From NCBI RefSeq assembly GCF_008629695.1, contig NZ_VWSH01000002.1, positions 465,410-529,409 of the forward strand: a stretch of DNA of 64,000 bases, in the 5' to 3' direction. Position numbers and translations under genes: made by a program. The notes beneath the pieces were generated by a model. That model ran no database searches and was not told the origin of the DNA. It saw only the letters and a program-made list of their open reading frames with translations. Each line of letters begins with the position of its first letter. Position 1 is the stretch's first letter. Positions 1 to 64,000 of this stretch are shown here, in pieces. The DNA comes from Taibaiella lutea (GTDB taxonomy: Bacteria; Bacteroidota; Bacteroidia; Chitinophagales; Chitinophagaceae).

Positions 1-34
1 GTAAAAATTACAGACTCTTAAAAAATTTTTCAGG

Positions 35-42
35 AATCTTTG
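35..42 (+). promoter_or_regulatory. Candidate -7 promoter element (AATCTTTG)
   Basis: AATCTTTG is one mismatch from the Bacteroidota consensus TAnnTTTG and ends 9 bases before the lipoprotein ATG at 52. No -33 element can be judged because the window starts too close. Confidence 0.4.
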
Positions 43-51
43 CGTTTATAT

Positions 52-627
52 ATGATGCAATCAAAGACAAAATTGGTATTTATTATATTGGCCTTGCCGG
101 TTATTATCCTTTATGCCTGCAAGAAATACAAAGATCCGCCCAATGCAGAACCCGACCCCCGATTGGCGGAAAGAGGTTTTTATTGTAATGATCCGAGAGC
201 TATAAACTATAATTGGAATTTCCCTGCAATTTCAGATAGTTCTATTTGTATCTATCCTGTCGATTCTTTTGTAGGCACATGGACTTTTCACGATACCATT
301 TATTTACAAAGCGGCGATACGGAAAGCGTACAGATAAAGCAACTGATCTTTACGGCTACCGAAGATACTTTAAAAGCCCATCTGGCTGTTAATGGCTGGT
401 GTGGCGGAAATGTTCCTTTTTATGTTACTGCTTCCAAATATAACAGGGCAGATGTAGATACTATTCCCGGCGGAACTTTCGGACAATTTTTATGTGGTGT
501 ACAAACCGATACCTTGAACGGCTTTATTAATAAAAATACAGGGGACCGTAATACCATGAAAATTGATTTTACTATTAACAGCCCCGAAGGTATAAAGTAT
601 CACAGAGGAACCGCCGTAAGAATGTAG
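52..627 (+). CDS. Putative lipoprotein of unknown function
   Basis: I do not recognise the family. A hydrophobic signal of about 20 residues ends in the lipobox ILYAC (Cys23) followed by KKYKD, so the protein is expected to be lipid-anchored and exported. The rest (about 170 residues) is polar and beta-rich-looking, with a GTW segment near residue 75 that weakly recalls lipocalin-like domains. An ATG at 52 (or 55) is preferred over the upstream TTG at 40, because a promoter-like AATCTTTG overlaps that TTG. It is transcribed toward ribE, 53 bases downstream, but nothing ties the functions together. Confidence 0.7.
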   Translation: MMQSKTKLVFIILALPVIILYACKKYKDPPNAEPDPRLAERGFYCNDPRAINYNWNFPAISDSSICIYPVDSFVGTWTFHDTIYLQSGDTESVQIKQLIFTATEDTLKAHLAVNGWCGGNVPFYVTASKYNRADVDTIPGGTFGQFLCGVQTDTLNGFINKNTGDRNTMKIDFTINSPEGIKYHRGTAVRM

Positions 628-680
628 CGATACAAGGAAATCAGCATCTTTTTTTTAATCAAAATCAATTCCAGGTTATA

Positions 681-1286
681 ATGTTTACCGGTATTATAGA
701 AACCTTAGGTGCTATAAAAGATATTCAACACGAAGGCAGCAATATTCATTTTACTATTGAAAGCGAAATCAGCAAAGAAGTAAAGATAGATCAGAGCGTA
801 GCGCATGATGGTGTATGCCTGACCGTAACTGCCTGCAATGCTGAAAGCCATACGGTGACCGCCGTTGCCGAAACCTTGCAGAAGACAAATCTTGGTTCCT
901 GGAAGGCCGGCAAGACAGTGAACCTCGAAAGAGCTATGAAACTGGGCGACAGGCTTGACGGACATATTGTTCAGGGCCATGTAGATACCACAGGCAAATG
1001 TCTGGAAAGAAAAGAAGTCGATGGCAGTCATCTGTTTCATTTTGAATTTCCGGGAAGATTTGCCGCGCTTGTGATTGAGAAAGGCTCTGTTTGTATAAAT
1101 GGTGTAAGCCTTACTGCATTCAATGTGGGCAAAAATACTTTTTCAGTTACCATTATTCCTTATACCTTGGAACATACAACGTTTGGAAACCTTCAGCCAA
1201 ACGATATTATTAACCTTGAGTTCGATATTCTGGGGAAATATATGTTGCGTATGAAAGAAGTGGAAATTTCCAATTCTAACATCTAA
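681..1286 (+). CDS. ribE: Riboflavin synthase, alpha subunit
   Basis: Catalyses the last step of riboflavin synthesis, dismutation of two 6,7-dimethyl-8-ribityllumazine molecules to riboflavin and 5-amino-6-ribitylamino-uracil. The 201 residues match the usual length. Two homologous lumazine-binding halves are visible: the first opens with the hallmark MFTGIIE and contains DGVCLTV, the second contains GHIVQGHVD and INGVSLTAF. Cytosolic trimer in the known family. Its pathway partner ribBA lies far away at 39.5 kb. No FMN-riboswitch-like sequence is visible in the short 5' gap. Gene symbol follows the ribE (ribC in some nomenclatures) usage. Confidence 0.95.
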   Translation: MFTGIIETLGAIKDIQHEGSNIHFTIESEISKEVKIDQSVAHDGVCLTVTACNAESHTVTAVAETLQKTNLGSWKAGKTVNLERAMKLGDRLDGHIVQGHVDTTGKCLERKEVDGSHLFHFEFPGRFAALVIEKGSVCINGVSLTAFNVGKNTFSVTIIPYTLEHTTFGNLQPNDIINLEFDILGKYMLRMKEVEISNSNI

Positions 1287-1352
1287 CATCTGATATCTAA
1301 TATCTAATATCTGAAATCTGATTACCTAAAGTCTAATCATCTAATACCTGAA
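1278..1352. repeat. ATCTAAT/ATCTGAA-type degenerate short tandem repeat
   Basis: The gap after ribE consists of about eight degenerate copies of an 8-10 base word such as CATCTGAT, ATCTAAT and ATCTGAA. Similar tracts occur at 39334-39423 and 45920-45992, each directly upstream of a gene. Origin unknown; possibly a replication-slippage repeat. Confidence 0.7.
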
Positions 1353-1355
1353 ATA

Positions 1356-1796
1356 ATGTTACACCTGATTTATCCTCCTCATGATTTTAAAATCAGACAG
1401 CAGGAAAATGGCAGGTATATTTTTGATTTTATCAGAAAAAAATATGTGATGTTGACACCGGAGGAATGGGTGCGCCAACATATTCTGGTTTATTTGTGCG
1501 AAGTAATGGAATATCCCAAAGGGCTTATTTCTGTCGAGAAAGAAATAAAAATCAACAACCTGAAAAAACGCTATGATATTGTTGTTTATGACTATGATCA
1601 TAAACCCTGGATGCTGATTGAATGTAAGGAGCCCGATGTTCCTGTAAGTGATATCACGCTTCAGCAGTTATTGCGTTATCATCATGTCTTACAATGTCCT
1701 TATTGGTTTTTAACGAACGGTGCGAATCACTTTTGCGCAGCGGTTAAAGACAATACGGTAAAATGGTTAGAGGCCATTCCTGCCCACAATAGCTGA
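1356..1796 (+). CDS. Type I restriction enzyme R-type N-terminal domain protein (PD-(D/E)xK nuclease fold)
   Basis: A 146-residue stand-alone protein resembling the HSDR_N_2 domain. The nuclease-fold core is visible: Glu36/37 in a helix, Asp74 in KRYDIVVYD, then Glu89 and Lys91 in LIECKEP, the order expected for PD-(D/E)xK enzymes. No helicase domain or restriction-modification partner is present, so this is not a full HsdR. Such single-domain proteins are widespread in Bacteroidota and their role is not established; DNA cleavage or repair is possible but unproven. Its 3' end overlaps the convergent protease gene by 30 bases. Confidence 0.75.
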   Translation: MLHLIYPPHDFKIRQQENGRYIFDFIRKKYVMLTPEEWVRQHILVYLCEVMEYPKGLISVEKEIKINNLKKRYDIVVYDYDHKPWMLIECKEPDVPVSDITLQQLLRYHHVLQCPYWFLTNGANHFCAAVKDNTVKWLEAIPAHNS

Positions 1797-3425
1797 ATAT
1801 TCGTTGGAATTCAAAATCCTTAAGGCCCTTTGAACCATATTGTCATCCTTATTTATTTCCTGATAATAGCCATTGGTACGGAACAGCATTCTTGCAATAG
1901 TGGCTTTTATATCGTTTTGTAAAGTAGCCATGGCTGCGGCATCATTCCATACTTTATTGCTTTGCGTACTGTATTTTACAGACAGATTGTTTTTAAGCGC
2001 CTTTAATAAGGCGTCATTTATCTTAAACGATTTATCAAACTGAGCAAAGGTTTTATAATAAGCAAACTCTGCGGCATGCCTGGAGAAATAATCGTAAATG
2101 GTATTTGGTAAAATTTCGGAAGAAAGCAGATCGTACAACTCACCTGCATACCGTTTGCTTTCATAAGGCACTACAATATCCGGTTTGATACCGCCTCCGC
2201 CATATACAATCCGGTGCAGGGCTTTTGTAAAATACCGCATGGTATCAGATGACGTCAACGTATCATCACTCGTCAGCGAACCATTGGTAAACCTGTTTTC
2301 AAAATCATTTTCATAAGCCTCTTTGCCTTTGCTGTAAGACCTTTGAATGCTTCTGCCTGATGGTGTATAATAACGTGCCACCGTCAGCCTTAAAGCAGAG
2401 CCATCGCCCATATCAAATTGTTGCTGCACAAGGCCCTTGCCATAAGTCCTGCGCCCCATAATTACACCTCTGTCCCAATCCTGTACAGCGCCCGATAAAA
2501 CTTCACTTGCAGACGCAGAACCTTCATCTACCAAAACAACCAATTCGCCTTGTTCAAATTTTCCTTTCTGCCCTGATAGATATTGTTCCTTTTCGCTTGC
2601 TCTTCCCTGCGTATAGACCAATAATTTTTCACCGCTTATTAATTCGTCCGCGATAGCCGTTGATGCATCCAGATAGCCGCCGGGATTATCTCTCAGGTCA
2701 AGGATCATCTTTTTCATGCCTGACTTTTTCAGGACATTCAGCGCTTTCATGAATTCACGGTAAGTAGTTGCACTAAATCTGTTGATTCTGATATAACCCG
2801 TTGAAGCATCGAGCATATAAGCCGCATCCAGGCTGAAAATAGGAATGGTGCCGCGTTTTACTTTAAGATCTATAAACTCGTTATTGCTCGGCCTGTATAA
2901 TTTAAGATTCACAATACTTCCTTCCAGCCCGCGAAGCTTGGTAATAATATCGTCGCCATTTATACCGATCCCGGCTACAACACTATCGCCTACTTTAATT
3001 ATCTTGTCACCGGGCAATACGCCCGCATCTGATGAAGGACCGTTTTTTAAAACAGAAGTAACCATTAAGGTATCGTTCAGAATATGAAATTCTATACCGA
3101 TGCCCTGAAAGTTCCCTTCAAGGCTTTCTGTAACAGAAGCCAATTCTCTTGCCGGAATATAAACTGTATGCGGATCCAGATGTTTTAAAATGCCCGAAAT
3201 AGCATCTTCATAGAGAGAATCGGTTGAAACCGAATCGACGTATTTGGCGTTGATAACATCGATGATTTCTTCCAAACGGTCATTGCGGTCTGCGTCATTG
3301 ATGATGGAGCGTTTATTGAACAAATATTTATTAAGCTGAAAACCGATAAGTATGCCTAAAATCAGTATTACAGAAAAAGTAAGAGGTGTCCAGATGTTAA
3401 ATCGCTTCGGGGAATCGGCCGGCAT
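1767..3425 (-). CDS. S41 family C-terminal processing peptidase (CtpA-like)
   Basis: A periplasmic or membrane-anchored serine protease that clips C-terminal tails of exported proteins. Residues 14-33 form an N-terminal membrane anchor, a PDZ domain spans roughly 100-185, and the catalytic domain follows. The Ser/Lys dyad is Ser305 in GSASASEV and Lys330 in RRTYGKG, at the 25-residue spacing of the family. RDNPGGYLD near 245 is also typical. A C-terminal extension of about 140 residues follows the core. A second, larger S41 protease is at 26839-29058. The 3' end overlaps the convergent gene at 1356-1796. Confidence 0.92.
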   Translation of the reverse strand: MPADSPKRFNIWTPLTFSVILILGILIGFQLNKYLFNKRSIINDADRNDRLEEIIDVINAKYVDSVSTDSLYEDAISGILKHLDPHTVYIPARELASVTESLEGNFQGIGIEFHILNDTLMVTSVLKNGPSSDAGVLPGDKIIKVGDSVVAGIGINGDDIITKLRGLEGSIVNLKLYRPSNNEFIDLKVKRGTIPIFSLDAAYMLDASTGYIRINRFSATTYREFMKALNVLKKSGMKKMILDLRDNPGGYLDASTAIADELISGEKLLVYTQGRASEKEQYLSGQKGKFEQGELVVLVDEGSASASEVLSGAVQDWDRGVIMGRRTYGKGLVQQQFDMGDGSALRLTVARYYTPSGRSIQRSYSKGKEAYENDFENRFTNGSLTSDDTLTSSDTMRYFTKALHRIVYGGGGIKPDIVVPYESKRYAGELYDLLSSEILPNTIYDYFSRHAAEFAYYKTFAQFDKSFKINDALLKALKNNLSVKYSTQSNKVWNDAAAMATLQNDIKATIARMLFRTNGYYQEINKDDNMVQRALRILNSNEYSAIVGRNGL

Positions 3426-3461
3426 GACGCATTAAAAGTATGCTGCAAAATTAGGTATTAT

Positions 3462-3486
3462 AATGTGGATTTTTTGAAAATGTTTA
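3462..3486. repeat. 25-bp direct repeat, left copy, flanking toxin-antitoxin module
   Basis: This 25-base sequence (AATGTGGATT... to ...AATGTTTA) recurs without mismatch at 4156-4180. The bases on either side differ, so the identity stops exactly at these borders. The two copies bracket the toxin-antitoxin pair at 3624-4123. This copy also lies 37 bases upstream of the S41 protease start. Confidence 0.9.
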
Positions 3487-3546
3487 CCGGGAGGAACGTA
3501 AACCTTAAATGTTTGATGAAAAAAAGAATTGCTTCTATTTGTTACT

Positions 3547-3554
3547 TAATTTTG
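3547..3554 (+). promoter_or_regulatory. Candidate promoter -7 element (TAATTTTG) for the toxin-antitoxin operon
   Basis: TAATTTTG fits TAnnTTTG exactly and lies 69 bases before the antitoxin ATG. A TTG at 3529-3531 is at somewhat short spacing for a -33 element. Confidence 0.45.
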
Positions 3555-3623
3555 TAATGTTAGCCTGTGGAGTTAAAGAATTGTTTTAAAAGCAGCAGAT
3601 GATAATTAAACAAATAAAGACTT

Positions 3624-3845
3624 ATGCAACACTTAATGCTTCAAATACCGGACAATAAGATGGACTTTTTTATGGAACTCGTAAATAGTCTTGGTTTTGT
3701 GAAAGTGAATAAAAAGACATCAAATATTTTGTCACCGGAGCAAATAGAAACGATAGAAGAAACGCGCAATAAGATTAAAGAGAACCCCGATAGTCTTATT
3801 GATTGGGAAACTGCTGAGAATCAAATTGATTGGGACGCATGTTGA
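3624..3845 (+). CDS. Type II toxin-antitoxin antitoxin, small acidic
   Basis: A 73-residue acidic protein encoded directly before a RelE/ParE-type toxin. The family is recognised mainly by context and by the C-terminal pattern of Bacteroidota antitoxins: an SPEQIETIEETRNKIKENP helix followed by an acidic tail with two Trp residues. It should bind and neutralise the toxin at 3839-4123. Stop and toxin start overlap (ATGTTGA), implying translational coupling. No DNA-binding domain is obvious, so autoregulation is uncertain. The module is bracketed by a 25-bp direct repeat. Confidence 0.75.
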   Translation: MQHLMLQIPDNKMDFFMELVNSLGFVKVNKKTSNILSPEQIETIEETRNKIKENPDSLIDWETAENQIDWDAC

Positions 3846-4123
3846 AGTTAAAAGTATCTACAGATGCCATTCGGGATTTGCAGGAAGCTGTAAAATATTA
3901 TAATACACAACAAGCTGGCCTTGGTAGAAGATTTGAGAAAACTATAAAACAATCATTTGAGAAAATACAACAAATGCCCCAAGCTGCTTCGTTTGTTTAT
4001 GATACGGTAAGATATAAAGTTGTTGATAAATTCCCCTTTATAATCACCTATGAAGAAACTGAGGTTGCAATCATTGTTCTTCGTATTTTTAATGAACAAC
4101 AAAATCCGGAAAAATTAAAATAG
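3839..4123 (+). CDS. Type II toxin-antitoxin toxin, RelE/ParE family
   Basis: A basic protein of 94 residues when read from the ATG at 3839; the in-frame TTG at 3830 lies inside the antitoxin and is not favoured. It has the RelE/ParE layout: a first strand LKLKVSTDAIRDL, a helical pair with YYNTQQAGLGRRFEK, then strands with VRYKVVDKFPFIITYE and a final IIVLRIFNEQQNPEK. Known members are mRNA interferases or gyrase inhibitors; which applies here cannot be told from sequence. It overlaps the antitoxin gene by 7 bases. Confidence 0.85.
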   Translation: MLKLKVSTDAIRDLQEAVKYYNTQQAGLGRRFEKTIKQSFEKIQQMPQAASFVYDTVRYKVVDKFPFIITYEETEVAIIVLRIFNEQQNPEKLK

Positions 4124-4155
4124 GATTAGAGCTGCTCTGTTGTATTTATTTGAAA

Positions 4156-4180
4156 AATGTGGATTTTTTGAAAATGTTTA
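4156..4180. repeat. 25-bp direct repeat, right copy, flanking toxin-antitoxin module
   Basis: Perfect second copy of the element at 3462-3486, 694 bases away in the same orientation. It sits between the toxin stop and the bidirectional terminator. Confidence 0.9.
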
Positions 4181-4192
4181 TTTGTTGAAATA

Positions 4193-4228
4193 AAAAAGCC
4201 ATGACATTCATACATGTCATGGCTTTTT
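4193..4228. terminator. Bidirectional intrinsic terminator
   Basis: Perfect 15-bp stem (4193-4207 with 4214-4228) and a 6-base loop, with A-tract and T-tract at the two ends, between the convergent toxin and SPFH genes. It can end transcription from both sides. Confidence 0.9.
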
Positions 4229-4246
4229 GAATTTATTTATTGAAGG

Positions 4247-5191
4247 TTATTGTTGCTTTCCCTGTGAGGAAATCCTTGAATTTTGAGCAACCGACATTAA
4301 TTCTTTCATGGTTCTTTGCATACCATCGTTGCTGCCGTCAAGGAAGATAGTATTACCTTTCCCGTTTTCCGCAAAGTGTTTGATAGCGTCCGTCCACATG
4401 GAATACAAAATAAAAGAAGCATCCAGGTTAGCCTGTTCCATTTCTTTTGCCGCCTTCGCCATACCATGTGCAACCTCTTCCCGGAATAACGCAACACCCT
4501 GGCCACGCAATTGTGCTGCCTGCCTTTCCGCCTCTGCCTGAATTTTGATAGCATTACCGTCGGCCTCTGCAGCTTTGGTTTTTGTAATTAATAAAGCCTG
4601 GCCTTCGTTTTCTGCAGCAGCTTTCAGGTTGTTGGAAGAAACCACCTGTGCCATAGAGCGCATAATGACTTCATCAAAAGCAATATCATTTATCTGAAGG
4701 TCGATTAGATGGTAGCCCCATTCCTCCAGTATTTTATCAAGCTGATCTTTTACGTGCAAAATAATTTCGCCACGCAGGCTTAATATTTCCGCCTGCTTTT
4801 TTGTAGCTACAAATGCACGTATAGAACCTTCTACAGAGCGCACCAGGGCCTGCATCAGGCTGCGTTCATCCATGAACTTAAAAGCTACATTTTTGATGGT
4901 TTCATCTTCCTGTCCGAAAACAGCATAAAGCAACATGGCCGAGAAGTTTACATTGGCCTGATCCATTGTAATGGCCTGAAATTTCAACTCTATAGAACGG
5001 TTTTGAATGCTGATTCTTCTGAAAATCTTTTCAATAAGCGGAATCCTGAAGCTCAGGCCAGGCCTTAATATCCTTCTGAATTTTCCGAAAACAGTAATAA
5101 CGGCAACAGTACCCTGTTGCACCGTTACAAAGCAAAAGGCTAAAAGGACTATAAGGATAATAACTACGATAATTCCGGGTGACATACTCAT
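4247..5191 (-). CDS. SPFH/band 7 domain protein (stomatin/HflC-like)
   Basis: A 314-residue membrane protein with one N-terminal membrane helix (about residues 6-24), then an SPFH domain opening with VQQGTVAVITVFGKF and RPGLSFRIPLIEK. A long Ala/Glu-rich helix (about 195-250) with EAERQAAQLRGQG and EVAHGMAKAAKEM resembles the coiled coil by which band-7 proteins form large rings. Members organise membrane microdomains or modulate proteases; the specific partner here is unknown. It stands alone, with a terminator shared with the convergent toxin gene. Confidence 0.88.
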   Translation of the reverse strand: MSMSPGIIVVIILIVLLAFCFVTVQQGTVAVITVFGKFRRILRPGLSFRIPLIEKIFRRISIQNRSIELKFQAITMDQANVNFSAMLLYAVFGQEDETIKNVAFKFMDERSLMQALVRSVEGSIRAFVATKKQAEILSLRGEIILHVKDQLDKILEEWGYHLIDLQINDIAFDEVIMRSMAQVVSSNNLKAAAENEGQALLITKTKAAEADGNAIKIQAEAERQAAQLRGQGVALFREEVAHGMAKAAKEMEQANLDASFILYSMWTDAIKHFAENGKGNTIFLDGSNDGMQRTMKELMSVAQNSRISSQGKQQ

Positions 5192-5312
5192 TTCATGTTT
5201 TATTTGACCGGAAAATTAGCAAAAAAGATTGAATGCAGATTTCCAATAAAAAGAAACAGGAGAATATCACACCCAATATGCCAAATAATTGCAAACTTTG
5301 CACACGGTAATT

Positions 5313-5801
5313 ATGGCAAAACTTATACTCAATACGGAAGACGTTGAAGAAGATTTTTTCTCGGACTGCAGGCTGTTGGCTATAGGTGCAGCATTGCCGG
5401 GTTATACCTTGTGTTGGTGGCTGAATCATGTATGTGATTTTGATTTTGTCCGTGAACCGGAAATGGATGTTTGCGTTCAGGAAGGAAGGACTTTTTACAA
5501 AAAGGGCGGGAACCTTTTTGATGAAGTGCCGGAAGTACAGCAAGAGCTTTTTTATTTTCCGGTTTACAAGCATAGCCTTCCTTATTACGATTCTTGTGTT
5601 TTACTGTACACTAATACGGTAGATAATAAGAAACTGATGCCTGATGTGCGTTTCGCAGATTTTCTGATGCTGATTCCTTTTGCATCTTATATTGAACCGG
5701 ATACAAATGTGTATAATGATTTGATTAAAGTTCCTGATATCTCGTGGGTGCGTGAAATTGATCTGGAGCCATTGAAGCACAAACGAAATCTGATAGTGTA
5801 A
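5313..5801 (+). CDS. IPExxxVDY family protein, function unknown
   Basis: A small protein of a family restricted largely to Bacteroidota. The central family signature appears in degenerate form as LMPDVRFADFLMLI, and the order of other segments also fits: an early SDCRLLAIGAALPGYTLCWW, a middle Y-rich strand region and the end LKHKRNLIV. No catalytic residues are known and no function is assigned. The ATG at 5313 gives 162 residues and follows a promoter-like AAACTTTG at 5293-5300; the upstream in-frame TTG at 5289 overlaps that element and is unlikely. Confidence 0.75.
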   Translation: MAKLILNTEDVEEDFFSDCRLLAIGAALPGYTLCWWLNHVCDFDFVREPEMDVCVQEGRTFYKKGGNLFDEVPEVQQELFYFPVYKHSLPYYDSCVLLYTNTVDNKKLMPDVRFADFLMLIPFASYIEPDTNVYNDLIKVPDISWVREIDLEPLKHKRNLIV

Positions 5802-5883
5802 TAAATTTGTTTTAACTCCTTTTTGCGTTTATAATAATGATTTAGCCTCTTAAAATGTTTAAATTTGTAATAAAGTAAAAATA

Positions 5884-6114
5884 ATGATACAGGCACTAGA
5901 CAAGCAGATACTGGCATATTTGCCTTTATTGGGAACAGAAGAAAAGGAATCTCTAATCAGTGTGATTAAATCCTTTTTGCATTTGAAAGAAGAGGCTTCT
6001 CTGGGAATCAGTATTGAACAATATAATAAAGAACTTGATGAAGCCGAGGCTGCATTTGAGCGAGGTGAGTTTATTAATAATGAAGAAATGCTGAAAGAGA
6101 TTAGGAAATGGTAG
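5884..6114 (+). CDS. Antitoxin-like protein of a decayed type II toxin-antitoxin pair
   Basis: A 76-residue acidic, helical protein. The part ISIEQYNKELDEAEAAFERG followed by EFINNEEMLKEIRKW matches the usual C-terminal pattern of Bacteroidota antitoxins placed before ParE-type toxins. Its stop overlaps the start of a toxin reading frame (ATGGTAG), the same arrangement as in the intact module at 3624-4123. The toxin is interrupted by a stop codon, so this antitoxin may now be an orphan. The gene itself looks intact. Confidence 0.7.
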   Translation: MIQALDKQILAYLPLLGTEEKESLISVIKSFLHLKEEASLGISIEQYNKELDEAEAAFERGEFINNEEMLKEIRKW

Positions 6115-6413
6115 ATAATAAATTTTCTATTGTTTGGACAAAACAGGTACAATTTTAATTAAAACAGATACACGATTATATAAGTAAAGATTCTACACAA
6201 AACGCCGCAAAAGTTTTAGAGGATATTTATTTCGCAATGAAAAAAGCTGTGACTAATCCTGAAATATATAATTCAGATAAGTTTAAAATCAATAATGATG
6301 GCAGCTATCGGTCCTTTGAAAAACATCATTACAGAATTTCTTATCGGTTTAAGGGAAATATAATAAGGGTTTTACGTGTCAGGCATACAAGTATGGAGCC
6401 CAAATCTTATTAA
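6108..6413 (+). pseudogene. RelE/ParE-type toxin interrupted by one in-frame TAA
   Basis: Reading from the ATG at 6108, the frame gives MVDNKFSIVWTKQVQF, a TAA at 6156-6158, and then 85 codons without another stop until TAA at 6411. The continuation is toxin-like: LKQIHDYISKDSTQNAAKV, a helix, then FEKHHYRISYRFKGNIIRVLRVRHTSMEP, which matches the last strands of ParE/RelE toxins. Only one lesion is visible, so inactivation looks recent, or it is a sequencing error. The 7-base overlap with the antitoxin is kept. A shorter reinitiated product is conceivable but would lack the first strand. Confidence 0.8.
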
Positions 6414-6511
6414 AATTAGAATATCCACATAACTCTCCATTAGTGGTTTTCGCTGCTGATTCCACATATTGTGCACTACCGTTATCCTTTGCGTCAAAAC
6501 TTTTTGACGAA

Positions 6512-6543
6512 TTGTGCATTCAGTTTCATTTTTATTACTTTTG
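6512..6543 (+). promoter_or_regulatory. Promoter of icd: TTG (6512-6514) and TACTTTTG (6536-6543)
   Basis: TTG, 21 bases, then TACTTTTG: both halves of the Bacteroidota promoter at the right spacing. The ATG of icd follows 44 bases after the -7 element. Confidence 0.65.
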
Positions 6544-6587
6544 TCCGATTATTTTTCAAAACACATCATTAAATATTGTTTAGCGTT

Positions 6588-7823
6588 ATGGCTGAAAAAA
6601 TTAAAGTAGCCAATCCGGTTGTTGAATTGGATGGTGATGAAATGACACGAATCATTTGGAAATTCATTAAAGACAAATTGATCCTTCCTTATGTGGATGT
6701 GGATGTAAAATACTATGACCTTGGCGTGGAACACCGCGACGCTACAGACGATCAGGTAACGGTTGATGCTGCAAACGCTATCAAACAATACGGAGTAGGT
6801 ATCAAATGTGCAACTATTACTCCGGACGAAGAACGTGTAAAAGAATTCAGCTTGAAGCAAATGTGGAAGTCTCCCAACGGGACTATCCGTAATATCCTTG
6901 ACGGGACCGTATTTCGTGAGCCAATCGTAATTGATAATATTCCTCGTCTGGTGCCAAACTGGACAGCGCCTATCTGCATTGGCCGCCATGCTTTCGGTGA
7001 CCAATACCGTGCTACGGATTTTGTTACAAAAGGCAAAGGGAAACTGACCGTTAAGTTTGAAGGTGAAGACGGAACAACCCAGGAATTTGAAGTATATAAC
7101 TTTAAAGGTGATGGTGTAGCATTGACCATGTACAATACCGATGAAAGCATAGAAGGCTTTGCACGCGCATGTTTCAATCAGGCATTAAGTAAAAAATGGC
7201 CTTTGTATCTTTCTACCAAAAACACCATTTTGAAAAAATATGATGGTCGGTTCAAAGATATTTTTGAAGGCATTTATCAGAATGAATTCAAAGCTAAATT
7301 CACCGAAGCAGGTATTACTTATGAGCATCGTTTGATTGATGACATGGTTGCTTCTGCTTTGAAGTGGAACGGCAATTTCGTTTGGGCTTGTAAAAACTAT
7401 GATGGTGATGTGCAGTCCGATACTGTTGCGCAAGGTTTTGGTTCTTTGGGCTTAATGACCTCTGTATTGGTTACGCCTGATGGTGGAACTATGGAAGCAG
7501 AAGCAGCGCATGGTACCGTAACCCGTCACTTCCGTGAACATCAGAAAGGAAACCCGACTTCAACAAATCCAATCGCATCTATTTTTGCATGGACACGTGG
7601 TTTGGAATTTCGTGGTAAATTAGATAACAACCAGGCTTTGATAGATTTCTGTCATGCTTTGGAAGCAGTTTGCATCGAAACCGTATCAAGTGGCAAAATG
7701 ACTAAAGATTTAGCAGTTTGTATTCATGGTAATAAAGTAAATCATGGAGAACATTATCTTTATACAGAAGAATTCCTCGATGCTTTGGATACTAATTTAA
7801 AAGCTAAATTAGGATACAACTAA
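6588..7823 (+). CDS. icd: NADP-dependent isocitrate dehydrogenase
   Basis: Oxidative decarboxylation of isocitrate to 2-oxoglutarate in the TCA cycle. The protein (411 residues from the ATG at 6588; the TTG at 6576 adds four) is of the dimeric eukaryote-like type, about 400-415 residues. Visible motifs are [14 protein letters not shown] at the N-terminus, the substrate loop [20 protein letters not shown], and the cofactor region [11 protein letters not shown] followed by [20 protein letters not shown]. It is a single-gene unit with its own promoter at 6512-6543 and terminator at 7846-7879. Confidence 0.95.
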
Positions 7824-7845
7824 TCTGAATTTAATATTTTGGGTG

Positions 7846-7879
7846 AAAATGCCGGAACCATTTATGGTTTCGGCATTTT
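7846..7879 (+). terminator. Intrinsic terminator after icd
   Basis: A 15-bp stem (7846-7860 with 7865-7879, one G-U pair) and TTTA loop, bounded by A and T tracts. Confidence 0.85.
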
Positions 7880-7956
7880 ATTTTATTGAAATAAATTATG
7901 TCAATATGAATTAAATATGTAAATAGTTTTTTATTTTGCATTTGCAAACAAAGTAC

Positions 7957-9288
7957 ATGAAACTATTTCCGGTTATTTTTTTTAAAATCATTTTCTGCAT
8001 TTTTCTATTTGCTTTTTCATCCTGCCTGAAAAAGAAATATGAAGGCCCGCCCGATACCTCAGGCTATGATCCTGAACTAAAGGTTACATCAACTATTGCT
8101 GAATTAATAACAACGCAGCAAGGTATTGCTATTCCCGGCGATATCATTATTGCCGGTCTGGTGGTGATGGATGATAAAAGCGGTAATTATTCCAGAAAAA
8201 TAGTGATTGAAGATAGCACCGGAGGCATTGAAGTTCTGTTGGACCAAAGTAACCTATATAATGACTTCCCTGTAGGAAGGAAATTATACATTAAATGCAA
8301 AGGACTGTATGTCGGAAATTATGGTGGTAATCCTCAATTGGGGTATACGCCTGATAATACAGGAAGCGTCTCAAGCATTCCTGCTCTTTTAATAAGCGAC
8401 TTTGTTGTTAAGGCAGATTATCCCAACAAGGTTATTTCTGATACATTAACTATTGCAGATCTTTCGAAAACCAGTGCGGCCAAGTATTTGAATAAGTTAA
8501 TAACTATCAGGGATATAGAATTTGTGGACAGTACTGTTGGTATTCCTTACGCTCAGTTGGCAAGTATTGCTTCTGCGACAAGCCTGAGCATGAAAGATTG
8601 TAATGGGAATTTAATAATGCTCCGGACAAGTGGCTATGCAAGATTCCAACCGTATTTGACGCCCGGCGGAAATGGTACGATTACAGGCATTTTCAGTAAG
8701 TACAAAGATGAACTGCAGCTTTCCATCAGAGATACAACTGATGTATATTTCAGGAATGTCCGGTGCGATGGAAGTTCCGGTGGTGAAATATTATTTAGTC
8801 AGGACTTCTCGGCTTTAACTGATAATGCTGAAATAGCGTTGACAGACTGGATAAACTTCTCAGAGATTGGGGAAAGGAAATTTACAAAAGGTACTTTTCA
8901 GTCAGATGTTTATGCAAAGATTACTTCCTATGGCGGAACTGTTCCCGCAATTGTAAAAAGCTGGCTGATAACACCATCTATTAATCTTGCCGGGAAGTCT
9001 AATTTGAAACTGACATTCAGGACCAAAGACGGTTTTGATAACGGAGCGACATTGAAGGCTTATGTTTCTACCGATTATTCCGGTTCTGGTAATCCTGTTG
9101 ACGCAACATGGACTGATTTAAATGCCGTAATAAGTAGTGGTCATGTAAGCAATTATGCAACAGAATGGACTGTTGCAAACGTCCATTTGAATGATACCGG
9201 ATCCATACGGATAGCTTTTAAATATGAAGGAGGAGATGATAAAACAACCACCTATGAATTAGGCTATATAAAAATAACTACAGATTAG
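7957..9288 (+). CDS. DUF5689 lipoprotein with C-terminal jelly-roll-like domain
   Basis: A surface or periplasmic lipoprotein of 443 residues from the ATG at 7957. The signal ends at FSSC (Cys23) followed by LKKKYEGPPD. Residues about 35-260 match the DUF5689 pattern: TIAELITTQQGIAIPGDIIIAG, an OB-like region with IEDSTGGIEVLLDQ, and a second half ending with LSIRDTTDV. Residues about 275-443 (FSQDFSALTDN, WLITPSINLAG, the end YELGYIKI) look like a choice-of-anchor J or DUF5017-type beta-sandwich. The family is common near carbohydrate or nuclease genes, but no partner is next to it. Function unknown. Confidence 0.8.
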   Translation: MKLFPVIFFKIIFCIFLFAFSSCLKKKYEGPPDTSGYDPELKVTSTIAELITTQQGIAIPGDIIIAGLVVMDDKSGNYSRKIVIEDSTGGIEVLLDQSNLYNDFPVGRKLYIKCKGLYVGNYGGNPQLGYTPDNTGSVSSIPALLISDFVVKADYPNKVISDTLTIADLSKTSAAKYLNKLITIRDIEFVDSTVGIPYAQLASIASATSLSMKDCNGNLIMLRTSGYARFQPYLTPGGNGTITGIFSKYKDELQLSIRDTTDVYFRNVRCDGSSGGEILFSQDFSALTDNAEIALTDWINFSEIGERKFTKGTFQSDVYAKITSYGGTVPAIVKSWLITPSINLAGKSNLKLTFRTKDGFDNGATLKAYVSTDYSGSGNPVDATWTDLNAVISSGHVSNYATEWTVANVHLNDTGSIRIAFKYEGGDDKTTTYELGYIKITTD

Positions 9289-9336
9289 TTCCCAATAAGA
9301 TGGCGCCGCTTTCAGCGGCGCCATCTTATTGGGAAC
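9288..9336. terminator. Very long perfect hairpin, bidirectional terminator
   Basis: A perfect 23-bp stem (9288-9310 with 9314-9336) closed by a three-base TTC loop, beginning at the last base of the DUF5689 stop codon. It lies between convergent genes. It lacks a strong T-run on the + side, so pausing or RNA stabilisation is also possible. Confidence 0.7.
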
Positions 9337-9353
9337 AGAAATTATATATCATT

Positions 9354-10334
9354 CTATTTTTCTTCCAGAGAAAACAAACTATCTACAAATTCATATTTAT
9401 TGAAGATCTGTAAATCCTGCATTCTTTCACCAACGCCGATATATTTTACCGGAATTTTGAATTGATTGGCAATAGCCAATACTACGCCGCCTTTTGCCGT
9501 TCCATCCAGTTTGGTAATAGCTAATGATGTGACATCTGTCGCAGCAGTAAAATGTTTTGCCTGTTCCAATGCATTCTGACCGGTAGAACCATCTAATACC
9601 AACAAAACTTCATGCGGTGCATCAGGAATATTTTTGCTCACTACACGTTTGATCTTTGTAAGTTCATCCATCAGGTGTGCTTTGTTGTGCAAACGTCCTG
9701 CCGTATCAATGATAATAACATCAACGCCCTTCGCAATACCGCTTACAACCGTATCATAAGCTACCGAACTCGGATCGCTTCCCATTTCTTTCTTTACAAT
9801 AGGCACATCTACACGCTCGCTCCAGATCGTTAATTGATCTACTGCCGCAGCCCGGAATGTATCTGCCGCACCAAGCATCACGCTTTTGCCATTCTTTTTG
9901 AAGTTATAAGCCAGTTTACCGATTGTTGTAGTTTTGCCCACACCGTTTACGCCAACCACTAAAATGATATACGGCTTTTTATCGGCAGGAACATCAAAGG
10001 TTTCAAACTCATTAGTGGGCGCTTTTGTCAAAACGCCGGCAATCTCTTCCTGTAAAATGCGGTTTAAGTCCGAAGTACCCAGATATTTATCTTTGGCAAC
10101 ACGCGCCTCAATCCTTTCAATAATAGTAACAGTAGTTTCCAGGCCAACGTCAGCCGTAATCAGCGCTTCCTCTACATTATCCAGCACTTCTTCATCCACA
10201 GTGCTTTTACCTGCTACAGCTTTTGTCAGTTTAGAAAAGAAACTTTGTTTGGTCTTTTGCAAGCCTTCATCCAGGGCTACCTTTTGTTCTTCCTGCTCTT
10301 TGTTTCTCTTAAATAATTTATCGAAAAATCCCAT
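9354..10334 (-). CDS. ftsY: Signal recognition particle receptor FtsY
   Basis: The SRP receptor GTPase that delivers ribosome-nascent chain complexes to the inner-membrane translocon. At 326 residues it has only a short acidic/basic N-terminal A region (about 1-30), then the helical N domain (about 30-110) and the G domain. P-loop at 128-136 (GVNGVGKTT), DTFRAAAVDQL, DTAGR and TKLDGTAKGG are all present, as are the closing GVGERMQDLQIF residues. It is a single gene, divergent from zapA and convergent with the DUF5689 gene. Confidence 0.97.
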   Translation of the reverse strand: MGFFDKLFKRNKEQEEQKVALDEGLQKTKQSFFSKLTKAVAGKSTVDEEVLDNVEEALITADVGLETTVTIIERIEARVAKDKYLGTSDLNRILQEEIAGVLTKAPTNEFETFDVPADKKPYIILVVGVNGVGKTTTIGKLAYNFKKNGKSVMLGAADTFRAAAVDQLTIWSERVDVPIVKKEMGSDPSSVAYDTVVSGIAKGVDVIIIDTAGRLHNKAHLMDELTKIKRVVSKNIPDAPHEVLLVLDGSTGQNALEQAKHFTAATDVTSLAITKLDGTAKGGVVLAIANQFKIPVKYIGVGERMQDLQIFNKYEFVDSLFSLEEK

Positions 10335-10422
10335 TTTCTATAGATGCGCTGCCGGATTTGATATAGGCATTGCGGTTGCAAAAATACTTTTTTAACGGGT
10401 AAGGAAAAATTTTCTTATTTGT

Positions 10423-10430
10423 TACTTTTG
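10423..10430 (+). promoter_or_regulatory. Promoter -7 element TACTTTTG for zapA
   Basis: Exact TAnnTTTG match 16 bases before the zapA ATG. No clear -33 TTG at the right distance. Confidence 0.5.
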
Positions 10431-10446
10431 AAGCCTAATTTAGAAT

Positions 10447-10737
10447 ATGGAACAAGAAGAATTTATACCGGTCACATTATGGATTGCCGGACGGGGATAC
10501 CGCATCCGGATTAAAGCAAAAGATGAAGCAGCAGTGAGACTGGCCGTGAAAATTGCCGACGAACGTGTGACTGAATTGCGCAGCAGCTTTGCAGGGAAGG
10601 ACGATCAGGATTTTATTGCTATGTGTTTGCTCATGTATGCCACAGATCAGGTTACGGACAGCGGCGAGTTAAACCCTGTACAAAAAGAAATGATAAGTGA
10701 CATGATTGGACGTATTGATAAAGTAATAAAAGAATAA
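10447..10737 (+). CDS. zapA: Cell division protein ZapA
   Basis: A 96-residue protein of the ZapA family, which bundles FtsZ filaments at midcell. The start FIPVTLWIAGRGYRIRI forms the typical beta-strand head, followed by AVRLAVKIADERVTELR and a C-terminal helix that makes the tetrameric coiled coil. Length fits. The stop (TAA) shares its last A with the ATG of the downstream M28 peptidase (TAATG), so the two are co-transcribed and translationally coupled, although no functional link is known. Confidence 0.85.
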   Translation: MEQEEFIPVTLWIAGRGYRIRIKAKDEAAVRLAVKIADERVTELRSSFAGKDDQDFIAMCLLMYATDQVTDSGELNPVQKEMISDMIGRIDKVIKE

Positions 10738-12059
10738 TGAAGTATTCATTTCTGAAATTGCCGGTCATTTTTTTATTGACATGCCTGATTTCTTCTAAAG
10801 TCTTATTTGCTCAGGATTCTGTTAGCCTGCGAATGCATTTAAATACATTATGTTCAAAGAGCTTTTCCGGACGGGGTTATGTTAACGACGGCATGGGAAA
10901 GGCTGCTGATTATATTGTAAATCAATTCCGGTCAGATAGCCTGCAGTCTTTTACAAAAGATTACCGGCAGGCTTTTACCTATCCGGTCAATACCTTTACA
11001 AGTGTGATGGATGTTAAAATTGATGGCAGAACCTTGCAGCCCGGTGTGGATTATTTGGTTCATGCTGCAGCAAGTGGCTATTATAAAGAATCGATGAAGG
11101 TAAAAATCATTGACGGCCTTGATTTTGCAGAGAAGGTGAAAAAGAAAGATACGGTTCTGATTAAGGATTGGGAGAAATGGTCGAAACAACTGACAAAGGA
11201 AAAGTTTGCTTTTGTTTTGCAAAATATCGATACTATCAATAGTCTCATGCAGTGGAAAGGCAATAAGGAATTTGTAAAGCATTTGCCCAAAGGTGTTTTC
11301 TTTATTCCTTATCACAAAAAGCCTATCTGGACTGTATCTCAGGCTGCTATGCCTGCAACGGTCATAGAGTTTTATGATACAAATTTTGTTTTCAAAAAGA
11401 ATAAAATATCTGTTGCTGTTGATAATAAGTTTCTAACAAAATTTGAAGCTGATAATATAGCAGGTTTTGTGCCGGGAAAAGAAAGCACCGACAGCTTTAT
11501 TGTTATTACAGCACATTACGATCATCTTGGGAAAATGGGTAACAGGACAATGTTTCCCGGAGCAAGTGATAATGCAAGCGGCACTTCCATGATGCTGGAA
11601 CTGGCAAGATATTATGCTGCCAACCCGGCAAAATACACAATGGTATTTATAGCTTTTGCGGGAGAAGAAGCAGGTTTGCTGGGCTCAAAGTACTTTACCG
11701 AGCATCCGTTAATGGATTTGGGTAAAATAAAATTCCTGATAAATATTGATATTATGGGTGATGCCACCAGTGGTATCTCTGTTGTGAACGGCAAAACACA
11801 TGAAACCGAGTATAACATACTTGCCGGTTTGAATAAGGCAGGTATAGATGGATTTTCATTTAAAGAGGTACGTCAGGGTGGGGCAGCAGCAAACAGCGAC
11901 CATTATTTTTTTACAGAAAAAGGCGTGCCTGCATTTTTCATTTTCTCTATGGGTGGCAAAGGTTATTATCACGATATATGGGATAAAGCCGATAAGGTTA
12001 CACTTCAAAACATTCCGCAATTCGGAGAATTAGTAAAAAGATTTATTGCAACGTTTTAA
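10737..12059 (+). CDS. M28 family zinc metallopeptidase, secreted
   Basis: An exported aminopeptidase-like enzyme of 440 residues with a cleavable signal (about 1-25, ending LFAQ). The M28 catalytic domain lies in the C-terminal half. The zinc ligands can be assigned: His260 (ITAHYDHLG), Asp278 (GASDNASG), Glu311, Asp338 (INIDIMGD) and His412 (YYHDIWD), with Glu310 in AGEEAGLLGS as general base. All are intact. The N-terminal half (30-240) probably holds a PA-like or lid insertion. Its start overlaps the zapA stop, and a strong terminator follows. Confidence 0.92.
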   Translation: MKYSFLKLPVIFLLTCLISSKVLFAQDSVSLRMHLNTLCSKSFSGRGYVNDGMGKAADYIVNQFRSDSLQSFTKDYRQAFTYPVNTFTSVMDVKIDGRTLQPGVDYLVHAAASGYYKESMKVKIIDGLDFAEKVKKKDTVLIKDWEKWSKQLTKEKFAFVLQNIDTINSLMQWKGNKEFVKHLPKGVFFIPYHKKPIWTVSQAAMPATVIEFYDTNFVFKKNKISVAVDNKFLTKFEADNIAGFVPGKESTDSFIVITAHYDHLGKMGNRTMFPGASDNASGTSMMLELARYYAANPAKYTMVFIAFAGEEAGLLGSKYFTEHPLMDLGKIKFLINIDIMGDATSGISVVNGKTHETEYNILAGLNKAGIDGFSFKEVRQGGAAANSDHYFFTEKGVPAFFIFSMGGKGYYHDIWDKADKVTLQNIPQFGELVKRFIATF

Positions 12060-12080
12060 GATAAGGTCAACGATGTGAGA

Positions 12081-12112
12081 TTTGGCAACTTTTTTAAAGT
12101 TGCCAAATTTTT
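12081..12112 (+). terminator. Intrinsic terminator after the M28 peptidase
   Basis: Perfect 12-bp stem (12081-12092 with 12096-12107), TTT loop, then a T-run to 12112. Confidence 0.93.
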
Positions 12113-12176
12113 ATAAAAATCAAAACTTATTTTCAGAAAATTTTGAAAATAAAGAAATGTATCTTACTTTTACATT

Positions 12177-12683
12177 ATGGAATTACAGGAAGCAAAACAG
12201 CATTTTATACAGAGTTGGGGCGTATTTGGTTCTTCATGGGGCATTAACCGGACCATGGCACAAATTCATGCATTGCTATTGATTGCTCCTAAACCATTGA
12301 ATGCTGACGATATTATGGAGGCCCTGCAAATAAGTCGTGGTAATACTAATATGAATGTAAGGGACCTGATGAACTGGAATATTGTGGATAAGGTTTTGAT
12401 ACCGGGAGACAGAAAGGAATATTTTGTAGCGGAGAAAGATATCTGGAAAGTGGCAATGCGCATTATGAAAGAGAGAAAGAAACGCGAATTGGACCCTATT
12501 ATTCAAACAATGGAGCAGATTAAAAATATTGAAGGCGATAAAAAAGATGCCGAAACAAAAGCTTTCATTGATATGGCTAATCAGATTCAGAAGTTTGCCA
12601 AACAAGCTGACAGCGCATTGGCCGGATTGATTAAAGCCGATGAAAACTGGTTTACAGGTACTTTATTAAAGATGTTTAAGTAG
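12177..12683 (+). CDS. GbsR/MarR-type transcriptional regulator
   Basis: A 168-residue winged-helix regulator. The start FIQSWGVFGSSWGINRTMAQ and the HTH region ALLLIAPKPLNADDIMEAL, ISRGNTNMNVRDL are characteristic of GbsR-like MarR-family proteins, with a helical C-terminal half that mediates dimerisation. Homologues respond to osmoprotectants or membrane stress; the ligand and targets here are unknown. The ATG is preceded by a promoter-like TACTTTTA ending about 5 bases upstream, suggesting a near-leaderless mRNA. It is followed by a hairpin terminator and then an unrelated membrane protein gene. Confidence 0.85.
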   Translation: MELQEAKQHFIQSWGVFGSSWGINRTMAQIHALLLIAPKPLNADDIMEALQISRGNTNMNVRDLMNWNIVDKVLIPGDRKEYFVAEKDIWKVAMRIMKERKKRELDPIIQTMEQIKNIEGDKKDAETKAFIDMANQIQKFAKQADSALAGLIKADENWFTGTLLKMFK

Positions 12684-12697
12684 ATAATTTTTTTTAT

Positions 12698-12718
12698 AAA
12701 ACCGGTTCGCCGGTTTTT
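12698..12718 (+). terminator. Intrinsic terminator after the GbsR-type regulator
   Basis: AAAACCGG, TTCG tetraloop, CCGGTTTT followed by T: a short stable UUCG hairpin. Confidence 0.8.
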
Positions 12719-12783
12719 AAAAGCAAAATAAATTTCAATATTTTCTGAAAATATTATTTTTATAGAATTTAAAATGTTGTTTT

Positions 12784-13191
12784 ATGAATGCCTTCAGACA
12801 AAAAATGAATCATATCGCTTTCTTCAAGCAATTAGATGCCGGCTTACAAGTAATTGCATTTGTGTTTTCCATATGGGCAATGTTCCAAACAGGTTACATT
12901 GTTCTTGGATTTTTGATATTAACAGGGCTTCAATTAATAAGTAGTACTATCTGGAGTTTATTTTTTCTGACTGCTATTCCTAAACGCAGATTGGGTTTAT
13001 GGACAAGGAGAATTTATATCATCTCAATATTATTTGCTTTTTTGGCCGGCGTGTTAAATCATGGTGCGTTTGGAGGGTTATTAATGATCTGGATTTACCT
13101 GGCTCCCTTTCTTTGTATTGCTTATTTTTTAGTTACTATGAAAGAAATTGTCTATTATTTGAACATCAGAAAGCCTTATTATTTACTTTAA
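12784..13191 (+). CDS. Small four-helix membrane protein, function unknown
   Basis: Not recognised. The 135 residues contain about four hydrophobic stretches (roughly 18-35, 38-62, 75-92, 98-120) separated by short basic loops such as PKRRLGLWTRR, with a Tyr-rich C-terminus (YYLNIRKPYYLL). This is an integral inner-membrane protein with no visible catalytic motif. It is not in a tight operon; the preceding regulator ends 100 bases upstream behind a terminator. Confidence 0.6.
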   Translation: MNAFRQKMNHIAFFKQLDAGLQVIAFVFSIWAMFQTGYIVLGFLILTGLQLISSTIWSLFFLTAIPKRRLGLWTRRIYIISILFAFLAGVLNHGAFGGLLMIWIYLAPFLCIAYFLVTMKEIVYYLNIRKPYYLL

Positions 13192-13230
13192 CCCATATTT
13201 TAAAATAAGAAGCCAGTCACAAAATAAACA

Positions 13231-13257
13231 AAGCCCTCATTTTACAATGAAGGCCTT
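13231..13257. terminator. Possible terminator hairpin between convergent genes
   Basis: Imperfect stem of about 11 bp with a bulge (13231-13241 with 13246-13257), placed where transcription of the membrane protein gene and the HNH-like gene meet. Confidence 0.45.
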
Positions 13258-13283
13258 ATCTACAATTAACCAATTAAAAAGAA

Positions 13284-13862
13284 TTACACTTGCACGTGTG
13301 CCCAGTTCTCTCCCGTCTTAATACGATGTAATTGCATCTCGCTGATGCCGAATTTTTTTGCCAGAATCTTTAAACGTGTTTTACGATTAGGATCGAGCAA
13401 TTCCTTTTTTATAAATTTTACTTGCGTAAGCGTAAGTTTATGTCCGTTTTTAAATTTCTTCTCTTCCAGAACTTTTTCTCTGGCAGCTTTCACAAACGGG
13501 CTTGTTCTTTGGTGTTCCAGCATTTCTTCTTTTGTTGCCCATCTGAGATTTTCCACAAAATCATTGGCACGGTTGCGATCTAAATGAAGCACATACACCT
13601 GGTCATCCGATTTTTTCTCCAGAAAATAAGCGGCAACCAGTTTCGCCATGAACAAATGCTTGTTTTTTATCTTTCCATCCACTCTTGTCTTATATCTGAA
13701 CAGCCTGTAACCATCCTGGGTGCTGCCTTTTATGAGACGACCTTCTTCCATCTTGTTCAAAAAACTTATCAGCCTGCCATAGTTGGAAACTGCATAACGT
13801 AATTGAAGCGGATCTTCAATCGTAATTTCTTTAAACTTTTCAGTAGCAAAAAAACGAACCAT
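13284..13862 (-). CDS. NUMOD4/HNH-like DNA-binding protein, probably not an active nuclease
   Basis: A 192-residue protein with a NUMOD4-like start (YAVSNYGRLISF) and an HNH-related segment HLDRNRANDFVENLRWAT, both typical of homing-endonuclease-derived proteins. The HNH core is incomplete: the first His of the usual HRLVA box is replaced (FMAKLVAAYF), while the second His (HLD) and the final ENLRW remain. The C-terminus (about 140-190) looks like a small HTH (ILAKKFGISEMQLHRIKTG). A domesticated DNA-binding regulator is the likelier role; no intron or mobile element surrounds it. Confidence 0.7.
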   Translation of the reverse strand: MVRFFATEKFKEITIEDPLQLRYAVSNYGRLISFLNKMEEGRLIKGSTQDGYRLFRYKTRVDGKIKNKHLFMAKLVAAYFLEKKSDDQVYVLHLDRNRANDFVENLRWATKEEMLEHQRTSPFVKAAREKVLEEKKFKNGHKLTLTQVKFIKKELLDPNRKTRLKILAKKFGISEMQLHRIKTGENWAHVQV

Positions 13863-14037
13863 AAGACAATAGTGTAAATCTTAGCAAATGAGTAAACAGA
13901 GAATTCCAACAAAGGTTCTGATTGGTTAAATCGTTGGTTAATAATATAGACTTGAAAGGTTTAACTAAGTTTAACGTTTCTTTATATAATTATGGTTATG
14001 ATACGAAAATTGTTGAATCCGAGCAGAAGCGGAAATA

Positions 14038-14074
14038 AAAACGGCCATCTATATTCAATATAGATGGCCGTTTT
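14038..14074 (-). terminator. Intrinsic terminator after 3-hydroxyanthranilate dioxygenase
   Basis: Perfect 17-bp stem (14038-14054 with 14058-14074) with a TCA loop, followed on the minus strand by a T-run. Confidence 0.92.
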
Positions 14075-14089
14075 AAGTAGATTGAAGCG

Positions 14090-14617
14090 TTATTTTACAG
14101 GAACAGGCGGTTCCATAACCGTACCGCATTTTTCGCATGTTCTTTTCTTTTCGTCAGCATAAAATGCATTCATAACCGGAGGTAATTGATTTACGATATC
14201 ATTCACCGGCATGAATTCCTCATATAACTTGTGTGAACAATTTTCGCAATACCAGGAAAACGAATCCATCATATTGCCGTCACGTACTTTTTCAATTACC
14301 AATCCTACCGTATTGGGTCCGCGTTGCGGAGAGTGCGGCACCTTGGCAGGCAGCAAAAACATATCGCCCGCTTTTATTTCTATCGGAACTATTTTTCCGT
14401 CTTCAATAATCCTTACAACGATATCGCCTTCCAGCTGATAAAACAATTCTTCTGTTTCATTATAATGAAAATCTTTACGGCTGTTAGGCCCGCCGACTAC
14501 CATTACTATAAAATCCTGTACATCTTTATAAACCTGCTGATTGCCAACCGGCGGCTTCAATAGATGACGATGTTCATCAATCCAGTTTTTAATATTAAAA
14601 GGGCGTATTACTGACAT
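14090..14617 (-). CDS. nbaC: 3-hydroxyanthranilate 3,4-dioxygenase
   Basis: Opens the ring of 3-hydroxyanthranilate to give the precursor of quinolinate in kynurenine/tryptophan breakdown. A cupin of 175 residues, the usual bacterial length. Iron ligands His51, Glu57 and His95 are at the positions known for bacterial HAO, and the C-terminal rubredoxin-like site (Cys124, Cys127, Cys161, Cys164) is complete. It is a single-gene unit; other kynurenine-pathway genes are not in the window. The symbol haaO is also used. Confidence 0.93.
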   Translation of the reverse strand: MSVIRPFNIKNWIDEHRHLLKPPVGNQQVYKDVQDFIVMVVGGPNSRKDFHYNETEELFYQLEGDIVVRIIEDGKIVPIEIKAGDMFLLPAKVPHSPQRGPNTVGLVIEKVRDGNMMDSFSWYCENCSHKLYEEFMPVNDIVNQLPPVMNAFYADEKKRTCEKCGTVMEPPVPVK

Positions 14618-14685
14618 AATATGATATTTGGCCTAAAGGTAGAAAATTTTGAAAAAAGGATTAATAGACTTATTTTTATTTTTAA

Positions 14686-14907
14686 ATGGAAGAGCAGACA
14701 CAAAAGAATGCAAACAAGTATGGCAATGCCATGAAATACGCTGCTGTAGGCACCCAAATGATGGTGCTTTTAGGTTTGGGCGTTTTCGGTGGTATGAAGC
14801 TGGATGAAAAATTAAATACTTCACCGCTTTTCCTTGTTGTATTTCCTGTTGTCGCTTTGTTTGTCAGTCTTTACCAGTTATACCGCCAATTGGTGAAGAA
14901 ACAATAA
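14686..14907 (+). CDS. AtpZ/AtpI-like protein
   Basis: A 73-residue protein with two membrane helices (about 22-38 and 47-66) and the family pattern YAAVGTQMMVLLGLGVFGGMKLDEKL, a hairpin of the kind seen in AtpZ/AtpI proteins encoded at the head of ATP synthase operons, where AtpI/AtpZ assist c-ring assembly or ion supply. No ATP synthase genes are adjacent; it sits between a divergent dioxygenase and an HhH-protein gene 60 bases downstream. Confidence 0.75.
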   Translation: MEEQTQKNANKYGNAMKYAAVGTQMMVLLGLGVFGGMKLDEKLNTSPLFLVVFPVVALFVSLYQLYRQLVKKQ

Positions 14908-14967
14908 TCCGTTTAATGAAAGATAATTGAACCATATACTGCGCTGAATTTTTTAAATCTAATTCAG

Positions 14968-15891
14968 ATGCAACAGATTTTTGATGATTTTCATCTCACC
15001 CGCAAGACCAGAGCCGGAGCTTTGGCATTATTGATAATATTGATTTTACTGGTTTTGGTCTGGCGTATCATGCCGGTTATAACGAAACCTAAAGTCGATA
15101 AGGATGAAATTGCCCTGCAAAAAGCATGGTCTGAATTTCAGGAAAAGCATATTGATACACCCGTAAGTAAGTCTGAACCTGCTTATGCCCGTTCTGATAC
15201 AGATGAAGGAGCTTCTTCATCTGCAACGCAGCAGGCCGAACTATTTCCCTTCAATCCCAATACCGCTTCGGAAGCCGATTTACTAAAATTGGGCTTACCC
15301 AAACACACCGTTAATACCATTCTGAAGTATCGTGGCAAAAATCCAACTGCCTTTAAAAAGAAGGAGGATTTGCAAAAACTTTATACCTTAAGGAAGGAAG
15401 ACTACGAGCGTATTGCACCATATATCAGTATTCCTGAGAATGCTAACGTTCCTGTTGAAAACTATATATCACGTTCTGCTCCGCAAAAAATTGCCGCTGT
15501 TGAACTGAATACTGCCAATCCGGAACAGCTTATGTCCTTGCGTGGTATTGGTCCGGCATATTCCAAAAGAATAGTCAACTTCAGAGATGCCTTGGGTGGT
15601 TTTCTGAAAGTGGAGCAATTGAAAGAAGTGTATGGTTTCCCCGACAGCACATATCAGCAATTGAAAGATAAGTTTACAATAAATTCATCCCTCGTTAGAA
15701 AAATAAACCTCAATATCGCAGATGAAAACAGCCTGGGCAGGCATCCGTACATCGGTAAGAAGCTGGCCGTGGCCATTATAAAATTTAGAAATGATATTGG
15801 TCAATTCAGCGATTTGGAACAATTAAGGCAAGTTCCTTTGATAAATGAAGAAAAATATCGTAAAATTGCGCCTTATTTGAGTACTCACTAA
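14968..15891 (+). CDS. Membrane-anchored ComEA-type helix-hairpin-helix protein
   Basis: A 307-residue protein with an N-terminal membrane helix (about 17-36), a low-complexity linker to residue 90, then three helix-hairpin-helix units: FNPNTASEADLLKLGLPKHT (from about 94), ELNTANPEQLMSLRGIGPAY (from about 179) and NLNIADENSLGRHPYIGKK (from about 247). The second has the best nonspecific-DNA-binding hairpin (LRGIGPAYSKRI). ComEA proteins hold incoming DNA during natural transformation; triplicated versions are common in Bacteroidota, and DNA uptake is an inference. Confidence 0.85.
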   Translation: MQQIFDDFHLTRKTRAGALALLIILILLVLVWRIMPVITKPKVDKDEIALQKAWSEFQEKHIDTPVSKSEPAYARSDTDEGASSSATQQAELFPFNPNTASEADLLKLGLPKHTVNTILKYRGKNPTAFKKKEDLQKLYTLRKEDYERIAPYISIPENANVPVENYISRSAPQKIAAVELNTANPEQLMSLRGIGPAYSKRIVNFRDALGGFLKVEQLKEVYGFPDSTYQQLKDKFTINSSLVRKINLNIADENSLGRHPYIGKKLAVAIIKFRNDIGQFSDLEQLRQVPLINEEKYRKIAPYLSTH

Positions 15892-15918
15892 CCGGAGTAT
15901 ATTTAATTATTTAAAAAT

Positions 15919-17061
15919 ATGGATTTTCAAAAGACCGAAATGCAAACGCAAATCACAGAAATGATACGTGATTTCGCAAACAAACACATTCGCCCTGAAA
16001 TGATGGAATGGGATGAATCTCAAACTTTCCCTGTCGAAGTGTTCCGCAAGTTGGGTGAACTTGGTTTGATGGGCGTGTTGGTACCAACCGAATATGGCGG
16101 TTCCGGCTTAAGTTATTTTGAATATGTAACTGTTGTAAGTGAAATTTCAAAAGTTTGCGGTTCTATCGGTCTTTCCGTTGCGGCTCATAACTCACTTTGT
16201 ACAGGGCATATTTTGTATTTCGGTAATGAAGAACAAAAGAAAAAATACCTTCCCAAGCTGGCAACCGGCGAATGGATCGGCGCATGGGGCCTGACAGAAG
16301 CCAATACAGGAAGCGACGCAGGCAATATGCAATGTGTTGCTACCCGCGATGGTGATGATTGGGTTCTGAACGGAACCAAAAACTGGATTACACACGGTAA
16401 AAGCGGTAACGTAGCTGTAGTATTGGCACGTACCGGCGAACCCCGCACCAAAAATAACGTAACAGCCTTCATCGTTGAACGCGGCACACCGGGTTTCAGC
16501 GCAGGTAAGAAAGAAAATAAATTAGGCATGCGTGCTTCTGAAACCACAGAGCTTGTGTTTGATAACTGCCGTATCTCCGATGCACAACGCATGGGTGAAA
16601 TAGGCGAAGGATTCAAGCAAGCGATGAAAGTATTAGACGGCGGCCGTATCTCTATTGCAGCATTATCTTTAGGTATTGCAAAAGGCGCTTACGAAGCTTC
16701 TTTGAAATACAGTAAAGAGCGTCATCAGTTCGACCAGCCAATCTGTAACTTCCAGGCTATTGCTTTTAAGCTGGCTGATATGGCCGTTAAGATTGAAGGC
16801 GCCGAATTATTGATCTACCAGGCGGCAGATATGAAAAACCGCGGCGTGAAAATGACAAAAGAATCTGCAATGGCTAAATATTATGCTTCTGAAGTTTCTG
16901 TTGAAGTTTCTACCGATGCGGTTCAGATACACGGCGGTTATGGCTATACCAAAGATTTCCCTGTTGAAAAGTACTACCGCGATTCCAAGCTTTGCACTAT
17001 CGGCGAGGGAACTTCCGAAGTTCAGAAACTCGTTATTTCAAGAGACATTTTAAGTATGTAA
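15919..17061 (+). CDS. Acyl-CoA dehydrogenase, short-chain type
   Basis: FAD enzyme of beta-oxidation or branched-chain amino-acid breakdown; 380 residues, the standard length. The family blocks are present: LGLMGVLVPTEYGGSG, GLTEANTGSDAG (flavin and substrate binding), LGMRASETTELVFDNCR, ERHQFDQPI, and QIHGGYGYTKDFPVEKYYRD. The catalytic Glu is Glu363 in IGEGTSEVQ, the position used by short- and medium-chain dehydrogenases. Chain-length specificity cannot be fixed from sequence. It is a single gene with a following terminator. Confidence 0.93.
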   Translation: MDFQKTEMQTQITEMIRDFANKHIRPEMMEWDESQTFPVEVFRKLGELGLMGVLVPTEYGGSGLSYFEYVTVVSEISKVCGSIGLSVAAHNSLCTGHILYFGNEEQKKKYLPKLATGEWIGAWGLTEANTGSDAGNMQCVATRDGDDWVLNGTKNWITHGKSGNVAVVLARTGEPRTKNNVTAFIVERGTPGFSAGKKENKLGMRASETTELVFDNCRISDAQRMGEIGEGFKQAMKVLDGGRISIAALSLGIAKGAYEASLKYSKERHQFDQPICNFQAIAFKLADMAVKIEGAELLIYQAADMKNRGVKMTKESAMAKYYASEVSVEVSTDAVQIHGGYGYTKDFPVEKYYRDSKLCTIGEGTSEVQKLVISRDILSM

Positions 17062-17080
17062 GCATTGAATAAGTTATATG

Positions 17081-17107
17081 AAGCGTCCCGAATGGGGCGC
17101 TTTTTTT
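17081..17107 (+). terminator. Intrinsic terminator after the acyl-CoA dehydrogenase
   Basis: Nine-bp stem with one G-U pair (17081-17089 with 17094-17102), GAAT loop, then seven or more T. Confidence 0.9.
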
Positions 17108-17175
17108 GTTTGATACTGATTGCGCTACAGCCAATATAATGATGTCTGCCTGTTTTTGATTTGTATTGAATTCGT

Positions 17176-17264
17176 AACCTATGAGGTTTTCAAAACCTCA
17201 TAGGTTTACAAAACTTCACAGGTTTTCAAACCTTCACAGGTTTACAAAACTTCACAGGTTTTCA
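17176..17264. repeat. 31-bp palindrome followed by 18-bp tandem repeats
   Basis: 17176-17206 is a perfect palindrome (15-bp arms around one C) built from AACCTATGAGG and its complement. It merges into 18-bp tandem units starting CATAGG or CACAGG at 17199, 17217, 17235 and 17253 (last one partial). Together with the terminator upstream this fills most of the 341-base gap 17062-17402; the remaining 130 bases before the channel gene show nothing distinct. Confidence 0.85.
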
Positions 17265-17402
17265 TTGGCGCCCGAGTAAATAACATCGAGTTACAATTAA
17301 TTCAGCACAAAATACAGACACCTAAAATACATTTTCCGATCCCATCGGTAGTGCCATGAAGGATAATTGGTTATCTTTAGACAATAACAATCGCAATGCT
17401 TA

Positions 17403-18278
17403 ATGTCTCTATTTCGGCTCATACCTGACAAACACGATGTACTGCAGGACCAGAATATACCTGAAGAAAAATATGCTTTAAGGAGAAAAATCTATATTAT
17501 TATCTTTCAGAGCAGCACCCCTGCCGGCAAAGCATTTGATGTCGGGCTGTTCATCCTGATCATTGCCAATATTATCCTGCTGATACTCGAAAGCGTAGCT
17601 TCGCTTGCAGCAAGATACCATGAGCTGTTCCGTTTTCTGAACACTTTTTTCATGATTGTTTTTACAGTCGAATATTTATTGCGGTTGTATTGTGTAAAAA
17701 AGCCGAAGGTTTATGCAAAAAGCTTCTATGGCATCGTTGATTTGCTTTCCGTCATTCCCCCTTATGCCGAATTTTTCCTGCCCAACTGGCACATGCTTAT
17801 GATTATCCGTTCCTTCAGGCTGCTAAGGGTATTCAGGATATTCCGGATGGTCAGGTTTCTGGACGAAAGCAGGTATATGGTCTTATCGCTGGTGCGCAGC
17901 TTCAATAAAATACTCGTCTTCCTTTTCTTTATCGTATTGCTTACCGTTTTTCTGGGCACCCTGATGTATGTACTGGAATATGAGCATAATCCCGGCTTCC
18001 ATAGCATACCGCAAAGCATTTACTGGGCTATCGTAACCATTACAACAGTAGGCTATGGCGATATAGCCCCCATAACTGCTGTCGGAAAGATAGTTGCATC
18101 CTTCATCATGATTTTGGGTTATGCTATCATAGCTGTGCCCACAGGTATTATGTCTGCATCGTTAGTGTCCAAATACAGGGAAATGGATAATGACGATAAA
18201 ACCTGTCCCAATTGTAAGAACAAAAACCATGCTTCGGATGCATTGTTCTGTAAAAAATGTGGCACTAAGCTTGCTTAG
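17403..18278 (+). CDS. Voltage-gated potassium channel with C-terminal zinc ribbon
   Basis: A 291-residue Kv-type channel subunit. Six membrane segments can be placed; S4 carries arginines every third residue (Arg136, 139, 142, 145, 148, 151), so voltage sensing is likely. The pore helix is followed by the selectivity filter TTVGYGD (214-220), diagnostic for K+. After S6 there is a short linker and a zinc-ribbon-like tail with Cys268, Cys271, Cys283 and Cys286. A zinc ribbon is not part of the basic channel architecture and may sense metal or redox state or mediate assembly. No RCK domain. Confidence 0.92.
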   Translation: MSLFRLIPDKHDVLQDQNIPEEKYALRRKIYIIIFQSSTPAGKAFDVGLFILIIANIILLILESVASLAARYHELFRFLNTFFMIVFTVEYLLRLYCVKKPKVYAKSFYGIVDLLSVIPPYAEFFLPNWHMLMIIRSFRLLRVFRIFRMVRFLDESRYMVLSLVRSFNKILVFLFFIVLLTVFLGTLMYVLEYEHNPGFHSIPQSIYWAIVTITTVGYGDIAPITAVGKIVASFIMILGYAIIAVPTGIMSASLVSKYREMDNDDKTCPNCKNKNHASDALFCKKCGTKLA

Positions 18279-18316
18279 ATAGGATACGATTGCATAGCAG
18301 CAGCTTGGTTTTAACC

Positions 18317-18832
18317 TTAAAATGCGAAACCGATGCTGAAACCAAAATAGGGCAGGACCGCAAAATTATTTACGACAAGGTTGGCCTCCCATGTGTAAGT
18401 TACCTGTCTTTTAGCATTTAAATGTCTGAACCCTAATGCCGGAATGTAATTTATATAGGCGTTTTCGGGCTTATCCCGTTTATCCCGGTATTCAATAATC
18501 GCATATAAGGTTACATCTGCTTTACAATAAGTAGCCGATGCACCGATACCAACATAATTTCTATTATGCTTCGATAAAGGTTGCCAATATCTTACACCCA
18601 GTGGCAATGTTAAATACGTTTCTCCGCTCTGAACATAATAGCCTATTCCTCCATTCAACCATAAATTGAAATCGGGCAACACTTTTCGTTCGTACTTTAT
18701 AGACATAAGCAAACCATCACCTAATAATTGATAGTTTACTACGTTTGAATTGGATTGCGCTTGCGTACGTAAACAAAACAACGTACTTGCTGATAGGAGT
18801 GCCAGAAATGAAAGTCTTCTTATTTTTTCCAT
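18317..18832 (-). CDS. Outer-membrane beta-barrel-like protein
   Basis: Not assigned to a specific family. A 171-residue protein with a signal peptide (about 1-25, ending TQAQ) and alternating hydrophobic strands, such as LWLNGGIGYYVQSGETYLTLPLGVRYW and FAVLPYFGFSIGFAF. The terminal Phe fits outer-membrane beta-barrels. It is last in a run of four minus-strand envelope genes (22.4 to 18.3 kb), separated from the next by 37 bases, so co-transcription with 18870-19490 is likely. Confidence 0.65.
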   Translation of the reverse strand: MEKIRRLSFLALLSASTLFCLRTQAQSNSNVVNYQLLGDGLLMSIKYERKVLPDFNLWLNGGIGYYVQSGETYLTLPLGVRYWQPLSKHNRNYVGIGASATYCKADVTLYAIIEYRDKRDKPENAYINYIPALGFRHLNAKRQVTYTWEANLVVNNFAVLPYFGFSIGFAF

Positions 18833-18869
18833 AAATAAATTCTGAGTTTAGCATATGGAGATAATAATC

Positions 18870-19490
18870 TCAATACAGGTAAACGCTTTTGGTTCTTGTT
18901 TGCTGTTCGTTTCCGTTTTTGAATCTGACCTTTATATCAAATTGAATATTAGGGTTGAGCGTAGGTCTTGCATTTAAATAAAGCGGAAAATAATAACCGG
19001 GATAATAGGAATGGGAAGGCTGATTTGAATAAAAATATGCAACAGTGTTCTTCCGTACTTTATTGTTGGTGTAATCGTTATCTACATACACAAAATAGCC
19101 GGTCACATCTTCCCCTGAAAGGTGCTGTTCATCAAAATCGTTAATCGTTGTAATTGTTACAGAAGATACGGAATCGTGGAAGAAGTAATCATCATCTATA
19201 TAACACTTACAGGCATAAGCAGTGTTGACCAATGAAAACGATGGTTCCGCTTTAACGATAGTCCCTATGAAATTCAAATTAATTCCGTAGCTATCATACT
19301 TCATGGAGTCAGTCTCTATCGGCGTGAAGTTAAACGATGTATCGGCCTGAAAGCTATAAATAAGCATGCTTGTGTTAATCTCGCTTACTATTGCGTTGAA
19401 GTTTTCTGTAGGCTCGCAATTACATGTGCATGCACTTACAAAAATGAGTACATAGTATCCTGTCAGAATGAGGAGCAATTTTTTTATCAT
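18870..19490 (-). CDS. Lipoprotein, possibly DUF5034 family
   Basis: A 206-residue exported lipoprotein; the signal ends in VSAC (Cys21) and continues CNCEPTEN. The remainder is beta-rich with several Cys (ACKCYIDDDYF), and an Ile/Thr-rich segment SVSSVTITTINDFDEQHLSGEDVTGYF. The pattern resembles DUF5034 proteins of Bacteroidota, but I cannot confirm this. No function known. It lies between a paralogous lipoprotein gene and the barrel-like gene. Confidence 0.6.
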   Translation of the reverse strand: MIKKLLLILTGYYVLIFVSACTCNCEPTENFNAIVSEINTSMLIYSFQADTSFNFTPIETDSMKYDSYGINLNFIGTIVKAEPSFSLVNTAYACKCYIDDDYFFHDSVSSVTITTINDFDEQHLSGEDVTGYFVYVDNDYTNNKVRKNTVAYFYSNQPSHSYYPGYYFPLYLNARPTLNPNIQFDIKVRFKNGNEQQTRTKSVYLY

Positions 19491-19575
19491 TTTACGAATG
19501 TTTTGATGTGATAGATACAGATCATAACGATCTTGTTTAAGCGTGGCAAAGAATCCTCGAGATTAGTTTTATTGC

Positions 19576-20055
19576 CTATTCCCTGGCATCTAAATAATCT
19601 TGTTCTGTGAAGATGTATTTATGCACATTAGTGTAATTATCATTTTTATCTTTTATTCTGGTGAATTCGTAGCTAATTGTCGAATTCCATAAATTACGTG
19701 GATTATCATAGAGATAATAATTGCCTTTTAAACTATCAGGTACATAAGTATAATGCATCATTTTATATTGATTGTCAAATAATACTAAGGTAGAATCAAC
19801 TGGGCCATTAAATCTGTTCGAAACAAAACCGGGATTTAAGACATCTCCGTCGAAGATACCTTCAGCCAACAAAAAACTATCTCCTTCATTTAATTTAATG
19901 GTATCTGTTGAGTTCACAATTCCATAGATGAATGGCAAAATTGTAATCTTGTGTCCGGAAGAATTGTAAATAGTTGCTGTATAATAGGTCATCTTTTCTT
20001 TTATACAACCAGTTATCACTTGCACAATTAAAATTATACTTATTTTTTTCATCAC
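19576..20055 (-). CDS. Lipoprotein, paralogue of the one at 20190-20675
   Basis: A 159-residue lipoprotein (VITGC, Cys17). It shares ILPF, GDSFL and NST/SSD motifs with its neighbour over the whole length, but the similarity is moderate except in the last 31 residues (YEFTRIKDKNDNYTNVHKY plus EQDYLDA), where 27 are identical. At DNA level 19585-19671 and 20199-20285 differ at only 2 of 87 bases. Upstream lies a 15-codon relic of the metallopeptidase C-terminus, so this gene belongs to the truncated copy of a duplicated peptidase-lipoprotein pair. Function unknown. Confidence 0.7.
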   Translation of the reverse strand: MMKKISIILIVQVITGCIKEKMTYYTATIYNSSGHKITILPFIYGIVNSTDTIKLNEGDSFLLAEGIFDGDVLNPGFVSNRFNGPVDSTLVLFDNQYKMMHYTYVPDSLKGNYYLYDNPRNLWNSTISYEFTRIKDKNDNYTNVHKYIFTEQDYLDARE

Positions 20056-20086
20056 TTAAATAATTAATAACTGTTTAAAGTGGGCT

Positions 20087-20131
20087 TATTTGCGCATCTG
20101 TAACTCCATTGGGCTTATTAGCCTTCAAATA
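20087..20131 (-). pseudogene. Relic of the 3' end of the HExxH metallopeptidase gene
   Basis: Read on the minus strand, these 45 bases encode YLKANKPNGVTDAQI, matching LLKINKPNGVTDAQI near the C-terminus of the peptidase at 20689-22368. It is preceded by an in-frame TAG and has no room for a gene. It sits the same short distance before a lipoprotein gene as the intact peptidase end does, showing that a peptidase-lipoprotein unit was duplicated and one peptidase lost. Confidence 0.75.
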
Positions 20132-20148
20132 CTATAGAACAGAATAAG

Positions 20149-20185
20149 AAACAGGACTGTCCCGAACTTCGGGACAGTCCTGTTT
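20149..20185 (-). terminator. Strong hairpin terminator
   Basis: Perfect 18-bp arms (20149-20166 and 20168-20185), effective loop GAACTTC. It closes the transcript of the peptidase and first lipoprotein genes and separates the two duplicated units; A/T tracts on both ends allow either direction. Confidence 0.88.
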
Positions 20186-20189
20186 ATAT

Positions 20190-20675
20190 CTAATCCTTGG
20201 CATCTAAATAATCTTGTTCTATGAAGAAGTATTTATGCACATTAGTGTAATTATCATTTTTATCTTTTATTCTGGTGAATTCGTAATTATCTCTGTTGAT
20301 AATGTTTCTACCTGATGAAAATGCATAATATTTTTCAGGCAAATTAGACGGTAGAGTAACGAAATGCGATATTTTATAGGCGTTATCAAAAACAACATTA
20401 ATAGAATCGTTTTCACCAACTGCTAAATATTCCGATTCAAAAAAAGGTGTTTTAACTTCTCCTCTCATCCAACCTTCACCTACTAAAAAACTGTCACCAG
20501 CATTTAAAATAACTGAATCAGAAGAATTTACAGCTCCTCCCTTAAATGGAAGAATCATGACAGAGTGTTCTGTACGATTATAAAGTACTGCTATATAATT
20601 GGTGATTTTATCTTTAGCACAACTTGACCATATTATGCTAATAGTTAATAACCTAAAAAATAATTTAATTTTCAT
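20190..20675 (-). CDS. Lipoprotein, paralogue of the one at 19576-20055
   Basis: A 161-residue lipoprotein (IWSSC, Cys19) encoded 13 bases after the metallopeptidase stop and so probably co-translated with it. The N-terminal two thirds (MILPFKGGAVNSSDSVILNAGDSFLVGEG) align loosely with the neighbour paralogue; the last 31 residues are nearly identical. Linkage to the peptidase suggests a partner, inhibitor or chaperone-like role, but that is inference. A terminator follows immediately. Confidence 0.7.
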   Translation of the reverse strand: MKIKLFFRLLTISIIWSSCAKDKITNYIAVLYNRTEHSVMILPFKGGAVNSSDSVILNAGDSFLVGEGWMRGEVKTPFFESEYLAVGENDSINVVFDNAYKISHFVTLPSNLPEKYYAFSSGRNIINRDNYEFTRIKDKNDNYTNVHKYFFIEQDYLDAKD

Positions 20676-20688
20676 AGTTTTTCTTTTT

Positions 20689-22368
20689 TTAATAGCTACT
20701 TAATAGTAAGTCTATTTGTGCATCAGTTACTCCATTGGGTTTATTTATTTTTAAAAGTTCGGACAATGAATTAGGATAGGGCCCGCCGCTGGGATGCGTT
20801 CTCGCTACAAACTTCAGTATAGATGATTCTATGCTTTGCAGCGTATAGCCTGAAACTTGATCATTAACTTGACCAAATAAAGCTACATTCGGAAACCAAA
20901 CCCCATTTTCATTAAAATCATCTATCAAATTTATGAACAAACTGGTGTAATCATTGCCCAGGTTTGCGTTCCAATATTGATAAGCGAATCGGTTAGGATA
21001 TTGTGGCGGGTTAGATGGATCATATTTTCGCTCTCCGTAACCATCGAATGCGCCGGGCGAGGTAGCTACAAGGCCGTTTTCTTTATATTCCATACCGGTA
21101 ACAAACCATTCTACCGCCACACACCAGCTCTCGCGTATCTGGTCGGTAAGATAGACGTAATCTATCGAGCCCAGGTCCATCGTTTTGACATGTGCGGTAT
21201 GCGCCAGCTCATGTATAGTGGTGCTGAAAATTTCATCCGTACCACATTCCGACCCGTTGTTGTGATAGCGCCACACTTTTAGTTTCGGCCATGCAATGTT
21301 GTTTATGCCCGAACCGCCTGTGGCGATTGCATCGGCGCCCACAAGTATTTGCTTGAAAACAGGCCGTGTCGGTCTTTGTAGGCCTCCCACATCGCCATAG
21401 TTATATCGGTATGCCGCGCGGAACATGGTGGCAAACATACGTTCCATGCCGCTTTGTATGTCAATATCGCAATAGGTTCCATTGGCCTGCCTTGCTACGT
21501 AAGCATTGTCAAAAAAGTTCTTCCTGATGGTAAAATCATTTTTCCGCATTTTTACCAGGACGATAGCGTTGCCCGAATACCAGTTGTCAAGCCAGTATTC
21601 TCCGTTGTTGTCCGTAGTGCCGTGGTAAAATGCCATGCCGTTTAATGTAAGGATATCGGCTCCTTTTAATGGTACCATCCGGTTCAGCCTTGTATCAAAT
21701 ACCTGTACAAAACCATCTGAACCGCCGCCACCGCTGTCCATAAGCTGGTCATCTACTCGCTTAAACCTTGTAAACCTGTCGTTGGGTGCATTCATGCCGT
21801 AAGTTTCATACAGCAGTTGCTGTATATAGGTATAATCATCTTCAAGTTCCGGGTCCAGCTCCGGCAGGTACAGCCGGTCAAGAATTTCGAAGTTTATATT
21901 TTCATTAAACCGGAAGCCTGAAGGAAGAGTGGCGTATTGCGGGGTAGGCGTGGATTCGTCCAGCCCCGGCTCGCGGTACCCGTTACCAACTACCTGAATG
22001 TCATAATCCAGCGGGAAGTCAACAAGGTCAAGAGAATTGTCGGACATCAATTCGTTGTATTCATCCTCATTTGCAGGCTTGAATTTTACATACAGGTGCG
22101 TTTCTTTTACCGTAAAAGTCTGTTGGGGGTGAATGCCTTTGGCCGCCAGGCTGCGCTTTCCCTGTTCCATATTGGCAACGGTATATGGGTTTATCAATTT
22201 GTTGCCCAGTACGGTCGGACCGTCATTTGCCGCAGTGCCACCGCCGCTCATAAGCTTTGCTGTTGCAGGTGTTTCGCCGGGTTCGGCAGTATTGCGTTTT
22301 TTACAACCTGCAAGGCTAAGAGCCACAATGCCGCCAATAACTGCGGCACACCATAATTTTTTCCTCAT
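20689..22368 (-). CDS. Putative zinc metallopeptidase, lipoprotein (HExxH)
   Basis: An exported lipoprotein with a gluzincin-like motif. From the ATG at 22368 it has 559 residues and a normal 21-residue signal ending LSLAGC; the ATG at 22419 adds 17 polar residues and a less usual start. In the longer numbering the lipid Cys is 39 and the zinc motif is His403-Glu404-x-x-His407 (TIHELAHTAH), with Glu430 (RESWCVAVEWF) as possible third ligand. Residues 235-300 resemble a carboxypeptidase-regulatory-like beta domain (GADILTLNGMAFYHGTTDNNGEYWL). Substrate unknown. A relic of its 3' end is at 20087-20131. Confidence 0.8.
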   Translation of the reverse strand: MRKKLWCAAVIGGIVALSLAGCKKRNTAEPGETPATAKLMSGGGTAANDGPTVLGNKLINPYTVANMEQGKRSLAAKGIHPQQTFTVKETHLYVKFKPANEDEYNELMSDNSLDLVDFPLDYDIQVVGNGYREPGLDESTPTPQYATLPSGFRFNENINFEILDRLYLPELDPELEDDYTYIQQLLYETYGMNAPNDRFTRFKRVDDQLMDSGGGGSDGFVQVFDTRLNRMVPLKGADILTLNGMAFYHGTTDNNGEYWLDNWYSGNAIVLVKMRKNDFTIRKNFFDNAYVARQANGTYCDIDIQSGMERMFATMFRAAYRYNYGDVGGLQRPTRPVFKQILVGADAIATGGSGINNIAWPKLKVWRYHNNGSECGTDEIFSTTIHELAHTAHVKTMDLGSIDYVYLTDQIRESWCVAVEWFVTGMEYKENGLVATSPGAFDGYGERKYDPSNPPQYPNRFAYQYWNANLGNDYTSLFINLIDDFNENGVWFPNVALFGQVNDQVSGYTLQSIESSILKFVARTHPSGGPYPNSLSELLKINKPNGVTDAQIDLLLSSY

Positions 22369-22829
22369 TCTGAATGTTCGTTTAAAAAGATTAAAAAAAT
22401 CGGTCTTTTTATCCGCCATTATCTCTTCGCAGAATTTGGTTTATTTTTTAAAAAAACAGCCGGCTTTCTAATCTCCAATCCGGAATATGCTCCCCGCATC
22501 CCCTCACTGTTCCGGACTTTGATTAACGAACCGATATTGCTATCTTTTAAATTTTGGTTTTCCAAATGTAACTGTTAAAAAAGTATCATATTGCATAATA
22601 TATTTTTTTAACAGAGATTTTTATTTTAAAAATGCCGAAAATGTTCTCCAAATCCGTTTTTAAAAACATAATGAATGTAAAAAAGATAATAATGTCCCCC
22701 GTTTTTATATTGGTTTTTTAGCATCCGTTTTTTTTGGCATGAAATTTGCCATAGTTATAGATACAGGAATCTCCTGAAATTTTTGGTCCGCGTTCCGAAA
22801 CCTTAACTATAAAAAAATAAAAAATTAAA
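22369..22829. other. Gene-free AT-rich divergent promoter region
   Basis: About 400 bases of AT-rich DNA between divergent genes (the first 50 could be coding if the upstream peptidase start is used). It is rich in T- and A-runs. I see no hairpin, repeat or exact TAnnTTTG; GAAATTTG at 22741-22748 is a weak candidate -7 element for the downstream gene. Confidence 0.5.
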
Positions 22830-23333
22830 ATGGCAAACATTATGCAAAACCGCATTGACGCGGTAATGGCTCCCGATCAGATAAATCAGATCAAAGCGTA
22901 TTTTCAATCTATCATCAACGCATTGCCCGAAAGCGGGAACCTTACGCTCAACGACGACGAAAGGGGCAGCCTTACATCCCTCGATGTGGACAACAAGATC
23001 TTTGTGGAAGACGCCGTAAACGAAATACGCAACAACGGCCAAAACATTATACCTCCTTTTATCAGTGCAGAGCAATTGCAGAACGACCTGACGCTTTTTG
23101 AACAAATGGATGAATTGCGCAGCATACAGAACAATGTTCAGGAATGTATTGAAGCTATACTGCGCATAGCTGCCACAGAAGCTTACGGCGTAAGCAATGC
23201 GGCTTACCAGTTCTTCAAATCGGCTGCTGAGGCAGGCATTCCCAATGCACAAAGCAGCTACGATAAATTAAAGCAGCGTTATAAGCCTAAGGGCGGTAAG
23301 GGTAACGAAGAAAAACCTTTAGAAAATCAATAA
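22830..23333 (+). CDS. Helical protein of unknown function
   Basis: Not recognised. A 167-residue, Asn/Gln/Ala-rich, predicted all-helical protein without signal peptide or membrane segment. It starts MANIMQNRIDAVMAPDQINQI, contains a central helix pair with LQNDLTLFEQMDELRSIQNN, and ends in a basic then acidic tail (KPKGGKGNEEKPLENQ). The composition suggests a soluble cytosolic oligomer. Downstream lies a block of eleven 22-bp tandem repeats, then a small HTH protein gene on the same strand; common transcription is possible but unproven. Confidence 0.6.
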   Translation: MANIMQNRIDAVMAPDQINQIKAYFQSIINALPESGNLTLNDDERGSLTSLDVDNKIFVEDAVNEIRNNGQNIIPPFISAEQLQNDLTLFEQMDELRSIQNNVQECIEAILRIAATEAYGVSNAAYQFFKSAAEAGIPNAQSSYDKLKQRYKPKGGKGNEEKPLENQ

Positions 23334-23398
23334 GAGCATTATTCATTGCATTATTATCAATCAAATACTGATCGGTTTTGTCAATGACAATCTATAAT

Positions 23399-23641
23399 AG
23401 CTGTAAAACACGGTTATTATGACTATGAAACACGGCTATCATGACTATGAAACACGGCTATCATGACTATGAAACACGGTTATTATGACTATGAAACACG
23501 GCTATCATGACTATGAAACACGGTTATTATGACTGTGAAACACGACTATCATGACTGTGAAACACGGCTATCATGACTGTGAAACACGGCTATCATGACT
23601 GTGAAACACGACTATCATGACTGTGAAACAGCGGTATTATA
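23399..23641. repeat. 22-bp tandem repeat array, 11 units
   Basis: Head-to-tail 22-base units of the form GACTATGAAACACGG plus CTATCAT, starting at 23399, 23421, 23443 and every 22 bases to 23619; the last is degenerate. Variants are phased: units 1-5 carry CTATG, units 6-10 CTGTG; the ends alternate between CTATCAT and TTATTAT. There are no spacers, so this is not CRISPR. It occupies most of the 369-base gap 23334-23702; a 22-base period of nearly two helical turns would suit side-by-side protein binding. Confidence 0.95.
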
Positions 23642-23702
23642 GTAAAACGTTGCGATTATAATTAAGAAATAGATTTTCAAGACATCTTATTAAAATGCAT
23701 GT

Positions 23703-24083
23703 ATGGTAAACAGGTCACCTAAATATGTAATGAATCAGGTTGAAAAGCAATTTCCTTCAACCGGCCACATATTGTCAGAGGTTATTAAAAAAAGGAAAAT
23801 AAATATAGCTGCGTTGGCAAGAATATTGCAAAGGAGATATAGTACCGTAAGGTTTTATTTTAAAAACGACAGTATCCAGACTGCTATCCTGTGGGAGATC
23901 AGCCTGATATTAAAGCACAATTTCTTTGCCGATATAGCAGCACAGTTGCCTCCGGATTTTGCCGGTGGTACAAAAAGCGAAGTGCTGGCTGCGAGAGATG
24001 CGGAAATTGCGGAACTGAAACAAACCGTAGCCAGGCTGCAGGGCGAAAAGGACTTGCTGATGCAGGTAATGAAAAATAAGTAA
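23703..24083 (+). CDS. Small HTH and coiled-coil protein
   Basis: A 126-residue protein with a predicted helix-turn-helix at about 24-75 (LSEVIKKRKINIAALARIL, RYSTVRFYFKND, ILWEISLILKHNFFADIA), similar in layout to Xre-like regulators found in Bacteroidota accessory DNA. A linker and a C-terminal coiled coil follow (AARDAEIAELKQTVARLQG, to about 124) that should dimerise it. Placed between the 22-bp repeat array and two structured RNA candidates, it could bind the repeats or regulate the RNAs; this is inference. Confidence 0.65.
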   Translation: MVNRSPKYVMNQVEKQFPSTGHILSEVIKKRKINIAALARILQRRYSTVRFYFKNDSIQTAILWEISLILKHNFFADIAAQLPPDFAGGTKSEVLAARDAEIAELKQTVARLQGEKDLLMQVMKNK

Positions 24084-24120
24084 CAAAAGATTGAAACATG
24101 TTGGCCTGTAATGCATTAAA

Positions 24121-24250
24121 GCCCTTGTGCTGTATCCTGACGGCTGGGTTAGACATAGTGTACCTGCTTTGCTTTTGTCTACAGGTAAATACTCATTGAA
24201 GTAAAGGTACATACAGGGGAGTGGCGGCTGCCAGAGTGCCGCCATTTTTA
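24121..24250 (+). ncRNA. Candidate structured RNA, copy A
   Basis: Copy A of a two-copy element. Helix P1 pairs 24122-24128 (CCCTTGT) with 24213-24219 (ACAGGGG). A conserved 29-base strand (24129-24157) leads into P2, 24158-24164 (GTGTACC) with 24206-24212 (GGTACAT), enclosing a variable loop. P3 pairs 24222-24228 with 24238-24244 around the conserved loop TGCCAGAGT and is followed by TTTTT, so it can act as its own terminator. Compared with copy B, two P2 base pairs change in a compensatory way. No Rfam family was recognised. Confidence 0.65.
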
Positions 24251-24332
24251 TAAAAGAAATTACAAGCGGATGAATAAATGCCGGTTAAAAATATATTTTT
24301 TCGATTGCCAGCCTACAGCAATTCATGCATAA

Positions 24333-24460
24333 TCCCTTGTGCTGCATCCTGGCGGCTGGGTTAGACAAAGTGCGCCTGTTTTTATTTCTGCTGTAGGGTT
24401 CTGTTTGTAGGATAAAAGGCGCATACAGGGGCGGGTGGCTGCCAGAGTGCCGCGTGGTTT
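24333..24460 (+). ncRNA. Candidate structured RNA, copy B
   Basis: Copy B, 212 bases downstream of copy A in the same orientation. P1: 24334-24340 with 24425-24431. The 29-base conserved strand differs from copy A at three positions. P2: 24370-24376 (GTGCGCC) with 24418-24424 (GGCGCAT), extended by TTTTAT/ATAAAA (24380-24385 with 24412-24417). P3: 24435-24439 with 24449-24453, same TGCCAGAGT loop, with a C-G to U-G change. It lacks copy A's T-run; a strong separate terminator lies at 24483-24512. Confidence 0.65.
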
Positions 24461-24482
24461 TGCCTGCAATTATTTGCAGACA

Positions 24483-24512
24483 AAAACGGCCCCGGTATTC
24501 CGGGGCCGTTTT
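24483..24512. terminator. Bidirectional intrinsic terminator
   Basis: Perfect 13-bp GC-rich stem (24483-24495 with 24500-24512), TATT loop, A and T tracts at the ends. It separates RNA copy B from the convergent PNGase F-like gene. Confidence 0.93.
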
Positions 24513-24552
24513 CTTATCGGATATTCAATTGAATATATTGGAAAGCTGCAGG

Positions 24553-25914
24553 TTAGTTTTTTACGAAAGATTTTGTAACCATAATATTTCCTTCCAGTTG
24601 AATCTTCACATAATAAACGCCATATTGCAGGGCTGTAATATCAATTGTTTTTGAATTGCCGGCCCATACCTGCTGGCCAACCATGTTGAACATTATTACT
24701 TTTTCCACTTTTTGTTCCGTACGTATATTAATCTCCTGTTTAGCAGGGTTAGGATACAATGTTGTATTTGCTGCAATTTTATTGATATCATTGACACCGA
24801 CAGGCGCTATATATTCTGTTTTACCCTGTACGTAAAGCGATAAGGGGAAATTACCTTGCCCACCTACAAATTTGGCATCGGGTACGGCTATTTTAAACGT
24901 GTGTGTACCCGGTGCAAGATTGCCGACATTAATCACGCGAATTGGAATATAAGCGCCGGGGCACCAGTTACTGAACGATTGCCATTGGGCATCTGACCTT
25001 GGAGCACTTCCGTAAATACCATTTCCCTGCGTATTATAAATCCTGTATGGCTCACAGGTCGGGAAACCCGGTTTGTATTGCAATACCTGTGTGCCGTCAA
25101 AATACACAAAATGGTTGCGCCTGTTATATTCTTCACCACCGCTGTTAGCGCCATGATTGGAAGTAATCAGGTAGATACTGGTATTATAACTACTGTCAGA
25201 AAGATTGAACGTAACAGTCTTAACGGTAGTAGTCAATGAATCGGTTGCATTGGCCTGGTAATTATTAAATGACTTTTGATTGTAAATAGGTATGATGATA
25301 TTATTATTTTCTCTCGGGGCGCTTGCATCTGTTATCAAATCAAGCGTGCCGTAAAAAACATCGCTTCTTCCGCTGCAACCCGGAATTTCATTATTGGCAG
25401 CATAAGGCACACCAAAAATTTCAAGCTCCATCCATATATCATAAATGTCTGTAATCTTATTTTCTTTTAAGATAGATGCTACATTATTGATTTCATAATT
25501 ATAGGGAACCGTATCAGGCTGCAGGTTCTTATTCATAAATGGCGTAATAAACCTGGCTATCTCAAGGCGTTTTACTGCCGTGTCGCCGGTAGTGTAGGTA
25601 GTGTCTCCTTTCGGCACAAATGCAAGGCTTACGTGTCCGCCTCTGTCATAATTATCGCAGGAGGCTTTTACAAGCACTTTCATAGAAAGTGAATTGCCTA
25701 TTTGACCTAAAACAGCTTCCGAAAGTTTTTTAGAATAAAGTGATGTTTTGAGCCTTACTGTGCCCGGAGGAGCCGGGGTAGTTGCAGTGCTAAGACCGGC
25801 ATAACCATCATAAAACAACGCAGTATCATAGATTCTGATAGTTGTTTGCGCATTTGTCTTGTGTGAAAAGGCAGCTATAGCCGCAAGGGAAAGAAGTGCA
25901 AATATTTTTTTCAT
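24553..25914 (-). CDS. Secreted PNGase F-like protein with T9SS sorting domain
   Basis: A 453-residue exported protein resembling peptide-N-glycosidase F, the enzyme that removes N-linked glycans from glycoproteins. Signal peptide 1-22 (ending KTNAQ). The C-terminal half of the catalytic part has LITSNHGANSGGEEYNRRNH, VYFDGTQV and SNWCPGAYIPI, matching the PNGase F second domain. Residues about 385-453 form a type A T9SS sorting domain (LYPNPAKQEINI, VYYVKIQLEGN). Activity on glycans is inferred from homology. It is a single gene. Confidence 0.8.
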   Translation of the reverse strand: MKKIFALLSLAAIAAFSHKTNAQTTIRIYDTALFYDGYAGLSTATTPAPPGTVRLKTSLYSKKLSEAVLGQIGNSLSMKVLVKASCDNYDRGGHVSLAFVPKGDTTYTTGDTAVKRLEIARFITPFMNKNLQPDTVPYNYEINNVASILKENKITDIYDIWMELEIFGVPYAANNEIPGCSGRSDVFYGTLDLITDASAPRENNNIIIPIYNQKSFNNYQANATDSLTTTVKTVTFNLSDSSYNTSIYLITSNHGANSGGEEYNRRNHFVYFDGTQVLQYKPGFPTCEPYRIYNTQGNGIYGSAPRSDAQWQSFSNWCPGAYIPIRVINVGNLAPGTHTFKIAVPDAKFVGGQGNFPLSLYVQGKTEYIAPVGVNDINKIAANTTLYPNPAKQEINIRTEQKVEKVIMFNMVGQQVWAGNSKTIDITALQYGVYYVKIQLEGNIMVTKSFVKN

Positions 25915-25977
25915 AACTACATTTTTATGGAGTAAATATACATGAAAATGTGGGTATTGAAAAATATTTTTACTTGT

Positions 25978-26610
25978 TTATAAGGTAAGATATTGCAGAT
26001 AAACAGCCCTGTCCATCATTTCTGCGCCCATGCTCATCAAGTGTGGATTCGGAATCTGGCAGTCGATCAACCGGTAGTTCATTTGTGTACAAAGTGCAAT
26101 TAAAGCAGCTTTTGAAGCATTTGGATAAGCGCTGAACATGCTTTCACCGCAAAAAATATCATTGATTTCCACACCGTACAATCCGCCAGCAAGCTCATCG
26201 CCTTTCCATATTTCTATGCTTTTCGCTATTCCTTTCCGGTTCAATTCAATATAGGCCTCCTGCATATCATCGTTGATCCATGTACCGTCCTGTCCCGGCC
26301 GCTGTATAGCTGCACAACTGCGGATAACGGATGAAAAAGCTTTATTGACCGTAATATTAAACACCTCTTTCCTGAACAGCCGCTGCATGCTCTTACTGAT
26401 ATTTATTTTATCAGGAAAAAGGACGCAACGCATGGGTGGCGAATACCAGAGAATAGGATCATCATCGCTGTACCAGGGAAAAATGCCGGAGGCATAAGCC
26501 AGCGTCAGCCGCTCTGCCGACAAATCGCCGCCAATGGCTAAAAGGCCGTCATCCTCCGCCAGCGCAGGATTGGGAAAGGCAATAACATCGTTTCTAAGCC
26601 GGAATAACAT
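25978..26610 (-). CDS. aat: Leucyl/phenylalanyl-tRNA-protein transferase
   Basis: Adds Leu or Phe to N-terminal Arg/Lys of proteins, marking them for the N-end rule protease ClpAP. From the ATG at 26610 the protein has 210 residues, the family's usual size; the ORF could extend seven residues upstream into AAATTCC repeats, which is less likely. The family blocks FPNPALAEDDGLLAIGGDL, ASGIFPWYSDDDPILWYSP, ELAGGLYGVEINDIFCGESM and DCQIPNPHLMSMGA are present. It is a stand-alone gene. Confidence 0.95.
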   Translation of the reverse strand: MLFRLRNDVIAFPNPALAEDDGLLAIGGDLSAERLTLAYASGIFPWYSDDDPILWYSPPMRCVLFPDKINISKSMQRLFRKEVFNITVNKAFSSVIRSCAAIQRPGQDGTWINDDMQEAYIELNRKGIAKSIEIWKGDELAGGLYGVEINDIFCGESMFSAYPNASKAALIALCTQMNYRLIDCQIPNPHLMSMGAEMMDRAVYLQYLTL

Positions 26611-26733
26611 GGTTAAAAATTCAAATTCCAAATTCCAAATTCCAAAAGATCAGATTTTGAACGGTGTCTTGAAGAGTAATCACAGGAATTTTAGTGTTAT
26701 CTGTAAAAGCTCTTTATGGTAATTACTCAAAAA

Positions 26734-26768
26734 AGACAGATTCCCGTTTTAAAAATGGAAATCTGTCT
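26734..26768 (-). terminator. Intrinsic terminator after the Prc-type protease
   Basis: Twelve-bp stem with one mismatch (26734-26745 with 26757-26768), followed on the minus strand by a T-run. Confidence 0.85.
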
Positions 26769-26838
26769 CTTTTATTAATATTGATTCAAAAATGCAACCG
26801 CTTTGGTTCTTGATTTTTGGAATTTGCTTCCTGGAATT

Positions 26839-29058
26839 TTAATCCAATGTTGTCTTTTTGATGTTTACAACATTGGTAGGTGTTGTAATCCAGTCAAACA
26901 TAACATTTGCTGTTTCTGAAAGATAAACATCTTTCTGCAATGCTTTCAACCAGTCTTTATTTTTTGCTTTAGACGTAGTATCCACATTGATTCTGCTCAT
27001 GTCTGCATTCAGGTTGCTTACCGTAATCGGGCTTGCAATTTTATCAAGATCTTCAATTTTCTTTGATAATGCCTGTGATTCTTTTTGTTTCTCAATGTAT
27101 TTTGCTTCATTCAGCGAAACCACATTGTTGTCTTGTTGTTTCTTCAGTCTTTCGCCTGTTTGCTGAATGATTTTGAATGTTTCATTATCTGCAACTCTTT
27201 TTTCGCTGTTCTTTCTTAAGAAATCAAGCGCGGGCGGGGCAGACCATAAGCTGTATTCAGACGGATTAATTTTGTCCCAGGGCAATGCGGCAGGATCTTT
27301 GCGTTCGCCTATATTATCCAGTTGCTCATAAGGATCGGGCAGGTTTACATCGGGAGCCACACCTCTTAACTGTGTGGAACCGCCGTTTATCCGGTAGAAT
27401 TTCTGAATAGTTAGTTTCAGTGAACCGATGCCATTGTATTGTGCATCGCCGCCTTTGGCTTTATTGAATGCTGCAATAATCTGATCTCTGATGTCGCCGT
27501 TTACAAACTGATCCAACGAAACCAGTTTTTGTACGGTACCCTTCCCGAAGGTATTGGTACCGATGATAACTGCGCGACCATAATCCTGCATAGCAGCAGC
27601 CATAATTTCAGATGCTGAAGCGCTTCCGTTGTTGACCATAATGGCAAGCGGACCTGTATATATAGGTTGTGAAGCCTGACTTTTCAGCGTTACGGACTGG
27701 TTGCCGCTGCCTCTTACCTGCACCACAGGACCTTTACCTATAAAGATACCCGCCATATCCACCACATCGGTCAATGAACCACCGCCGTTATTTCTAAGGT
27801 CTAATACGATGCCATCTACTTTTTCAGTCATCAGTTTTACAACCTCATTTTGTACATCGCGGGCACTGCTGTGACCACTTCCGTTGCCGTTAAAATCGGC
27901 GTAGAATTCAGGCAGATAGATATAACCTATCCTTTTGCCTTTGTTTTCAACAATTGCAGATTTTGCAAAAGTGTCTTCGAGGTCAACTTTACCGCGTATA
28001 ATCGGAATAACTTCCGTTGTTCCATCGGCGTGTTTAACGGTTAACCTTACTTCCGTATTTTCTTTTCCTCTTATTAGTTTTACCACCTCATCGGTTTCCA
28101 TTCCGTCAATATCAACAGGTGCCTGTTCGCCCTGTGCCACTTTAAGAATGATATCGTCTGCTTTCAGGTGGCCTTGTTTCCATGAAGGGCTGCCTGTAAT
28201 AATAGCAGCTACTTTTATTTTGCCGTCTTCCTGTTGTTGTAAGGATGCACCAATACCTATAAAGCTACCTGACATCATCTCATCAAAGCGTTTTTTATCT
28301 TCAGGCGGTAAGAAATCAGTATGCGGATCTTCCGTTCCCGTAATGCTGTTGATGAACAAAGCAAAACGGTCATTGTCATTTAATTTTTTCAGGCGTTTGA
28401 AGAATCTGTCCTGTATTTTTAAAGTATTGTCGCGCGCTTCTTTTTCAAGTGTTGCAAAGTTTTTCGCTTTGTAGTTGGCTGAATCTTTTACTTTTTTGTC
28501 TTCGGCATCTTTCAGGTCTATGTATTTAGCCAGTACATTGTATTTCAGGTATTCCTCCCAACGATTTTTCATTTCAGCATCGTTTTTAGGATAAGTCGTT
28601 TTCTTGCTGTCCAGCTCTAATTGTTCGTTGCCGTTAAATGTAAAGGGCTTTTGTAAAATGGCCTTGTAGTAACCTTCGGCATCGTTGACGCGTTTAACGA
28701 AAATGGCATTTACGGCATCAAAGAATTCCAATGAATTATCTTTTATTTCATCGTCAATCTCGTTCCTGTATTTCTGCAGGCTATTGATATCTTCCTGTGT
28801 GAAAAATTTCTTGCCGTAATCAAGGTTTTCTAATGTCTTGTCATAAACGGATTGGGAAAAAATATCGTCAATAGCGCGTGGTGCAAAATGGCCTTTATCC
28901 AATACGGCCATTACGGTATTTAAAATTACTTTGTTTTCATCTTCGTTACCGGTCGTCTTTGGATCATCGCCACCTAAATACCTGAAAGAAAAAAATACAG
29001 CAAGGGCTGAAAGTATTAAGGTAGGTATCAGAATCTTGTTTCTCATGAATCGCAACAT
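26839..29058 (-). CDS. prc: Carboxy-terminal processing protease, Prc/Tsp type
   Basis: A periplasmic tail-specific serine protease that degrades or matures exported proteins. The 739 residues match the long Prc form: membrane anchor or signal 8-26, helical N-domain to about 225, PDZ about 262-345, catalytic domain with Ser481 (NGSASASEIM) and Lys506 (NTFGKG) at the expected 25-residue spacing, and a C-terminal DUF3340-like extension to the end. This is the second S41 protease of the window; CtpA-like 1767-3425 is shorter. Monocistronic, with its own terminator. Confidence 0.93.
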   Translation of the reverse strand: MLRFMRNKILIPTLILSALAVFFSFRYLGGDDPKTTGNEDENKVILNTVMAVLDKGHFAPRAIDDIFSQSVYDKTLENLDYGKKFFTQEDINSLQKYRNEIDDEIKDNSLEFFDAVNAIFVKRVNDAEGYYKAILQKPFTFNGNEQLELDSKKTTYPKNDAEMKNRWEEYLKYNVLAKYIDLKDAEDKKVKDSANYKAKNFATLEKEARDNTLKIQDRFFKRLKKLNDNDRFALFINSITGTEDPHTDFLPPEDKKRFDEMMSGSFIGIGASLQQQEDGKIKVAAIITGSPSWKQGHLKADDIILKVAQGEQAPVDIDGMETDEVVKLIRGKENTEVRLTVKHADGTTEVIPIIRGKVDLEDTFAKSAIVENKGKRIGYIYLPEFYADFNGNGSGHSSARDVQNEVVKLMTEKVDGIVLDLRNNGGGSLTDVVDMAGIFIGKGPVVQVRGSGNQSVTLKSQASQPIYTGPLAIMVNNGSASASEIMAAAMQDYGRAVIIGTNTFGKGTVQKLVSLDQFVNGDIRDQIIAAFNKAKGGDAQYNGIGSLKLTIQKFYRINGGSTQLRGVAPDVNLPDPYEQLDNIGERKDPAALPWDKINPSEYSLWSAPPALDFLRKNSEKRVADNETFKIIQQTGERLKKQQDNNVVSLNEAKYIEKQKESQALSKKIEDLDKIASPITVSNLNADMSRINVDTTSKAKNKDWLKALQKDVYLSETANVMFDWITTPTNVVNIKKTTLD

Positions 29059-29363
29059 ATCTGTATTAATAATTGTTTTTTTGATTAAACGTCAATAGCA
29101 AATGTAAAGTATTTATGCGTTAAGAAAAGGTGAAGCAGCAAAATACCCCGATTAGGGGTATAGCCTATATCTATCATAGCTTTAACGCAATAAGACTCAA
29201 TGGTTTTGACACGGTTTTAGAGACAAATTCTATTAAAAATTGTTTAAACAAAAAGGTTAAATAGCCGCATTTTGGAAGAATTAAATTATCTCTTTGCTTT
29301 ATAGGATGCAAAATCTGCGATAATCAGTTATTTGCTTAAAGTGAAAAGCAGGGATATCAAAAA
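29059..29363. other. Intergenic region upstream of prc
   Basis: About 300 AT-rich bases between prc and the trmB terminator, all upstream of prc on the minus strand. I see no gene, repeat or clear promoter motif. Confidence 0.4.
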
Positions 29364-29381
29364 GCCACGCAATCGCGTGGC
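29364..29381 (-). terminator. Intrinsic terminator after trmB
   Basis: Seven-bp GC-rich stem GCCACGC/GCGTGGC with AATC loop, followed on the minus strand by TTTTTGA. Confidence 0.88.
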
Positions 29382-29404
29382 CTTACAACTATTTTGTTTT
29401 GATT

Positions 29405-30133
29405 TTAGTTATCATCATCATCATCTTCCATCACTTCATCGTTCCCAATAAACATTTCTTTCAGGATGGCTTCTTTTTCCTTTGGCAATTCCTTGTTCAA
29501 TTTGAATTTCAGGTAATGAATCCGGTTGCTGCCCGCAATATCAAGCCCTTCATAATGTGTTTTGATAGAAAGCTCCGCAGATGCATCGCCTTTGGCATAA
29601 ATATTGTCGTCATCGACCAGAATTTCTAATTCATACAGATCAATTACAGCTTTGGTGAAATTATATAAATCGGGACTGTCAGTTTTCAGGTTGATGGTAG
29701 CGTCAGGTGTTGTGATTTGCTGATACAAACGCAGGAACCTTGGGTAAGTAAGGCGTTTTTTCATCCTTGAGGCACGCAATTGCGGATCTGGGAATGTTAT
29801 CCAGATTTCATGCACTTCGCCGGGGGCAAAATAATCGGTAATTTTATCTATATGCGAACGCAAAAAAGCAACATTGGTCAACCCGTCGTCTATAGCTGTT
29901 TTGGCGCCGCGCCAAATCCGGTTGCCTTTTAAGTCTATACCGATAAAATTTCTGTCAGGATATAAACGTCCCAGTCCTACAGAGTATTCACCTTTGCCGC
30001 AGGCCAATTCAAGTGTAACCGGATTATCATTTCCGAAATGATTTTTCCAATTGCCCTGCATATCTTTAGGATATTCCAATACATTGTCAAAGCCCTTTAT
30101 AGCTTCAAAGCGGATTAATTTCTTTTGTCCCAA
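29405..30133 (-). CDS. trmB: tRNA (guanine-N7-)-methyltransferase
   Basis: Forms m7G46 in the variable loop of tRNAs using S-adenosylmethionine. 242 residues. The SAM site ELACGKGEYSVGLGRLYP, the second-strand GIDLKGNRIW, and the catalytic/substrate blocks EIWITFPDPQ and LKTDSPDLY are all present. The C-terminus adds a short strongly acidic tail (EVMEDDDDDN) not needed for the fold. It is followed by a terminator and preceded by a 150-base gap. Confidence 0.94.
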   Translation of the reverse strand: MGQKKLIRFEAIKGFDNVLEYPKDMQGNWKNHFGNDNPVTLELACGKGEYSVGLGRLYPDRNFIGIDLKGNRIWRGAKTAIDDGLTNVAFLRSHIDKITDYFAPGEVHEIWITFPDPQLRASRMKKRLTYPRFLRLYQQITTPDATINLKTDSPDLYNFTKAVIDLYELEILVDDDNIYAKGDASAELSIKTHYEGLDIAGSNRIHYLKFKLNKELPKEKEAILKEMFIGNDEVMEDDDDDN

Positions 30134-30279
30134 TCTTGATTATTTTGAAGAAGGGCAAAATTAGTTTATAGTTTTTGAATTTTGAAGATTATGGATAATT
30201 GTTAAAAACCTAAACGTTTTTCAATGTAATACAATAGTAAATGATGATAAACAGATATTGCTTCATTTCAAAGATGATT

Positions 30280-30732
30280 TTAATACAAATCCTCGATCAG
30301 ATATTTTCTGTCGTTAAACTGAAAAGTATCGCCCTTTTTCAAATCTTTCATCTCCGCGTAAATCGGAGCTTTGGTAGAAATGCCAAATATTGTTTTTTCG
30401 CCAACTTCTACTTTTTCACTCGACACGGCAATGAAGAAAATCAAATGATTGGTAACCACTATTGCGCCGGGAGCTACAACGTTGTTTTCTGTTTTGTCAT
30501 CCAATAAGGTAAGATATGCCATCTCCTGTTTTGCAAAAGCAAGCTCATTTTCCAATGCAGCTAAAATGTCCAGCTTTGTTCCGCTCCGGTTTTCAGTTTG
30601 ACTGGCAGATTCGTTGCGGCTGAATGCATCTATATTTCTATCAGCAACTCTTTTGGTGAAATTTTCTATCAAATCCTGTTGTTTTTGAATGCATGCCTTC
30701 AATGCCGTCGATTTACTTATTCTATGTTTCAT
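30280..30732 (-). CDS. GreA/GreB-like protein
   Basis: A 150-residue protein with an N-terminal helical region (about 1-88) and a C-terminal FKBP-like Gre domain (about 88-150) recognisable from VVAPGAIVVTNHLIFFIAV, ISTKAPIYAEMKDLKKGDTF and the end YLIEDLY. Gre factors enter the RNA polymerase secondary channel. The coiled-coil tip residues needed for transcript cleavage are not obvious, so it may act as an anti-cleavage or regulatory Gre homologue. It is sometimes wrongly named 3-oxoacyl-ACP synthase in databases. Confidence 0.7.
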   Translation of the reverse strand: MKHRISKSTALKACIQKQQDLIENFTKRVADRNIDAFSRNESASQTENRSGTKLDILAALENELAFAKQEMAYLTLLDDKTENNVVAPGAIVVTNHLIFFIAVSSEKVEVGEKTIFGISTKAPIYAEMKDLKKGDTFQFNDRKYLIEDLY

Positions 30733-31338
30733 TTTGCTTTATTTATTTAAATTTAGGCATAAAGATATATTGTTTTAGATTATCAATGTTTTTTGAAAAA
30801 TAAAAAGCGACTCTATTTAATTGCATAGCGCGTTTTGAATCTGATCGAAGTGCTTAATCAAAATGATTTCTTATGCTTAATAAATGCTGTGCAGTTATTG
30901 CATAAGTCTTGTTTGATGCTGTATAGTTTCTTGCTATTATAAGTTGGAAGGTTCGTCTTTTGAAAAATTTGTGTTTGAAAAATTTTAAAATTCGAATTTT
31001 AACCAGGTTATTTCCTGATTTTAACTTTTTCTAAAATACAATGCAGGCTTATATCTGACTGCTACAAATGTGATTTTTTTTTTAAAAAATTTTATGAGTA
31101 AATAATTGTCTATCAAACAAAATTAAACACTTTGCGTTTTGTAGATAAATGATTCAGAATAGTGAACAGGAGATTTAGCCAAACATTTGGGGGATCGCTT
31201 TCTTAATTTGATTTTAAAAGATAAGAAAGTTGCGGACAGCTTAAATTTCCCTCCAGATTCAGGTAAAAATAAAAAGCTCGATTTGTGGATTTATTCACTA
31301 TTTTTAAAAGTACAAAAATTTAACCGCGTCTCTATTTT
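30733..31338. other. 606-base AT-rich region upstream of the kai operon
   Basis: The longest gene-free stretch in the window. It holds many A/T runs (for example T10 near 31075) and no recognisable gene, repeat or hairpin. ACACTTTG at 31128-31135 is two mismatches from TAnnTTTG; nothing closer to kaiC matches the consensus. Such length and composition are compatible with a regulated promoter, which is inference. Confidence 0.4.
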
Positions 31339-33075
31339 ATGTTTATGGCAGTAACTGATGCAAATGAAAATCATGCATTCAGACATGAATCTTTGCAAAA
31401 AACTTTAACCGGTATTCCGGGATTGGATGATATAACGATGGGAGGCCTTCCCAAAGGCAGGCCTACATTAGTCTGTGGCGGACCTGGCTGTGGCAAGACT
31501 TTATTTTCATTAGAGTTTATAGTAAAGGGTGCTTTACAATTTAATGAACCGGGTGTATTCATGGCTTTCGAAGAAAAAGCCGACGAACTTGCTGCGAATG
31601 TGGTATCCTTAGGATTTGATTTGGAAGAGTTGCAGCGAGAGAAGAAAGTGAAGATTGATTATGTCCATGTTGATAAATCAGAAATAGAAGAAACGGGAGA
31701 ATATAACCTGGATGGTCTTTTTATAAGATTGGGCTACGCAATTGACAGTATTGGCGCCAAACGTGTAGTACTGGATACTATTGAGAACCTTTTCTCAGGA
31801 TTATCGAATGAAGGGATTTTGCGTTCAGAATTAAGAAGGCTGTTTCAGTGGCTGAAAGAGAAGGGTGTGACGGCTATCATTACCGGTGAAAGAGGTGAAA
31901 ATACGTTGACACGTCAGGGTTTGGAAGAGTATGTTTCCGATTGCGTTATATTGTTGGATCACAGAGTCATCAATCAGATATCAACCAGAAGATTAAGGAT
32001 TGTAAAATACCGCGGTTCTTTACATGGAACAAATGAATACCCTTTCCTGATTGATGATGAAGGGATTTCTGTTTTACCTGTTACATCTCTTACATTAAAC
32101 AAGAAAGTTTCAAGCGAAAGTATTTCATCCGGCATTGATGAGCTGAATAATATGATGAGCAAGAATGGCTTTTTCAGAGGTTCAAGTATTCTGGTATCAG
32201 GAACGGCCGGTACGGGGAAAACAAGTATAGCAGGCAGCTTCATTGATGCTTCTTGTAAGAACAAAGAAAAATGTCTGTTTTTTGCCTTTGAAGAATCTCC
32301 GGCACAGATCATACGTAACATGTCTTCCATCAATATAGATCTTCAGGCTCATATTGACAGCGGATTACTGGAATTTTTTGCGTCGCGGCCAACGCTATAT
32401 GGTTTGGAAATGCACCTTGTAGCTATTCATAAAGCTATTAAAAAAAGCAAGCCTTCCGTTGTTGTGCTGGATCCGATTACAAACCTTATAACGGTAGGGT
32501 CGGTAAGTGAAGTAAAAGCAATGCTGGTAAGGCTTATTGACTTTTTACAGGAAGAACAGATAACAGTAATGTTTACCGCTTTGAGCATGAATACTATTGT
32601 GAACGACCAGACAGATGAAGGCGTTTCTTCATTGGTAGATTGCTGGCTTATGATTAAAGATATAGAAAGCAATGGTGAACGGAACAGAGGGTTGTATATC
32701 ATGAAATCGAGAGGAATGCAGCATAGTAATCAGATTCGTGAGTTTGTTATTACTGACCACGGACTTGAATTGATAGATGTTTATCTTGGCCCTGACGGAA
32801 TATTGACAGGTTCGGCGAGAGAAGCTCAGATATTGCAGGAAGAAACGGGTGAGGTATTGCATACAAATGCTTTGGGAAGAAAAGACAGAGAATTGCTGCG
32901 CAGAAGGAAGGTGCTGGAAGCTAAGATCGATAGTTTACGCTTTGAGTTTGAGTCAGCTGAAGAAGAATTGAATAAGGTATATATAGAAGAAGAACTGAAG
33001 AAAGAGTTTATGGAGCAGACACGTCAGAAAATGACGGACATCAGAAAGGGTGCAGGTTACAGAAATGAAAAATAG
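31339..33075 (+). CDS. kaiC: KaiC-like double RecA-domain ATPase/kinase
   Basis: A 578-residue KaiC homologue with two RecA-type domains. CI has Walker A GGPGCGKT (47-54) and catalytic Glu78-Glu79; CII has GTAGTGKT (288-295) and Glu318-Glu319. The sites equivalent to cyanobacterial Ser431/Thr432 are Ser430-Ser431 in DEGVSSLVD, so autophosphorylation is plausible. The C-terminus (about 510-570) is a charged coiled coil rather than the KaiA-binding tail, and no kaiA is present. First gene of a tight operon with two kaiB genes and a histidine kinase. Confidence 0.93.
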   Translation: MFMAVTDANENHAFRHESLQKTLTGIPGLDDITMGGLPKGRPTLVCGGPGCGKTLFSLEFIVKGALQFNEPGVFMAFEEKADELAANVVSLGFDLEELQREKKVKIDYVHVDKSEIEETGEYNLDGLFIRLGYAIDSIGAKRVVLDTIENLFSGLSNEGILRSELRRLFQWLKEKGVTAIITGERGENTLTRQGLEEYVSDCVILLDHRVINQISTRRLRIVKYRGSLHGTNEYPFLIDDEGISVLPVTSLTLNKKVSSESISSGIDELNNMMSKNGFFRGSSILVSGTAGTGKTSIAGSFIDASCKNKEKCLFFAFEESPAQIIRNMSSINIDLQAHIDSGLLEFFASRPTLYGLEMHLVAIHKAIKKSKPSVVVLDPITNLITVGSVSEVKAMLVRLIDFLQEEQITVMFTALSMNTIVNDQTDEGVSSLVDCWLMIKDIESNGERNRGLYIMKSRGMQHSNQIREFVITDHGLELIDVYLGPDGILTGSAREAQILQEETGEVLHTNALGRKDRELLRRRKVLEAKIDSLRFEFESAEEELNKVYIEEELKKEFMEQTRQKMTDIRKGAGYRNEK

Positions 33076-33099
33076 TGGGGATAATTATTACAGCAAAAA

Positions 33100-33396
33100 A
33101 TGAATAACGTGGATAAATCGTATGAACTAAGGTTATATGTTGCAGGTAAGACATCGAAATCAATAGCTGCTTTGAACAATCTTAAGCGTTACTGTGAGGA
33201 ACATCTTAAAGGCATATATAGTATCGAAGTAATTGATCTTTTAGAACATCCTCAATTGGCGGAAGGAGATCAGATTCTTGCTGTGCCGACATTGGTAAAA
33301 AAAGTGCCGGAACCGGTTCGCAAGATTATCGGTGACCTGTCGAATGAAGAGAAAGTTTTGGTGGGATTAGATATCCGGAGTAAAATTCAAATTTAA
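33100..33396 (+). CDS. kaiB: KaiB-like protein 1
   Basis: A 98-residue thioredoxin-fold protein close to canonical Kai[21 protein letters not shown], a middle [18 protein letters not shown] and the C-terminal block [20 protein letters not shown]. In cyanobacteria KaiB switches fold and binds the KaiC CI ring. It lies 24 bases after kaiC and 9 before the second kaiB. The closer match to canonical KaiB makes it the better candidate for direct KaiC binding. Confidence 0.93.
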
Positions 33397-33405
33397 AAGG
33401 TATCT

Positions 33406-33720
33406 ATGACTGAAGGTGATCTGTTGACAGCAATGCCCGAAAATGAAGATGAGCAAAAATATGTGCTAAGACTGTTTGTTACAGGGGCTTCGCCTGTTTC
33501 TGTACGCGCCATCAATAATCTGAAGGTTATTCTGGAAAAACATTTGAATGATAATTACGAACTTGAAATCATAGACGTGCATCAGCAACCTTTGATGGTT
33601 AAAGATGAAGATATAACTGCGGTACCTATGCTTTTAAAAAAGTTTCCTTTACCATTCCGAAGATTGGTTGGCGATATGTCGGATTACGAAAAAGTATTAA
33701 GAGGATTAGGATTAAAATAA
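33406..33720 (+). CDS. KaiB-like protein 2, more divergent
   Basis: A 104-residue KaiB paralogue with a short acidic N-terminal extension, then YVLRLFVTGASPVSVRAINN, LEIIDVHQQPLMVKDEDI and AVPMLLKKFPLPFRRLVGDM. The PQLAE loop of canonical KaiB is replaced by PLMVK, and PTL by PML. Two non-identical KaiBs in one operon suggest division of labour, for instance one for KaiC and one for the kinase; this is inference. It lies 10 bases before the kinase start. Confidence 0.9.
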   Translation: MTEGDLLTAMPENEDEQKYVLRLFVTGASPVSVRAINNLKVILEKHLNDNYELEIIDVHQQPLMVKDEDITAVPMLLKKFPLPFRRLVGDMSDYEKVLRGLGLK

Positions 33721-33730
33721 CCGGAACTGT

Positions 33731-35452
33731 TTGAAGTCAACAAAAACATATCAGGAACTCTTACAAGAGAATGAAGAATTGCAGCTTCGTCTTGAAGAAG
33801 CTACAGATACGATTGATGCTATCCGTATGGGTAATATCGACGGTCTTATTGTACAGACCGATAAAGGAACGCAACTTTATACGCTCAGGAATTCAGACCA
33901 GACTTTCAGGATATTTATAGAGCAAATGAATGAAGGTGCTGTAACGCTTAATCATGATGGCGTAATTCTGTACAGCAATTCGCGTTTTGCCGATATGATA
34001 TGCCTTCCTCTGGAAAAAGTTATAGGGCAGCCGTTCTTTCTTTTCGTAATGCCGGAATTTAAAGAAAGGTGGAAGACGCTGATGACGGCAGGATGGGAGG
34101 ACAATGTGAAAGACGAAATAATACTTGCAGGCAATAATATTCAGTTACCGGTATTAATGTCATTGAAAACATTGATGCTGGAAGATGGCGTTTCCCTGAG
34201 CGTTGTGATTACAGATCTGTCCAGCCAGAAAGAAGCACAAAGGATACTTACAAGAAAGAATGCAGAACTGGAGCATGCACAGAACATTGCGCTGCATTTG
34301 AATACTACATTGGAAAGCACAGTTCAGCAAAGAACCATAGAGTTGAAACAGAGGACGGAGGAACTGGAGCGCAATATTATACAGAAATCGGATGTAGAGA
34401 AACAACTGCGCAGTAATGAAGAACATCTTCAGCTTATTCTGGAAACAATGGCGGAAGGCATCGGCATTTTCGATAAAAAAGGCAAGATGACGTATGCCAA
34501 TCCTATGGCCAGAAAGATATTGAGATTAGGTAAGAATGAACTATACAATTACAAAAAAGAGCAACACTTTAAATTAGACGGGAAACCCCTGGAAATAAAG
34601 GAACATCCGATTGCGATTACACTTTCAAGTGGCAGCCTTCTGTTTGACTTTGAGATTTCCATTATTTCTGAAAGCAAGGAAGCAGCATATATATCCATAA
34701 ATGCTGCGCCGTTAAAAGATACTAACGGAAGCATTGACGGATGTATCGTCACATTTATGGATGTTACGCACAGGCGTAAGGACATTCTTCAGAAAGACGA
34801 GTTTATAAGTATAGCAAGTCATGAATTGAAAACACCTATCACCAGTCTTAAAGCTTCTTTACAATTCATGAATCAGATGAAAGAGCAACCTTTTTCCTCT
34901 GTTTATGTTGAGATGCTTAATATGGCAAACAGAAGTGTGGACAAGGTTTGCGATCTCGTAGAAGACTTGCTGAATGCCACAAAGATGAAAGAAGGCCAGA
35001 TTACATTAAAGAAAGGCTCTTTCAGCATGTATGAAGCTATTGAAGAGATTGTGCCGAGAATCGGTACTAATACAAAACAAAAAGTGATACTGAGCGGAAA
35101 CAAGAGTTCCATTGTGTTTGCAGACAGAAATAAAATAGAACAGGTTATTGTCAACTTTTTAAATAATGCCATTAAATATGCTGCTTCTTCTGAAGAAATT
35201 ATGGTGTCGATAGAACCATTAAATAATGCGATTAAAGTGAGTGTTATTGATAAAGGACCGGGTATACCGCCTAATAAATTGCCTCATTTATTCGACAGGT
35301 ATTTCCGGGTGGATTTTAACAGCATCCAATATTCAGGATTAGGATTGGGTCTGTACATTAGCTCCCAGATTATCAAAAAACATGGCGGAGACATTGGCGT
35401 GGAAAGTGAACCCGGAAAAGGCAGTTGTTTCTGGTTCTCCATTCCGGTATAA
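33731..35452 (+). CDS. PAS-domain sensor histidine kinase linked to KaiC/KaiB
   Basis: A soluble 573-residue kinase. The start is a TTG at 33731 with GGAA upstream; the first ATG would remove 32 residues including the coiled coil ELLQENEELQLRLEEATDTI that is typical of these KaiC-linked kinases. Order: N-terminal coiled coil, PAS (about 55-165), coiled coil (170-230), second PAS (about 230-345), HisKA with His364 (IASHELKTPI), and HATPase_c with Asn479, DKGPGIP and GLGLGLYI. No membrane segment or receiver domain. It presumably relays KaiC/KaiB state to an unlinked regulator. Confidence 0.9.
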   Translation: MKSTKTYQELLQENEELQLRLEEATDTIDAIRMGNIDGLIVQTDKGTQLYTLRNSDQTFRIFIEQMNEGAVTLNHDGVILYSNSRFADMICLPLEKVIGQPFFLFVMPEFKERWKTLMTAGWEDNVKDEIILAGNNIQLPVLMSLKTLMLEDGVSLSVVITDLSSQKEAQRILTRKNAELEHAQNIALHLNTTLESTVQQRTIELKQRTEELERNIIQKSDVEKQLRSNEEHLQLILETMAEGIGIFDKKGKMTYANPMARKILRLGKNELYNYKKEQHFKLDGKPLEIKEHPIAITLSSGSLLFDFEISIISESKEAAYISINAAPLKDTNGSIDGCIVTFMDVTHRRKDILQKDEFISIASHELKTPITSLKASLQFMNQMKEQPFSSVYVEMLNMANRSVDKVCDLVEDLLNATKMKEGQITLKKGSFSMYEAIEEIVPRIGTNTKQKVILSGNKSSIVFADRNKIEQVIVNFLNNAIKYAASSEEIMVSIEPLNNAIKVSVIDKGPGIPPNKLPHLFDRYFRVDFNSIQYSGLGLGLYISSQIIKKHGGDIGVESEPGKGSCFWFSIPV

Positions 35453-35454
35453 TT

Positions 35455-36720
35455 CTACATCAAAATCCCTGCAATGCTTGCAGAAAGATAAGAAGCGAGC
35501 GTGCCGCAGAATAAAGCTTTTAACCCCAATCTTGCCAAATCTGCCCTGCGTTCGGGAGCCAGTGCGCCAATTCCCCCAATCTGCATACCAACACTGCTGA
35601 AGTTTGCAAAACCGCAGATGGCTGTGGATATAATTACAATGCCTTTGGGTGTTTGTATATAATTGGGAATAGCAGTAAGGTTCTTAAACGCAAGAAATTC
35701 ATTAACAGTAAGTTTTTGACCCAATAAAGTTGCAGCATGGCTCACATCGGTTTCCGGAATACCCATTGCCCAGGCAAAAGGATAAAATATCTTACCGAAG
35801 ATCCAATCTAAAGTCAAGTCAAAGTGCGGATTGAATAAATGACCTATATGCAACAGCGTAAAATCAATCAATGCTATCAATGCAATAAATCCAATCAGCA
35901 TGGCAATGACATTCATAGCAATCTTAAAGCCGTCGCCCGCACCATGACTGATGGCATCTATAAGGTTGGTATATTCTTTGTGGACGTTTAACTTTATAGT
36001 CTGCATCGTTTCTGAAACTTCAGTCTCGGGAAATACTATTTTTGAAATAACAAGCGCCCCCGGCGCGGCCATCAGGCTTGCCATTATAAGCGTAGGAGCA
36101 AGATCCATACCTGCCTGTGCGCCCATATTGGCATATACTATAAGAATACCACCGGCTATGCAGGCAAGGCTGCCGCTCATAGAAGCCAGTAGTTCGCTAT
36201 TGGTCATGCCTTTTAAGTAAGGACGAATCATAACCTGTGCTTCTATCTGGCCTACGAATGCGCTTGCCACATTACTCAAAGCTTCAGCACCGCTTACTCT
36301 CATTATGAAATTCATGGCTTTGGCAATAATGGCAACAATACGCTGCATGATGCCCAGATGATAAAAGACAGCCACCAGTATGCAAACCAGGATAATAGTT
36401 GCCGTAACATTAAAAGCAAAGACAAAAACATGCGGTGTATTATAATTTTGTACGCTCCCGTCAAAACCAACAGCAGCCACTCCGCCATATACAAAATCCA
36501 CACCTTTTTTTGCAAATTGCTCGATATGCTGCATGCATCTGCCAAGGAATCCAAAAACATCGCGTATTGGCTGTACTTTCAGAATCAGGATTGCAATAAC
36601 AATCTGCAAAGCCAGTCCGGATATTACAAGACGCAGATTTATCTTTCGTTTATTGTTTGATACAAGAAATGCTAAGCCTAATATGAGCGCAATGCCTATC
36701 AGCCCGGTAAATCGTTCCAT
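35455..36720 (-). CDS. Concentrative nucleoside transporter (CNT/NupC family)
   Basis: A 421-residue inner-membrane importer that takes up nucleosides with protons or sodium. Family blocks are visible: the gate and core motifs GAEALSNVASAFVGQIEAQV, PYLKGMTNSELLASMSGSLACIAGGIL, and the C-terminal CGFANFSSVGMQIGGIGALAPERR. About ten hydrophobic segments. The usual EAP triad in the substrate site reads EAQ here, which may change specificity. It converges on the kinase gene with only two bases between stops. Confidence 0.9.
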   Translation of the reverse strand: MERFTGLIGIALILGLAFLVSNNKRKINLRLVISGLALQIVIAILILKVQPIRDVFGFLGRCMQHIEQFAKKGVDFVYGGVAAVGFDGSVQNYNTPHVFVFAFNVTATIILVCILVAVFYHLGIMQRIVAIIAKAMNFIMRVSGAEALSNVASAFVGQIEAQVMIRPYLKGMTNSELLASMSGSLACIAGGILIVYANMGAQAGMDLAPTLIMASLMAAPGALVISKIVFPETEVSETMQTIKLNVHKEYTNLIDAISHGAGDGFKIAMNVIAMLIGFIALIALIDFTLLHIGHLFNPHFDLTLDWIFGKIFYPFAWAMGIPETDVSHAATLLGQKLTVNEFLAFKNLTAIPNYIQTPKGIVIISTAICGFANFSSVGMQIGGIGALAPERRADLARLGLKALFCGTLASYLSASIAGILM

Positions 36721-36896
36721 GAATGCAGGAGTTTGGTTGGTTGTTCTGGTGTATTTTAGTTCAGAAAAATAAAGTTTTTTATCAAGAATACCACGTTCGG
36801 ATTATTATAAAATCGTTTCTACAAAAGATTTACGAACTTTGCTGCCTTTTTGGGCTAATAGCCTCAGGAATTATTTATAAAGTAGCGAATCGAAAA

Positions 36897-38477
36897 ATGA
36901 AATATATAAACGAAATTAATCGTCGTAAAACCTTTGCCATTATATCTCACCCCGATGCCGGTAAAACTACATTGACAGAAAAGTTTCTGTTGTTTGGTGG
37001 TGCTATTCAGGTTGCCGGTGCGGTAAAAAGCAATAAGATTAAAAAAGGTGCAACTTCCGATTTTATGGAGATTGAACGCCAGCGTGGTATCTCGGTGGCT
37101 ACTTCGGTAATGACTTTTGAGTATAAAGACACATTGATTAACCTGTTGGATACACCCGGCCACAAGGATTTTGCCGAAGATACTTACAGAACATTGACCG
37201 CGGTAGATAGTGTTATTCTTGTAATCGACAGTGTGAATGGGGTAGAGGAACAAACAAAACGTTTGATGGAGGTTTGTCGTATGAGAGATACGCCGGTTAT
37301 CGTTTTTATCAATAAAATGGACCGCGACGGTAAATTTCCTTTTGATTTGCTGGATGAAATCGAGAAAGAACTGAATATTTCCCTGCATCCTTTGACATGG
37401 CCTATAAATAGCGGTAAGGAATTTAAAGGTGTTTATAATTTGTATGATAAAAGCCTCAACTTATTCACCGCAGGACAAAAATCTACGGAAGAAAATAGTG
37501 TTCCGATTCACGATTTGGCGGAGTCTTTATTAGATAAAACGGTAGGTGAACGCAATGCAAATCAATTGCGTGAAGATGTAGAGTTAATTGAAGGTGTGTA
37601 TGGTGAACTTGACCCGGAAGATTACCTGCAAGGCATTGTAGCTCCGGTTTTCTTTGGTTCTGCCGTTAATAATTTTGGCGTAAAGGAAATGCTGGATACA
37701 TTCATTCGTATTGCACCGACACCGGAACCCCGCCATACAAGTATTGAAACAGATATAAAGCCGACTGATGATAAATTCAGCGGGTTTATTTTTAAAATAC
37801 ATGCTAACCTTGATCCAAGGCACAGGGACAGAATTGCTTTCTTACGAGTTTGTTCCGGTAAGTTTGAGCGTAATAAAAGCTATCATCATGTCCGCCTGGA
37901 TAAAGATGTAAGGTTTAATGCCCCCTATAGCTTTATGGCGCGTCAGAAAGAGGTTATTGATGATGCCTTTCCGGGTGACGTGGTGGGTTTGTTTGATACG
38001 GGTAATTTCAAGATTGGCGATACTTTGACTGAAGGTGAAAATTTCTTCTTTACAGGGATGCCGAGTTTTTCGCCCGAGATATTTAAAGAGGTAGTGAATA
38101 AAGACCCGATGAAGACCAAGCAATTGGAAAAAGGCCTGCGTCAACTGACAGACGAAGGTGTGGCGCAATTATTCACCCAGCATGGCGGCAACAGGAAAAT
38201 CATAGGTTGTGTGGGCGATTTGCAATTTGAAGTAATTCAATACCGCTTATTACAGGAATATGGAGCATCTGTAAATTTTGTTCCGTTGGCATTCTACAAA
38301 GCATGCTGGATTACAGGCGATAAAAAGAAAGTAGAAGATTTTGTACGCTTTAAGCAAGCTAATGTAATGGAAGATAAAGACGGGAATCTGGTATATCTGG
38401 CGCAAAGCGAATGGTTCCTGAATACGGAAAGGCAAAACAATCCTGATATTCAATTCCATTTTACCAGCGAATTCTAA
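36897..38477 (+). CDS. prfC: Peptide chain release factor 3
   Basis: GTPase that recycles RF1/RF2 from the ribosome after termination. The ATG at 36897 gives 526 residues, standard for RF3; the longer frame beginning at 36723 would add 58 residues without family similarity. G motifs: [10 protein letters not shown] (17-26), switch region [25 protein letters not shown], and NKMDRD. The C-terminal domains include [12 protein letters not shown] and the closing block with [13 protein letters not shown] promoter-like GAACTTTG lies near 36834. Stand-alone gene. Confidence 0.95.
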
Positions 38478-38617
38478 ACTTCTTTGTAATCCGGATGTAT
38501 AGAAGATATGAGGTTGTGTTTAATTAACGACAGGCCTCTTAATGAGTTCTTAAAATACAAACCGCAGAAAACTTAATTTTCCATGCTGTGAATAATTAAG
38601 TATTTTGCCTGCAATTC

Positions 38618-39259
38618 ATGAATTACTCAGAAGCAATTATAAAAGGCATACTTCTTGGTTTATTTATGGCGATTTCGGTGGGGCCTACGCTCTTTGCCAT
38701 TATTCGCTATAGTATGCACCATAGCTATAAGGCAGGTATCGCCTTCATTTTTGGTGTGTCCTTCAGCGATATTATTTACGTTACACTTGCCAATATTGCA
38801 ACCACCTGGCTGGAATTCCTTGAAGATCATCAGGATATAGTAGGTTATGTAGGTTCCGGCTTGTTTATAATTATGGGTCTGGTGAGTTTACTGAAAAAAT
38901 ATAAACCCAAAAGACCTAAGCAAGGTCAGCCTATTGCTATGAGCAAAGGCGCTTATTTCAAGATATGGGGAACAGGTTTTTTAATGAACGCCCTGAATCC
39001 TGCCGTGATCCTGCTTTGGGTAGGTGCCACTATTTCAGTAGCAGGCACAACATTGCCGCCGCGTATCGTTTTCTTCGGAAGCTGCTTGGGTATCGTTTTA
39101 GGGTTTGATATAATAAAAGTATTATTGGCAGACGGCATACGCCGAAGGCTCACACTTCGCCGGATTTTGTATCTGAACAGGATTTCTGCCGTTTGTATTC
39201 TCGCCTTTGGGTTTATATTATTTGCAAAAGTGTATTTCCATATTTCATTGGGGCATTAA
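38618..39259 (+). CDS. LysE family translocator
   Basis: A 213-residue membrane protein of the LysE/RhtB exporter family. The N-terminal signature GLFMAISVGPTLFAIIRYSM and the central FLMNALNPAVILLWVGA are the conserved blocks, with about six hydrophobic segments. Known members export amino acids such as lysine or homoserine; the substrate here cannot be deduced. It is single, bounded downstream by a terminator and upstream by a gap of 140 bases after prfC. Confidence 0.88.
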   Translation: MNYSEAIIKGILLGLFMAISVGPTLFAIIRYSMHHSYKAGIAFIFGVSFSDIIYVTLANIATTWLEFLEDHQDIVGYVGSGLFIIMGLVSLLKKYKPKRPKQGQPIAMSKGAYFKIWGTGFLMNALNPAVILLWVGATISVAGTTLPPRIVFFGSCLGIVLGFDIIKVLLADGIRRRLTLRRILYLNRISAVCILAFGFILFAKVYFHISLGH

Positions 39260-39280
39260 TTTTAATTTACTTCGTTATAT

Positions 39281-39315
39281 AAATTGGACAACTTTTAAAA
39301 GTTGTCCAATTTTTT
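39281..39315 (+). terminator. Intrinsic terminator after the LysE-type gene
   Basis: A 32-base perfect palindrome (39281-39312), ending in six T. Confidence 0.92.
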
Positions 39316-39333
39316 GGATAACATACGACCAAA

Positions 39334-39423
39334 ACAGATTATACCAGATTCTAAAATCTGATATCTAACCTCTATTCCTCAATATCCAAAATCTCATCCC
39401 TCAAATCTTATATCTCAAATCTA
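39334..39423. repeat. ATCT-rich degenerate repeat upstream of ribBA
   Basis: About nine degenerate copies of words such as AATCTGAT, ATCTAAC, AAATCTC and ATATCTC, of the same character as 1278-1352 and 45920-45992. It ends directly before the promoter-like TAACTTTG at 39430. Confidence 0.65.
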
Positions 39424-39429
39424 TTCTCG

Positions 39430-39437
39430 TAACTTTG
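39430..39437 (+). promoter_or_regulatory. Promoter -7 element TAACTTTG for ribBA
   Basis: Exact TAnnTTTG match, 73 bases before the ribBA ATG. No clear TTG at -33. The short leader does not resemble an FMN riboswitch. Confidence 0.5.
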
Positions 39438-39510
39438 CGTTTTCTAAACCATGAGTTGAAATTGGAAGTTTGAAATCCAGGATTAAATTCAAAAAAATCT
39501 AAATTATTTC

Positions 39511-40710
39511 ATGCTGAACACGATTGAAGAAGCATTAGAAGACATCAGGAATGGCAAGCTGATTATTGTAGTTGATGACGAAGACCGCGAAAATGAAGGT
39601 GATTTTGTTACCGCTGCACGCAATGTAACCCCTGAAATTATCAATTTTATGTCCAAATACGGACGTGGATTGATATGTGCGCCCATTACAGAGGAAAGGG
39701 CTGCTGCATTGAACCTTAACCTCATGGTGGAAGACAATACTGTGCTGCACCAGACTCCATTCACCGTTTCTGTCGATTTAATCGGGCAGGGATGCACGAC
39801 GGGTATTTCTGCGCACGACAGATCCAAAACAGTACAGGCTTTGATTGATCCGAATACAAAACCGGAAGATTTAGGCCGCCCCGGACATATCTTTCCTTTG
39901 AGAGCTAAACAAGGTGGTGTTTTACGTCGCATCGGTCATACAGAAGCTACCGTGGATATTGCACGTCTTGCGGGAATGGAGCCAGCCGGCGTATTGGTCG
40001 AAATTATGAATGACGATGGCACAATGGCGCGTTTGCCACAGTTGCTTGAAATCGCAAAGCAATTCGATCTCAAAATTATTACCATCAAGGATTTGATTAG
40101 TTACAGGCTGGATAAAGAAAGCCTTATTGAAGAAGAGGTGCGTGTAAAGATGCCTACCAAACACGGCCTGTTTGACCTGGTTGCTTTCCGTCAGAAAAAT
40201 ACGGGTGAACAGCATGTGGCTTTAATTAAAGGCACATGGAATGAAGATGAACCTGTCCTTACGCGTGTACATAGCTCTTGCTTTACAGGTGATATTTTGC
40301 ATTCCCTTCGTTGTGATTGCGGCGAGCAATTGACTGCTGCCATGGAAATGGTGGAACGCGAAGGCAAAGGCTGTGTTTTGTATATGAATCAGGAAGGACG
40401 CGGTATAGGACTGATTAACAAGTTGAAAGCTTACAAATTGCAGGAAGAAGGTAAAGATACGGTTGAGGCTAATCTTGCATTAGGTTTCAAAATGGATGAA
40501 CGCGATTATGGCGTAGGTGCGCAAATTTTGCGTCATTTAGGCATTACCAAACTGAGATTAATGAGCAACAATCCACGCAAACGCGCCGGATTATTGGGTT
40601 ACGGCATTGAAATCGTTGATACGGTTCCGATTGAAATCATTCCGAATGAACACAATGAATTTTATCTTCAGACCAAGAGAGATAAATTGGGTCATGAAAT
40701 TTTAAAATAG
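39511..40710 (+). CDS. ribBA: Bifunctional DHBP synthase / GTP cyclohydrolase II
   Basis: Supplies both precursors of riboflavin: 3,4-dihydroxy-2-butanone 4-phosphate from ribulose 5-phosphate, and the pyrimidine from GTP. The N-terminal half (about 1-200) has the DHBP synthase motif [11 protein letters not shown] (22-32) and [13 protein letters not shown]. The C-terminal half (about 205-399) is RibA with zinc ligands Cys257, Cys268 and Cys270 ([17 protein letters not shown]) and NQEGRGIGL. Both active sites look complete. The pathway gene ribE lies at 0.7 kb. Confidence 0.96.
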
Positions 40711-40731
40711 TCTTTTAGAAATAATACTTGT

Positions 40732-40758
40732 AAAGTCGCGCATTGCGCGACTTTTTTT
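40732..40758 (+). terminator. Intrinsic terminator after ribBA
   Basis: Ten-bp stem AAAGTCGCGC/GCGCGACTTT with ATT loop, followed by T. Confidence 0.92.
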
Positions 40759-40892
40759 ATTGGATGTAAGAAGCAGGATATCTATTGAAACTGTTATTTC
40801 ATCGATTCGGATTCGCTTTGAAATTAACTTTTATTATATTTAGTTAATATTTAAATCGTAGATGCTGATTCATAATCTTAAACATCCAAATC

Positions 40893-41234
40893 ATGAAAAG
40901 AAACAAACTTTCCTTGCCTGCTATATTTATAGGCATTTTCTTCTTTTCTTCCTGTTATTCCATCAGGGTTGCTACTACGATGGGGCAGGCAGAACCGGAT
41001 CCCACTAATTATGCTGATGGTTTTTACAGATTAAAAAAAGTACAGGTAATCGACACGGTATTGAAATTAAAATTGCTTGAAAACGATGCCATGTTTTTAC
41101 AGAACTGCTCTTCTAATGGCATCTATTCTTTGGAATACAGGGTTACGTTAGGCGATGTGCTTTTGAATGGCATCACCTTTGGCAAACATCGTAAAGTAAG
41201 AGTGAAAATGATATGTCTTAAAGAATCAAACTAA
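40893..41234 (+). CDS. Small lipoprotein of unknown function
   Basis: A 113-residue exported lipoprotein: signal ending FFFSSC (Cys21), then YSIRVATTMGQAEPDPTNYADGFYRLKKVQVIDTV. The C-terminal half is strand-like with a pair of Cys (LQNCSSNGIYSLEYRV, VKMICLKESN). No family recognised. It lies 11 bases upstream of an FAD oxidoreductase gene, so the two are probably co-transcribed. Confidence 0.65.
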   Translation: MKRNKLSLPAIFIGIFFFSSCYSIRVATTMGQAEPDPTNYADGFYRLKKVQVIDTVLKLKLLENDAMFLQNCSSNGIYSLEYRVTLGDVLLNGITFGKHRKVRVKMICLKESN

Positions 41235-41245
41235 AAACTTTTATC

Positions 41246-42826
41246 ATGGCAAAAACAACTGTTACTCCTATCGGCAATTGGTCCACTTATCATGACAACG
41301 GACCTTTCCCTACCAAAAGCCTGTTGATAACAACGCTTCAGAAAAATACAGGCATGAGCGCTATTGAGAAATACAATGACGCTACTGTTGAAATCAGAAG
41401 ACTATTGCAAAATTGTATTGATAAAAAAGAACGTTTCCGCGCCTTTGGATCGGCATGGTCTTTATGTGATATTCCGCATTGCAGCGACCAGATGCATTAT
41501 AACGGTAATATGAATCTGAAATGGACATTTCAGCAAAGCGACTTACACGCACAAAGTACTTTAGATGCAAAGAATCTTTTTTTCTTTGAATGTGGCAATA
41601 CGATAAAAGAGGTTTCCAATTTCATGTTCAGCAACGGTAAGTCCATAAAAACTACCGGTGCCAGTAACGGTCAGACTATCGCAGGAGCCATTTCAACAGG
41701 TATTCACGGTTCGGCATTTGATACCGGTTCGGTACAGGATTTCGTTGTGGGAATTCAATTGATCATAGGGCCCGGGCCGAATGATGTAGTATATATAGAA
41801 AGTGCATCTAAAACGGGCTTGAGTGATAAATACATCAAAACATTAAATGCAAGGGTCATTCGCGATGATGCCATGTTCAATGCTGCGCTGGTAAGCCTTG
41901 GTTCTTTCGGGTTTATTCACGGAGTTGTTATTGAAGCAGAAGATTTGTTTTTACTAAAAAGATATACAAGGCTTATCAGCCGGGAAACCGCACTGGAATT
42001 GGCTTCTAAACTTGGCAACAAACCTTCCGATAATTTTCTGACAGGTACCAATATTGATGCAATGGAAAACGGAGCGAAACCATTTCATTATAAATTTTAC
42101 GTAAACCCTTACAATAAAAAGGATAAATACCTGATGGAGATAATCTATAAAAAGCCCTACAGGGAAGATTATCCCAATCCTATTCCGCAGATACAGACAT
42201 TTATATACAAGGATTTGCCGGAGTTCATGTCAATATTGGCTGCAAAATTCAACAGGCAGATTCCTTTATTGATGCAGGCTTTGAAAAGCAGTATTTTTCC
42301 TGCGGCAGATAAAGACACCGAAGGCCGCCTGGCCGAAATATTCTATGATACTTATCATGCAGGGCCTGCTTTTGGCATCTCGCTTGGAATAGATTACAAA
42401 CAACTGGAAAAGGGATTGGATTTATTTATAAATATTGCCAATACAGTTGGTCCGGTACCAGGTGCAATGGGTATTCGTTTTGTAAAAGCATCAAAAGCAA
42501 CATTGGCATTTACAAAATTTCCCATTACCTGTATTTTGGAAATGGACGGCATTACATGGAAAGGTAATGACCATATTGTTTCTTTACTGGAATTCGAAAC
42601 GAAATTACTGGAAGCATTCAGAGCTAATAATATTCCGTTCACGTTGCACTGGGGTAAAAATTCGGCTTGGGGTATACCAGGTTTAGTTAATAACATGTAT
42701 GGCGCCGCCGATGATGAATGGAAAGTGCAAAGAAGTAAATTGCTCAGTAAACAAATGGCTGATATTTTCAGTAATGATTTTCTGAACAGAACAAAGTTGT
42801 CGGAATATATAAGGCTCTTACCATAA
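41246..42826 (+). CDS. FAD-binding oxidoreductase (PCMH/VAO type)
   Basis: A 526-residue flavoprotein of the vanillyl-alcohol oxidase fold. The FAD-binding PCMH domain (about 45-235) has FRAFGSAWSLCDIPH near the diphosphate loop and TTGASNGQTIAGAISTGIHG, where a His in the GIHGSA motif is the typical covalent or close-contact flavin residue. The C-terminal half is the substrate cap and contains LHWGKNSAW. No export signal. The substrate is unknown; sugar or alcohol oxidases share this architecture. Likely in one transcript with the lipoprotein before it. Confidence 0.8.
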   Translation: MAKTTVTPIGNWSTYHDNGPFPTKSLLITTLQKNTGMSAIEKYNDATVEIRRLLQNCIDKKERFRAFGSAWSLCDIPHCSDQMHYNGNMNLKWTFQQSDLHAQSTLDAKNLFFFECGNTIKEVSNFMFSNGKSIKTTGASNGQTIAGAISTGIHGSAFDTGSVQDFVVGIQLIIGPGPNDVVYIESASKTGLSDKYIKTLNARVIRDDAMFNAALVSLGSFGFIHGVVIEAEDLFLLKRYTRLISRETALELASKLGNKPSDNFLTGTNIDAMENGAKPFHYKFYVNPYNKKDKYLMEIIYKKPYREDYPNPIPQIQTFIYKDLPEFMSILAAKFNRQIPLLMQALKSSIFPAADKDTEGRLAEIFYDTYHAGPAFGISLGIDYKQLEKGLDLFINIANTVGPVPGAMGIRFVKASKATLAFTKFPITCILEMDGITWKGNDHIVSLLEFETKLLEAFRANNIPFTLHWGKNSAWGIPGLVNNMYGAADDEWKVQRSKLLSKQMADIFSNDFLNRTKLSEYIRLLP

Positions 42827-42834
42827 CACCCTTT

Positions 42835-42871
42835 CAATATTTACAAAACCTCTACGGTTTTGTAAATATTG
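42835..42871. terminator. Hairpin terminator after the FAD oxidoreductase
   Basis: Perfect 16-bp stem (42835-42850 with 42856-42871), five-base loop. Only a weak T-run follows. Confidence 0.75.
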
Positions 42872-42907
42872 TTTCTGATATAAAATCAATAATTTGCAGG
42901 CTGTTTC

Positions 42908-44089
42908 ATGAAGATATTATTTACAGCCAACCGCTTCCCATACCCGCCATACAGAGGTGATAAACTCAAAATTTATCATTTAGCCAAACGCCTTGCTCAA
43001 AAGCATGAAGTGCATTTGGTTACGTTTCTTCAGGATAAAAATGACTTACAATATCTTTCTGAACTCCAAAAGATTTTTACCGAGATCCATTTAGTGCCTT
43101 TAACCAGGCTGCAATCTTACACCAACACGCTTTTCGGCTTTTTATACAAAGAGCCTTTTCAGGTGCGCTATTTCCATTCCCGCAAAATGGAAGCCAAGAT
43201 TCAGGAGCTGATTACGCTTCATGATTATGACGGCGTGCATGTGCAGCATCTTCGCATGGCACCATATTGGGAGTATTACAATGATGTTCCGAGGATTCTG
43301 GATTTGCCCGATGCCTTTTCTCTGTATTGGAAAAGAAGGATTGCTTCGAGCAAAGGTTTGTCAAAAATCTTTAACACCATTGAACAGAAGCGTGTTTTCA
43401 ATTATGAAAAAATATTGGATAAGTACGATCTTTCATTGGTCTGCTCCCGTGAAGACCAGGCTTATTTGCAAAGCGAAAGAGGTATAAAGAATATTGAAGT
43501 GCTGCCCAATGGGGTAGATGTTTCCACTTTCTCCTCTGAAGGACATAATTATAATCCGGATAAAATCATTCTTTTTACGGGCAATATGGACTATGCGCCC
43601 AATGTAGATGCAGTCCAATATTTTGTGCAGGATATTTTTCCGCTTATACGTAAAGAAATACCGGATGTCGAATTTGTCATTGCAGGGCAGAGGCCGGTAA
43701 AGAAAGTGCTGGAATTAGCCGGCAATGGCGTAACCGTTACAGGATTCGTGAAGAACCTGCAGGATATGTACGCGAAAGCAAGCATCGTGGTGGCTCCATT
43801 GCGTTTCGGTGCAGGTACACAAAATAAAGTATTGGAAGCTATGGCTATGGGTGTGCCGATTGTAAGCCATAATATTGGTTTTAATGGCCTGAACATCCAA
43901 TCCGGCGAAGGCGTTATTCTGGCGCCGGAAAAGGAGCAATTTGCAGATGAATGCGTTGCGCTGCTTCGATCAGCCTCTAAAAGAGAAACAATTGGTAAAG
44001 CCGGAAAAGAAATTATCAGAACCAGATATGACTGGGATGTGGTTGCAAAGAAGCTGGAAGGCTATTTTCTTTCTATACGCAAACCCTAA
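42908..44089 (+). CDS. Glycosyltransferase family 4-like (sugar transferase of the Stp1/TIGR03087 type)
   Basis: A 393-residue GT-B fold transferase. N-terminal acceptor domain begins ILFTANRFPYPPYRGDKLKI, typical of the TIGR03087-like group; the C-terminal donor domain has PNGVDVSTF, LFTGNMDYAPNVDAVQYF, and the nucleotide-sugar block LRFGAGTQNKVLEAMAMGVP with the usual EAMA glutamate. It acts on the cytosolic face on polysaccharide or glycolipid acceptors; the product is unknown. No other exopolysaccharide genes are adjacent. Confidence 0.87.
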   Translation: MKILFTANRFPYPPYRGDKLKIYHLAKRLAQKHEVHLVTFLQDKNDLQYLSELQKIFTEIHLVPLTRLQSYTNTLFGFLYKEPFQVRYFHSRKMEAKIQELITLHDYDGVHVQHLRMAPYWEYYNDVPRILDLPDAFSLYWKRRIASSKGLSKIFNTIEQKRVFNYEKILDKYDLSLVCSREDQAYLQSERGIKNIEVLPNGVDVSTFSSEGHNYNPDKIILFTGNMDYAPNVDAVQYFVQDIFPLIRKEIPDVEFVIAGQRPVKKVLELAGNGVTVTGFVKNLQDMYAKASIVVAPLRFGAGTQNKVLEAMAMGVPIVSHNIGFNGLNIQSGEGVILAPEKEQFADECVALLRSASKRETIGKAGKEIIRTRYDWDVVAKKLEGYFLSIRKP

Positions 44090-44170
44090 CTTCGTTTTTT
44101 TCGTTTATTATGGCTAAAGTGTTTTTCAACTGCTTAACCTAAGAAATTCCTTCATATCAACATATCAGCT

Positions 44171-44178
44171 TAACTTTG
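44171..44178 (+). promoter_or_regulatory. Promoter -7 element TAACTTTG close to the rpiB start
   Basis: Exact TAnnTTTG only seven bases before the rpiB ATG, which would give a nearly leaderless mRNA. Confidence 0.5.
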
Positions 44179-44185
44179 CCGTCCT

Positions 44186-44632
44186 ATGCAAAATACATTC
44201 GATAAATCATTGCCTGTGGCAATTGGCAGCGACCACGCCGGTTTTCATTATAAAGAACAATTAAAAACCTGGTTAACCCAGCAAGGTTGGCAGGTGGACG
44301 ATAAAGGAACGCATTCAACCGACTCTACAGATTACCCTGATTATGCTCATCCAGTTGCCCAGATGGTAGAGGATGGAAAAGCGGCTGCAGGTATCCTTAT
44401 TTGCGGTAGCGGTAATGGTGTTTGTATGACTGCCAACAAGCATAAAGGTATTCGTGCCGCGCTTTGCTGGAACGAAGAGTTAGCTTCCCTTGCACGTCAG
44501 CATAATAATGCAAACGTGCTTTGTATGCCCGAAAGATTTGTACCTTATGAAACAGCGCAGCGCATGGCAGAATTGTTTCTGACTACCGAATTTGAAGGTG
44601 GCCGCCATGAACGCAGGGTTGAAAAGATTTAG
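44186..44632 (+). CDS. rpiB: Ribose-5-phosphate isomerase B
   Basis: Interconverts ribose 5-phosphate and ribulose 5-phosphate in the pentose phosphate pathway; ribulose 5-phosphate is also the substrate of RibB. 148 residues. The RpiB/LacAB signature IGSDHAGFHYKEQL opens the protein, and the substrate loop ICGSGNGVCMTANKHKGIRAA carries the expected Gly-rich turn. HNNANVLCMPER and the closing RHERRVEKI are also conserved. Single gene with its own promoter-like element; tatC follows after 74 bases. Confidence 0.95.
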   Translation: MQNTFDKSLPVAIGSDHAGFHYKEQLKTWLTQQGWQVDDKGTHSTDSTDYPDYAHPVAQMVEDGKAAAGILICGSGNGVCMTANKHKGIRAALCWNEELASLARQHNNANVLCMPERFVPYETAQRMAELFLTTEFEGGRHERRVEKI

Positions 44633-44706
44633 TCTTTAAGGTATTTGTACGTCGTTGTTAGTGTTATCGCAAGCAACATCTTAAGTCATATATAAAACTC
44701 AATCCC

Positions 44707-45558
44707 TTGGGCTTTTTCAGTAACTTTTTTGCAAAAAGAAATGGTGGCGGTGCTGGTGAAATGGCCTTTACAGACCACATCGAAGCATTGCGTTGGCACA
44801 TTATCCGTTCTGTGATAGTAATTGCAGTAGTTTCTATTGCAATATTTTTCAGGATAGAATGGATATTTACGCATATTATTCTCGGCCCTGCAAACGACGA
44901 TTTTATTTCCTACAGGATGCTTTGCAAATTTGGGAAAATGATGCATATCGATGCGTTGTGCATGGAGACATTGAAGATAAGATTTCAGAATAATGAACTT
45001 TCCGGGCAGTTTATGATGAGCTTTTCGGCTTCGTTCATGATTGGGTTCATTCTTTCTTTTCCTTATGTTTTCTGGGAATTCTGGAAATTCCTGAAACCGG
45101 CTTTAAAACAAAGTGAGCTGAAATATGCGCGGGGTATTGTTTTCTGGTCTTCGTTATTATTCTTTATAGGTGTTTGCTTTGCTTATTTCCTGATAGCGCC
45201 TTTTACCATTAACTTCTTTGCGAATTATCAGCTGAGCCCGCAATTTGAAAATATTATCACGATTGATAATTATTACGGTACCATGAGCGATTTGATTTTC
45301 GGGCTTGGTATTGTATTTGAATTACCGATACTGGTTTATTTTCTTTCAAAAATCGGCATCCTTACACCGGCCTTTATGCGTGAACAACGCCGTATTGCCA
45401 TTGTAATCATCATGGTTGTTGCAGCGGTCATTACACCTCCGGACTGGTTTAGTATTTTCCTTGTAGCCATACCATTAATATTATTGTACGAGGCAGGTAT
45501 CATTATCTCTGCAAGGATATTAAAGGAGAAAAAAGCTAAAGAAAAATTGGATTGGTAG
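44707..45558 (+). CDS. tatC: Twin-arginine translocase subunit TatC
   Basis: Receptor subunit for twin-arginine signal peptides in the inner membrane. Six membrane helices can be placed. The typical start motif appears as MAFTDHIEALRWHIIRS and the loop PYVFWEFWKFLKPALK is conserved. The start is probably the TTG at 44707, giving MGFFSNFFAKRNGGGAGE before that motif, a lead common in this phylum; the internal ATG at 44761 would give a 265-residue protein and cannot be excluded. No tatA is nearby. Confidence 0.93.
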   Translation: MGFFSNFFAKRNGGGAGEMAFTDHIEALRWHIIRSVIVIAVVSIAIFFRIEWIFTHIILGPANDDFISYRMLCKFGKMMHIDALCMETLKIRFQNNELSGQFMMSFSASFMIGFILSFPYVFWEFWKFLKPALKQSELKYARGIVFWSSLLFFIGVCFAYFLIAPFTINFFANYQLSPQFENIITIDNYYGTMSDLIFGLGIVFELPILVYFLSKIGILTPAFMREQRRIAIVIIMVVAAVITPPDWFSIFLVAIPLILLYEAGIIISARILKEKKAKEKLDW

Positions 45559-45623
45559 CGGTTTTAGGAGATGGTCGATAGCGGGTAGTCGTTACTCGAT
45601 AGTTTTTAGTGATAAATATTTAT

Positions 45624-45656
45624 AAGACCGGCAGGATAATTCCTGCCGGTCTTTGC
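45624..45656. terminator. Intrinsic terminator after tatC
   Basis: Perfect 13-bp stem (45624-45636 with 45641-45653), TAAT loop, interrupted T-run. Confidence 0.88.
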
Positions 45657-45881
45657 TTTTAATCACGGATAAAACCTTTCCCCGGACTTTGAAACGCTTT
45701 TAACTTTGGATAAAACCTCGCCGGAACCTCAGGGATATTTTTAACCACGGATAAAACCTCGCCGGAAGTTCAGGGACACTTTTAACTATGGATAAAACCT
45801 TGCCGGAAATTCCGGGATACTTTTAACCACTGATAAAACCTTGTCGGAAGTTTCGGGACACTTTTAACCATGGATAATAAG
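45657..45881. repeat. 41-bp tandem repeat array, five units and a partial one
   Basis: Units begin TTTTAAC and contain GGATAAAACC then CCGGAA and GGGA, starting at 45657, 45698, 45739, 45780 and 45821, each exactly 41 bases; a truncated unit follows at 45862. Copies differ at 15-30 percent of positions, so the array is not recent. It fills much of the 483-base gap between tatC and ddl. Confidence 0.92.
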
Positions 45882-45919
45882 TTAATGCTATACCGCTGTA
45901 TTATCCAGACACAGATAAA

Positions 45920-45992
45920 TCTCATATCTGACATCTAACATCTGAAATCTAATATCTCCCCTCTAATATCTTCAATCTAATAACTGAAATCT
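45920..45992. repeat. ATCT-rich degenerate repeat upstream of ddl
   Basis: About nine degenerate copies of ATCTGACAT, ATCTAAC, AATCTAAT type words, like the tracts at 1278-1352 and 39334-39423. It ends just before the ddl promoter element. Confidence 0.7.
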
Positions 45993-46005
45993 AAAAGGCA
46001 TTATT

Positions 46006-46013
46006 TACCTTTG
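46006..46013 (+). promoter_or_regulatory. Promoter -7 element TACCTTTG for ddl
   Basis: Exact TAnnTTTG match 28 bases before the ddl ATG. No TTG at -33. Confidence 0.55.
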
Positions 46014-46041
46014 GCAATCTTATTCCGCATTCAAATTCTTT

Positions 46042-47040
46042 ATGAAGAAAAAAATTGCTCTTGTTGCCGGCGGCTATTCCGGTGAATACGTAATCAGTCT
46101 GGGAACTGCCGTTACTATCGAAAAAAACTTAGACGCCAGCCGTTTTGATGTTTATAAAATCATCATCGACCGTAAGGAATGGTATTATGAAACTGCTTCG
46201 GGGCAAAAAGTACAGATAGATAAGAACGATTTTTCCCTGAATCTGGAATCGGGTAAAGTTACATTTGATGCGGCTTTTATTGCCATTCACGGTTCTCCGG
46301 GCGAAGATGGCCGCCTGCAGGGATATTTTGATATGATCGGGTTGCCCTATTCTACCTGCAATTCAATTGTGTCGGCATTGACTTTCAATAAAAGTTTTTG
46401 CAATAAAGTATTGAAAGATTTTCATGTAGTAAATATTGCAAATTCCGTAGTGCTTTACAGGCACGTACCTTATTCTTTAGGCGCCATTATGGAAAGCCTG
46501 AAATTGCCCGTATTTGTAAAACCCAATGAAAGCGGTTCCAGCCTTGGTGTCAGTAAAGTTACCAGCCCGGAACAATTAATGGGCGCTATTGAAAAATCAT
46601 TTGCAGAGGATAACCAGGTTTTGATTGAGGAATTTATAGAAGGCAGGGAATTGACTATCGGCGTGTATGCTATTAATGGTAAAATTCATACTTTGCCGCC
46701 TACTGAAATCATTTCCAAAAATGAATTCTTTGATTATGAAGCCAAATACCAAGGGGCCAGCAATGAAATAACGCCGGCTCAGATTCCGGAAGATTTATTG
46801 AGTCAACTGAATCGCAAGGCTGAGAATATATATCTGCACCTGAATTGTAAAGGCGTAGTAAGAATGGATTTTATACTGAACAAGCATTCCAATGAGCTGT
46901 ACTTCTTAGAAGTAAATACTATGCCCGGCCAGAGCGAAAACAGCATTGTTCCGCAGCAGGTAAGAGCAACAGGAATGAACCTGATGGACTTTTACGGCAG
47001 GTTGCTGGATGAAGTATTCAGAGTTAAAGGAAGTCGTTAG
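46042..47040 (+). CDS. ddl: D-alanine-D-alanine ligase
   Basis: ATP-grasp enzyme that makes the D-Ala-D-Ala end of the peptidoglycan stem peptide. 332 residues. N-domain with LVAGGYSGEYVISLGTA (the usual GG.S.EheVS pattern, slightly altered), HGSPGEDGRLQGYFDMIGLPY, ATP-grasp region FVKPNESGSSLGVSKV and EEFIEGRELTIGVYAI, and the metal-binding end ELYFLEVNTMPGQSENSIVP. All active-site blocks are intact. It is followed after 56 bases by a PASTA-domain protein, also peptidoglycan-related. Confidence 0.95.
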   Translation: MKKKIALVAGGYSGEYVISLGTAVTIEKNLDASRFDVYKIIIDRKEWYYETASGQKVQIDKNDFSLNLESGKVTFDAAFIAIHGSPGEDGRLQGYFDMIGLPYSTCNSIVSALTFNKSFCNKVLKDFHVVNIANSVVLYRHVPYSLGAIMESLKLPVFVKPNESGSSLGVSKVTSPEQLMGAIEKSFAEDNQVLIEEFIEGRELTIGVYAINGKIHTLPPTEIISKNEFFDYEAKYQGASNEITPAQIPEDLLSQLNRKAENIYLHLNCKGVVRMDFILNKHSNELYFLEVNTMPGQSENSIVPQQVRATGMNLMDFYGRLLDEVFRVKGSR

Positions 47041-47096
47041 TTGACAGTAAAACATATTGGCACTAATGACTATCGACTAACTAATAAATAAAAAAT

Positions 47097-47867
47097 ATGT
47101 CAAAACCGTTTCAAAAAACATTTATAGGTAATCTTGCCATCATCGCTGTAATCTGCGCAGTTTTATACTGGGCTTTCTTTGCCTCTTTAGGTTTTATAAC
47201 CGGCCATGGCAAAGAGGTAACCGTTCCGGTTTTAACAGGTAAAAGTGTAAAGGAATCTATTGCGATTCTTGAACAGCAGGGATTTGAAGTAGATGTGGAT
47301 TCCTCCTATATGCCCGAACAAAAAGCGCTGATTATTTTAAGTCAGCAGCCTGCAGGGGGCACCACCGTAAAAAAAGGCCGGACTATTTTCATTATTGTAA
47401 ATAAATTGACGCCACCGCAGACGCCGATGCCAAATCTGGTAAACATGTCATTCAGAAGCGCTGAAATGTTGCTGGTAAGCAATCGCCTGGTTTTGGGCGA
47501 CACCATTTTCAAGCCCGATATTGCACAAGGTGCCGTATTGAACCAAATGCTTAATGGCAAAGACATTGCGCCCGGTACTATGATTCCGCAGGGTTCCAAG
47601 ATTACATTGGTTATCGGAGACGGTTTGGGTAATAAAGAAATCAATGTACCCGATTTGAGCGGTCTTTCTTATCCGGAAGCGCTGGCAATACTAAGCGGCA
47701 GCAATCTGAACTATACGGTTGTTTTTGACGGAACTATATCGGATACAACTACTTCTGTTGTTTATATACAACAACCTGCAGCTTTTAACGAATATAACGA
47801 GCCTAATAAGATTTCCGAAGGTGATAATGTTGACATCAGGGTGAAACAAAATATGGATGAACAATAG
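47097..47867 (+). CDS. PASTA domain protein, membrane-anchored
   Basis: A 256-residue protein with one N-terminal membrane helix (about 10-33) and three PASTA domains: about 40-102 (VTVPVLTGKSVKESIAILEQ), 109-177 (MPNLVNMSFRSAEMLLVSNR) and 184-250 (INVPDLSGLSYPEALAILSG). PASTA domains bind unlinked peptidoglycan or beta-lactams. No kinase or transpeptidase domain is attached. Placement directly after ddl fits a cell-wall role. Terminator-like hairpin follows. Confidence 0.88.
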   Translation: MSKPFQKTFIGNLAIIAVICAVLYWAFFASLGFITGHGKEVTVPVLTGKSVKESIAILEQQGFEVDVDSSYMPEQKALIILSQQPAGGTTVKKGRTIFIIVNKLTPPQTPMPNLVNMSFRSAEMLLVSNRLVLGDTIFKPDIAQGAVLNQMLNGKDIAPGTMIPQGSKITLVIGDGLGNKEINVPDLSGLSYPEALAILSGSNLNYTVVFDGTISDTTTSVVYIQQPAAFNEYNEPNKISEGDNVDIRVKQNMDEQ

Positions 47868-47883
47868 ACTTATATAGATAAAC

Positions 47884-47921
47884 GAAACGGTAGAATTTTG
47901 GTTACAAAGTTCTACCGTTTC
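47884..47921. terminator. Hairpin terminator between convergent genes
   Basis: Perfect 12-bp stem GAAACGGTAGAA/TTCTACCGTTTC with a 14-base loop, between the PASTA gene and the convergent secreted protein gene. Confidence 0.75.
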
Positions 47922-47959
47922 TCATTTATATAGCTTCTATAATACCCGTCAGAGGCGAG

Positions 47960-50221
47960 CTATCTTATCAGTGTTATCTCGCCCTTAAAGGATTTCTTGG
48001 AATGGTCAATGAATTCTATGTCTATGTAGTAATAATAGGTCCCTGCATTGGCCGGTTTTTCACCATTTCCGTAATTACCATTCCATGCTGCTTTTTTAGT
48101 TGCACTTGCCTGATAAACCAATTTTCCCCATCTGTCAAAAATCTGGAAACGCTTTACCAAATAGCCGCTTTTATTTACGAAGAAAGGTTGAAACTCATCA
48201 TTCAGCCCGTCTCCGTTTGGAGTGAATGCATTGGGCATTAATGCAACCGGTATAAGAGAATCAGGTTTAAGAAATATAACGGCAGTATCTATGCAACCTG
48301 TTTCTGAGCGGCCAATTACCCAGAAAGAATCTTCCTGCTGTATTATAAAGCTTTGCTGATTGGCTCCCTGGTTTTCAAAATTATCTGCCGGTAACCATTT
48401 TAAGATTTCAAAAGGAACATTTCCAACCGCTGATAAAACCAGATAGTCGCCCTTAACCGGTTGTGGCGGATCTGCTGCAATGGAAAGATCTAAATTTCTG
48501 ACAACAATATGTGTAGTTCTTAACACGCTGTCGCAGCCTAACTGTGTCTTTAATAAAGTGGTTATGGTTGTATCCTGCAGGTAAGTTTTTCCTTCATAAT
48601 TAACCACATCGCAGTCTGAAACTATTTCTTCTGCTTTGCGTGGCTGGCTGTTGGGATATACAATGATATGATAATTCAAAAACACGCTGTCGCAATTATT
48701 CACGCTGCGTAGCGTATCGGTATAAAATCCGGATTCGCGATATATTCTATCTTTGAATGTAATATAGCCGCAGCCGACTGTGTCAATATTTATTGTAACC
48801 GGATTGATGGCCGGGAATATAGTAATATTAATGTTTCTGTATAGGCTGTCGCAACCGAAATTACTTTTGACCGTATCCATAATATTTGCGGACTGCACAA
48901 AAGTATTGCCTTCAAAAATCAAGGACCCGCAACCGCTTAGGCTTAATGCCTGATGTTGGGGGGAAATAACATTAAGGTTTAATGTGGCAACAGAATCACA
49001 GCCATTGGCAGACAACGAGTAAAAAGTGGATACATTTTGTCCCGGAGCATTTATCACATTGCCATTCCATGAATAAGGAAGTTCGGCACTGCAGATAAAC
49101 CGCGTTACACTGCCTTTTAATGTATCCTGAAGATGGATGCTTAACCTTGAAACCGAATCGCAACCAATGAGGCTTGTTGATGTAAATTCACTGACATTAT
49201 TACCCGGGTTATTGATTAACTGGTTATTCCAGTTATAAGGCATTTGTGAAGGGCATAATGTCAACAGTACACTTGAATCAAAATCGCCCACTACAAAGGG
49301 TATTTTTTCTCCGACCGGAATCTGATCTCCGCAGAGATCAACCAATGTGTTTCCGTCGGTGCCTTCTTTTATTTTTAATTCATAGTTACCGGGCTGGGTG
49401 ATGTACGGCGCAAATTCCACACGAACCGTATTCGTTACAAGGTTTGTGGTAGTGCAGCCAACCCCGATGGCTAAGTATAAATTGGCATTCGGTAACTCAA
49501 AATCGCTTGCAAGGTCTTGAATGGAAGAGCATAAAATAGGTTTGGAAAAATGAAGGTTTACAAACTTGTTATTAGTACAATTTAATCCTACACTATCAAT
49601 GGAGGCCGGCCCTCCCTTTATAAAGGTGCAGGTAGAGCCTGTAAAGTCAATTTTGTAACCCCTGGTAGGCAAATAGCAATCCCATAAACAAGGGATTGGT
49701 TTCGTCGGGCCATAATTATTTATTAAAATATAAATGGTCTGCCCTGATGTAACATCCAGGTATTTGCTGAATGTGTTGGTACCGGAAAATTCAGAAGTAC
49801 TTGTATTATTCAAACCTGTTTCTCCAAAAAAAGTAATAACAGGAGGAGCGCTGTTACCTCTTACTGCTTGCATACTTTGCACATCGCTGCAATTATCGCC
49901 ATCTTGCTGAAAGACAAAAAAATTGTAGTTGTCTGCGTAGGTGTTATTAACAAGTTTCGGCCTTATTTTAAAAACCAATTTTCCGGGAGCACCTATTTTT
50001 ACTTTAAGCCAGTGAGCATATTCTTCGTATGGTTCAGTCACCTGGCCAACACCGTGGTAACTATTTGTAGTGGAAAAGGTATCAATACATAACCAGATTG
50101 CTCCGCAGGCATCTTGTTCAGGTTGGTTGTCAGGCAGGAATTCAGCTGTCTGAGCATTTGCATTGCCTGTGATTAAAGAACACCATATAGCAAGTAAAAC
50201 GACAATGTAGAATTTTTTCAT
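47960..50221 (-). CDS. Large secreted protein with gliding-motility C-terminal (T9SS type B) domain
   Basis: A 753-residue exported protein: signal peptide 1-23 (ending ANAQ), an Ig-like middle region (about 195-330), then five repeats of about 50-60 residues each marked by (G/N)CDSV or GCDSL (about 350-600). Residues about 655-753 form a CHU_C/type B sorting domain (MPNAFTPNGDGLNDEF, FQIFDRWGKLVYQAS, PANAGTYYYYIDIEF). T9SS would carry it to the surface or outside. Adhesin-like, but the ligand is unknown. Confidence 0.88.
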   Translation of the reverse strand: MKKFYIVVLLAIWCSLITGNANAQTAEFLPDNQPEQDACGAIWLCIDTFSTTNSYHGVGQVTEPYEEYAHWLKVKIGAPGKLVFKIRPKLVNNTYADNYNFFVFQQDGDNCSDVQSMQAVRGNSAPPVITFFGETGLNNTSTSEFSGTNTFSKYLDVTSGQTIYILINNYGPTKPIPCLWDCYLPTRGYKIDFTGSTCTFIKGGPASIDSVGLNCTNNKFVNLHFSKPILCSSIQDLASDFELPNANLYLAIGVGCTTTNLVTNTVRVEFAPYITQPGNYELKIKEGTDGNTLVDLCGDQIPVGEKIPFVVGDFDSSVLLTLCPSQMPYNWNNQLINNPGNNVSEFTSTSLIGCDSVSRLSIHLQDTLKGSVTRFICSAELPYSWNGNVINAPGQNVSTFYSLSANGCDSVATLNLNVISPQHQALSLSGCGSLIFEGNTFVQSANIMDTVKSNFGCDSLYRNINITIFPAINPVTINIDTVGCGYITFKDRIYRESGFYTDTLRSVNNCDSVFLNYHIIVYPNSQPRKAEEIVSDCDVVNYEGKTYLQDTTITTLLKTQLGCDSVLRTTHIVVRNLDLSIAADPPQPVKGDYLVLSAVGNVPFEILKWLPADNFENQGANQQSFIIQQEDSFWVIGRSETGCIDTAVIFLKPDSLIPVALMPNAFTPNGDGLNDEFQPFFVNKSGYLVKRFQIFDRWGKLVYQASATKKAAWNGNYGNGEKPANAGTYYYYIDIEFIDHSKKSFKGEITLIR

Positions 50222-50582
50222 TATTACGGAAAAGATAGTTTATAAAGATAAGGATTTTAATGGTACGGACAGATGACAAACCAATTGATAATACTTATTG
50301 ACTGACTCATTTGTTTTAAAATAGTTTAATAATATTTATCACCCGAAAGCTGAAAACTTTATATCTCGAGCTATTTGAGTTTATGCTGAACATTATATTT
50401 TATTACGATAACCATTAACTCTGATCAGAATGCTGTGCAAGTGAATGAATATTCTTAACATTCATCAAGAAAATACACTCACTCATCAGAAGTTGAAAAT
50501 TTAATAACAATCAGACCAATATTCTCAACATATTATTCGTCTTATAAGATGAACATTGTGTGTGTGTTTCTTTGTAATATAG

Positions 50583-50619
50583 AAAGCGTTGCCGGAATTT
50601 TGGCAGCGCTTTTCTTTTG
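50583..50619 (+). terminator. Plus-strand intrinsic terminator without an obvious gene
   Basis: Eleven-bp stem with one G-U pair (50583-50593 with 50602-50612), 8-base loop, then TTTTCTTTTG. No plus-strand gene precedes it. Confidence 0.75.
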
Positions 50620-50669
50620 TAAGAAAAATGAGAGAGCATTAAGATCAACAGTAAACAATCTTATAAAAG

Positions 50670-50697
50670 AAATAGCCCGATGTAAACCGGGCTATTT
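50670..50697 (-). terminator. Intrinsic terminator after the PKD/T9SS protein
   Basis: Ten-bp stem AAATAGCCCG/CGGGCTATTT with an 8-base loop; on the minus strand T-rich sequence follows. Confidence 0.8.
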
Positions 50698-50738
50698 GGA
50701 AAGACTATTAATTTCACAGGAGAATTACCTTCCCGATT

Positions 50739-52511
50739 TTATCTTGTTACTTCAATTTTCCTTGCTACAGTTCCTTTGTCCGTATAGATTTCAATAGTGT
50801 ACGATCCTGCAGCAACATTGCTTAGATCTAATGTGTGTTTGTCGTTAGCATCAGCATTGGAGTGGTATATTACCTGACCCAATATATTATAAACCTCAAC
50901 CCTCTGCATTTTCAGATTTCCCTTATTCAGCAACGTAACAATGCCTTTAGCAGGATTTGGGTAAGCTATAAGCTCTTCATTGCTTACATTAATCTGGTGA
51001 ATGCCTACAATGTGGGCGGCTAATGTATCATCCGTAAATCCGCAAGTACTGCTTAGTCGTAATTTTACGATATAATCTCCTGCATTTGCATAATCATGAT
51101 ATGGAGAAGCCGAAAAGCTGTGTAAAGTACCATCGCCAAAATCCCAATCAAAACCTATGACATTTTGTGGGTCAACTGCTGTAAAATAAAACCTTTTCGA
51201 ACCATCATTTGAAACCTGAATTCCCTGGATGCCCGGCAACTCTCCCTGCATTCTTACATGAATGGTGTCAGTTGAAATACACCCGAGCGCACTCGTAACA
51301 AATACATTATAATCTCCCGTTGATGTAACGTCTATTGTCTGTCCCGTCTGTCCGGTATTCCAGAAATATTCAATGCCTTCATTTCCTGCATTTAGTGAAA
51401 GTACAATACCGTTGCATACTGTTGTATCGTTTCCTAATTCTACAGCAGGATTTTCGCGGAGTATAACATTAATAGTATCGCTGCCTCTGCAAGTGTACAT
51501 ATCTGTTACTTCTACACTATAAGTGCCGCTTGTGTTAACTGCTCTTACCTGACTACTGCTTTCATCGTCCCACAAGAAAACAGGCGAATTCGGATGATTG
51601 CCTGCATCCAATACGATAGAACTGTTTTTATCCACGCATATATTGATATCTTCTCCGAGATCAACATTTAAAGGTTGCGGCGATACTAAAAATGCCGCTG
51701 TCGAATCTGCATCGCCTGAAACACACTTTACGATGCATCTGAACTTTGTTTCCTGGACGATAGCAGGTGTAGCCTGATTATCGGTATTGCTTCCAAAGTC
51801 AATCCATGCCCCTGTTATAGTGTATTGCCATTGATAACTGATTCCGGGTCCTGCTGTATTCCCTGCCAGATTCAGTGTAGCCGGCGTATTACAAACAACC
51901 GAAGCCGGTCCATTCACTGTACCGGCGGTCGGGGCGCCCGAGCATGCCATCGTCAGGGTAGGGGAAACTGTCGGAGCAGCCTGTTGATCTGAAGAACGGA
52001 AGATATAAGTTGTAGAAGGCGCTGCATTTGCAGTCGGCCTGATTACCCATTCATATTCTGTCTTGTTACCATTAGTTAGATTTACGGCAGCTCCGGGATT
52101 TGATATAACCCTTCCTGCTGAAAAAGTGCCCGCGGTTGTATTAGGCAGTTGCTGAGTTGTGTTTGCTCCATTCGCTACAAATGTGCTTGCCTGATAAGTG
52201 AAAGCATTGGTAGCGGGATTATTCATTATAGTCCAGCTGGTACCTCCATTTGAAGAATATTCCAATGTTTGTGTTACAGGGCCAGCGCCTGTTCCTGTAT
52301 TTGCCAGTTCAATTCTTAATCGCAGCACGTCGGTTGCCGTTGCAATTACCGGAGCATTAACCGCTGCTTTCCAGGTTGCTGTTGTTTGATTGCCATCATC
52401 ATTGCGCCATCTATACTGCGTCTGCCCTATAGTAGGGGTAGTAATGATAATGGCATGCAACTGTGTTACAGAGAAGAGAAGACAGAGGAGGGGGAGAAAA
52501 AATGATTTCAT
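50739..52511 (-). CDS. Secreted PKD-domain protein with T9SS type A sorting domain
   Basis: A 590-residue exported protein: signal peptide 1-20 (ending LHAI), an N-terminal strand-rich region with RLRIELANTGTGAGPVTQTLEYS, Ig-like domains to about 430, a PKD domain at about 445-505 (FDWDFGDGTLHSF, YHDYANAGDYIVKLRL) and a type A sorting domain at about 515-590 (LIAYPNPAKGIVTLLN, YTIEIYTDKGTVARKI). Probably an extracellular structural or adhesive protein. It starts 27 bases after the N-acyltransferase stop, so the two may share a transcript. Confidence 0.88.
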   Translation of the reverse strand: MKSFFLPLLCLLFSVTQLHAIIITTPTIGQTQYRWRNDDGNQTTATWKAAVNAPVIATATDVLRLRIELANTGTGAGPVTQTLEYSSNGGTSWTIMNNPATNAFTYQASTFVANGANTTQQLPNTTAGTFSAGRVISNPGAAVNLTNGNKTEYEWVIRPTANAAPSTTYIFRSSDQQAAPTVSPTLTMACSGAPTAGTVNGPASVVCNTPATLNLAGNTAGPGISYQWQYTITGAWIDFGSNTDNQATPAIVQETKFRCIVKCVSGDADSTAAFLVSPQPLNVDLGEDINICVDKNSSIVLDAGNHPNSPVFLWDDESSSQVRAVNTSGTYSVEVTDMYTCRGSDTINVILRENPAVELGNDTTVCNGIVLSLNAGNEGIEYFWNTGQTGQTIDVTSTGDYNVFVTSALGCISTDTIHVRMQGELPGIQGIQVSNDGSKRFYFTAVDPQNVIGFDWDFGDGTLHSFSASPYHDYANAGDYIVKLRLSSTCGFTDDTLAAHIVGIHQINVSNEELIAYPNPAKGIVTLLNKGNLKMQRVEVYNILGQVIYHSNADANDKHTLDLSNVAAGSYTIEIYTDKGTVARKIEVTR

Positions 52512-52538
52512 AATTGCGGTTCTTTTTGGTTTTGATGA

Positions 52539-54038
52539 TTAAATAAAACAGAAGAAAAGAATAATTAGACCTGAAATACATAAAACGAATATGCTGAAAA
52601 AATAACATGGTGATACAAAATTGTTTGGATAAAGCATAGCTGTTTGGGTATATCCATCTTCCTGATGGTTCATAACGACTATTTCTCCCGTGGCAGCTAT
52701 TATTCCTGAGATGCCCATATTGCAACTCGCCGCTATGTCTTTACGCGCTTCCACTGCCCGTAGCCTGTTCTTAAAAAACTGATGACTCACTATTCCCGGA
52801 GCTTTGGCAAACAATACATCATCGCTAAGGCTTACCAATATCTGAGCCCCGTTTTCGATACACTTTTTTGTTGCATCCGGAACATACAATTCACTGCAAA
52901 TAAGCACTCCTATCTTACCATGAGCAGTAGTTATTACACTATTGTCGTTTCCAGGTTTGAAGTAATTACGCTCTTTACTGTTTTTTAATACTGAAGATGA
53001 AAGAAACGGCATTGCACGTTCAGCCATTGCAACCAGGAAATGCTTGTCATGCCTGCCTTTAACTGTTCCATCCGGTAAAATGCAATAAGCCGAATTATAC
53101 ATATTCTTGTTGCTGTCTTCCGTTTTCATCCCCATTATATGACAAACCCCGGGATGAGAAGCAGAACTTTTCAATACTTCTTTTAATAAATCATCATCCG
53201 CACGATAAGGCCATGGCACAATTCCCTCCGGCCACAAAACAATATCCGGACTGGTATTTAAGGCAGATTCGTTAAGCGTCAATAGGTTTTTTGCAAGAAA
53301 ATTACCAGTCTCCTCATTCCATTTTTCATCCTGAGGAATATTCCCGCTCAGCAGTGCTACAGACACCGGTTTCCCGGATACTATAACCCGTTCTTTGAAA
53401 TCAAGCAATATACCCCAACCGATTCCCATGTATATAAGAATTAGGCCTAAAGGAATGAATGCCTTTTTCCATTGACTTTGTTGTATGAAAAAGGCGAATA
53501 AATAATTTACAAAAACAACAACGAAATTCAGCAAACAGATACCGCCGAATGACGAAGGTTGTATAGCGTACAGGTTATCAAATATTGCATTACCGATATC
53601 ATAAGAAAACCACGGCATGCCTGAAAAAATAATTGAAAGCAGGAAAGCTCCTATTGTCCAGATGGCAGCTATTAAAAAGGCATTAATCCAGAGTGGCTTC
53701 TTTTTTGTTTTAAGAATGGAAAAGCACAATGCAAGTAATCCAAAATAAATGGCCATAATTGCAGGAACCAGCAAGCTCACCAAAATTGCACCCGGAATAT
53801 TGTCACTTGAAATAGTAAGAATCGCAACAGGCATCCAATAATATATCACGCAATAAAACACAAAACCAAAAAACGCACCTGAAAAAAATGCAGCCTTCCT
53901 TTTGTCATCCCTGACAGCAATGAAAAATGGAATAAGACAAATCCAGGCCAGATAAAACTGAACCAAATTCAATGCAAGCCCATACAGAATCGCAGCAATA
54001 ATGATAAACAGGCCTTTTTTTAAGCAGTTATAGTTCAT
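52539..54038 (-). CDS. lnt: Apolipoprotein N-acyltransferase
   Basis: Adds the third acyl chain to lipoproteins in the inner membrane. The ATG at 54038 gives 499 residues; the upstream ATG at 54104 adds 22 charged residues before the first helix. About six to seven membrane segments are followed by a carbon-nitrogen hydrolase domain (about 225-480) and a final helix. The catalytic triad is Glu271 (LWPEGIVPWP), Lys332 (RHDKHFL) and Cys381 (VLICSELY), as in E. coli Lnt. This fits the many lipoproteins in the window. Confidence 0.9.
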   Translation of the reverse strand: MNYNCLKKGLFIIIAAILYGLALNLVQFYLAWICLIPFFIAVRDDKRKAAFFSGAFFGFVFYCVIYYWMPVAILTISSDNIPGAILVSLLVPAIMAIYFGLLALCFSILKTKKKPLWINAFLIAAIWTIGAFLLSIIFSGMPWFSYDIGNAIFDNLYAIQPSSFGGICLLNFVVVFVNYLFAFFIQQSQWKKAFIPLGLILIYMGIGWGILLDFKERVIVSGKPVSVALLSGNIPQDEKWNEETGNFLAKNLLTLNESALNTSPDIVLWPEGIVPWPYRADDDLLKEVLKSSASHPGVCHIMGMKTEDSNKNMYNSAYCILPDGTVKGRHDKHFLVAMAERAMPFLSSSVLKNSKERNYFKPGNDNSVITTAHGKIGVLICSELYVPDATKKCIENGAQILVSLSDDVLFAKAPGIVSHQFFKNRLRAVEARKDIAASCNMGISGIIAATGEIVVMNHQEDGYTQTAMLYPNNFVSPCYFFSIFVLCISGLIILFFCFI

Positions 54039-54346
54039 CGTTTTAATGTGTATAAACACAATATAATCTTTCCGGACTTTATTTTCTCTTATCCTCTTTA
54101 ACAATTTAATGTAGTAGACGTTGGGAATTCGTTAATCAGTTGGTTTTTTAAGTTAATACGCTGGAAAATCGACAATTGATTTATGTCATTTTTTTAATGC
54201 TTTGTTTCAAAATGTCTTCATTTCGGCTCTGGAATTGCGTTATTTATCATAAATTTAACATAAAAATCTAACTTTAACATTTTTAAAACTATTTTTAATG
54301 CTAAATAAATGTTAAACATTCTACATCTCCTCTTTTTATCAAAAAA

Positions 54347-54378
54347 TTTGTTCATTAATTAAAACATATTTACCTTTG
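54347..54378 (+). promoter_or_regulatory. Promoter of rpoB: TTTG (54347-54350), 20-base spacer, TACCTTTG (54371-54378)
   Basis: The best Bacteroidota-type promoter in the window: both elements match the consensus exactly at ideal spacing. Transcription should begin near 54383-54385, giving an rpoB leader of about 140 bases. Confidence 0.8.
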
Positions 54379-54379
54379 C

Positions 54380-54523
54380 TCTCCCTTATTGGGAAGAACG
54401 CACGTGCAAATTTTCTATTGGTCCAGAATTTTTAAAATTTATTGCTAAAACCTATTTCAAAAAGAACCTTCTTTTTGGAGTGGGAATATTTTGTTTTTTA
54501 CAAATAACAAGGTGTAAAATACT
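54380..54523 (+). promoter_or_regulatory. rpoB leader with hairpins
   Basis: The predicted 5' untranslated region holds a small stem near its start (CCCTTATTGGG, 54383-54393) and a perfect hairpin at 54458-54477 (CAAAAAGAA, CC, TTCTTTTTG) about 46 bases before the ATG. The second has an oligo-U-rich 3' arm and might attenuate; this is inference. The rest of the gap upstream of the promoter (54105-54346) shows only AT-rich sequence. Confidence 0.45.
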
Positions 54524-57500
54524 ATGTCTAACGTCACAAAACGCACACAAACAGGTCGTGTAAATTTCGCTAAAATCCATGATGTAGCGGCTACACCTGA
54601 TTTGTTGGGTATCCAGCTTCAGTCATTTCAGGACTTTTTCCAACTCGAAACCACGCCCGATAAGCGTGACGTAGAAGGATTGTTCCGCGTGTTTAAGGAA
54701 AACTTTCCTATTACAGATACGCGTAACATCTTCGTTCTGGAATTCCTTGACTATTTTATTGACCCACCCCGCTACACTATTGAAGAGTGTATGGAGCGTG
54801 GTTTAACGTATTCCGTACCGCTGAAAGCTAAGTTGCGTCTTAGCTGTAACGATGAAGAACACGTTGACTTCGAAACCATCGTACAGGATGTATTCCTTGG
54901 AAACATTCCGTACATGACACCTCGCGGTACTTTCGTAGTTAATGGTGCAGAGCGTGTTGTTGTATCTCAATTACACCGTTCTCCCGGCGTATTCTTCGGA
55001 CAAAGTACACACCCGAACGGTACCAAAATTTATTCTGCCCGTGTAATTCCTTTCAAAGGCGCATGGATGGAGTTTGCTACTGATATCAATAACGTAATGT
55101 ATGCTTACATCGACCGTAAGAAGAAATTCCCGGTTACTACATTATTACGTTCTATCGGTTTCGAAAATGATAAAGACATCCTTAACTTATTCGGAATGGC
55201 TGATGAGGTGAAAACCGACCGCAAGTCATTGGAAGCAAATTTAGGCCGTCGTTTGGCTGAGCGTGTTTTACGTAGCTGGACAGAAGATTTCGTGGATGAA
55301 GATACCGGTGAAGTTGTTTCTATCGAGCGTAACGAGGTTATCCTTGAGCGTGACAGTGTATTGAGCGAAGAACATCTGGATACCATTATTGAAATGGGAA
55401 CAGATTCTATCTATATACAAAAAGAAGAGTTGAGCGGTGATTATTCCATCATCTACAACACTTTGAATAAAGATACTTCCAACTCAGAATTAGAAGCCGT
55501 TCAGCATATCTACCGCCAGTTACGTGGTAGTGATGCGCCGGATGATGAAACTGCACGTGGTATCATTGAAAAATTATTCTTCTCTGACAAACGTTACGAT
55601 TTGGGCGAAGTAGGTCGCTACAAAATCAACCGTAAACTGGAGCTGGATCTTGCCAACGAAAAGAAAGTTCTTTCTAAAGAAGATATCATTGCCATCATCA
55701 AATATCTGGTACGCCTTTCAAACGGTAAAGCCGAGATTGATGATATCGATCACCTGAGCAATCGTCGTGTTCGTACAGTAGGTGAGCAATTATATGCACA
55801 ATTCGGTGTTGGTTTGAGCCGTATGGCCCGTACCATCCGTGAGCGTATGAACGTTCGTGATAACGAGGTCTTCACTCCAATCGATTTGATTAACGCAAGA
55901 ACGCTTTCTTCTGTAATCAACTCTTTCTTCGGTACTTCCCAGTTATCCCAATTCTTAGACCAAACCAATCCATTGTCAGAAATTACGCACAAACGTCGTA
56001 TTTCCGCTCTTGGACCCGGCGGTTTGAGCAGGGAAAGAGCAGGTTTCGAGGTGCGTGACGTTCACTATTCTCACTATGGCCGTCTTTGTACCATTGAAAC
56101 ACCGGAAGGACCAAACATTGGTTTGATTTCTACCCTTTGCGTACACGCTAAAATCAATGATATGGGTTTCATCGAAACACCGTATCGTAAAGTTAAAGGT
56201 GGTAAAGTAGATTTGAAAAACGAATACTACTTGTCTGCAGAGGAAGAAGATGATAAAAAAATTGCACAGGCAAACGTTCCTTTAGATGATAAAGGTATGT
56301 TCCTTGAAGATAAAATTAAATCGCGTGAAACAGGTGACTTCCCTATTTTGGATCCGGGTGAAGTAGAATTCATGGATGTGGCGCCAAACCAGATTGTTGG
56401 TTTGTCAGCTTCCCTGATTCCGTTCCTGGAGCATGATGATGCCAACCGTGCCCTGATGGGTTCGAACATGCAACGTCAGGCAGTTCCATTGGTACGTCCG
56501 CAGGCTCCGATTGTAGGTACCGGTCTGGAAGGCAAAGCAGCTCGCGATGCACGTATCCAGATTCACGCTGAAGGTACAGGTGTTGTTGAATATGTTGATG
56601 CTAACGAAATTCATGTTCGTTATGACCGCAGCGAAAAACAACGTCTTGTTTCTTTCGAAGATGATTTGAAAGTTTATAAATTAACGAAATACAAAAAGAC
56701 CAACCAAAGTACAAGTATCAACTTGAGCCCTGCGGTACGTAAAGGTCAGAAAGTAGCTGAAGGTGATTTCTTAACTCAGGGTTATGCTACGCAAAACGGT
56801 GAGTTGGCATTGGGACGTAACTTAAAAGTAGCGTTCATGCCTTGGAAAGGTTACAACTTTGAGGATGCGATTGTAATCAATGAAAAAGTAGTACGCGAAG
56901 ATTTATTTACATCAGTTCACATTGATGAATATGAATTGGAAGTACGTGATACTAAATTAGGTGAAGAAGAACTGACTGCTGATATTCCGAACATTTCTGA
57001 AGAAGCTACAAAAGATTTGGATGAAAACGGTATTATCCGCATTGGTGCAAAAGTTACCGAAGGAGATATCCTTATCGGTAAAATCACACCAAAAGGTGAA
57101 TCTGACCCTACTCCGGAAGAAAAACTATTGCGTGCCATCTTTGGTGACAAAGCGGGCGATGCAAAAGATGCTTCTCTGAAAGCTTCTCCGTCTGTAGAAG
57201 GTGTTATTATCGACAAGCAATTGTTCCAACGCGCCAAGAAAGATAAGAACGCTAAAGTGAAAGAGAAAGGTGAACTGGAGAAAATTGAAAAAGTACACAA
57301 CGTAAACGTAGAAGAAATCAAAAAGCTTCTATTGGAGAAATTGGGTGTATTGCTTGCTGACAAAGCATCTGCAGGTGTTACCAATACTTATGGCGAACCG
57401 GTTATCTCTAAAGGCGGCAAGTTCTCTTCCAAAGTATTGAACTCTGTTGACTTCCAGAATGTAAATCCATTAGGTTGGACAGGCGAGCAGGAAGCAGATG

Positions 57501-58351
57501 ATTTGGTAAACCAATTGTTGCATAACTACAACATCAAATACAATGAAGAATTAGGTCGCTACAAACGCGAAAAATTCAATTTGTCTATTGGTGATGAGTT
57601 ACCGACAGGTGTATTGAAGCTGGCTAAAGTTTACCTTGCTGTTAAACGTAAGTTGAAAGTAGGTGATAAGATGGCGGGCCGTCACGGTAACAAGGGTATC
57701 GTTGCCAAGATTGTACGTGCAGAAGATATGCCGTTCCTGGAAGATGGAACGCCGGTTGATATCGTATTGAATCCGCTGGGTGTACCTTCCCGTATGAACT
57801 TGGGTCAGATTTATGAAACCATTCTTGGATGGGCCGGTGAAAAATTAGGTTTGCGTTTTGCAACTCCAATCTTCGACGGTGCTTCCGGTGATGAAATCAA
57901 ACATTATATCGAAGAAGCAGGTTTGCCTTCATTTGGTCACACCTATCTTTATGATGGTGAAACCGGTGTTCGTTTCGACCAGAAAGCTACGGTTGGTATC
58001 ATCTATATGATTAAGCTTCACCACATGGTTGACGATAAGATGCACGCACGTTCTATCGGGCCATACTCTCTTATTACGCAACAACCATTGGGTGGTAAAG
58101 CTCAGTTTGGTGGTCAGCGTTTTGGTGAGATGGAGGTTTGGGCTCTTGAGGCTTACGGTGCATCTAACATCTTACAAGAATTATTGACTATTAAGTCAGA
58201 TGATATTGTAGGCCGTGCCAAAGCTTATGAGTCTATCGTTAAAGGCGACAACATTCCGAAAGCAGGTATTCCTGAATCATTCAACGTATTGGTTCATGAG
58301 TTACGCGGCTTAGGTCTGGAACTGACTTTCGATACAGACCCGGCAAAATAA
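54524..58351 (+). CDS. rpoB: RNA polymerase beta subunit
   Basis: Catalytic-core subunit of RNA polymerase. 1275 residues, near the usual Bacteroidota length. Conserved blocks include [14 protein letters not shown], the rifampicin-region sequence [20 protein letters not shown] then [19 protein letters not shown], and near the C-terminus [16 protein letters not shown] and [18 protein letters not shown]. The rifampicin-site residues look wild type. It has its own promoter and a long leader; no ribosomal protein genes precede it. rpoC follows after 196 bases. Confidence 0.98.
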
Positions 58352-58382
58352 GTAATGAAACATTGAGTCATCATAAATAAAA

Positions 58383-58413
58383 TTCCTGCGGCATCGCTGT
58401 GATGCTGCGGGAA
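58383..58413. other. Hairpin in the rpoB-rpoC spacer
   Basis: Thirteen-bp stem with two G-U pairs (58383-58395 with 58401-58413), GCTGT loop, followed by A-rich, not T-rich, sequence, so it is not a canonical + strand terminator. A second inverted repeat lies at 58466-58475/58490-58499. They might be processing or pausing sites. Confidence 0.55.
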
Positions 58414-58547
58414 AAAATAAAAAGAGCCTCAACTATTGTTACTGAACTGAATTGATTTTTTGAAACAATATATTTCCGGGGTTACTCAAAAATATATTGT
58501 CCCTGATAAAAATATTTTTAAAATCTTTTTAAAATTCCTTTGCTAAA

Positions 58548-61500
58548 ATGGCAATTAAAAAAGACAACCGACCAAGATCCGGTTTTGATAAAATAACGAT
58601 TAGTCTGGCTTCCCCCGATGGAATCCTTGATCGTTCTTATGGTGAGGTGTTGAAGCCTGAAACTATAAACTATCGTACTTACAAACCTGAGCGTGATGGT
58701 CTTTTCTGCGAAAAAATATTCGGACCCGTTAAGGATTACGAATGTTATTGCGGAAAGTACAAACGTATTCGTTATAAAGGAATCGTCTGCGATCGTTGTG
58801 GTGTAGAAGTTACAGAGAAGAAAGTACGTCGCGAGCGTATGGGCCACCTTAAATTAGTGGTTCCCGTTGTTCATATCTGGTATTTCAAAAGCTTGCCGAA
58901 TAAAATCGGTTACCTTTTGGGCTCCTCTTCCAAAAAATTAGAAAGCATTGTTTACTACGAACGCTATGTTGTAGTTCAGGCAGGTGAAGCTGAAGAGCTT
59001 ATCCGTCAGAAACTGAGCATGAAGGATAGTGAAGATACTTACATGGCTTTATTGTCAGAAGACGAGTATCTGGACATCGTAGATGCTTTGCCAAAAGAAA
59101 ATCAATATTTACCTGATGATGATCCAAATAAGTTCATCGCGCAAATGGGTGCTGAAGCAGTTCAGTCCTTATTGAGCCGTTTGAACCTGGATCAGATGTC
59201 TTATGATCTTCGTAATGCTGCAGCAAACGAAACTTCACAACAACGTAAACAAGAAGCCTTAAAACGTCTTGGTGTTGTGGAAGCTTTCCGTGATGCAAAC
59301 ACACGCGTAGAAAATAAACCTGAGTGGATGGTGATGCAATACATCCCTGTTATTCCACCTGAGTTACGTCCGTTGGTTCCATTGGATGGTGGCCGTTTTG
59401 CGTCTTCCGACCTTAATGACCTTTACCGTCGTGTTATCATCCGTAACAACCGTTTGAAAAGACTATTGGAAATCAAAGCGCCTGAAGTAATCTTACGTAA
59501 TGAAAAACGTATGTTGCAGGAAGCGGTAGATTCCCTGTTTGATAACTCCCGTAAATCCAACGCCGTTAAAGCTGAAGGTGGACGTGCTTTGAAATCCCTT
59601 TCCGATGTATTGAAAGGTAAGCAAGGTCGTTTCCGTCAGAACTTGTTGGGTAAACGTGTGGATTACTCCGGTCGTTCTGTAATCGTTGTAGGACCTGAAA
59701 TGGCTTTGCATGAGTGCGGTATTCCTAAGGATATGGCGGCAGAGTTATTCAAACCGTTTATCATCCGTAAATTAATTGAAAGAGGTATCGTTAAAACGGT
59801 GAAATCTGCCAAGAAATTAGTAGAACGTAAAGAAGCCGTTGTTTGGGATATTCTTGAAAATGTGTTGAAAGGTCACCCTGTAATGCTGAACCGTGCCCCT
59901 ACGTTGCACCGTTTGTCTATTCAGGCCTTCCAGCCAAAAATGATTGAAGGTAAAGCGATTCAATTGCACCCATTGGTATGTTCTGCGTTCAACGCCGATT
60001 TCGATGGTGACCAGATGGCCGTTCACGTGCCTTTGAGCAACGCTGCAATCATGGAAGCCCAATTGCTGATGCTTGCCTCTCATAACATTCTTAACCCTCA
60101 AAATGGTACGCCAATCACGCTTCCTTCTCAGGACATGGTATTGGGCTTGTATTATTTAACAAAAGGTAAAAGAAGCAACGAAACCGAAACCATCAAAGGC
60201 GAAGGCAAAACCTTCTACTCTGCTGAAGAAGTTATCATTGCAAACAATGAAGGAAGAGCTGACCTTCACGCATGGATCAGGGTTAAAGCCTGGGTTCGCG
60301 GTAAAGACGGCCAGTTAGAATATAAGTTAATCGAAACTACAGTTGGTCGTGTATTGTTCAACCAGTTTGTACCAAAAGATAACGGTTACGTAAATGCTCT
60401 TTTGACTAAGAAATCATTGCGTGAAATTATCGGTGCAATTCTTAAGAACTCTAATATCCCTCAGACTGTTAAGTTCCTGGATGATATCAAGACACTTGGT
60501 TTCCGTACGGCATTCCGTGGTGGTCTTTCCTTTAACATCAATGACCTTACTATTCCTGAAGTAAAAGAAAGATTAGTGGCAGGTGCGCAGGAAGAAGTGG
60601 ATGAAGTTTGGGAAAACTACAACATGGGTCTTATCACCAACAACGAGCGTTATAACCAAATCATCGATATCTGGTCGCGTGTGGATACCCGCGTAACAGA
60701 AACGTTGATTCATGAGATGGCAACAGATAAGCAAGGTTTCAACTCTGTTTACATGATGCTTGATTCAGGTGCGCGTGGTAGTAAACAACAGGTAAAACAG
60801 TTGGCCGGTTTGAGAGGTTTGATGGCTAAACCGCGTCGTAGTGGTTCATCAGGTTCTGAAATCATTGAGAACCCGATTCTTGCAAACTTTAAAGATGGTT
60901 TGTCGGTATTGGAGTACTTTATCTCTACCCACGGTGCGCGTAAAGGTCTTGCGGATACGGCATTGAAAACGGCAGATGCGGGTTACCTTACCCGTCGTCT
61001 GGTGGACGTTGCGCAGGATGTTGTTATCAACGAAGTGGATTGCGGCACATTGCGTGGCCTTGCAACTTCTGCGTTGAAAGACAACGAAGAAATCGTAGAA
61101 CCATTATTCGACCGTATTTTAGGACGTACTTCATTGCATGATGTTTACCATCCGCATGAAAATACATTAATCGTTGCTGCAGGTGCAGGAATTGACGAAG
61201 ACGTTGCCAATGCTATTGAAGAAGCAGGTATCGAAACTGTAGAAATACGTTCCGTATTGACTTGTGAATCTAAACGCGGATGTTGCGCATTGTGTTATGG
61301 TAAAAACCTTGCAACAGGTTACCACGCACAAAAAGGTGATGCAGTTGGTATCATTGCAGCGCAATCCATCGGTGAGCCGGGTACACAGTTGACACTACGT
61401 ACCTTCCACGTTGGTGGTACGGCATCTTCTACTGCAATTGAATCTACCATGTATGCCAAGTTTGACGGTACCGTTCAGTTTGACGGTCTTCGTACAACCA

Positions 61501-62870
61501 AACATACTAACGATGAAGGCGAAGATGTGAATGTAGTTATCGGTCGTACAGGTGAGATGCGTATCATGGATATGGAAAATGACCGCCTGATGATTACCAA
61601 TAACATTCCTTACGGTTCTACCCTGAAAGTAAAGAATGGCCAGAAAGTGAAGAAAGGCGATGCAATCTGTTCATGGGATCCGTTTAACGCCGTTATCATT
61701 TCCGAGCAGGATGGTACCATTGACTTTGAAAGCGTATTGGAAGGTATTACTTTCCGTGAAGAATCCGATGAGCAGACAGGTCACCGCGAGAAAGTGGTTA
61801 TTGAAACGAAAGATAAAACCAAGATTCCGTCTATCATTGTAGAAGGAAAAGAAAATAAAACATACAACTTACCGGTTGGCTCGCACATTGCCGTAAGCGT
61901 TGGCGATAAAGTAAGAAGCGGTCAGGTTCTTGTGAAAATACCACGTGTAATGGGACGTTCACGAGATATCACCGGAGGTCTTCCGCGTGTAACAGAGTTG
62001 TTCGAAGCACGTAACCCATCCAATCCTTCGGTAGTTGCCGAGATTGACGGTGTTGTAAGCTTTGGCGGTATCAAACGTGGTAACCGTGAAATCATGGTTG
62101 AAGCGAAAGAAGGTATGGTTAAAAAGTATCTTGTTCCGTTGTCCCGTCAGATTACCGTTCAGGATGGTGACTTTATCAAAGCAGGTAACCAACTTTCCGA
62201 TGGTTCTACCACGCCAAGCGATATCCTTGCCATTAAAGGACCACACGCTGTACAGGAATACCTTGTTAACGAGATTCAGGAAGTTTACCGTTTACAAGGG
62301 GTGAAAATCAATGATAAGCACGTTGAAGTTATCGTTCGTCAGATGATGCGTAAAGTAAGAATCATTGACCAGGGCGATACCCGTTTCTTAGAAGACGATA
62401 CTGTTGATAAGAACGACTTCATGAACGAAAATGACTGGATTTACGATAAGAAAGTAGTGTTGGATTCAGGTGACTCTGAAAAATTACATCCGGGTCAGAT
62501 TGTAACCCTTCGTGAAATCCGTGAAGAAAACAGTTCTCTGCGTCGTAACGACAAGAAAATTGTGGAACACCGCGATGCACAACCTGCTACATCTTCACCG
62601 TTGTTGTTGGGTATTACCAAGGCTTCACTTGGAACACAAAGCTGGATTTCAGCAGCGTCCTTCCAGGAAACAACCAAAGTATTGTCAACTGCGGCTATCA
62701 CAGGTAAATCTGACAATTTGTTAGGCTTGAAAGAAAACGTTATCACCGGCGGCTTAATCCCTGCAGGTACCGGTAACCGTGACTTCAACGAAATGATTGT
62801 TGGTTCTAAAGAAGAGTACGAATTGTTGCTTGCCAGCAAAGACGTTCTTGAATTTGATGATGAAGAATAA
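58548..62870 (+). CDS. rpoC: RNA polymerase beta-prime subunit
   Basis: Partner of RpoB, carrying the active-site magnesium. 1440 residues. N-terminal zinc ribbon [18 protein letters not shown], the catalytic loop [18 protein letters not shown], the trigger-loop region with [18 protein letters not shown], and a second Cys cluster [13 protein letters not shown] are intact. A promoter-like ATTCCTTTG lies immediately before the ATG, but co-transcription with rpoB is the normal arrangement. The final acidic VLEFDDEE is typical. A terminator follows. Confidence 0.98.
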
Positions 62871-62900
62871 TAATCTTCGGTAAATTCAGGTATAAAATTT

Positions 62901-62949
62901 CAAATTACAAACGGGTCGCTTTGAGAAAGGCGGCCCGTTTTGTAATTTG
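62901..62949 (+). terminator. Terminator after rpoC
   Basis: Long, slightly imperfect hairpin: arms starting CAAATTACAAACGGG (62901) and ending CCCGTTTTGTAATTTG (62949). Confidence 0.8.
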
Positions 62950-62979
62950 GCTATGTGCTTTTTTTTCTGTTAAATAATG

Positions 62980-62987
62980 TATGTTTG
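62980..62987 (+). promoter_or_regulatory. Promoter -7 element TATGTTTG
   Basis: Exact TAnnTTTG match 37 bases before the ATG at 63025. It excludes the upstream in-frame start at 62977, which would lie before the transcription start. Confidence 0.6.
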
Positions 62988-63024
62988 CCCGCTAAAAAAT
63001 CCTTCCAAAATAAAAACCTTGTCA

Positions 63025-63534
63025 ATGAAGAAATGCATACTATTATCAGTTTTGCTATTTATCAGCACATTTAGTTTCGCTCAAAAATGTAAATACTTTT
63101 TAGAAAAGAAAGATCCATTTACGGGTAAATTAACACTCGGAATGTCATGTGAGCTTCTGAAAACCTGGAGAATCGGTTTAGCAAAGACAGACACAATTTA
63201 TTCAATGGATTTACAGGTAACATTTCCAGGAGTTATGGAAGAGAGCATAAATAAAGGTGACACATTAATGATAGCTTTAGAAAATGATAAGCCACTTATT
63301 TTATTTGCTGTCGATAAATCATCCTTTGCATCTGATGTGGTAGGAATTGGAAATGGCAGATCTATTATATCCATCTATAACCCTTTCTATGCAGTAACAA
63401 AGGAAGATATTATAAGATTATCTGCCAATAATATAATTGCAGTTAAGGTTTATTTGGGGCCATCAGCTTATTCTATAGATATTCCGGAAAAAAATGCTAA
63501 AAAAATAACTAAGGCCGCAAGTTGTTTATTATAG
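63025..63534 (+). CDS. Small secreted protein, function unknown
   Basis: A 169-residue protein with a clear cleavable signal (MKKCILLSVLLFISTFSFAQ, 1-20). The mature part resembles small Bacteroidota periplasmic proteins: KCKYFLEKKDPFTGKLTLG, then strands with MDLQVTFPGVMEESINKGD and ISIYNPFYAVTKEDIIRLS. No family assigned. The start at 63025 is chosen from the promoter position and the signal peptide. Confidence 0.65.
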   Translation: MKKCILLSVLLFISTFSFAQKCKYFLEKKDPFTGKLTLGMSCELLKTWRIGLAKTDTIYSMDLQVTFPGVMEESINKGDTLMIALENDKPLILFAVDKSSFASDVVGIGNGRSIISIYNPFYAVTKEDIIRLSANNIIAVKVYLGPSAYSIDIPEKNAKKITKAASCLL

Positions 63535-63559
63535 TGTCTATTAAAATAGAACTCAACAA

Positions 63560-63588
63560 GTGTCCCACACTTCAAAAGTGTGGGACAC
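63560..63588. terminator. Perfect hairpin after the secreted protein gene
   Basis: Thirteen-bp perfect stem GTGTCCCACACTT/AAGTGTGGGACAC around CAA. No T-run follows, so termination is uncertain. Confidence 0.65.
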
Positions 63589-63667
63589 CTGTGATCAAGC
63601 GCCAAATCAATCAGCAAATCAGACTCGTAAACAAAAAAGTCTTAAATTTATATCAAAACAGATAGCT

Positions 63668-63898
63668 ATGGATACGGCAATGATAAAAGAACAGCTTCAT
63701 AATTATATTGAACGTGCAGATGATAAGCATTTGGAGGCTATATATGTATTGCTGGAAAAAGAAATAGATACTGATGCGCTTAGGAAAGAGCTTATTCAGA
63801 AAGAAAGAGCTAAATATCTTAATGGAGAAGAGAAATCTTATAGTCCTGAAGAGGTTAAAGCAATGGCATTAAATAAGTCTGAACGGGATGCAATATAA
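63668..63898 (+). CDS. Orphan antitoxin-like small protein
   Basis: A 76-residue helical, charged protein from the ATG at 63668; the in-frame sequence further upstream runs through the hairpin at 63560-63588 and is not coding. The C-terminal part LIQKERAKYLNGEEKSYSPE, EVKAMALN resembles antitoxins of Bacteroidota ParE-type pairs (compare 5884-6114). No toxin start overlaps its stop and the next 100 bases contain only repeat-like DNA, so it is probably an orphan antitoxin. Confidence 0.55.
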   Translation: MDTAMIKEQLHNYIERADDKHLEAIYVLLEKEIDTDALRKELIQKERAKYLNGEEKSYSPEEVKAMALNKSERDAI

Positions 63899-63956
63899 GA
63901 TTCCCCCGCTTGTGCGGACGTGCCGCCTGTTCAGCACACGTAATCATCGTTCTTTG

Positions 63957-64000
63957 TCATTCCGTTAGGAATCTATAATACCCACAATAGATTCCTGACG
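63957..64000. repeat. Start of a palindromic intergenic repeat, cut by the window end
   Basis: CATTCCGTTAGGAATCTAT (63957-63975) is followed after about 10 bases by its inverted partner ATAGATTCCTGACG, which runs to the window end. Arms of at least 14 bp with one mismatch. The downstream part is not visible. Confidence 0.75.

Follow-up and report, generated by a model that had tools for sequence, protein, structure and literature searches.

A tandem pair of structured RNA elements in Taibaiella lutea, probably of phage origin, with a covarying three-way junction

Two copies of an element of about 125 nt, A and B, lie side by side on the forward strand of the Taibaiella lutea DNA that we analysed (64,000 nucleotides; hereafter the window). 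Comparison with homologues gives good support to an RNA family with a covarying three-way junction and a 3′ hairpin. We favor, with moderate confidence, the view that A and B are tandem copies of a phage RNA that stands alone, probably acts in trans and binds a partner through its conserved core. The element was otherwise found in phages; A and B were probably acquired from a phage and then duplicated. We infer that the RNA is transcribed and has a function. The features discussed are collected in Table 1.

Table 1. Positions of the two RNA copies, their helices and neighbouring features in the window
Feature	Positions	Strand	Details	Basis
Small HTH gene	23703-24083	+	126 aa; copy A follows 38 nt after its stop codon; outside the RNA family	
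RNA copy A, whole	24122-24249	+	includes T-run 24245-24249	
A, P1 5′ strand	24122-24126	+	CCCUU; partner 24215-24219	
A, P1a 5′ strand	24129-24133	+	GCUGU; partner 24140-24144	RNAalifold, pair counts
A, P1a 3′ strand	24140-24144	+	ACGGC	RNAalifold, pair counts
A, conserved junction strand	24145-24157	+	UGGGUUAGACAUA	
A, P2 5′ strand	24158-24165	+	GUGUACCU; partner 24205-24212; variable apical part 39 nt	
A, P2 3′ strand	24205-24212	+		
A, P1 3′ strand	24215-24219	+	AGGGG	
A, 3′ hairpin P4	24223-24243	+	GGCGGC stem, bulged U, GC/GU pairs, loop CAGA	
RNA copy B, whole	24334-24453	+		
B, P1 5′ strand	24334-24338	+	partner 24427-24431	
B, P1a 5′ strand	24341-24345	+	GCUGC; partner 24352-24356	
B, P2 5′ strand	24370-24377	+	GUGCGCCU; partner 24417-24424	
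B, 3′ hairpin P4	24434-24453	+		
GC-rich hairpin and short T-run after copy B	24486-24513	+	possible transcript end shared with the convergent gene	by eye; scan listed no terminator

Without its T-run, copy A spans 24122-24243. A and B were 75.6% identical over 127 aligned columns (24119-24250 against 24331-24460; E 2e-21). The initial annotation had described two tandem copies with near-identical strands and compensatory changes, and its base-level observations were accurate. Of the bases between its P1 and P2, 26 of 29 agree, and TGCCAGAGT is identical in A and B. The pairs U-A (24161-24209) and A-U (24162-24208) of copy A become C-G and G-C in copy B, at precisely 24373-24421 and 24374-24420. 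The C-G to U-G change in its P3 and the T-run of copy A (TTTTT) are also present. Its fold needed some revision. Five pairs of its P1 are general across the family and the remaining ones are not. In its P3, here P4, the 9-nt loop above the stem is better resolved into a bulged U and two pairs topped by a four-base loop. The hairpin P1a had been overlooked.

Covariance models for the homologue searches were built from A and B (R1), from three sequences (R2) and from five sequences (R3). R1 gave matches at E ≤ 0.1 in 12 of 394 family genomes, and we accepted those in the T. lutea genome itself and in genome G302 (record L008; 45.1 bits, E 5e-8). The element of G302 also lies in IMG/VR contig 3300024981_000247 (L025), member P of the family, and a pattern scan also found P in the metagenome-assembled genome 'Bacteroidetes bacterium 43-16' (MKTB01000025.1). 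R2, used without a sequence pattern, found member Q in IMG/VR contig 2523533536_000003 (30.4 bits, E 3e-4 in 805 kb). The set searched held 82 loci, mainly yopX neighbourhoods, and 79 of these were listed yopX loci outside P's contig. A pattern built from A, B, P and Q matched five viral contigs: those of P and Q, L220, L221 and IMG/VR contig 2700988704_000001. The last contains member R, which then scored 40.5 bits (E 6.5e-8). Since R was selected by the pattern, its match in P1 and the junction strand is not independent evidence. By construction, all five score high with R3 (85-128 bits). The five sequences represent only four independent lineages, and among P, Q and R a host group is named for P alone.

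Many weaker candidates were rejected. The other 10 of the 12 genomes with R1 matches scored 21-27 bits; in five, the alignment was partial or the helices were broken, and the remaining five were dropped by score alone. L220 and L221 matched the same pattern as R and had no model score at E 2. Ten of 13 pattern matches were discarded after reading of their flanks; R1 on the 394 family genomes was silent there, and the reversed pattern gave 6 matches as a control. The same fate befell all five viral matches of one search (9-14 bits), two of three in the viral search that returned L025, seven of eight matches in one further scan and five of six genome-contig matches in another, the sixth being G302's own contig. 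G656/L056 (24.6 bits) was judged non-homologous, as were G1294/L226 (22.6 bits), which covered part of the model, and L085/L199, a single contig that reached 17.9 bits.

Judging from these searches, the family is rare or fast-diverging. R1, R2 and R3 found nothing convincing beyond the T. lutea genome and G302 in sets of 394, 396, 296 and 395 genomes, which overlap in part and were searched with Infernal's stricter filters. No homologue was found by blastn in 58 relatives, and a blastn comparison of the elements with phages and plasmids gave just a tRNA match and two weak matches. The phage collection held no near match of the 20 kb around Q, and 79 further listed yopX loci outside Q's, partly on the same contigs, gave no convincing match. 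No third copy was found in the 4.27-Mb T. lutea genome, where blastn with A returned A, B and one 18-base match (E 0.93). The earlier suggestion of a dispersed element fits to the extent that barely related phages carry the RNA.

To what extent does the element behave as an RNA? Free folding of the individual sequences gave z values of -2.2 for A, -0.6 for B (with a different minimum-energy structure), 0.2 for P and -0.8 for Q. Folding of single copies is therefore indecisive, and the RNA status was decided by comparison of homologues. The common fold is a three-way junction of P1, P1a and P2 with the conserved strand GGCUGGSUNARACANAG, followed by the 3′ hairpin P4. At the three-sequence stage, double compensatory changes were seen at 8 of 21 pairs. 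In the model-based alignment of the five sequences (A4), 95.0% of the 101 cells of the 21 pairs were paired, against 76.2% after shuffling, and both sides had changed in a compensatory manner at 11 of the 21 pairs (shuffled mean 5.6; 0 of 500 as high). Sliding A4 by 1-3 columns reduced pairing to 35-55%.

Since A4 leans toward structure, we rechecked these results on a structure-blind MAFFT alignment (A5). RNAalifold applied to A5 proposed P1, P1a and P4 unaided, together with a misplaced P2. Taken together, P1, P1a and P4 were 91.7% paired in A5 (2 of 500 shuffles as high) and 6 of their 17 pairs were doubly changed (4 of 500 shuffles as high); further pair types did not rise above the shuffles (133 of 500). 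Because P2 is misaligned in A5, its pairing was tested directly, using the 8 nt after ACANA and the 8 nt located 0-3 nt before the P1 3′ strand. All 8 pairs formed in A, B and P, and 7 of 8 in Q and R. Among 20,000 shuffles, this was matched by 28 (A), 54 (B), 24 (P), 853 (Q) and 500 (R). The initial annotation had proposed a structured, probably functional RNA with compensatory changes, and had suggested a search with a covariance model and Infernal; the homologues P, Q and R exist and covary strongly. On this comparative evidence, the element is best read as a conserved structured noncoding RNA. Chance duplication of an RNA under no constraint, with convergence accounting for the similarity elsewhere, would fit the rarity of the element, but we regard it as highly improbable given the double changes in A4 and the near-fixed place of the P2 pairing.

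The consensus of P1 is [C/G/U]CCUU with AGGG[G/A]; Q has GCCU with GGGC, a weak helix with four pairs when aligned by hand and 3 of 5 in the A4 columns. P1a follows GCYKN, 6-7 nt, NMGGC (3 pairs in P), and the junction strand UGGSUNARACANA. P2 has 8 pairs, almost no sequence conservation and a variable tip of 38-48 nt. P4 consists of a 5-6-pair stem, a bulged U, RC/GU pairs and the loop CAGA (A and B), GAUA (Q) or GAGA (R); member P departs from this with a plain 6-pair stem. When the consensus helices were imposed and the remainder completed freely, the resulting fold was 1.0-3.7 kcal/mol above the minimum of each sequence. A GGC-GCC pseudoknot between the junction and the P4 loop was discarded, being broken by eye in Q and R. 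In a comparison with E. coli 16S and 23S rRNA, no site was common to the five elements among the best pairings listed.

The U-G pair of P1 is present in 5 of 5 sequences in A4 and in 3 of 5 in A5. Together with the G-U of P4, it favors RNA over DNA. This bears on the idea that A and B belong to a DNA-level mobile or recombination element (attC-like, a transposon end or the end encoding a TnpB guide RNA) that mimics an RNA. Integron attC sites carry paired RYYYAAC and GTTRRRY boxes at their ends. The elements reside in mobile genomes, and the junction strands of A, B and R contain GTTRRRY. However, those of P and Q lack this box, and RYYYAAC was found in 0 of 5 elements, including 80 nt before and 60 nt after each. 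Like TnpB guide RNAs, the family is compact and structured, linked to mobile DNA and located downstream of a gene; PMC11061315 describes the guide of IS607 TnpB as a RAGATH-18-derived reRNA. In contrast to such guides, the conserved part here leads into a T-run in A, P and Q, and no guide was seen. TnpB (PF07282) was found in 0 of 5 sources (the T. lutea genome, G302 and the three phage records), whereas 6 of 14 control genomes had it over the cut-off. With these results, the G-U wobbles and the lack of dispersed copies, we consider a DNA element quite unlikely.

The genomic surroundings of the members differ markedly. The element follows the nearest co-directional stop codon by 38 nt (A), 15 nt (P), 58 nt (Q) or 25 nt (R), and the proteins encoded immediately upstream show no similarity among them. 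P and Q directly precede yopX (PF09643 in both), with 31 and 26 nt, respectively, to the start codon; A, B and R do not. R has a tRNA-Trp-like sequence just behind it and is located in the late region of its phage, on the downstream side of the large terminase gene. The region of P contains a PIF1-like helicase and, by eye, RecT- and SSB-like reading frames. At E 1e-5, the stretches around P, Q and R have in common only yopX (P and Q, 31%) and one 53-aa match (Q and R). No phage genes were seen around A and B. Since the upstream proteins are unrelated and the surroundings of P, Q and R have almost nothing else in common, the element appears to be a free-standing unit. As a separate observation, two gene ends in a P-type phage region (L046 6831-6858 and 7167-7193) are near-identical, encode TAPAPD[TN]R and form a GC-rich motif.

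P4 is followed by five T in A, seven in P and four in Q, and by no T-run directly behind it in B and R. A terminator scan of 23600-24600 listed no terminator, P4 plus TTTTT of copy A included. On the forward strand 3′ of copy B, the list of open reading frames holds only a 66-aa frame, which runs across the GC-rich hairpin of Table 1. The minus strand (24553-25914) holds a gene convergent with the RNA copies, whose product is PNGase F-like (PF09113, PF09112, PF18962) and secreted, with a Por secretion tail. For none of the five elements did a scan for Bacteroidota-type promoters do better than shuffles. A σ70 scan gave 4 sites where 2.4 were expected, one of which (24305-24333, 10/12) is directly before B.

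Two of the three phage lineages have the element in front of yopX, and the main rival to our reading is therefore a cis-acting yopX leader, that is, a riboswitch or attenuator with P1, P1a and P2 as the sensor, P4 and the T-run as the terminator, and the other copies displaced. The phages that carry P and Q have little else in common, and the T-runs after P4 in P, Q and A would suit a terminator. However, A, B and R are not placed before yopX, and behind B the forward strand offers nothing but the 66-aa frame. Furthermore, the 79 listed yopX loci besides P's gave Q alone, and the 79 besides Q's gave none that was convincing. Finally, the loop bases of P4 are conserved, which a plain terminator would not need. 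We consider a yopX leader rather unlikely.

The tRNA-Trp(CCA)-like sequence behind R begins 3-4 nt after P4 (L222 1151-1222, minus strand). It scored 25.4 bits with the Rfam tRNA-Sec model (cut-off 47) and is 83.6% identical over 68 bases to a 'tRNA-OTHER' of Bacillus phage Mater; compared with Mater, its anticodon loop is apparently 2 nt short (by eye). ARAGORN with default settings called no tRNA behind R or the other copies. The annotation of the relative in Mater calls it a tRNA pseudogene; with its threshold relaxed, ARAGORN finds a tRNA-Trp (CCA) there. The proximity of this sequence to P4 raises the question of a self-cleaving or RNA-processing ribozyme, which might release either the tRNA-Trp-like RNA behind R or the upstream mRNA's 3′ end. 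A three-way junction with a long conserved strand would be compatible with this activity. No ribozyme model of Rfam was listed for A/B or R at E 10, or for Q and P at E 5, and no tRNA follows the other copies by ARAGORN at its default settings, all of which makes a ribozyme unlikely. A ribozyme and a DNA element are both less likely than a yopX leader.

The initial annotation had further suggested that the RNA might be the partner of the adjacent HTH protein. In this case, A and B would belong to the HTH and tandem-array locus, with the HTH protein binding RNA or forming a pair of the type III toxin-antitoxin kind with it. The gene is a co-directional neighbour, 38 nt apart. It has no Pfam match above the cut-off and no PHROG match. 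Its own genome contains two paralogous loci of HTH gene plus array, both without the RNA, which leaves the partnership unsupported. In addition, at E 1e-3 none of the 20-kb pieces of phage DNA surrounding P, Q and R yielded a relative of the HTH protein; a divergent HTH reading frame about 510 nt before Q (L088 5129-5335) has no detectable similarity to that of the window. We therefore regard an HTH partnership as very unlikely.

The HTH loci have features of their own. Just upstream of the HTH gene, all three loci contain a tandem repeat array (window 23406-23630; L005 1901-2327; L006 1942-2199) with periods of 22 (×10), 21 and 41/82 bp. The repeat sequences differ and the spacing is near two or four helical turns, so that the arrays look like cooperative binding arrays of an HTH family. 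A 167-aa protein of unknown family (window 22830-23333) has a paralogue, 58% identical, beyond the array at the second locus (L005 2468-2941); hence, the order ORF167-array-HTH occurs twice. Facing its paralogous HTH gene in convergent orientation, L005 also contains a SymE-type toxin reading frame (1205-1438; PF08845, E 2e-8). Three congeners have aat and the CTP-protease gene but lack the HTH, PNGase F-like and 167-aa genes near aat, within the 11-11.5 kb examined; the segment around A and B is thus variable.

The RNA had been called unrecognised, and this agrees with cmscan against Rfam 15, where 0 families reached the gathering score anywhere in the window; what was listed below that score looks like chance. 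The L222, L088 and L008 stretches gave sub-threshold matches only. One of these deserves mention. RAGATH-36 (RF03104), whose gathering score is 70, matched Q with only 11.9 bits, and was not listed for A, B and R at E 10 or for P at E 5. Its model has a similar length (128 positions), and its 3′ hairpin (bulged U, aC/Gu, GAAA) resembles P4 of Q (U, AC/GU, GAUA) and of R (U, GC/GU, GAGA), a short motif that may reflect convergence. In contrast, the first hairpin stands outside the main stem in the drawn RAGATH-36 model and inside P1 here. RAGATH-36 was not found over the cut-off in G000, G302 or G951-953, with two sub-threshold matches elsewhere in the T. lutea genome, and a literature search found no paper on it.

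Other likenesses concern the kind of RNA or its layout. The coat-protein operator hairpin of phages MS2/R17 consists of a lower stem, one bulge on the 5′ side, two pairs and a four-base loop. P4 resembles it in layout only, and the bulged base is U here and A in MS2/R17. GOLLD and ROOL are, like the present family, phage-borne noncoding RNAs of unknown function, and R adjoins a tRNA-like sequence. PMC12286853 describes the two as RNAs of phages and prophages near tRNA islands and gives a length of more than 800 nt for many GOLLD RNAs. The GOLLD and ROOL models of Rfam were not listed for the stretches that carry our family.

We return to our preferred reading, a stand-alone RNA that acts in trans. 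It is suggested by the lack of a fixed neighbour, by loop and junction bases conserved further than a terminator would require, and by a P2 arm free of sequence constraint. According to this model, the RNA would be made within the transcript of the gene just upstream, and P4 with the T-run would end it in A, P and Q. The junction strand and P4 would bind a protein or other partner in trans, and the variable P2 arm would serve as a spacer. As for its role, it is conceivable, with a modest chance in our estimate, that this small junction RNA, with its conserved single strand and a 3′ hairpin like a protein operator, represents a new class of phage RNA for takeover or counter-defence. Phages would carry it as a movable 'moron', placed before yopX or within a late operon next to a tRNA-like gene. 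Captured by the host chromosome and duplicated in tandem, it may work against phage superinfection, serving as a decoy for the phage's partner.

Among the papers listed in literature searches on structured phage RNAs and on RNA at yopX, none showed such a family. One published survey reportedly contains 104 candidate RNAs. Rfam 15 gave no match to the family at gathering score, and orphan phage RNAs as a kind are already known (GOLLD, ROOL). According to PMC8040213, HMP2 RNA models number in the thousands, and an earlier, unnamed prediction of the family may be among them. Infernal searches for further members can start from the consensus and the five sequences. Its distinct neighbourhoods, namely yopX, a tRNA-like gene and a tandem chromosomal pair, are starting points for tests of its function.
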